From a virus, in the IMG/VR virus record IMGVR_UViG_3300019360_000037, positions 1 to 25,345 of that record: a DNA stretch of 25,345 bases; one strand, written 5' to 3'. Shown here one piece after another: positions 1-25,345 of the stretch. The position numbers were made by a program, and so were the translations under genes. Position 1 is the stretch's first letter. Each line of letters starts with the position of its first letter. The notes below the pieces were generated by a model. It was not told the origin of the DNA, did not search any database, and saw nothing but the letters and a program-made list of their open reading frames with translations.

Positions 1-122
1 TGAAAGTTTTGAGTCCCGCCTTTAGGCGGCGCAGACCGCCGCGCTTCGCTGGCGGTTGCCCTTTAGACGAAACTCAAAACTAAACCGAAAATATTTCATT
101 ACTTTTGCTCAACTGCTTATTT
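1..122. repeat. Left copy of a 122-bp perfect inverted repeat
   Basis: These bases are the exact reverse complement of 25223-25344 at the other end of the window; identity stops at base 123. Inside it is a nested palindrome: AGTTTTGAGT (5-14) pairs with ACTCAAAACT (72-81). That stem encloses two hairpins, CCGCC-TTTA-GGCGG (16-29) and ACCGCC-N10-GGCGGT (35-56), so the unit could extrude as a branched cruciform. The GC-rich core differs in composition from the AT-leaning genes beside it. The repeat includes the stop codon and last codon of the adjacent minus-strand gene. It could be a true terminal repeat, a dispersed palindromic element or an assembly fold-back. Confidence 0.95.
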
Positions 123-347
123 CACCTCACGAACCAGCTTTCGACCTCGGGCAGTCTTCAGCAAAGCAACGATTTCAGGGTCGCTTGTGACAGTTCCCTT
201 TTTCAAAAGCTTGTATCCAAGATTTTCTACAAGCACCTCAACTCGCTTTGGTTGTTCTTTAGGCGGTTGCGGTGGTTGTTTTTCGGGCGATTGTGGCGGT
301 TGTTTTGCTGTAGATGTTGCCACACCATCATTCTCATCGTTAGCCAT
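117..347 (-). CDS. Small hypothetical protein downstream of the capsid gene
   Basis: A 76-residue protein read from an ATG with a GGAGG site 8 bases upstream; a TTG one codon earlier is less likely. Residues about 12-35 are a Pro/Gln/Lys-rich linker. The rest is a compact basic domain that begins VEVLVENLGYKLL and ends RKLVREV. It follows the capsid gene by about a dozen bases and so shares its transcript. Mu and relatives carry a small gene (gp35-like) at this place, but I cannot claim homology from sequence alone. The stop codon falls within the left inverted repeat, so the native C-terminus may differ if that repeat is an inserted or chimeric sequence. Confidence 0.7.
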   Translation of the reverse strand: MANDENDGVATSTAKQPPQSPEKQPPQPPKEQPKRVEVLVENLGYKLLKKGTVTSDPEIVALLKTARGRKLVREVK

Positions 348-359
348 CAAATTAACCTC

Positions 360-1424
360 CTAAGCACCAACGTACATTCTGACAACCGAGCGTGCGAAGC
401 GAAGCAATGGACCTCCATATACACCACCTGTATGCTCAATCTTCGGATTTTTGCCCATACCAAGCGCGGTCATATTAACGCTCGTCGCACCCTGATTTGG
501 TTGTCCATTAACTTCGAGAAATGAGAAGTAGCCAGGAGCCGCATTCCCGTTTAATTCTCGGTGCAAAGATGGAGTTTTTGCCCATGCACCCACCTTTTGC
601 CCTTTCGGACGTACACCAACAACAATGATTTCACCATCTTGAATAAAAGTTTGATTGTTACCGTCTTCATCAATGTAGCCTTCATCGTAAGAAACAAGAG
701 TCGGCAATGCTCGTGCAACGAGAATCTTGTTTATCTCTTCAAGGCTGTATGGCAAATGAACGAAGTTTTGATTTTGAAAGCCTTTCAAATCATTCGCGTT
801 TTGATTTTCTAAAAGCCAATTAAAAGTGGTTTCGTTGAGATATGCTTTAGCACCTTTGGCAGATGCGCCAGTCCCTCTGAATAGCAACTTCACTGCGTTG
901 AAATCTTTAAGCGGAGTTGCTGTTGCAACCGTACTGAATGGAACAAGCGTGTCGTACTGTTGAACAGGAAATGTTTCGTTGAGAATGACCCCGTTTTCAT
1001 TGATTGAGAGTGTGCCGCGAAGACATTGCCAAGTTGTATGCTCAACACGAATCTTGGTTTTATCCATACGAGCTTTAGCTATGCGCGTAATTTCGCGGTC
1101 AAGATTTATGACGCCATTCTGTGTGCCTAGTTCGCGGGCGCGGAGAATTTCATTCTCTTTCAACATATCAGTTTCTTTGAAAGGTATTGCTTCATACTCT
1201 CTCGTTTTTGAACCCGGACGTTTATCAACCTTCGGGTCACCGCCCATCGTGTGCGGAGCTGTCATGCCTCTGTCAGCATCCATTTCATCCCATCGCACTT
1301 TCTGAGTGTAATGGTCTTCTTCAGGCAAAATCTCTGCGCCTATAAACCCCTCTGTCTGCGCGGTGTATTCTTGCACCACCAAGTCCAGTTCGTTGTTAGT
1401 CGGATAAGTTAATGTAAGTCCCAT
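360..1424 (-). CDS. Major capsid protein
   Basis: A 354-residue protein expected to form the icosahedral head shell. The start is an ATG with AAGGAGG close upstream. The N-terminus (LTYPTNNELDLVVQEYT) and the C-terminal stretch around residues 270-350 (TPSLHRELNG, APGYFSFLEVNG, KNPKIEHTGGVYGGP) look like the major capsid proteins of Mu-like phages with a gpE/HK97-type fold. That assignment is by recognition, not by a search. It is the third gene in the protease, decoration, capsid run, the usual order for lambda-type and many Mu-like heads, and is separated from the decoration gene by 9 bases. Its expression probably depends on the promoter and leader at 3085-3197. Confidence 0.85.
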   Translation of the reverse strand: MGLTLTYPTNNELDLVVQEYTAQTEGFIGAEILPEEDHYTQKVRWDEMDADRGMTAPHTMGGDPKVDKRPGSKTREYEAIPFKETDMLKENEILRARELGTQNGVINLDREITRIAKARMDKTKIRVEHTTWQCLRGTLSINENGVILNETFPVQQYDTLVPFSTVATATPLKDFNAVKLLFRGTGASAKGAKAYLNETTFNWLLENQNANDLKGFQNQNFVHLPYSLEEINKILVARALPTLVSYDEGYIDEDGNNQTFIQDGEIIVVGVRPKGQKVGAWAKTPSLHRELNGNAAPGYFSFLEVNGQPNQGATSVNMTALGMGKNPKIEHTGGVYGGPLLRFARSVVRMYVGA

Positions 1425-1433
1425 ATCGCCTCC

Positions 1434-1991
1434 TTAGAATTTGAAAATTCCTCCGGCGACGGAAACGCCACCGAGTTCGGTTTTTGCTGTTGCATCCAAA
1501 CCACGCAAAGATGATTCAACCAACAAACCAGCAATGAATCCGCTGACAGGCGTGTCATCACTACCGTCAACACCTTCGTCAGCAATTCCTTTCGCTACTT
1601 GTGAGCCGTCTGAGCCAATTACAGCTGCTCCGTCAGCAACGGCAACAGCAGCATTACCTGTCAATGTGATAACGCGAGTTGTAAGATTGATGCCGCCGAC
1701 AGCAATTGTGCCGATAGTTGTTCCGGCGGCATTCTTTAGCACGTCGCCATCTTTGAATATGCTTGCATCAGCAACTTTTCCGGTTGTGCTGTTCGTAGCA
1801 AATGCTGATGTGTCAACAGTTGTGTATGTGCGCCGACGCGCATATCCGCTTGATGAAATCAAGCCAAGCACATCACCTTTCTGACAGCTAAATCCATCTT
1901 TGACTGTAAAGGGAATCAGAACTGCCAAGTCTGGGCGCAATGCTTCAAGCGCGACTTTTTGACCATGCGTTTCTATCGTTTTCGTTGGCAT
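1434..1991 (-). CDS. Head decoration protein, lambda gpD-like
   Basis: A 185-residue protein rich in Ala, Gly, Val and Thr. It has the pattern of lambda head decoration protein D: an early segment about reaching full value from a formulation (LAVLIPFTVKDG, residues 22-33), a KGDVLGLIS turn, and a C-terminal GFIAGLLVES segment. Such proteins bind the expanded capsid as trimers and stabilise it. At 185 residues it is longer than lambda gpD (about 110), with a central insert full of short beta-turn repeats. Its ATG overlaps the protease stop codon as TAATG, so translation is coupled. It lies directly before the capsid gene. Confidence 0.8.
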   Translation of the reverse strand: MPTKTIETHGQKVALEALRPDLAVLIPFTVKDGFSCQKGDVLGLISSSGYARRRTYTTVDTSAFATNSTTGKVADASIFKDGDVLKNAAGTTIGTIAVGGINLTTRVITLTGNAAVAVADGAAVIGSDGSQVAKGIADEGVDGSDDTPVSGFIAGLLVESSLRGLDATAKTELGGVSVAGGIFKF

Positions 1992-3070
1992 TATTTTTCA
2001 CCTCCGTTTTTAATTCCCATTTCCGCACGCATTGTCTTCAAACGATTCGGGTCAACAATGTTGTCTGCGTCAGGAGTGGATGTGATGTTTGCAAAGTGTT
2101 CACCGAAAGCAATGAAGTTCGGCATTGATTCAAGGAAATTTTGAAACCATTCAAGCTGTGATTTTTCTTCTTTTTTCTCAACGGTCTTGCCGTTTTCTTC
2201 CGAAAAGCTGATGACTGAAACTTTCGTGTCATTCGCCGCTAAAGATTCCATGAACTCAACAACACCCATGCGTTTGAATGCCGGAGGAAACTTTGCAGTA
2301 CCGAGCCGTTCAGCAAAGGCAATAATTTCGGCACGTTTGCTTGAGCCGGAAAGATTCGTCACGCTTTCGCGCAAGGATTTGTTTTCGTTTTCCAACTGAG
2401 TCAGCTTCTCTGTGAAGCTTGCCGTTGTTGTTTGATTCGCGTCTTCAACAGCTTTCGTGACCATCGCTGTAATCTGCGCCTCGCTGAAATTAGCCGACGG
2501 CGTTTCTTCTGTTTTCGGATTGCTTGTGCCAAAACCGAACTTGCTTTTGAGCCGCTCGAAAATGGAATCTGCAACCTTATCCATATCCATATCCTTTTCT
2601 TCCATCATTTCTCCTTCATTGAATTGAATCTCGAAAGTGAGCGACTCACCTTCGCCAAATTGAATATCGCGCAATCCCTTTACTGATGGAGGTTGCGCTC
2701 CTAAAAAGCCAACGTGACGCAAATAAGGTGCTTTACCGCCCGGAGCTGTCTTTGCGTCTATGTAAAATGAAGCCGAGCGTTTTTTGTATTTTCCCTCGCG
2801 GACAATTTGCTCAAAGTTGTCGTCGGTTTCTCCAAACTTCGCTTCAAGACTTTCACCATTCACTCGAAGTTCTTTCACCCATCCGACGGCTGGTAAATCT
2901 TTTTCGGGGTGTCCCAACACAGCGGGCGATTCGTGTATCGCTTCGTCATAGTTGTTGACAACCTGTTGAAGATAATTTCGGTCAATGTTATGTGCGCGAC
3001 TTTCACTATCGGTCTGACGCCCCGCTTTGAAAATCTCAACCCACTGACCGTTGAATCCGTCTTTTGCCAT
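1991..3070 (-). CDS. Mu I-type prohead protease and scaffold
   Basis: A 359-residue protein with two parts. Residues about 1-150 resemble the Mu I protease family: the start MAKDGFNGQWVEIFKAG, the segment SPAVLGHPEKDLPAVGWVKEL, and YKKRSASFY, whose Ser is a candidate nucleophile. Residues about 155-340 are acidic and coiled-coil rich (TEKLTQLENENKSLRESV), as expected for an internal scaffold made as the protease's own C-terminus. It would process and organise the procapsid. The ATG agrees with the conserved family N-terminus. There is no purine-rich ribosome site between it and the terminator-like hairpin that ends 15 bases upstream, so initiation may depend on that leader. Confidence 0.85.
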   Translation of the reverse strand: MAKDGFNGQWVEIFKAGRQTDSESRAHNIDRNYLQQVVNNYDEAIHESPAVLGHPEKDLPAVGWVKELRVNGESLEAKFGETDDNFEQIVREGKYKKRSASFYIDAKTAPGGKAPYLRHVGFLGAQPPSVKGLRDIQFGEGESLTFEIQFNEGEMMEEKDMDMDKVADSIFERLKSKFGFGTSNPKTEETPSANFSEAQITAMVTKAVEDANQTTTASFTEKLTQLENENKSLRESVTNLSGSSKRAEIIAFAERLGTAKFPPAFKRMGVVEFMESLAANDTKVSVISFSEENGKTVEKKEEKSQLEWFQNFLESMPNFIAFGEHFANITSTPDADNIVDPNRLKTMRAEMGIKNGGEK

Positions 3071-3084
3071 GATGAAATAGAAAA

Positions 3085-3114
3085 AGCCCGTCGGACTTTT
3101 GTGTCCAACGGGCT
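3085..3114 (-). terminator. Terminator/attenuator hairpin of leader copy 1
   Basis: In the minus-strand RNA a 12-bp stem (AGCCCGTTGGAC with GTCCGACGGGCT, loop ACAAAA) is followed by a T-rich run, 15 bases before the protease ATG. The one non-Watson-Crick pair is a U-G wobble on the minus strand but a C-A mismatch on the plus strand. This favours function in the leftward transcript. Confidence 0.75.
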
Positions 3115-3162
3115 TCTGACGAGCCTCGAAAATTTGTTAGCCGCACAAGGGCTTTTGAATCC
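3085..3162 (-). ncRNA. Structured 5' leader, copy 1, before the protease gene
   Basis: Reading the minus strand from the predicted transcript start, there is a small hairpin AGCC-N7-GGCT (3153-3139), a 12-nt AU-rich linker, and the block AGGCTCGTCAGAAGCC (3126-3111). The block runs straight into an intrinsic-terminator stem. The block's GGCT and AGCC can pair with each other, using bases of the terminator's 5' arm, so this small stem and the terminator are mutually exclusive. The same arrangement recurs at 6302-6370 and 15129-15201. The first-hairpin stem differs among copies but stays paired, which supports a real RNA structure. The ligand or protein partner is unknown. Confidence 0.65.
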
Positions 3163-3168
3163 GCGCTA

Positions 3169-3197
3169 AACTTAACGCAACTTTATTCTGCGTGCAA
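3169..3197 (-). promoter_or_regulatory. Predicted late promoter for protease-decoration-capsid
   Basis: TTGCAC (3197-3192), a 17-bp spacer and TAAGTT (3174-3169) form a sigma70-like promoter facing the protease gene. The flanks match the promoter at 15220-15248 well beyond the hexamers (TCTTGCACRYARAAYA, then AGTT). This argues that both copies were inherited or duplicated together with the leader. Confidence 0.6.
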
Positions 3198-3255
3198 GAG
3201 ATTTAAGCGAAACATCACAAGCCCAGATTATATTTATTGTTAATTTAATCCAAAT

Positions 3256-4038
3256 CTAAGGCGCAACATCTTTATAGGGATGTTCACTATAAAGTGGATT
3301 GGACGAACCAGCTCCCAACTTGTGGGCGATGTACCCCTCTATCTTTTCCCTGTCTGCATCAGAAAAAACTGCATTCGCAAATCCAATAGCGTTAGTTAAA
3401 AATGGGTACCAATAATCGTTATCGCCAATCGTTAAGTCATTTGTGTTTGACGGAACACCTCCGCTGTTTGAGAGAGAATCTGCTAGTTCACCATTGAGCC
3501 AAACTTTTTGAGTAGAACCGTCATAAGTACAAACGAAAATGTAGGGCGTCATCATAGATAATTGAACGGAAATAATATGAGAGGAATTATTGTACACTCC
3601 GACATAATAAGTGAAATTATTGCTTCCGTCCTCAGCGTCAGAATCAACGATGCCCCAACCATTCATCCAAACATCCGCGTCATCGTGCATTAGAAAAACT
3701 CTGTAATTTGATGAGCCGTCATAGTTAGGAAAAATAAAACCGAAAAGCGAGTGCGAACTTGAGTTAAAAACAGAGTTGTGCGGAACGACTATACAATCAT
3801 CAGCCCCAAAATCAGCGATAGGTGCAACGTCAGTTTGATAAGTTGGTTGACGTGCTGATGTTGCTTGCGCCCCGTCATTATTGTTTGTTGTTTCATCAAG
3901 CCATGAGCTGATAGGGTCATTATCTACCAACCCTGCTATTGGTGTTTCTAAAAACAGTTTAACAACTGATAAATCTGTCGGATGAAACGCAGATGGTGGC
4001 GAGACAGCAAATTTGAACGGGTCAATTATTCCAATCAC
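3256..4038 (-). CDS. LamG/lectin-like fibre or head-appendage protein
   Basis: About 260 residues. From residue about 30 onward the pattern is that of a concanavalin A/LamG-type beta sandwich: SSWLDETTNNNDG, a DFGADDCIVVPHNSVF strand pair, YIFVCTYDGSTQKVWLNGELAD, then NDLTIGDNDYWYPFLTNAIGFANAVFSDADREKIEGYIAHKLG. That ending is typical of lectin-like domains in phage and cell-surface proteins. The best start is GTG at 4038, four bases after GGAGGG and overlapping the previous stop as GTGA; a TTG at 4050 is the alternative. It is last of five fibre-like genes and probably binds host surface glycans. Confidence 0.7.
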   Translation of the reverse strand: MIGIIDPFKFAVSPPSAFHPTDLSVVKLFLETPIAGLVDNDPISSWLDETTNNNDGAQATSARQPTYQTDVAPIADFGADDCIVVPHNSVFNSSSHSLFGFIFPNYDGSSNYRVFLMHDDADVWMNGWGIVDSDAEDGSNNFTYYVGVYNNSSHIISVQLSMMTPYIFVCTYDGSTQKVWLNGELADSLSNSGGVPSNTNDLTIGDNDYWYPFLTNAIGFANAVFSDADREKIEGYIAHKLGAGSSNPLYSEHPYKDVAP

Positions 4039-4784
4039 GACACCCTCCAACCATAAATAAAGACCTTCAATCCTTTCGCGCCTGTTCCATCTGAATCAAT
4101 ATCGAAAGTGAGAGTCTGGTCTTCATTCCAAGAATCATCGGCAACGGTGTATTTTTCATCAATGGTTTCGCTTGAGGCTAAAGTTAGTTTTGTGAAGCCT
4201 GTAAAAATAGATGTGCCGTCGAGTTTGATGTCAATTACCACATCTCCGCTTGATGATGGTTCAGATAAAAATGCCTTTGCTTTTACAAATTGAAGCTTGA
4301 ACGGCACAGGGATTTTCACCACGCCCTCCGTTGCGCTCAGTTCGGTTAATTCATCGCTCAAAGCAACGCTTATAATTTCTTGCTGTTGGAGTGAGTTTGA
4401 AACCTCTCTCAAACCTGGACTCAAGGATTCGATTACAAAAGGCGGGATGAATACTTTATTAAAGACAATCAAGAAGGTGTCTTTTAGAATTGCTTGAATA
4501 ATGGTCTTGCCTTCTTGGGCGATTGCACCTGCCGATGACCCGCCAATCAGAGTAAAACTCCAATCACCTCCGAAACTCAAAGAATGATTGCCTGTGAAGT
4601 CTTGTTGAATAATGAATGTATAAATCTGACCTTCAATGCCGTTAATCATGGACTGAAGCGTAATATCATCATCAAGTTCAAGAAAGAAAGTTAAAGCTTT
4701 GTCTCCGTTAGGTGTTGCAACACCATCTTCAACCACAAGTTGACTCGGAGCAATGTGGGGTAGCGAAAAAAATTCTGTTGACAT
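4035..4784 (-). CDS. Phage structural protein, fibre-associated
   Basis: 249 residues, from an ATG with AAGGAG 8 bases upstream. The C-terminal part, residues about 135-249, looks like a beta-rich domain common in phage fibre operons: a start like SVALSDELTELSATEG, then PVPFKLQFVKAKAFLSEPSSSGDVV, an IKLDGTSIF segment, and an ending DIDSDGTGAKGLKVFIYG. The N-terminal half is a separate beta-rich region (GNHSLSFGGDWSFTLIGGSS). It is probably a fibre or adaptor subunit. It is translationally coupled to the lectin-like gene that follows. The assignment to a fibre rests on the domain pattern and neighbours. Confidence 0.65.
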   Translation of the reverse strand: MSTEFFSLPHIAPSQLVVEDGVATPNGDKALTFFLELDDDITLQSMINGIEGQIYTFIIQQDFTGNHSLSFGGDWSFTLIGGSSAGAIAQEGKTIIQAILKDTFLIVFNKVFIPPFVIESLSPGLREVSNSLQQQEIISVALSDELTELSATEGVVKIPVPFKLQFVKAKAFLSEPSSSGDVVIDIKLDGTSIFTGFTKLTLASSETIDEKYTVADDSWNEDQTLTFDIDSDGTGAKGLKVFIYGWRVS

Positions 4785-4808
4785 AGTTTACACTCCTTCT
4801 ATCAAACT

Positions 4809-5594
4809 CTATCCAAGCACTACGACTTTCATTGCGTTTGAAGCAGGGGCTACTGTGAAATTAAGCCGCACCGTGTTGTTATCGGTACGCTTTTTTTCAC
4901 ATCCAACCTCGTCTTCATTACCAGATGCTTTTCTCACACTCACAAGCACATCTTTCGTTCCGAGATTGTGCGTGATGTCGAATTGCGTTGTAGAACCATC
5001 TCCGATTGTGGTTGTGTATTTCAGTTTACGATTTGAATAGTTTGCCAATTTCAGAGGCGTAACGATTCGTGTGTCATCCGTACCTGTGTTTGTCTCCGTT
5101 TGCGTAGCAAGCTCGGCAATACCCTTTGTCGTTTCGGTAGCATCAGGTGCAGAAGTTCCGAACTGAGTCCAAGCCACATTGCCGCTACCAAGTGTGAAAT
5201 TCACCTGAGTTTGTCGCCATGATGTTGCCGCGTCAGTACCTTCTTCAACAGTCACAACTGCTTGTTCGAGTTCTGCCGACGTTGAAGCATCTAACGAACG
5301 AGTCATTGCCACCGCCGCTCCGTTCCAAATGTAGATGCCGTTTTCCGACTGTGTTGATTGATTGCGAACGAGAACACGGTCTCCGCTAGTCATGCTGACT
5401 CCGTCAATGCTCGAACCCGGCGAAGATAAATTGATATTGCTTTGCGTTGCGACCCTGACAGAATCTTTCCATGCTAATCCTTCGACCGCACTGTTTAAGT
5501 CAGCGAGTCTGGCTGGTTCGTTAGGGTCAACAGGCGCAGGTAGATTCAGCACACGCGATGCAGACAACATATCTAAGTCATGGTTAATTTCCAT
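4809..5594 (-). CDS. Tail-fibre-like protein
   Basis: 261 residues. The N-terminus (SRVLNLPAPVDPNEPARLADLNSAV) followed by a GLAWKDSVRVAT repeat-like unit, SGDRVLVRNQSTQSENGIYIWNG and SWRQTQVNFTLGSGNVAWTQFG is a pattern seen in many phage tail fibres. The middle has the fibre connector TKGIAELATQTETNTGTDDTRIVTPLKLA. The C-terminal part (TTIGDGSTTQFDITHNLGTKDVLVSVRKA) resembles a small beta-sandwich tip also found in fibres. The start ATG has GAGAGGA upstream. Tail fibres usually follow tail genes; here the gene sits between MuF and the protease, so it may instead decorate the head or portal vertex. Confidence 0.75.
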   Translation of the reverse strand: MEINHDLDMLSASRVLNLPAPVDPNEPARLADLNSAVEGLAWKDSVRVATQSNINLSSPGSSIDGVSMTSGDRVLVRNQSTQSENGIYIWNGAAVAMTRSLDASTSAELEQAVVTVEEGTDAATSWRQTQVNFTLGSGNVAWTQFGTSAPDATETTKGIAELATQTETNTGTDDTRIVTPLKLANYSNRKLKYTTTIGDGSTTQFDITHNLGTKDVLVSVRKASGNEDEVGCEKKRTDNNTVRLNFTVAPASNAMKVVVLG

Positions 5595-5607
5595 CTTCTT
5601 TTTCCTC

Positions 5608-5952
5608 TCAAGAACAACGCACGCAACCAGTAGTCGCTACATTGAAATAACAAATAACTTGGTTAATTGAAGTATGCAGAACTTCAGCAGACATTTTCCT
5701 GCCACCTGAATTCAGAATCTCAACATCGGGGCGGAATCCTAAATTGTGATTTACCGTCCACGTTGTTGAGGCAACAGACTGAACAAATTCAAAAAATGCT
5801 CCGGCCTGACCTTGCGGACCCGGAGGACCTTGCAGACCGGGCGTTTCAACTTCTACGACACGCACGTCATCGGTGTTGATATTGACTTCTACCGATTCGT
5901 CAATGACTTCAACTTCAGCAACATTGTCTTCAATAATTACTTGTGTCGTCAT
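5608..5952 (-). CDS. Collagen-like short fibre protein
   Basis: 114 residues. Residues about 1-35 are acidic beta-strand repeats (VEVIDESVEVNINTDDVRVVEV). A short collagen-like triplet run, GLQGPPGPQGQAG, follows. The C-terminal domain contains TWTVNHNLGFRPDVEILNSGGRKM, a beta-sandwich like the one ending the next gene. Short Gly-X-Y segments in phage structural proteins drive trimerisation. It ends with GCVRCS, a paired-Cys tail that is unusual for a fibre. Its ATG overlaps the previous stop as TAATG, which couples it to the BppU-like gene. Confidence 0.7.
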   Translation of the reverse strand: MTTQVIIEDNVAEVEVIDESVEVNINTDDVRVVEVETPGLQGPPGPQGQAGAFFEFVQSVASTTWTVNHNLGFRPDVEILNSGGRKMSAEVLHTSINQVICYFNVATTGCVRCS

Positions 5953-6293
5953 TATGGATTTTCGTATCTGCTTACGACCTTTGTGCCGCCGAAAAGTAAT
6001 CTCAATGCACGACCTGATTGCTCAGTCACCATCACTGCAAATGTTCCACGTCGCCATGCAAAGGCTTCAATATCTGTTTTAGATAAAAAAACTCGAATCT
6101 TTTTTGTGCTTGAGTTAATGGTGACAACGCTACTGCTGTTTGAGTTGTAAATTATTTCATCGCCGGATTCCGGTTTGATTCTAAATTCCGCTTGGGTTAC
6201 AAGCACAGCCGCGCCATCAATTTTGTATGTTATGAAGAACTCTTTGTCTTCACCTTTCCAAAATGTTATTGGTGGCGGATTTTTAACAATCAT
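5952..6293 (-). CDS. Fibre-anchor protein, BppU N-domain-like
   Basis: 113 residues. The opening IVKNPPPITFWKGEDKEFFITYKIDGAAVLVTQAEFRI matches the style of the immunoglobulin-like N-terminal domain of baseplate/fibre anchors (BppU_N family): a W-K-G-E-D turn, then alternating strands and an ending on short strands. I infer an attachment domain for the following fibre genes. It is the first gene after leader copy 2. The ATG directly abuts the T-run of the terminator hairpin and no ribosome-binding purine tract is visible, so initiation probably depends on the leader structure. Confidence 0.55.
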   Translation of the reverse strand: MIVKNPPPITFWKGEDKEFFITYKIDGAAVLVTQAEFRIKPESGDEIIYNSNSSSVVTINSSTKKIRVFLSKTDIEAFAWRRGTFAVMVTEQSGRALRLLFGGTKVVSRYENP

Positions 6294-6301
6294 AAAAAAG
6301 A

Positions 6302-6336
6302 AGAAGCCCGCTGGACGAAATGTCCGACGGGCTTCT
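6302..6336 (-). terminator. Terminator/attenuator hairpin of leader copy 2
   Basis: A 15-bp stem (AGAAGCCCG..., loop ATTTC) with one U-G wobble and one mismatch, then a T-rich run that touches the ATG at 6293. A stop point placed exactly at a start codon suggests regulated readthrough rather than simple operon ending. Confidence 0.65.
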
Positions 6337-6370
6337 AATGAGCCTTTTAATTCTTAACTCCGCATGGGAG
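6302..6370 (-). ncRNA. Structured 5' leader, copy 2, before the fibre genes
   Basis: Same architecture as copies 1 and 3 on the minus strand. A hairpin CTCC-CATGC-GGAG (6370-6358) is followed by a 12-nt AU-rich linker, the block AGGCTCATTAGAAGCC (6345-6330) and a terminator-type stem (6336-6302). The first-hairpin stem differs from the other copies (AGCC/GGCT and GTCC/GGAC) yet pairs fully. It lies in the gap after the Com-like gene. No independent promoter placed to include the whole structure is convincing, so this copy is probably read from upstream. Confidence 0.6.
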
Positions 6371-6385
6371 ATTATTGTCTAAAAT

Positions 6386-6592
6386 CTAAACGTAAACAGC
6401 TTTTGCTTGAGCATTCTTTATAGGCATAGTGAATACAGCATAGCGTTTACACCCTTTGCATTTGTGTCGAAACACACCTGAAGCTCCGATACTAGCTTCA
6501 AGGAAAAAACGTCTGCAAGTTTTACAACGCACTTCAATAAAACCTGACTCGTTATCTACATCCACAATAGCGATTGGCTTTTTTTCGTCCAT
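6386..6592 (-). CDS. com: Com-like zinc-finger RNA-binding protein
   Basis: 68 residues from the ATG at 6592; an in-frame TTG at 6625 would add 11. Cys pairs at C23-x2-C26 and C45-x2-C48, set as IEVRCKTCRRFF and HKCKGCKRYAVF, match the Mu Com family. In Mu, Com binds the leader of mom mRNA, opens a stem-loop and so permits mom translation (established for Mu). No mom-like gene is seen in this window. The next feature downstream on the same strand is structured leader copy 2, which makes the leaders plausible targets (inference). The 124 bases upstream carry two pairs of 10-bp direct repeats. Confidence 0.7.
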   Translation of the reverse strand: MDEKKPIAIVDVDNESGFIEVRCKTCRRFFLEASIGASGVFRHKCKGCKRYAVFTMPIKNAQAKAVYV

Positions 6593-6616
6593 AACCCTTT
6601 CACAGAATATGTTTAA

Positions 6617-6683
6617 TTGGCGCAAATTGGCGCAAATACTGTTTTTCGGGGCTTGGGATTACTCGCAACATCACGCAACATCA
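6617..6683. repeat. Two tandem decamer duplications upstream of com-like gene
   Basis: TTGGCGCAAA occurs twice in tandem at 6617-6636, and CGCAACATCA twice in tandem at 6664-6683. Both lie in the non-coding gap 6593-6716 between the Cys-rich gene and the com-like gene. The first pair is centred about 35 bases upstream of the com-like ATG. They could be protein-binding iterons or replication slippage. Both decamers share a CGCAA core. Confidence 0.8.
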
Positions 6684-6716
6684 GAAAATGCACACAGGGC
6701 GATTGACGCGACTTTT

Positions 6717-6941
6717 TTATTTTTCGATTTTGATAAATTGAATGCCGTTGTCACCCGGATATGGTTTCGTGTGGTCATTCTTTCCTAGCCATATTTCGTC
6801 GGGTATGCCTTTGGGGAAGGCTGAACAACGACGAGCAGGAAAAGCATTGAGATTCAAATGCACACAAAGACTGCAAACCGAACTTATGCCCGGCATATCA
6901 AAATCTTGCAGTTGCTCTTTGTATTTTTCGCTCAATGTCAT
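6717..6941 (-). CDS. Small Cys-rich protein following MuF
   Basis: 74 residues, starting ATG in an ATGA overlap with the MuF stop codon. The sequence CSLCVHLN (C23, C26, H28), CSAFPKGIPDEIW (C39) and a conserved-looking HTKPYPGDNGIQF end suggest a small metal-binding fold. Short proteins with this C-x2-C-x-H...C-x-AFP-GIP...H...P-PGD-GI pattern are familiar next to phage head-morphogenesis genes, but the function is not known to me. Translational coupling suggests a role in head assembly or with MuF. Confidence 0.7.
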   Translation of the reverse strand: MTLSEKYKEQLQDFDMPGISSVCSLCVHLNLNAFPARRCSAFPKGIPDEIWLGKNDHTKPYPGDNGIQFIKIEK

Positions 6942-8398
6942 AACTTTTTGCGTTTATATCTTAATCCTACTTCTTTTGCTACTGCTTGCCAGATTAAATG
7001 TCGTTCAAGGTCTTTAGCATCATTTAAGCTAAGTTCACCGTCGCGCACTCTATCATGCATCTCGCGTTGGATTCTAGCATGATGTTTGTTATACGCATCA
7101 ATAATCTTTTCAGCGACATCTTCTGACCAACCGTTTTTAGGTTGTCGCATTGAAAAAAAATAATTGCGCGTGACCAATAATGTCTCAAGTATATCGAAAT
7201 CAATTGCATTGAAAATATCACGCACGCTGAATGATTCGTAAGAACGACTTCCTTCAGGCGGATGCCAGTGAAGGTCAATTCCGCCGCGTCCCGCTTCCGC
7301 TAATTCTTCCGACATCTCAACAGAACCAGCGTCTCCGATTGCAGTGCCTAACAATCTGCCTTGTCTATCGAAAATATGAGCAACTTCAACTTTTGAATTT
7401 TGTCTCTGTAACTCTTTTGCTTTCTCGATAATGGTAGATGGCGTTTCATAGTTCTCGCGCTCTTTTGGTTGACGGCGTTTTGTTTCTCGTCGCACCCGTC
7501 GCTCCAAACGCTTTTCAACAACATCATCGTCATCGTCATCACGTTTTTTGCGTGATTTTTTCGCGGCATTTTCTATTGTCTCTTGCAGTCCTGCGTTCTG
7601 TTTGGGAACACCAACAAACTTTCCTGCGCTCAGTTCATAAGTTCCGAGTCTGTATTGTGCTTTAACAGGATTGCCCTTTTTGTCGTAAGAGATTTGTGTA
7701 TCGGGGTTTGGGAATTCAGAGTCGTAACCGTCGGGCAAATCGGGCAAAGAAATCACATTACATCTGCAAGAAAAATCCCAAGGGGGATAATGTGTGTTCC
7801 AAAATTCATGATTTGCCGGAAGAACAATTCCATCGAGTGCGCGATGCGTAGGGCGTGTTCTATCATCGTTGACTGCGCTGTATTGCCAGAAGGGAAGCAA
7901 ATCGGAAACCTCTTCCATTTGACGACGGCGACCGACGCCATAAGCCATCTGCATATTGGTTCTGAAAACATTTTCAAGATGCCAATCACCTAACTCTTTA
8001 TGCCCTGCGCCGGAAAGAATGTTTTTGAAATTCTTAATAATTTTTTGTTGCGAAGTTCCTTTTGTAAGCGCGTCTTCAATCTCTTGACGAAATGATTCGA
8101 GAACATCTTCTTTATAAATGCCTGATACTGTAAATGCCGCCGCTCGTGCCTCGTCCTGAATGTCATAAAAAGTTTTTGCTTTTATAACTCGCTTTCGTTT
8201 GAAGTAATCAATCGCTTCTTCAGGCGGAACATCGAATCTTAACTGTAAGGGTCCTGCTTCTTCTGCAATAGAATCATCTTCGGCAAAGTCTGCAATCTTT
8301 GAATCGTTCTCTTCAGTTGCGAAGTCATAACCTAAAAGCCAGCTTGCAAATATGGCATCGCCCAAAACATTTTCAATCTTCTGAAAATCATCATCCAA
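6938..8398 (-). CDS. MuF-type head morphogenesis protein with C-terminal JAMM-like domain
   Basis: 486 residues if read from the TTG at 8398. Residues about 55-215 are the MuF (gp30-like) domain: PPEEAIDYFKRK, AFTVSG, then NDDRTRPTHRALDG and PPWDFSCRCNVISL. It is a minor head protein associated with the portal vertex. A basic/acidic linker (about 285-320) leads to a second domain with H377-x-H379-P380 and S391-x2-D394, close to the JAMM/MPN metalloprotease signature though with a longer H-to-S gap. No ATG or GTG lies near the domain start. The reading frame is open upstream to the A9 run at 8551-8559 and encodes the missing portal C-terminus, so this gene is probably expressed as a portal-MuF fusion. 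Codons 1-30 here are portal sequence. Confidence 0.8.
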   Translation of the reverse strand: MDDDFQKIENVLGDAIFASWLLGYDFATEENDSKIADFAEDDSIAEEAGPLQLRFDVPPEEAIDYFKRKRVIKAKTFYDIQDEARAAAFTVSGIYKEDVLESFRQEIEDALTKGTSQQKIIKNFKNILSGAGHKELGDWHLENVFRTNMQMAYGVGRRRQMEEVSDLLPFWQYSAVNDDRTRPTHRALDGIVLPANHEFWNTHYPPWDFSCRCNVISLPDLPDGYDSEFPNPDTQISYDKKGNPVKAQYRLGTYELSAGKFVGVPKQNAGLQETIENAAKKSRKKRDDDDDDVVEKRLERRVRRETKRRQPKERENYETPSTIIEKAKELQRQNSKVEVAHIFDRQGRLLGTAIGDAGSVEMSEELAEAGRGGIDLHWHPPEGSRSYESFSVRDIFNAIDFDILETLLVTRNYFFSMRQPKNGWSEDVAEKIIDAYNKHHARIQREMHDRVRDGELSLNDAKDLERHLIWQAVAKEVGLRYKRKKL

Positions 8399-8457
8399 AC
8401 CGTTGAAAAGCTTTTCGGGAAGTTGTTTGAGTTCTGATTGTGATTCGAGTTCTGAAA

Positions 8458-9936
8458 TTACTTGTCGGAAAATTGAATCATAGACGGGCGCAACCTCCGA
8501 AAGCGCACCGTCTTCAAGTTCGACTTCTGCGCGGACTTGTTCTGCGAGACTTTTTTTTTACCTTCTGCGAATTCGGCAGGGTCGGTTTGTGTTTCTTCTT
8601 CGTTAAACTGTTTTGGTTGTGAAGTTTTCGGAGTCAAAATCTCGTCAGGGTCGTCACTGGGTTCCGGTAGTTGAAACGAATCAAAGACAAACTTCTTCTG
8701 AATCGGTGTATTCATTTCCCAAAGTTTGTAGAGACGGCTTGCCAATTCGGTTTGGTCTTCTTGGGGGTCATATTGAATCGTCCACATTGGTGGGCGTACG
8801 TTGGGTCCGAAATTCCACAATACCAACGACCAAATAAGCTGAATGTTCACAGCACCTATTAAAGCTTTTGCATCCGCTTCTATTTTTTCAGCGCGGACTT
8901 CTTGATGCACTTCACCGAGTGCGCGGCTTCCGCCGCCTTCACTTCCTCTGGATGTAAGAGTCTGACCGAGAATCACGCGGGCAATTTCATTGTTGCAAAA
9001 ATCATCAACGAGTTCTTTGTGAGCCGAGCCGATGTTACGAACCATCTCCATCACTTCCATTGCGAAGCGTTCAGGAATTGCAACTGCGGGTTCATCGTTG
9101 ATTGCTTGCGCGGCTTCGAGTGCTGTTTGTTGTTCCGACGGCGATGCCCCACCCGGATAACGAGTGACAACAGAGCCACTACCTTTCTCGGCATATTTAA
9201 GCCAATTCTTGACGCCAGCGCGTTTAATCCAACTCGCCCAAAAGGTTTTTCGCATCAAAGGTGAACCCCAACGGTTTCCATAACGTGAGCGATAGCTGAG
9301 CGTGAAAAACTTCGATTCGGGGAGTAAGCCATTTTCGGGAACGCCTTCGAGAAACATTCCCTGGCGCAAACGTAAAGGTCCCGTTTGCGGATACATCATC
9401 GAGGCGGTTGAGTAGGAAGCAAATGCAGTGTCACCAAATGAAAAAAGATGTTGTGGTTTGAATTTAATGTCTTTGAAATAGATGCGGTCACGACCTTCAG
9501 CAAAAACCTTCTCTCCGATACAAACGCCTTTTGCGACTGCGTCCAATGCTTCAAACATGAAAGATTCAAAACCCATACGCGGGTTGTTTTCAAGCAAAAG
9601 ATTTCCGTCAAAATAATCGTGAAGAGTTTCTTCGATAAATTCCGCAACCTTTTTGTCTTGCTTTTTATCCGATGCCGGAAGAACAACCCGCGGCTTGCTC
9701 AATACGCCGTCTTTTCTGGTTTCAAGACATGATGACACCATTCCGTCTTTCTCTTCCATATCGTCATAAATCGCCATTGCAATCCAAGGGACGCTCTTCA
9801 ACTGTTGCCACATCCATGTTGGGTCGTCTGGAAATGTTTGCGTCGTCAATGCCCAACCGAGATAGCCCAGATTGAGTTTGTCACTCGCTAAGATTTCTTT
9901 GAACAAGTTGTTTATCATCTGTTTTCTGTCAGTCAT
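8458..9936 (-). CDS. Portal protein, DUF935/Mu gp29-like
   Basis: 492 residues as read in frame. Family features run from the N-terminus: DPTWMWQQLKSVPWIAMAIYDDMEEKDGMVSSCLETRKDGVLSKP, then SYRSRYGNRWGSPLMRKTFWASWIKR, and NNEIARVILGQTLTSRGSEGGGSRALGEVHQEV. It forms the ring through which DNA enters the head. After residue 462 (three Lys codons in an A9 run) the frame gives 30 basic, low-quality residues to a stop. The -1 frame instead gives an acidic helical segment (AEQVRAEVELEDGALSEVAP...) like normal DUF935 C-termini and runs on into MuF without a stop. The ATG overlaps the terminase end as TGAAATG. Confidence 0.9.
   Translation of the reverse strand: MTDRKQMINNLFKEILASDKLNLGYLGWALTTQTFPDDPTWMWQQLKSVPWIAMAIYDDMEEKDGMVSSCLETRKDGVLSKPRVVLPASDKKQDKKVAEFIEETLHDYFDGNLLLENNPRMGFESFMFEALDAVAKGVCIGEKVFAEGRDRIYFKDIKFKPQHLFSFGDTAFASYSTASMMYPQTGPLRLRQGMFLEGVPENGLLPESKFFTLSYRSRYGNRWGSPLMRKTFWASWIKRAGVKNWLKYAEKGSGSVVTRYPGGASPSEQQTALEAAQAINDEPAVAIPERFAMEVMEMVRNIGSAHKELVDDFCNNEIARVILGQTLTSRGSEGGGSRALGEVHQEVRAEKIEADAKALIGAVNIQLIWSLVLWNFGPNVRPPMWTIQYDPQEDQTELASRLYKLWEMNTPIQKKFVFDSFQLPEPSDDPDEILTPKTSQPKQFNEEETQTDPAEFAEGKKKVSQNKSAQKSNLKTVRFRRLRPSMIQFSDK
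8551..8559 (-). promoter_or_regulatory. A9 slippery run between portal and MuF frames
   Basis: In the coding (minus) sense the run reads GGT AAA AAA AAA GTC. Slipping back one base on AAA AAA continues as AGT CTC GCA and stays open through the whole MuF gene. The joined protein would be 462 + 537 = 999 residues. A AAA AAA is a classic bacterial -1 slippery heptamer. A one-base deletion or sequencing error in the homopolymer would look the same. Confidence 0.6.
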
Positions 9937-9937
9937 T

Positions 9938-11686
9938 TCAATAGCCCTTCAACCTTGCGCTTCCATGTTTTTTTCCGCTTGATTTGAATTCCATATTCCC
10001 GACAATCAAGTTCGTGGCGATATGGTCGAGTGATTCAATTGCATCTATGGTGTCGTCGAAACTGCCTGCGGGAAAATCTTCATATTCCGAAAACCAATCG
10101 GGGCGTTTATCTTCTGATTCCCATCTTTGCGGATAACGAACGCCGCCCGTTTCAACTCTGATTGAATGTCGTTCCAGCCGCGCATTTTTTTCCGTCGTGT
10201 GAAGCAGTGTGTTGACCTTGATGTCAACGCCACGCCGTCGCAGTTCATCTTGAAAGTTCTCGCCTAAGATGTCTCCGAATGCGTTTTCTTCGACCCATAA
10301 TTCAACATGCCAGCTACCACGCAGAGCTTCGAGAAACCATTCAATGACTTCTGTTTTCGCGGCATTCGGACTTAGGCGTTTGCGAAAAGCATTTTTGATA
10401 AAGGTGATTCGATTCGCCAGGTCAACAAGCCCGTCGGCAAAACCGGAAAAATCGGACTTCTTACGACCTTTTCCTTTCTTGCCTTTCGATGGGTCAACAT
10501 AAAGAACACGAATCAAACGCCTGTTTGATAATTCGAGTTCTGGATAATAGACGAACTTGTTCGGCTGAAAGATTTGAGTTTCCGGGTCGCGCGGGTCGTT
10601 CATGTATTCCGCACCGAATTTACTTGCACCAAGAAATGCACGTTTTTTCAAAAGCGTTTCTGTTGAGAATCGGCTTTGCCAGACAGATTCAAACTCGCCG
10701 TCGGCATTCCGTCTCAACGCGGCAAATTTTATCGAAGTGAAAAACCGATTGCCGTCTTCATCTGTTTTCCGAACCGCACGAGCAATCACACAATCAAAAT
10801 GAATTGTTGTTCCTATAACAACGACACGACCGACTTGCGGGTCACGAGCTGGTTCAACAGCACTGATAACCCAATTCCAGCCTTTATCACGTTGTTCTTT
10901 TGTATTGACGTTTTCGTCGTTATCTAAATCGTCAAGGATAATATGAGTCGGACGTTTCACACCGAAACGGCGACCACGCATTTTTCCACCTTTGCCGATT
11001 GCATCAACACGAATTCTGTTTGTTGTAATGATTCGACCTTCGCGCCATACAATTCTGCCATCGTCACGCTGAACAAGTTCGGCTTGTCGCCACATTCCTT
11101 TGTCCGGTTTTAAGCTTCCGAAGTCGGCTTTAATTTTTTCGTTTGATGAAAGTTCGTCTTTGATGTCTTCAAGCTGTGAAGCGGCTTGGTCAAGCGTGTC
11201 GCCGCCAATGATTATGTATGGGTCAAGACCGTGACAAATGCGGCGCAAACAATCACACAAAATAGCGATAACGGATTTGCCACCACCGCGAAAAATGCAA
11301 ATAGCAAGAAGATTCAAAACGGGGTCGCCGCGATAGGCTTCAATCCCAAATTCGATTTTCCACTCTTCTAAATCTTCATCGGTGTAATTGCCCGTCAGCA
11401 GTTTGTCCAAAGCTTCGTGAAACGGCGCAGATTCCTGCTCGAAAAAATGAGGAAGATATACACGACCAAATTCGAGCGCAGAATTTTGTGTGCGTGCAAT
11501 GCGTTCTTCACGCGTGCCGTCTTCTTCGGTAAACGCGCCACGTCCAGCCGCAAGCGATTCGGCGGCGATTTGAGCCGCCGCACGTTGCTGTTGAATCGTT
11601 TCGGTTGCTTGTTTTGCAATCTCACGAAACTCTTTACGTGAAACGGGCTTTTTAGGAATTTTGGGAAATGTGCGCTTCAAGGTCAT
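9938..11686 (-). CDS. Terminase large subunit, Mu gp28-like
   Basis: 582 residues: the ATP-driven packaging motor and nuclease. The ATPase part has a Walker A-like FRGGGKS (Lys at residue 137) and a Walker B ending in LDD (Asp 252 and 253, THIILDDLDND). The C-terminal nuclease part begins near VLYVDPSKGKKGKGRKKSDFSGFADG, with an Asp suited to metal binding, and continues with WVEENAFGD. It overlaps the small-terminase-like gene by 35 bases and has no strong ribosome site of its own, so it is translated by coupling. Mu-like phages package headful from integrated copies, starting at the phage end. Confidence 0.9.
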   Translation of the reverse strand: MTLKRTFPKIPKKPVSRKEFREIAKQATETIQQQRAAAQIAAESLAAGRGAFTEEDGTREERIARTQNSALEFGRVYLPHFFEQESAPFHEALDKLLTGNYTDEDLEEWKIEFGIEAYRGDPVLNLLAICIFRGGGKSVIAILCDCLRRICHGLDPYIIIGGDTLDQAASQLEDIKDELSSNEKIKADFGSLKPDKGMWRQAELVQRDDGRIVWREGRIITTNRIRVDAIGKGGKMRGRRFGVKRPTHIILDDLDNDENVNTKEQRDKGWNWVISAVEPARDPQVGRVVVIGTTIHFDCVIARAVRKTDEDGNRFFTSIKFAALRRNADGEFESVWQSRFSTETLLKKRAFLGASKFGAEYMNDPRDPETQIFQPNKFVYYPELELSNRRLIRVLYVDPSKGKKGKGRKKSDFSGFADGLVDLANRITFIKNAFRKRLSPNAAKTEVIEWFLEALRGSWHVELWVEENAFGDILGENFQDELRRRGVDIKVNTLLHTTEKNARLERHSIRVETGGVRYPQRWESEDKRPDWFSEYEDFPAGSFDDTIDAIESLDHIATNLIVGNMEFKSSGKKHGSARLKGY

Positions 11687-12248
11687 TCAAAAGTTGTTCG
11701 TTGTTTTTAACAAGAACATCTGTGCCTTTCGGGTCGTTTTCGTTGAACCAATGCAAGACGAATTGCCAAGTGTCTGCCGCGATTTTGAATCTGTCCGTGT
11801 GCAAATTTTCTTCTTTTTGCACACGCTCTTTTTGCCAATTGAGTTGTGCTTCTTTTAAGTCAAGATAACGCTGTCGAAGTTTGCGACGTTCTTCTTCTTG
11901 TCTCACCTGAAGAAGCTTTATCGGGTCTTGTGAGATGACATCGCGTGTTGCCGTCAGCAACCTGTCTTCAATGTTTTGGATGACGATTTGATACTTATCT
12001 GCGTCGGCTTCCGTGTTGATGTTTTCAAGAAGTTGTTTTGCCTGATAACGCGCCAGACGATAGCGTTCAGCGAGTTCATTGCCGGCTGAATTTCGCCAAC
12101 GATGCAGAGAGGATTTTGCAAGCGGCTGATTGAATGTTTTCTGAAATGAAGAAGAGATTTCGCGGTCAGTCAATCCGTCAATTATTGCGCTGATGACGAA
12201 TGAAAATTGTTCATCGTTGAGTTCTTTGACGACGTGCTTTCTTGGCAT
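11652..12248 (-). CDS. Terminase small subunit-like protein, DUF3486/Mu gp27-like
   Basis: 198 residues. The N-terminal half is a DNA-binding type region: LNDEQFSFVISAIIDGLTDREISSSFQKTF followed by KSSLHRWRNSAG, a helix-turn-helix. The C-terminal half is a long basic coiled coil (QVRQEEERRKLRQRYLDLKEAQLNWQ). This is the layout of Mu gp27/DUF3486, which acts with the large terminase to recognise phage DNA. The ATG overlaps the upstream stop as TAATG, and the 3' end overlaps the large terminase. Confidence 0.85.
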   Translation of the reverse strand: MPRKHVVKELNDEQFSFVISAIIDGLTDREISSSFQKTFNQPLAKSSLHRWRNSAGNELAERYRLARYQAKQLLENINTEADADKYQIVIQNIEDRLLTATRDVISQDPIKLLQVRQEEERRKLRQRYLDLKEAQLNWQKERVQKEENLHTDRFKIAADTWQFVLHWFNENDPKGTDVLVKNNEQLLNDLEAHISQNS

Positions 12249-12628
12249 TATTCAACTCGTGTGATTCCTTCCATGTCATTGATAGCATCGTGAAAATTTA
12301 TTCCGGCGGTCGTGATTCGCACACAAAGTACTTGACCCATTTCCTCATCGGATTCACATTCTGCGAATCGCTGAACCAGCTTTGCTTGTTCGACTTCGCC
12401 TAGTTCACTTTCAGAGTCGCAGGGGAACACGCGAAGAAGGCGCAACGAACGCAGATAATCAAGTTCTTCTGCAATTCGTCGCCGCGTCAGGGGGTAATTA
12501 ACGCGGTCTAAAAGGTTGCGTAGAACGACTATCTCCATCGGCTTGGGTCTTGCTTTATAAAGCAGATATATTATCCAACCGCGTAGGCGTTCAGTGCGTT
12601 CCCGCTCCTGTTGTTTGTGATTCCACAT
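12248..12628 (-). CDS. Winged-helix-like protein, Mu gp26 position
   Basis: About 126 residues from the ATG at 12628; an in-frame TTG at 12649 is possible. The segment IIYLLYKARPKPMEIVVLRNLLDRVNYPLTRRRIAEELDYLRSLRLLRV is a typical winged helix: three helices, then a hydrophobic strand. It is followed by a wing-like VLCVRITTAGINFHDAI. Mu-like phages carry a small gene at this place between the lysis genes and gp27. I infer a packaging or regulatory accessory role. It overlaps the upstream coiled-coil gene by about 38 bases. Confidence 0.65.
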   Translation of the reverse strand: MWNHKQQERERTERLRGWIIYLLYKARPKPMEIVVLRNLLDRVNYPLTRRRIAEELDYLRSLRLLRVFPCDSESELGEVEQAKLVQRFAECESDEEMGQVLCVRITTAGINFHDAINDMEGITRVE

Positions 12629-13040
12629 ATTCTTGTTCCAACTTTTCAATGCGGCTTGATATACTTTGTGTGATTTCTTTTAACTCCTGAAATCCTAGCC
12701 GCTCAATTCTGTCTAATCTTTCATTCAAAATATTTACACCAGCATTCAATCTGTCGTTTGCGTCTGCATTGACGCGTTGCAGTATTTCGATTGTCTCTGT
12801 TGCCCTACGCTGTTCGATCGCAATCGCTTCAAGAACATTTGCCAGTTGTCCCAGCGCGGCGGCTTCTTTCTCTCTGACTACGCCTTCACCTGCTCGAATT
12901 TCGAGTTCCTTTAACTTAACTTCTTTCCAAGTCGGGGCGAGTTTTACAATTGTTACGAGGACTAAAAAGAGTAGGACGGTGGTTGGACCGTAAGCCAGCA
13001 CATCGCCCCACTCAAACGCTGTTTGTAAAAAGACCAACAT
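12591..13040 (-). CDS. Membrane-anchored coiled-coil protein, probable lysis accessory
   Basis: 149 residues, ATG with GAGGTG upstream. One hydrophobic segment at about 16-34 (YGPTTVLLFLVLVTIVKLA) is followed by a long charged coiled coil (about 38-140) that ends hydrophilic. One N-terminal membrane segment plus a periplasmic coiled coil is the architecture of inner-membrane spanins and of some holin accessory proteins. It lies among lysis-type genes and before the terminase set. No family can be named with certainty. Confidence 0.6.
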   Translation of the reverse strand: MLVFLQTAFEWGDVLAYGPTTVLLFLVLVTIVKLAPTWKEVKLKELEIRAGEGVVREKEAAALGQLANVLEAIAIEQRRATETIEILQRVNADANDRLNAGVNILNERLDRIERLGFQELKEITQSISSRIEKLEQEYVESQTTGAGTH

Positions 13041-13043
13041 CCG

Positions 13044-13556
13044 TTAGCACCTCGCCGCAGTCAGATACGACTGCAATGTCGGGATGCCAAGTTTTACTGA
13101 GAACTGTACGAACGGGTTATCGAAAAATTTTGTCGCCCGATTGGGCGAACGTATCAATGATTGCGCTTGTTCGCGCAACCCTTTTTCACCTTCCCATAAT
13201 GCCTTGAATTTTTCGGCTCTTTCACGTTCGAGGTTTGCTTTAGTAGTTGAAAGTTGTGTGTTGCTCTTGGCAAGTTCCAACGCCGATTCAAGCGTTGTCA
13301 CCTTCCTTTCAAGCAGTACGTTTGTTTCTTCTGCGCTTTGCAGTTTTGCTTTATCAATGAGCATTTGCCGGACGTGTTTTGCCGTGACTGCACGATATTC
13401 AACACCATCAATTGCAACGATAAAATCACCGTCGGGCAATTGCTCAACAATTGAGATTTTCTTTTCAGTTGTTTTTGCTTTTGTTGCCGAAATCGGCACG
13501 AAGGACATTGCTGTCAGAAAGATTAGCAATATCATCAAGAGTCTTGGTAGTTTCAT
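13044..13556 (-). CDS. Secreted coiled-coil protein, candidate outer spanin or lysis protein
   Basis: 170 residues, ATG with GGAGGTG 5 bases upstream. The N-terminus is a signal peptide (MKLPRLLMILLIFLTAMSFVPISATKA) with a likely cleavage near residue 25 and no lipobox Cys. A short beta segment (DGDFIVAIDGVEYRAVTAKHV) precedes a coiled coil at about 65-135. The only Cys is the last residue. Its 5' end overlaps the upstream coiled-coil gene by 92 bases in another frame. Overlapping genes for two periplasmic coiled-coil proteins recall Rz/Rz1 spanin pairs, but the missing lipobox makes this only a possibility. Confidence 0.55.
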   Translation of the reverse strand: MKLPRLLMILLIFLTAMSFVPISATKAKTTEKKISIVEQLPDGDFIVAIDGVEYRAVTAKHVRQMLIDKAKLQSAEETNVLLERKVTTLESALELAKSNTQLSTTKANLERERAEKFKALWEGEKGLREQAQSLIRSPNRATKFFDNPFVQFSVKLGIPTLQSYLTAARC

Positions 13557-13821
13557 TTTTCACCTCCAGAATTTGTTGATTGATTGTTTCGAGTTGACGC
13601 TCACGTTGAGCGAGTTCTTCTTGTGCTTCAGCTTTCGCCGCATTAACTTGGGAAAGCTTGCTGTCAATTGCTCCAAGTTCTATTTCTGCTTGCTCAACCG
13701 CTTTCTGTTGTGTTTCGGCTCGACGTTTGTAATCGTTCAGCCGCTGTGTGTATTCCGGGTCGAGCCATTGCTGAATTTTGTCCAGCAGAAAAAGTGCAAG
13801 CTTTCCCAATAACCAACGCAT
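13465..13821 (-). CDS. Coiled-coil protein with N-terminal hydrophobic helix
   Basis: 118 residues, ATG with AGGAG 6 bases upstream. Residues 1-20 (MRWLLGKLALFLLDKIQQWL) form a short hydrophobic or amphipathic helix. The rest is a long coiled coil rich in Gln, Glu and Ala. It resembles an inner-membrane spanin subunit in layout. The last 92 bases overlap the next gene's signal-peptide region in another frame, a nesting often seen in spanin pairs. Function is inferred only from layout and position after the holin-like gene. Confidence 0.55.
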   Translation of the reverse strand: MRWLLGKLALFLLDKIQQWLDPEYTQRLNDYKRRAETQQKAVEQAEIELGAIDSKLSQVNAAKAEAQEELAQRERQLETINQQILEVKNETTKTLDDIANLSDSNVLRADFGNKSKNN

Positions 13822-13830
13822 GATGTTCTC

Positions 13831-14013
13831 CTATTGCTGATTTGATTTAATAAGTTTGGCGAACGCGCCGCGCACACCAATCAACGCCAAACCTGCAAGG
13901 ATAAACCCCGCGCCTTCGTTGACCATTCCGTCAACAAGAATCAGTTTTGTACCCCACATAATTGAGGCACCTGCGGCGAGATATGTCTTCCAACCTTGTG
14001 TACTTTCGTTCAT
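13831..14013 (-). CDS. Small holin-like membrane protein
   Basis: 60 residues from the ATG at 14013, with GGAGGT 7 bases upstream; a GTG three codons earlier lies inside the ribosome site and is unlikely. Two hydrophobic stretches (about YLAAGASIMWGTKLILV and GAGFILAGLALIGVRGAFA) are joined by a short acidic loop, and the C-terminus is basic. Size and topology fit a two-helix (class II) holin. It follows the endolysin by one gene, the expected place for a lysis cassette. Confidence 0.65.
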   Translation of the reverse strand: MNESTQGWKTYLAAGASIMWGTKLILVDGMVNEGAGFILAGLALIGVRGAFAKLIKSNQQ

Positions 14014-14025
14014 TTGAATCACCTC

Positions 14026-14541
14026 CTATCGGGGATTTTCTGGGGACTCGGCAGGGACTTCTTCAGCAGGAGCTGGTGCTTCTGTTGGCGGAAGTTCTTC
14101 AGTAGGATTTTCTAAGGGAACGTCTTCGACGGGCTGAGGTGGTTCTTCATGTCTTGGAACTGCGACAAGATTTGAAATGCGTTCTTGCACATCACCTAAA
14201 GTTGCAATTGCATCATTTAACGCGCTTGTATCTACGCTTTCACCCTTACACTCTTCAAGTTGTTGCTTCAATTCAGCTATACGAGTTTCAAAGATGTCTT
14301 TTACTGTAGCTATTTCACCAGCCTCGTTTGTCAATGCTGTGCGAATGCCGTCCAACTTTGAATTCAGCTGTGCCATCTGTTCATCAAATGTTTCTTGTGA
14401 CATATCATGTTTCCTTTCTAGTTTGTTGAGTTGTTTTTCAAGCCCTTCAATGCCCAACCACAACTCAAATAGTTTTGTTTCGATTGATTCAAGTATTTCC
14501 TTAACAGACCGTCCAAAAATCAGTTTTGTTAAAAAGCCCAT
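14026..14541 (-). CDS. Coiled-coil protein with Pro/Glu-rich tail, possible dual start
   Basis: 171 residues from an ATG with GAGGT upstream. Residues about 10-110 are predicted coiled coil (IETKLFELWLGIEGLEKQLNKLERK, then AQLNSKLDGIRTAL). Residues about 128-171 are a disordered Pro/Glu-rich tail. A second in-frame ATG (Met 47, MSQETFDEQMAQ) has its own AAAGGA 9 bases upstream, so a shorter 125-residue product is likely, perhaps the main one. It sits between endolysin and holin-like genes. The function is not recognised. Confidence 0.6.
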   Translation of the reverse strand: MGFLTKLIFGRSVKEILESIETKLFELWLGIEGLEKQLNKLERKHDMSQETFDEQMAQLNSKLDGIRTALTNEAGEIATVKDIFETRIAELKQQLEECKGESVDTSALNDAIATLGDVQERISNLVAVPRHEEPPQPVEDVPLENPTEELPPTEAPAPAEEVPAESPENPR

Positions 14542-14548
14542 AACGACC

Positions 14549-15103
14549 TCACTTCACAAATGCCAACTCGAAATGCATTCCATCAGGGCGGTTTTTGAAA
14601 TTCCCACCCCAATAAAATCCGTGTTTGTGTGCTATCTCAACGAGTTCACGGACAGAACCTTTCTGCCCGACGAGCGGCGGAGTTTTTTTAAGGGGATTCC
14701 ACGCGGCGTTGATGTCAAACGCAGTTCCGAATGCGTGATTGCTCAACACTGAATTACTGCCCCGAATAAAACGCGGTACATAAGAACCTGCGTAAGTCAG
14801 CACACGATTCAACAATCCTGTACTTTCCCATTCAGCCCACATCGCCAGAAGTTGATTAACTCCAAGTTTGTGAAAACGAATCACACCGTTGTTATGCAAA
14901 CCTTCAATCCCAACCAATTGCGGCAATGTCACCTTGACAATGTTCTTTGCTTCCCAATCGCCCAAAATACGAATTGCTTCTTTGTTTCCAGCGACCGGAG
15001 CCGCAACATGGGAAAACTTGCCGAAAACATTTTGTCGTTCAGCTGTTGACATCAATGGCTTGAATGTTGGCAAAGGCGGGTAGCTGGCTGAATGTTTGTC
15101 CAT
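14549..15103 (-). CDS. M15-family peptidase endolysin
   Basis: 184 residues: a cell-wall L-Ala-D-Glu or D-Ala peptidase of the M15/VanY type that would release phage at lysis. Zinc ligands fit the family at H123 and D130 in SNHAFGTAFDIN and H177 in DGMHFE, with the usual acidic partner Glu 179 next to it. The N-terminal third (FGKFSHVAAPV, IRILGDWEAKNIVKVTLPQL) is the extended region seen in phage versions. There is no signal peptide, so release depends on a holin. The ATG has AGAGG 8 bases upstream. It is the first late gene after leader copy 3. Confidence 0.88.
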   Translation of the reverse strand: MDKHSASYPPLPTFKPLMSTAERQNVFGKFSHVAAPVAGNKEAIRILGDWEAKNIVKVTLPQLVGIEGLHNNGVIRFHKLGVNQLLAMWAEWESTGLLNRVLTYAGSYVPRFIRGSNSVLSNHAFGTAFDINAAWNPLKKTPPLVGQKGSVRELVEIAHKHGFYWGGNFKNRPDGMHFELAFVK

Positions 15104-15128
15104 CTTGAAAACCTCTACGCAAAAGAAA

Positions 15129-15162
15129 AAGCCCGTTGAACCTTTTCAGATTCAACGGGCTT
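15129..15162 (-). terminator. Terminator/attenuator hairpin of leader copy 3
   Basis: A perfect 12-bp stem AAGCCCGTTGAA/TTCAACGGGCTT (extendable by a wobble and one pair) is followed by TTTCTTTT on the minus strand. It would end transcription coming from the repressor operon. Because the promoter at 15220-15248 lies upstream of it, it also stands between that promoter and the endolysin. Confidence 0.8.
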
Positions 15163-15201
15163 CTTTACGAGCCTCTATCATTTACAAAGTCCGCTTAGGA
15201 C
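15129..15201 (-). ncRNA. Structured 5' leader, copy 3, before the endolysin gene
   Basis: On the minus strand there is a hairpin GTCC-TAAGC-GGAC (15201-15189), a 14-nt AU-rich linker, the block AGGCTCGTAAAGAAGCC (15174-15158) and a perfect terminator stem. It matches copies 1 and 2 in order and spacing. The first hairpin ends its loop with GC in all three copies. It lies downstream of a promoter very like that of copy 1. This suggests a shared signal controlling lysis/packaging, fibres and capsid modules. Confidence 0.65.
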
Positions 15202-15219
15202 GTTCTGTTGTGCGATGAC

Positions 15220-15248
15220 AATTTAGACGAACTGTGTTTTATGTGCAA
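15220..15248 (-). promoter_or_regulatory. Predicted late promoter for the lysis and packaging genes
   Basis: TTGCAC (15248-15243), a 17-bp spacer and TAAATT (15225-15220) read toward the endolysin. Hexamers, spacing and flanks are shared with the promoter at 3169-3197. The gap between the zinc-ribbon gene and endolysin (15104-15260) holds only this promoter and the leader. Confidence 0.6.
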
Positions 15249-15260
15249 GATAAATTCATT

Positions 15261-15584
15261 TCACCCAGACTTGAAAACTCTGATTAGTAACATTAGACCG
15301 CCAAATATGAAGCAACAGATACCGAATGCACGCAGTTGGTAATTACTACTATCCCACGCAAACCCCCAAGCTAAAACGAATAATCCAATCACAAAAATTA
15401 TTGTATAAATTGCTCCAGCTATTCCCAAGTCTTTAGAAAAAATGGTTTGTTTTTTTGTAATTTGAAAGTTGTATGAACCTTTATTTGATATTTCCGGCAT
15501 ATCAATTGGACAGCCACAGTGAATGCAACTTGCCGCTTTTGATGAAATGTCGCTTTCACAATCTGGACATTTAATTAAAGGCAT
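15261..15584 (-). CDS. Zinc-ribbon membrane protein of the repressor operon
   Basis: 107 residues from the ATG at 15584, with GAGGA 9 bases upstream. The N-terminus is a zinc ribbon (IKCPDC...SCIHCGCPID, Cys 6, 9, 20, 23). Two membrane helices follow at about 52-77 and 85-105. It begins 13 bases after the repressor stop and so should be expressed in the lysogen. Genes at that place often protect the lysogen (superinfection exclusion) or alter the host envelope; here that is inference only. Leader copy 3 terminates the transcript afterward. Confidence 0.7.
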   Translation of the reverse strand: MPLIKCPDCESDISSKAASCIHCGCPIDMPEISNKGSYNFQITKKQTIFSKDLGIAGAIYTIIFVIGLFVLAWGFAWDSSNYQLRAFGICCFIFGGLMLLIRVFKSG

Positions 15585-15597
15585 AATGGAGATTCCT

Positions 15598-16266
15598 CTA
15601 TTTTGCAAACCTAATTAGCCCGGCATATTCACCAAGACATTGAACTTCACTTATCCCTTTTTCAATTTCTATGTTGTCAAATTCTTCATTTTCAGGCTTC
15701 AGTGTGATTTTTTTGCCATGCTTAAACCACACCTTTAATGTGTACTCATCATCAATACGAACAACTACAACTTGACCGTTTATTGGTTCTGGGCATTCAT
15801 GCAAAACGATAATGTCTCCGTGTAGAATGCCAACTCCTTTCATTGATTCGCCTTGTACCTGCAAAGCAAAAGTTTGTTTTGTTAGAGAAATCATTTCACT
15901 GGGAACACTCAAAACTTGTTCGTTTTGAAATGGCTTTATAGGTCTTCCAGCTGATACCCAACCAAGCACATTTATTTCTCTACCTCCATCTTGAACCAAA
16001 TACTGTGTCAACTTCGAGTCACCAAAGTTATCTCGGAAAAATTTGACGAGCGAGACCAGAGTAGAAGTATCGGGTTTTTCTGTTGCCCCGCTTTCAATTT
16101 TGGAAAGAGCTGGTATTGAAAGCCCCACCTTTTCGGCTACTTCACGCTGGCTTAATTTAAGCGACTTTCGCGCCTTTTCAATCTTTGAACCCAAAGAATT
16201 TAGTGGCAGAGCCTCTCTTTTTCTCTTTCTTCCAACTCTTCCGATTTTGTTTTTTATATCTTGCAC
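15598..16266 (-). CDS. LexA/CI-type phage repressor (HTH plus S24 peptidase)
   Basis: About 222 residues. An XRE-type helix-turn-helix lies at about 20-70 (ARKSLKLSQREVAEKVGLS, IPALSKIESG). The S24 domain follows, with an Ala106-Gly107 cleavage site in WVSAGRP, nucleophile Ser141 in QGESM and general base Lys178 in TLKVW. This predicts RecA-stimulated self-cleavage, so SOS induction. It differs from the Mu c repressor, which lacks this domain. The start is uncertain. GTG 16266 would be almost leaderless from the predicted promoter; the TTG at 16308 is unlikely because it lies in the promoter -35 and next to an operator. It probably binds the two palindromes beside it. Confidence 0.85.
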   Translation of the reverse strand: MQDIKNKIGRVGRKRKREALPLNSLGSKIEKARKSLKLSQREVAEKVGLSIPALSKIESGATEKPDTSTLVSLVKFFRDNFGDSKLTQYLVQDGGREINVLGWVSAGRPIKPFQNEQVLSVPSEMISLTKQTFALQVQGESMKGVGILHGDIIVLHECPEPINGQVVVVRIDDEYTLKVWFKHGKKITLKPENEEFDNIEIEKGISEVQCLGEYAGLIRFAK

Positions 16267-16277
16267 AAAATAACTAC

Positions 16278-16296
16278 AATTTAACTGAGTTAAATT
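16278..16296. promoter_or_regulatory. Operator 1, 19-bp palindrome
   Basis: AATTTAACTGAGTTAAATT is a perfect inverted repeat around its central base. It covers the -10 region (16285-16280, GTTAAA) of the leftward repressor promoter, whose -35 is TTGGTC (16308-16303) with a 17-bp spacer. Binding here would give autoregulation. Confidence 0.85.
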
Positions 16297-16300
16297 TCCC

Positions 16301-16329
16301 TTGACCAATTTAACTCAGTTAAATTACAC
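16301..16329 (+). promoter_or_regulatory. Early rightward promoter with operator 2
   Basis: TTGACC (16301-16306), a 17-bp spacer and TTACAC (16324-16329) face the early genes. The palindrome AATTTAACTCAGTTAAATT (16307-16325) fills the spacer and differs from operator 1 only at its central base. The -35 elements of the two divergent promoters overlap, so one repressor layout can control both directions. Confidence 0.75.
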
Positions 16330-16364
16330 TCCGTTTGCTTCAAAAACTTGAAGGAAAATTTAAC

Positions 16365-16592
16365 ATGATTCTTAGCACAACAGAAATCAAAATCAGGCTT
16401 TTGAAGAAGGGAATTAAGCCTTCTGAATTAGCCAGACATTGGGACATACCACACGAGAATCTTTCCCGTGTAATTCATAGAACGCATGGTTTTGTTTTCC
16501 CTGAAATTCGAGAGCGTCTCGCACAATTTTTGGGTGTCCCAATCTCAGCAATCGGACGCGAATCAACGCGCTCAAGCAAACAAGAAGCCTAA
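16365..16592 (+). CDS. Small Ner/Cro-like DNA-binding protein
   Basis: 75 residues from an ATG with GAAGGA 9 bases upstream. A helix-turn-helix spans about residues 8-45 (IKIRLLKKGIKPSELARHWDIPHENLSRVIHRTHG), then PEIRERLAQFLGVPISAIG, a lambda-repressor-like fold ending in a basic tail. It is the first early gene, 40 bases past operator 2. That is the place of Ner in Mu, which turns down early and repressor transcription, and the same role is inferred here. Confidence 0.75.
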   Translation: MILSTTEIKIRLLKKGIKPSELARHWDIPHENLSRVIHRTHGFVFPEIRERLAQFLGVPISAIGRESTRSSKQEA

Positions 16593-16635
16593 CGAATCAA
16601 CCCAAAAAAAATCTATTTCAAAGTTAGGAGAGAAA

Positions 16636-17154
16636 ATGAAACAACATAAGCCCCAAGCAAAACATGATGAATATCCATTTAAGGATTCAATTCTTGCGCT
16701 TGTTCTTGATGCCGAGATAAAGCGCATTGCTAACGAGAAAGGATTATGCGTTGGCGATGTAATAACAAAACTTTCACAGAAAACAGGTGTGAGTGAACGA
16801 CAGATTTACAATTATCGTTCCGGCAAAACAGACCTACAAGCATCACACATTGCGATTTTTTGTAAACAGTTTGGTTCAAATGCACTTGCCTTTGCCTTGC
16901 TCAACGAATGTGAAACTAAAGTTGAAATACCCGAATCTTTTGACCTTATTTCTATCGCCAGCAAAACAGCAAGACGAACATTAAAACATCACGAGATGTA
17001 CCTCGACGCCTTCGACGACGGACAAATTGACGGCTTTGAGCTGTCCCAACTCGAACACTCTACGGCTTCAAGCATTCGTGATTTGCAGATGCTTCGTGAA
17101 ATCGCCGTTACCAGCTATGAGCAAACTCAAGTTCGTCAAGGAATCCGTCGTTGA
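16636..17154 (+). CDS. CII-like phage regulatory protein
   Basis: 172 residues from the ATG with AGGAG upstream. The region ILALVLDAEIKRIANEKGLCVGDVITKLSQKTGVSERQIYNYRSGKTDL (about 18-68) is a helix-turn-helix of the type found in phage regulatory CII proteins, followed by HIAIFCKQFGSNALAFALLNEC. The C-terminal half is helical (ARRTLKHHEMYLDAFDDGQIDGFELSQLEHSTASSIRDL). It precedes the transposase by 12 bases. I infer early regulation; the exact target is not visible. Confidence 0.65.
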   Translation: MKQHKPQAKHDEYPFKDSILALVLDAEIKRIANEKGLCVGDVITKLSQKTGVSERQIYNYRSGKTDLQASHIAIFCKQFGSNALAFALLNECETKVEIPESFDLISIASKTARRTLKHHEMYLDAFDDGQIDGFELSQLEHSTASSIRDLQMLREIAVTSYEQTQVRQGIRR

Positions 17155-17166
17155 GGTGAATCGCAA

Positions 17167-19326
17167 ATGTGGTTGTCATTTGAAGAGATTGAACAATTTG
17201 ACGTTACGGACAGATGGATTCGGAAACAAGTGAGTGATGGGATTTGGGAATCACGCGAGACAGGCGAACGCGGGCGAAACGGGAAACTAATTCGTGAAGT
17301 GAATCTCGAAAGCTTGCCGGAAGATTTGCAACTGCAATGGTCAAAGCGCAACGGTGTTGAAGACCAAGAAGACAGTTCTTTGACAACTGAATCGTCAACT
17401 TTAGAAGAACGCTTGATAACTGCCCTCAAGCGTTATGAGCCGAACGAGCGTGAAGCTTTTTTAGCTGAAGCTCGTCGGCTCTTGAATTTGGTAAGTCGCT
17501 ATCTTGCAGTCAATCCGAAACGACGAATGAATGATGTGACAGGCAAACATGAGTTTGTTCGTGAAGTTTTCAGGCTTTGTGAAGAAGCGATTTGCAAAGA
17601 CAAAATTGTCTTATCAATCGAGCCGCATAGGGCGCAATGCCCGTCACCATTTACGCTCGACGGTTGGGCGCGGAAATGTAGTAAAGAAGGGCTGTTGACC
17701 TTCCTTCGGTCATCAGAGAAACGAGCGACAAGCAAAAAGCGTGACCGACGCAAAGCCCAAATTTCCGCCGAAGCCGTCGAGTGGGTGAACAACATCTGGC
17801 GCAATTATCCAAGCCCACGCGCACTCTATAAAGCCACACAAAAGAAAGCACGACGCGAAGGATGGATTATCCCAAGCGAGAGTTGGTTTTATCGTTTGTG
17901 GTCAAGTTTGCCTAAGGTCGTGAAGACGCTAGTTTTTGAAGGAACGAAAGCTTACACATCGAAATTCGCGCCTTATGTTCCGCGCACATACGACGACCTT
18001 GAAGCATTACAAATTGTTTGCGGCGACCATTCGGTTCGTGATGTTACGGTAACTTTGCCCGACGGCTCACTTGTCAGACCGTGGCTCACGTTGTGGTTGG
18101 ATTTACGAACATATCTGATTTGGGGATGGCACGCGGGGCTTGTGCCTTCTTCAAACTCTGCGGGTCTTGCTTATGCACACGGGGTTCGCCATTGGGGGGC
18201 GCAACCTCTTTCAAGACCCGCAGAAGAATTCTTCTCTTACATCTACACCGACCAAGGGCGTGATTACAAATCGAAAACTTGGGACGGTAAAGTTCTCAAC
18301 TTCAAACAAGCTTTCAAAGTTCAAGGCGGGTTGGAAGTTCTCTTGACTCAGCGGCGGGTTGGTTTTGTCGAAGAGACAGGAATTAAACATCTTCTCGCAC
18401 GCGGCTACAACGCACGCGAAAAAGCTGTCGAGCGCGTTCACAAAGACATCAGCGATTGGGAACAAAACACATTTGAAATTGAGTTCTGCGGACGCGACGC
18501 AAAGAACAAACCGGAACGCTGGCAAGAAGCCTGGTATCAGCACGAAAAGTTTCGCAAAGGCAAAAGAAGCGAATCGCCGTTTATGACATTGAGCGATTAC
18601 CTCGACAACCTTTCCGGTTGGATTGCCGACTTCAATCACAGCGAACATTCACGAACGACATTGAGCAATAAGACAATCGTTCCGGTCGAAGAATACAAAC
18701 GCCTATACACAACGCGCTACACAATCAGCGACGAGGCGTTGTCATTGCTCTTGATGAAAACCGACGTGCGAACGATAGACAAGGATGGAATCAGAATGTT
18801 CCAGCCACATTGGAATTATCTGCACGAATCAATGTCACCGTTCAAAGGGCAACAGGTCGAAGTCAGGTATGACGACAACGATTATTCCCGTGTGTGGGTT
18901 ATTTTACCTTCAACACAAAACGAACCGTCGCGCATTGTTGAAGCTTCTCTTCTTCACCGTTCATCAGTTCTCAATCCCAACAAACACACCGTCGAAACAA
19001 TCAAAAAATTTGCCGCGCATGAAAAGAAGGTCATTCGTGATTTTAACTTCATCACTCAATCGGTAATTCGCGGCGAATCAGTTGAAGACCGCGTTGCACA
19101 GCTCATCCAGCCCGAACAAGAGCAAGAAGAAATCGCATTGCCATTAGCGGCAGTCGCGGGCGAACGACCAGGAGCAAATGTTCACGTTATGACGCGAATG
19201 GATAAGCCCAAACTTAGAGCTGTTCGTCGCACGGTTACGGCTGATGAAGTTTCGCGCATTGAAGTTGACGATTCAATTTTTTCTACACCGAGCAAGGGGC
19301 AAGTAAAACAGTTTGATTTTGATTAA
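17167..19326 (+). CDS. Mu-type DDE transposase A
   Basis: 719 residues: it joins phage ends to target DNA for integration and replicative transposition. An N-terminal Mu-type winged helix ([32 protein letters not shown]) leads to DNA-binding helices. The RNase H-like core has D287 ([10 protein letters not shown]), D362 (YTDQGRD) and E422 (KAVERVHKD); MuA has D269, D336, E392, so spacing is close. A beta-barrel domain and a basic C-terminal end follow. Length compares with 663 for MuA. The start is ATG after GAGGTGAATC; it lies 12 bases after the regulator gene. Confidence 0.95.
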
Positions 19327-19348
19327 GAAAGGAGAAAGAAGAAAGGAC

Positions 19349-19840
19349 ATGACATACGCACAGATAAAAGAAATGGACGATATGAACTTAAACGAAACGT
19401 CTGAGCCAAAGACAGAGCCAAAGAAACAAACACCTGTCGAGCGTTTGGTTTCATCAGCTTATGACGCGCTTGCAATTCAAGGTCTTTGCAGAGCGATTGC
19501 CGACCCTATGGCTTTCACAGAAGAGCGGCGCAAATACATGAGTCGGATTGAAAACATTCAAGACGACATTCGTAACGCCATCCGCGAAGTCGAGCGCGAT
19601 AAAAATAATGTGAAAAATGACGTGATTATTGAGGGCTACGAAATGATGAGCAGTCCGATGATAACCATTACACAAGACCATTGGCGTTTTTTGTTTCTCG
19701 AATTAGTGGACAGGGTTAAAGGGCAGATTCCAAACCACGAAGTCAAAATTCTTTTGTACTTCGCGGAATTAGCGGCACCGCACGTTGAACGCGTACAGAT
19801 TGAAGCTTTAGGAAACTATGACGAAAGAAGAACTAGCTAA
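19349..19840 (+). CDS. Hypothetical early protein
   Basis: 163 residues from the ATG after GAAAGGAC; an upstream in-frame start would overlap the transposase. The first 35 residues are charged and probably disordered. The core is helical (VERLVSSAYDALAIQGLCRAIADPMAFTEERRKYMSRIENIQDDIRNAI...), followed by MITITQDHWRFLFLELVDRVKGQIPNHEVKILLYFAELAAPHVERV. No family recognised. Its place between A and B suggests a replication or regulatory accessory gene. Confidence 0.65.
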   Translation: MTYAQIKEMDDMNLNETSEPKTEPKKQTPVERLVSSAYDALAIQGLCRAIADPMAFTEERRKYMSRIENIQDDIRNAIREVERDKNNVKNDVIIEGYEMMSSPMITITQDHWRFLFLELVDRVKGQIPNHEVKILLYFAELAAPHVERVQIEALGNYDERRTS

Positions 19841-20099
19841 TGAGTTGGAGACGCTTGCAGACCGCGCACAAAGCGAAGGGTTTGTTCACGAAGCGCGTGT
19901 ACTGAGGCTTTTTATGGGAGCATCTCTGATTGGTCTTAGCGGTGGATTGATAGAGTTTTTGCAACCCTTTTCAAAATCGGTTCACAACGTCTGGAAGATT
20001 TTGGTTGAAGACCAAACAACAGAAAAAGACGAAGTTCTCGCCGCTGAATTTTTGATTGAAAAACAAGATACAAAACGCGGAATGGACACCGATGCGTGA
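19818..20099 (+). CDS. Small hypothetical early protein with hydrophobic segment
   Basis: 93 residues from an ATG overlapping the previous gene by 23 bases. The N-terminus is helical and charged (MTKEELANELETLADRAQSEGFVHEARVLRLF). A hydrophobic stretch at about 32-50 (FMGASLIGLSGGLIEFLQPF) could be a membrane helix, followed by a polar tail. Function unknown. Confidence 0.6.
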   Translation: MTKEELANELETLADRAQSEGFVHEARVLRLFMGASLIGLSGGLIEFLQPFSKSVHNVWKILVEDQTTEKDEVLAAEFLIEKQDTKRGMDTDA

Positions 20100-20273
20100 T
20101 TTGCCGCAAGCAAAATTCCAGAGCGGCTTTCAGATTTCACGGTGTGCTTCATCGCTTTTGCATTGAGTGCTGGAAACAAAAACGAATCAGAGTCAGACAC
20201 TGGGTCAGTCGTTACGCACACGAAAGTTATATCCGACGATGGGCAAACGGCATTGTCATTAAAGCGATTTTAA
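20092..20273 (+). pseudogene. Possible small early gene split by a -1 shift
   Basis: An ATG at 20092, overlapping the previous stop, starts MRDLPQAK and in that frame ends after 24 codons (20166). One base back at the AAAA near 20113 the frame stays open to TAA at 20273. It then reads IPERLSDFTVCFIAFALSAGNKNESESDTGSVV..., with ordinary codon use. The joined product would be about 60 residues. It could be an indel or frameshifting; it may also not be a gene. The stretch 20100-20299 holds no better candidate. Confidence 0.3.
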
Positions 20274-20299
20274 GAACAACAAGAAAGGGGGTGAGAGAC

Positions 20300-20503
20300 G
20301 TGGCACAGGCAGAAGAACGAGCGACCAAGATATTGAAACTGCCGGACAGAATTGCGGCAATCATCGGCAAGACGTTCGCTGTCAGAGGGGACGATTACCA
20401 ACTCGAAGACGACATCGCGCTGATGAAGATACGCGAAGAGCTTGAACAGATTGACCAAGACATCATCAAGCGAAACAAAAACAAAAGGCTCTCTCGGGGC
20501 TAA
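20300..20503 (+). CDS. Small hypothetical early protein upstream of MuB
   Basis: 67 residues. The GTG at 20300 has a strong GGGGG-type purine tract just upstream, which is why I prefer it to a longer reading from the GTG at 20096. That longer reading adds a Trp/Arg-rich stretch of poor coding quality. The sequence (AEERATKILKLPDRIAAIIGKTFAVRGDDYQLEDDIALMKIREELEQIDQDIIKR) is helical and charged with a basic end. The stop codon lies in the loop of a hairpin (20487-20513). Function unknown. Confidence 0.55.
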   Translation: MAQAEERATKILKLPDRIAAIIGKTFAVRGDDYQLEDDIALMKIREELEQIDQDIIKRNKNKRLSRG

Positions 20504-20513
20504 CGAAAGAGCC
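20487..20513 (+). other. Hairpin spanning a stop codon
   Basis: GGCTCTCTCG and CGAAAGAGCC form a 10-bp stem with one mismatch and a GGGCTAA loop containing the stop TAA. It lies just before the long-loop terminator-like structure, making a double hairpin ahead of MuB. Confidence 0.55.
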
Positions 20514-20519
20514 GGAATC

Positions 20520-20579
20520 AGCCGGACTGACCGCAAAGTCAACCAACGTGTTTCAACTGCTTTATAGGGCAGTCCGGCT
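20520..20579 (+). terminator. Long-loop terminator-like hairpin before MuB
   Basis: A perfect 10-bp stem, AGCCGGACTG (20520-20529) with CAGTCCGGCT (20570-20579), encloses a 40-nt loop and is followed by TTTTC. It lies 31 bases before the MuB ATG, so it could attenuate B expression. The loop is much longer than in ordinary terminators. Confidence 0.5.
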
Positions 20580-20610
20580 TTTCAATTGCAAACTTGAGAG
20601 GAAAATTGAA

Positions 20611-21633
20611 ATGGGTAACGAAAAAACTGAAAAACCAAAATTGCGAGTCGTGGGTGGCAAGCCAAGCTACGACGAAGAACTGAGATTGTGGCTCGAAAAA
20701 CACAAAGACGAAAACCAGCATTTGAGTTTAACGATACTGGCTCGTTCCGACCACATCGGCGGAAGCAGAACACAGATTCAACAGTATCTCGAAGGAACTT
20801 ATTTCTTGCCGAAAGAACAAGGCGGAACAGGAGTCAAAGAATCAAAGCTTGAAGAGCGCATTCGTCGTTATCGGGAAAAAGTTGAAGGAACTGTCAGACA
20901 CGGATACGCGAACACATTTGTTGAAACGCGAAGCTGGCAACAGTTTCAACACGCTTGTCACACTGCAATTTCCGAGAATGTGATTGTTGTCGTTTACGCA
21001 AAACCCGGTGTTGGGAAATCAAGATGCTTGAGCGAATACAGCTTGAAAAAAACAACGACGATGCCAATTCAAATTATGTGTAGCGCAAACATTACGACAC
21101 GTTATTTTGTGCAGAAAGTCGCACGCGAACTTGGAATTGATGACCGCACACCAACGGCAAAACTTGAAGACCAAATCTCAGAGAAACTAAAACGCAATCC
21201 GCGACCGATTTTCGTTGACCAAACTAACTATCTAAATGAAAAGGCGTTGGGAACAATCTGTTATGTATGGGAAATCTCTCGTGTGCCAATCGTATTGATT
21301 GGCACAAAAGACCTTTTCGAGTTGTTCATCACATCGCGTTTGACTGAAGACGTTCGCGCTCAACTTTCGAGCCGCGTGGCAATGCACTATCCATTGAAAG
21401 AACTCTCACAAGCAGAAGTTAAAGCAATCATCAAACGCGCTCTTCAATCAAATGCAACCGATGACGTAATTGCACAGATTTACACAGTCACACAAGGCAT
21501 TCATCGCCACGTTGACATGATTGTTCCGCGTATCAACGAACTCGCTACGCGAAACCAAGAACAACTTGATGCCGGCGAAGTGACAATGCTGGACATCGTT
21601 GAAACGGCAGGGCGTCGTTTGATGGTTGGATGA
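20611..21633 (+). CDS. MuB-like AAA+ ATPase, transposition target selector
   Basis: 340 residues: binds target DNA with ATP and stimulates transposase A. An N-terminal helical DNA-binding part (SLTILARSDHIGGSRTQIQQYLEGTYF) resembles the MuB N-domain. Walker A is KPGVGKS (Lys 136). Walker B is RPIFVDQTN with Asp 203 and Gln 204 where Glu is common. A sensor-type segment IVLIGTKDLF and arginine-rich LSSRVAMHYPL follow. The ATG has GAGAGGA 8-9 bases upstream. It is separated from A by four small genes, unlike Mu where B follows A directly. Confidence 0.9.
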   Translation: MGNEKTEKPKLRVVGGKPSYDEELRLWLEKHKDENQHLSLTILARSDHIGGSRTQIQQYLEGTYFLPKEQGGTGVKESKLEERIRRYREKVEGTVRHGYANTFVETRSWQQFQHACHTAISENVIVVVYAKPGVGKSRCLSEYSLKKTTTMPIQIMCSANITTRYFVQKVARELGIDDRTPTAKLEDQISEKLKRNPRPIFVDQTNYLNEKALGTICYVWEISRVPIVLIGTKDLFELFITSRLTEDVRAQLSSRVAMHYPLKELSQAEVKAIIKRALQSNATDDVIAQIYTVTQGIHRHVDMIVPRINELATRNQEQLDAGEVTMLDIVETAGRRLMVG

Positions 21634-21881
21634 TGAACATCTTCAACAGAATTCCGCGTTGGGCTATTCCCCGCACTACTTCGACCATGATTGTCTGTGG
21701 CGATTGTTGCGGGGATGGCTTGCTTCCTTTGAAAACGTATTTGACGGCTAACGGACGTTGTGCTGCGTGCGGAGGTCGAAACTATGAATTTGCATCGCGT
21801 ATCTGTGATGCACTGGCACGGCATTTAATCAAACAAGGAGAAAATGAAAATGACCGCAGAAGAAATCAGCAACAAACGTGA
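21630..21881 (+). CDS. Small zinc-ribbon protein
   Basis: 83 residues, start ATG overlapping the MuB stop. Two Cys pairs, VCGDC (C23, C26) and RCAACGG (C44, C47), form a probable zinc ribbon, followed by a helix and a Gln/Asn/Arg-rich tail that overlaps the next gene. The N-terminal basic patch (FNRIPRWAIPRT) could bind nucleic acid. Function unknown. Confidence 0.65.
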   Translation: MMNIFNRIPRWAIPRTTSTMIVCGDCCGDGLLPLKTYLTANGRCAACGGRNYEFASRICDALARHLIKQGENENDRRRNQQQT

Positions 21882-22554
21882 AGATATATTTTTTCAACTT
21901 GCAAAGTTTGGAATCAACAGAAATGAAGTTCTTTTTCTAAATGAGAAAGACCCAACTGAACCGTGGCTAAGTTCAGATTTACTGATGAGCATTGCACGGC
22001 AAGCGGGTGGGTTCAAAACAACCAGTGTGACGTTCGACAAGTTCGTTCCCGAACGTCAACAGGTGATTTACACAGCACTTGTTGAAGACGAATGCGGACG
22101 ACAATGCATTCGTTCAGGTGCGGCGACCGAAGGGGAAAATGCAGAGATTGACGCTGACACACTTGCACAATCTCGCGGAATGAAAGCCGCGTTGACAGGA
22201 GCGGGGTTTAATCCGTTCAAAGCTGGTTCAGTCGTTAGCATCAGTGACAAAGACGCATTCAAAAAACTATCAAATGACAAGCTTGCAAAGCACGAATCAG
22301 CAGAGGAAGCCGCATTGCGTGTAAAGGATTTGAAACAAATTCACGCCATCGCAACGGCAAAACGTCTTGTCAATTATCAGCAAGGTTTCAAGGATGACAG
22401 CGAATATCGTTCATGGCTATTCGAGAATTTCAAGATTGAATCTGCTGTTGAAGCCAACCGCCAACTCCGCGCACAAATAATCAATCAACTTTCGATTTAT
22501 GACCCGCTTCAACAGCCAAGTTTGAGCGAACAACAACTCCGGGACATTGCTTAA
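21850..22554 (+). CDS. Unknown early protein, possibly a recombination/annealing protein
   Basis: 234 residues from the ATG at 21850, 9 bases after AAGGAG; the ATG two codons earlier is only 3 bases from it. Residues about 60-115 alternate strands (TSVTFDKFVPERQQVIYTALVEDECGRQCIRSGAAT). The segment DADTLAQSRGMKAALTGAGFNPF that follows recalls the A-x-R-G/A...AL-x-x-AG motif of phage ERF/Rad52-like annealing proteins, a weak resemblance only. The C-terminal half is helical. It sits between zinc-ribbon and winged-helix genes in the early operon. Confidence 0.6.
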   Translation: MTAEEISNKREDIFFQLAKFGINRNEVLFLNEKDPTEPWLSSDLLMSIARQAGGFKTTSVTFDKFVPERQQVIYTALVEDECGRQCIRSGAATEGENAEIDADTLAQSRGMKAALTGAGFNPFKAGSVVSISDKDAFKKLSNDKLAKHESAEEAALRVKDLKQIHAIATAKRLVNYQQGFKDDSEYRSWLFENFKIESAVEANRQLRAQIINQLSIYDPLQQPSLSEQQLRDIA

Positions 22555-22569
22555 TGAATGGAGGCTGTG

Positions 22570-23040
22570 ATGAGTGAACTAAATCAACTGAAATTCAAAG
22601 CTTTTGAGGACGCGCTTTTGAGTCCTTTGAATGGACACGAGCTAAACGACAAAGAAGAGTTTGTTGCAAGCTTACTTCTCACAGTCTCAATACACCGCCC
22701 TTTGATTGGTAAAGAAATCAGTGAAGCAGTTCAAAAACAGTTTGGCAAAAAGCTTTCTCAACGCGCTGTGATGGACGCTATCCGTTCGCTTCGCAAACAA
22801 CACGGATTTCCGATTCTTGCCAATCGTTCAAAGAACCCAAAGGGCTATTGGTGGTGTGGCTCAATCAAAGAAATGGAAGCGTACATTCAGGATGTGCGCT
22901 CCCATACTCTCGACGAATTGAACACGCTTTCACGAATAGTCCACCGGAATTATCCATCATTGGCAGGGCAACTTAGTTTTGACTTTTCGCCAGTGAAAGT
23001 AAGGAGAAAATCAAATGCAAACGGCACGAAAACAAAGTGA
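22570..23040 (+). CDS. Winged-helix DNA-binding protein
   Basis: 156 residues from the ATG at 22570 with GGAGG 6 bases upstream; the in-frame start at 22558 is inside the ribosome site. A winged helix spans about 25-95: EFVASLLLTVSIHRPLIGKEISEAVQKQFGKKLSQRAVMDAIRSLRKQHGFPILANRSKNPKGYWWCGS, the GYW wing being typical. The C-terminal part is helical with a basic tail. Probably an early regulator or replication helper. It overlaps the GemA gene by 26 bases. Confidence 0.65.
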   Translation: MSELNQLKFKAFEDALLSPLNGHELNDKEEFVASLLLTVSIHRPLIGKEISEAVQKQFGKKLSQRAVMDAIRSLRKQHGFPILANRSKNPKGYWWCGSIKEMEAYIQDVRSHTLDELNTLSRIVHRNYPSLAGQLSFDFSPVKVRRKSNANGTKTK

Positions 23041-23638
23041 AAACGCTTATCGAAATTCCATGTTAGCCGCTGTTCATATTGAATGGAAAAAACTGCGCTT
23101 GGACTTGCGCCATGATGTAGAAGCTCTGCGCGAGGAACGGCTTTTGTGGGTTTCAAGTTTGTTTGGTTGGAAACGCCCGGTTAAATCAATGTCAGCGTTG
23201 AGCAACAAACAACTCGCAGTCGTTCTTGATGAACTGCGTCAGCTAACCAAATCAAAAACAACAACGAACATTTGCGGCAATCTTAAACCCGAAAACAACG
23301 CCGAAATTATTCACCTTGCAAGCGAAGGGCAAGTCATCGCTCTTGAAAAATTGATTGCCTTTATCCTCCATTGGGACAATTTCAAACTAGAAGCTTTTCT
23401 TATCAAGCGTTGGAGAAGGAAGAGTGTCCGTATGTTGACCTTCGCTCAAGCCAACGCCGCGATGATGATTTTTCTAAGCATTGCCGCAGACGAAGACTTA
23501 AAACGAGAAGGTCATACCGGGCGAATTTCACGCGCTGAACTTGGGAAACATATCCCAATAATCAAAGCACGTCTCGAAATAGACGGCGGACATTTTTTCG
23601 GGAAAGGAAGTGAAAAAAATGGTGATTACAAAACGTGA
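23015..23638 (+). CDS. GemA-like protein, DUF1018/Mu gp16-like
   Basis: 207 residues. The core LAAVHIEWKKLRLDLRHDVEALREERLLWVSSLFGWKRPVKSMSALSNKQLAVVLDELRQL follows the GemA pattern: a helix with IH-x-x-x-K-L-x-L near the start, a loop, then S-LSNKQLA-VLD-L. In Mu, GemA modulates host gene expression and DNA supercoiling (established for Mu). The C-terminal 120 residues are extra helical sequence with a basic RRKSVRMLTF. It lies in the expected early semi-essential region. Confidence 0.75.
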   Translation: MQTARKQSENAYRNSMLAAVHIEWKKLRLDLRHDVEALREERLLWVSSLFGWKRPVKSMSALSNKQLAVVLDELRQLTKSKTTTNICGNLKPENNAEIIHLASEGQVIALEKLIAFILHWDNFKLEAFLIKRWRRKSVRMLTFAQANAAMMIFLSIAADEDLKREGHTGRISRAELGKHIPIIKARLEIDGGHFFGKGSEKNGDYKT

Positions 23639-23795
23639 TTTTGAGGATAACAACATCGTGGATTTAACGGTGCAGATAGTCAACTTAGAAACCAAAATTG
23701 GTGAGATGCGCGAATCATTAGCTTTCTATTCTGCGGGCTTTTGGATTTTTCTGGCTGTGTCAATTGTGTTGGGAATCTTTCTTATTTGGAGGTGA
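23619..23795 (+). CDS. Small single-span membrane protein
   Basis: 58 residues from the ATG with AAGGAAG 8 bases upstream, overlapping GemA by 20 bases. A short coiled-coil stretch (LTVQIVNLETKIGEMRESLAFY) precedes one membrane helix (FWIFLAVSIVLGIFLIW). Function unknown. Confidence 0.6.
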   Translation: MVITKRDFEDNNIVDLTVQIVNLETKIGEMRESLAFYSAGFWIFLAVSIVLGIFLIWR

Positions 23796-23801
23796 TTTCA
23801 G

Positions 23802-24026
23802 ATGTACGAACTAATGACAAATAAAGAATCAATCGAACAACTTTTAGAAAATGAATGTCGTTGCGGTAACGAGAAAAAATCCGGGCAATCATTTTGCTCT
23901 CCTTGTTATCGCAGTCTTCCCCGTGCGCTTCGCAATGCGCTCTACAACCACGTTGGCTGTGGCTATCAACAAGCTTATCAACTCGCGTGCAAAACGCTTG
24001 ATACAACGGAGGGCGTAGCCTTATGA
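23802..24026 (+). CDS. Small zinc-finger protein
   Basis: 74 residues, ATG with GGAGGTGA about 6 bases upstream. Cys 19 and 21 (ECRCGN) with Cys 32 and 35 (FCSPCY) make a probable zinc finger, followed by a basic helix (RSLPRALRNALYNHVGCG). It ends by overlapping the next gene as ATGA. Such small proteins are common in early regions; the role is unknown. Confidence 0.65.
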   Translation: MYELMTNKESIEQLLENECRCGNEKKSGQSFCSPCYRSLPRALRNALYNHVGCGYQQAYQLACKTLDTTEGVAL

Positions 24027-24313
24027 GCATTACAGAAATGACATGGCAGTTCAGCGTTGACATAAAATTGAAAGGCATCAATTGGCAACTTTCATTAGTA
24101 ACCGACGAACAATCAATTCTGGAATTGATGCGTAACGCATACCAAAATTTGCTTGAACCACAACTGAAAGACCTGTCGAGGTCAACACTTTCCGGTAGCC
24201 AAATTCAATCAACCGTTTTTGCTGATGCACTTGTGTTGCTTCGCTGTTTGGTTTTGAACCGATTAGAAGCACATAACGGCGCACATCTTAAAATTCAACC
24301 ATCAAGGAGATAA
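24023..24313 (+). CDS. Hypothetical early protein
   Basis: 96 residues, start ATG overlapping the previous stop as ATGA. An N-terminal beta strand pair (MTWQFSVDIKLKGINWQLSLVTDEQ) is followed by helices (SILELMRNAYQNLLEPQLKDL, SQIQSTVFADALVLLRCLVLNRLEAHNG). No family recognised. Confidence 0.55.
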   Translation: MSITEMTWQFSVDIKLKGINWQLSLVTDEQSILELMRNAYQNLLEPQLKDLSRSTLSGSQIQSTVFADALVLLRCLVLNRLEAHNGAHLKIQPSRR

Positions 24314-24317
24314 CAAA

Positions 24318-24926
24318 ATGTTGGTTTACGACCTCGAGATTAAAAACCCAGTTCCGCCTAAGAATCCAAGCGATGTTGAACCGAACATTGTTTACTGCGA
24401 CGGCTGGCACGATTACGCGAATATGGGAATTAGTTGCCTTTGTGTTTATGACTTAGCCACAAAACGCTCAAGAGTTTTCTTAGAAGACAACTTGAAAGAA
24501 TTTGAAGAGTTGGCACAGCAATCGGACTGCCTTGTCGGTTTCAACAATATGCGTTTTGACAACCGTGTTTTGTTTGCTAACGGCATCAATCTTCCGGCTG
24601 AAAAATGCTACGACTTACTAACTGAGATTTGGCGAGGATTGGGGCTAGGTCCCGATTACGAGTACCGAACACACGGTGGCTATTCTCTTGACGCAATGTC
24701 TTACGCAAACTTCCGAAGTAAGAAAGACGGACACGGAAGCTTCGCTCCGATTTGGTATCAGTACAACGAAATCGGCAAAGTTGTTGATTACTGTTTGAAA
24801 GATGTCCACCTGACCCATCGCCTTTTGGAAATGGTTATCAATCGTGGTTGGCTTTGGAATCCCAAAGATGACCCTCGCTGTATCTATCTCCGAAAACCCT
24901 GCCCGGAGGCAAATCTTTATGGATGA
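24318..24926 (+). CDS. DEDDy-type 3'-5' exonuclease, RNase H-like
   Basis: 202 residues, start ATG with AAGGAGATAAC upstream. All four motifs are present: motif I D5-x-E7 (VYDLEI), motif II D81 (LVGFNNMRFDNRVL) and motif III Y158-x3-D162 (VDYCLKDVHLTH). The fold and length match single-domain exonucleases that degrade 3' ends of DNA or RNA. A phage copy may process replication intermediates. It is followed by an overlapping small gene, within the early operon. Confidence 0.85.
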   Translation: MLVYDLEIKNPVPPKNPSDVEPNIVYCDGWHDYANMGISCLCVYDLATKRSRVFLEDNLKEFEELAQQSDCLVGFNNMRFDNRVLFANGINLPAEKCYDLLTEIWRGLGLGPDYEYRTHGGYSLDAMSYANFRSKKDGHGSFAPIWYQYNEIGKVVDYCLKDVHLTHRLLEMVINRGWLWNPKDDPRCIYLRKPCPEANLYG

Positions 24927-25125
24927 AGTCAATGAAAATCAAAAACGCTGGCTTGTAGGTACTCCTGCGAATGACAGCAATTTTTTGTACTCAATCAAAC
25001 ACGCAAATAAAGCAACAATTATTGCGGCTTTAGAAGAAGTTCGGGACAAACCATTCAACAAAGCTAAAGTTCGTGCGCTCGAATCAAAGCTTAGAGTTTT
25101 ACAAAAGGATACGAAAGCAAAATGA
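24919..25125 (+). CDS. Small hypothetical protein
   Basis: 68 residues from the ATG at 24919, 9 bases after GGAGG, overlapping the exonuclease end. Sequence NENQKRWLVGTPANDSNFLYSIKHANKATIIAALEEVRD, then a basic helix (KAKVRALESKLRVLQKD). Helical and charged, perhaps a small nucleic-acid-associated protein. Function unknown; overlaps the next gene as ATGA. Confidence 0.6.
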   Translation: MDEVNENQKRWLVGTPANDSNFLYSIKHANKATIIAALEEVRDKPFNKAKVRALESKLRVLQKDTKAK

Positions 25126-25265
25126 AAATTTACATCGCAAGTTCATGGAGGAATCAACACGCAGTTGAAATGCTTACTTCAATGTTACGTGTTCGTGGGC
25201 ATGAAGTTCTTAGTTTCGTTGAAAATAAGCAGTTGAGCAAAAGTAATGAAATATTTTCGGTTTAG
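25122..25265 (+). CDS. Truncated nucleoside deoxyribosyltransferase-like protein
   Basis: 47 residues. The start (MKIYIASSWRNQHAVEMLTSMLRVRGHEVLSFVEN) is the Rossmann-like N-terminus of a phage protein family related to nucleoside 2-deoxyribosyltransferases. Family members run on for about 100 more residues. Here the reading enters the right inverted repeat at base 25223, in the FVEN codons, and adds only 12 unrelated residues before a stop. The gene is cut by the repeat or by an assembly join. Confidence 0.7.
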   Translation: MKIYIASSWRNQHAVEMLTSMLRVRGHEVLSFVENKQLSKSNEIFSV

Positions 25266-25344
25266 TTTTGAGTTTCGTCTAAAGGGCAACCGCCAGCGAA
25301 GCGCGGCGGTCTGCGCCGCCTAAAGGCGGGACTCAAAACTTTCA
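25223..25344. repeat. Right copy of the 122-bp inverted repeat
   Basis: Exact reverse complement of 1-122, including the nested palindrome and two GC-rich hairpins. The two copies give the element 5'-TG and CA-3' ends, as in transposable phages, with one extra base (25345) outside. It starts inside the last gene, which is truncated there. Confidence 0.95.
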
Positions 25345-25345
25345 A

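Follow-up and report, generated by a model that had tools for sequence, protein, structure and literature searches.

We propose that a run of nine adenines (A9) near the end of a phage portal gene is very likely a programmed recoding site, whichever of two mechanisms acts on it, a reading that rests on the conservation of the run and of the frame offset across it, on dual coding in the overlap beyond it, and on in-frame fusions that keep both A9 and nearby -1 stops. The run lies in the window, the whole 25,345-base stretch of an IMG/VR virus record that was analysed, which we assign to a Mu-like transposable phage because it encodes a MuA-like transposase and an AAA ATPase (17167-21633, + strand; Pfam) and whose relatives occur in Acidobacteria MAGs. 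Judged by sequence comparison, the A9-type junction is common to this phage and to dozens of its relatives, which come from two bacterial phyla. In our model the majority product would be a short portal ending in an RFxxLRPSM tail. A fraction of the product would shift by a net -1 at the run, somewhat more likely through RNA-polymerase slippage that adds one extra A in part of the mRNAs than through ribosomal slippage, and would carry, after the portal core, a C-terminal helical segment, MuF and a further C-terminal domain. Both proteins would be made and co-assembled in the portal ring, and if short and fused portals do assemble in one ring, the slip rate would set the number of MuF-bearing subunits. 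By analogy with gp7 of SPP1, which is recruited by the portal in a few copies (PMC6316719), the slip could have a role in copy number. Gene order alone does not fix how a ring-shaped portal gains a few copies of MuF; the nine-base run could set the ratio, an idea that the isolates RcWaterboi, RcapMu and RR1-B open to testing. Portal and MuF gene calls in the group are probably incomplete: the short portal as annotated is missing its C-terminal helical segment, and the start given for MuF is probably spurious.

The features of the locus are collected in Table 1. The portal matches Pfam Portal_Mu (PF06074; E=1.7e-74, 251.6 bits, gathering cutoff 23.9) and the portal family PHROG 113 (3e-85), MuF matches Phage_Mu_F (PF04233; E=1.4e-20, 74.5 bits, gathering cutoff 29.6), and the -1 frame product encoded at 6938..8551 (- strand) matches PHROG 220, minor head protein and DNA pilot (4.8e-60). 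The preliminary description had placed A9 at 8551-8559 and predicted a 999-residue fusion across it; the position is exact, a net -1 there gives an uninterrupted portal–MuF product of that length ending at 6938 (- strand), and no other A/T run in the window matches its length. Its statement that MuF has no ATG or GTG near its domain start also holds, and MuF in the window has no plausible start codon of its own, the earliest candidate being the TTG at 8398, 50 codons past A9. The stretch read in the -1 frame directly past the run had been likened to a portal C-terminus. In a distant relative, phage RcapMu, the equivalent segment aligns with the C-terminal part of the L021 portal (41% over 76 aa, 8e-10) and matches positions 456-636 of the PHROG 113 portal. 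In the window clade the segment (8240..8551) could be aligned across relatives. By sequence, the -1 segment ahead of MuF corresponds to a C-terminal domain that in conventional Mu-type portals is encoded in the portal frame. Phages such as Mu, Vibrio and Mushu phages have one gene for the portal and another for MuF.

Table 1. Features of the portal–MuF locus, in window coordinates.
Feature	Position	Strand	Basis or remark
Portal gene, zero frame, short product of 492 aa, Mu gp29/DUF935 type	8458..9936	-	Pfam, PHROG
A9 slippery run, GGT AAA AAA AAA GTC in portal frame	8551..8559	-	direct reading
TAA stop of the MuF (-1) frame, overlapping the run start and closing the MuF frame upstream	8558..8560	-	
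Dual-coded overlap: zero-frame tail RFxxLRPSM...stop and -1 frame LEDGALSxVAPxYD	8458..8550	-	11 phages
-1 frame product: helical segment, MuF and C-terminal domain, 537 codons	6938..8551	-	open throughout
-1 frame helical segment, in place of the conventional Mu-type portal C-terminal domain	8240..8551	-	lower boundary approximate
TTG, earliest candidate start in MuF frame past the run	8396..8398	-	without conserved counterpart
MuF domain	7751..8092	-	Pfam Phage_Mu_F, residues 103-216 of ORF from 8398

To find relatives of the window we used the MuF protein, a portal alignment, genome searches and a DNA pattern that describes the overlap. The window portal, scanned as a single sequence against viruses, returned none; the alignment scan and the DNA pattern did recover them, L035 and L036 being set aside as chance matches of the pattern. 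Twelve distinct Acidobacteria-associated sequences carry A9–A10 at the junction, eleven with the same offset (the window, L002, L003, L004, L005, L006, L010, L011, L016, L030 and L032) and one in-frame. In all eleven MuF lies in the -1 frame relative to the portal with A9 or A10 between them; the runs begin in codon phases 0, 1 and 2 and their distance to the RFxxLRPSM motif differs, and the offset is always -1. L038, a rearranged twelfth sequence of the -1 type, has A10 and the same frame before the rearrangement sets in. In a sample of the acidobacterial phylum only distant portals were found, among them an in-frame fusion (L024) and separate genes (L021-L023).

The zero-frame portal tail past the run had been dismissed as basic nonsense, a view that does not survive comparison, since RFxxLRPSM is kept in relatives with 53–59% portal identity. 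In the overlap, 0.471 of pairs differ at third positions of the MuF frame, against a minimum elsewhere of 0.515 across 552 windows of equal size, and within the core of the overlap the wobble bases of MuF do not vary among the 11 distinct phages at precisely those places where RFxxLRPS is encoded in the portal frame. What changes occur in this core are mostly synonymous for the portal (TTG/CTG for Leu, Pro wobble), and in the stretch between run and core variation tracks the MuF frame, with 0.44, 0.50 and 0.67 at its first, second and third codon positions, which together argue that the tail is not nonsense and that the -1 frame is in use right from the run. On this pattern of variation the short zero-frame tail is under selection in the clade of the window, and the conservation of RFxxLRPS in DNA shared with the MuF frame suggests that the short and the fused product are probably both made.

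The same arrangement recurs in a second, distant group. In RcapMu (JN190960) the junction reads CTA CAA AAA AAA GCC TGA, a run of A8, with MuF onward in the -1 frame. A search with the RcapMu portal gave 80 loci, 54 of which carry the run: 40 are of the -1 type with A9, one is of the -1 type with A10, 12 are in-frame with A9, and L049, the single A8 locus, has a +1 arrangement. The junction run is the sole A/T run of at least 8 in 447 kb of these 54 loci (mean GC 0.62), so A9 at this place exceeds chance. Conservation of the run and its offset, which had been set beforehand as the test of a programmed shift, is thus found in two distant groups, including isolates: the phage isolates RcWaterboi and Rhizobium RR1-B, sequenced independently, both have A9, as does the record of EBPR siphovirus 4. 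Portal–MuF fusion is not universal, however, as in five RcapMu-type relatives without the run (L089, L091-L093 and L112) the portal stop lies in an ATGA/GTGA-type overlap instead, which suggests that they may make a separate helical-segment and MuF protein through coupled translation.

The in-frame fusions might seem to contradict a slip, and the preliminary description had counted such relatives against it. They do exist, but A9 is retained in them, and reading on from it in the -1 frame meets a stop within four codons in 8/9 dereplicated RcapMu-type loci (background 0.16, binomial p 3.3e-6, kinship uncorrected, the four-codon cut-off having been chosen after the distances were known). With a cut-off of three codons, 7/12 in-frame fusions have an early -1 stop (background 0.136, p 4e-4), and no excess of early stops was seen in the +1 frame of the dereplicated RcapMu-type in-frame fusions. 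The in-frame member of the window clade, L020 (G068), is a 967-residue portal–MuF fusion with A10 that retains RFKRLRPSMME-stop in its +1 frame. As A9 is followed by a prompt -1 stop, the same shift would switch between the short and the fused form whichever the arrangement, and we read the in-frame fusions as a putative mirror configuration of the -1 loci.

As to how the shift occurs, the sequences favour RNA-polymerase slippage over ribosomal -1 slippage by a modest preference. Nine-base runs are the usual threshold for slippage (PMC1088944), and a run of 9, sometimes 10, is kept at constant length in phases 0, 1 and 2, as transcriptional realignment needs of a homopolymer of some 8-9 bases or more; run length is conserved and codon phase is not. 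Programmed -1 ribosomal frameshifting at A_AAA_AAA or A_AAA_AAG would yield the same two products, and we regard it as a serious contender somewhat below an even chance. Such a heptamer is found at each window-clade run, as the preliminary description had pointed out for the window, and it agrees with the ribosomal route; however, a run of at least nine contains A_AAA_AAA in any phase, so its presence is automatic and uninformative. The in-frame fusions are adapted to a shift by -1, as ribosomal slippage would have it, but one A inserted by RNA polymerase gives an identical net shift, and 9-10 A's are kept in all three codon phases although 6-7 would suffice for the ribosome. Regions 3' of the run are slightly more structured than controls in the RcapMu-type group (mean z -1.04 vs -0.20), a mild excess that counts towards the ribosomal route, although the consensus fold is weak. 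Weighing somewhat against a stimulated ribosomal shift, and in favour of the polymerase, an SD-like tetramer upstream of the run is present in 0/54 RcapMu-type loci, a search of the window clade for a conserved 3' stem gave none, and consistent structure after the run was found in neither the window clade nor the RcapMu-type group. A bolder version of the model, tentative but not far from an even bet, is that a widespread class of Mu-like phages builds portal rings of mixed composition, the count of MuF-bearing subunits being set by RNA-polymerase slippage on the conserved A9; the default product might then be either form, because selection would keep the ratio-setting run and not a frame.

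Translation of MuF as a separate protein, by coupling or re-initiation past the portal stop, is very improbable as a general explanation. The ATGA/GTGA-type overlaps of the five relatives without the run speak for it, and a GTGA overlap is present in L010. Candidate starts are, however, scattered in both groups: the earliest lie 4-133 codons past the run in run-bearing RcapMu-type members and 26-75 codons past it in 12 window-clade sequences, with no position in common. In addition, the -1 frame of the RcapMu-type loci is under coding constraint directly past the run (periodicity 0.144/0.013/0.487 at positions 1/2/3), ahead of most candidate starts. More doubtful still is a homopolymer sequencing or assembly error that hides a true in-frame fusion, an idea prompted by the window being a metagenomic virus record with A9 as its longest homopolymer and by L020 being in-frame with A10. 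Many independent records show the same offset, complete genomes of isolates among them, and selection acts on the zero-frame tail. A9 is moreover common to in-frame and -1 RcapMu-type members, whose differences lie outside the run, a pattern for which such an error cannot account. Phase variation, with the fusion turned on or off as the DNA run gains or loses bases from one generation to the next, is just as unlikely, for although long homopolymers mutate and L020 (A10) and L049 (A8) resemble length changes, A9 is present in 47/49 dereplicated RcapMu-type loci and is common to both configurations.

A fixed ratio of short to extended product set by recoding is reportedly found in the lambda tail assembly chaperone G/GT frameshift, which resembles the portal–MuF case in making short and extended products of a structural gene and is said to differ in the genes involved, in usually other slippery sequences and in a chaperone that is absent from the virion. 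In the open-access literature we found no description of portal–MuF recoding beyond the annotation of RcapMu JN190960, which states that a "possible +1 frameshift would allow readthrough" and remarks on the lack of a good RBS for MuF. RcapMu is like the window in that its short Mu gp29-like portal ends just past an A run with MuF in the -1 frame, and unlike it in having A8; the annotation raises a frameshift for that one phage only, and the conservation of the run, the mirror configuration and the dual coding were absent from the open-access papers found. In-frame portal–MuF fusions are already known from Microbacterium phages of clusters EA3/EA5/EA8 and EB (PMC7302621), which likewise place portal and MuF in one polypeptide, but as single fused genes for which no recoding site is described (PMC7302621). 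The closest experimental parallel is transcriptional slippage in tssM1 of Citrobacter rodentium and tssM3 of Yersinia pseudotuberculosis, where poly-A slippage in C. rodentium TssM yields two lengths that are both required (PMC4256274). These genes share with portal–MuF the poly-A run and the two product lengths, the default being short in one and long in the other; they differ in belonging to type VI secretion, with A11 in tssM1 (PMC4256274).

Several irregular loci were seen among the relatives of the window. On contig IMGVR_UViG_3300044815_000221 (L038/L033) the junction is broken soon after A10 and a MuF fragment is joined straight to the LEDGTLREAAPFYD motif, by insertion, recombination or misassembly. 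In L006 (5001-7181) an intein-like insert (CFLPGTKI...FASNC), accompanied by an antisense ORF at 5541-6857, splits MuF, and L005 has a similar antisense ORF at 5739-6527. L016 (G002:C127:24702) has an additional frame break within the portal body at which we identified no slip site, and the portal relative L013 differs at its C-terminus and lacks the run, with MuF not seen further downstream. The C-terminal domain of L020 differs from the usual one, for which Pfam gave no match up to E=1 with the window, L002 or L016. In the window this domain past MuF (6938-7441, - strand) holds an HxHPP...S..D motif, also seen in L002 and L006, that resembles the JAMM/JAB metalloprotease motif.
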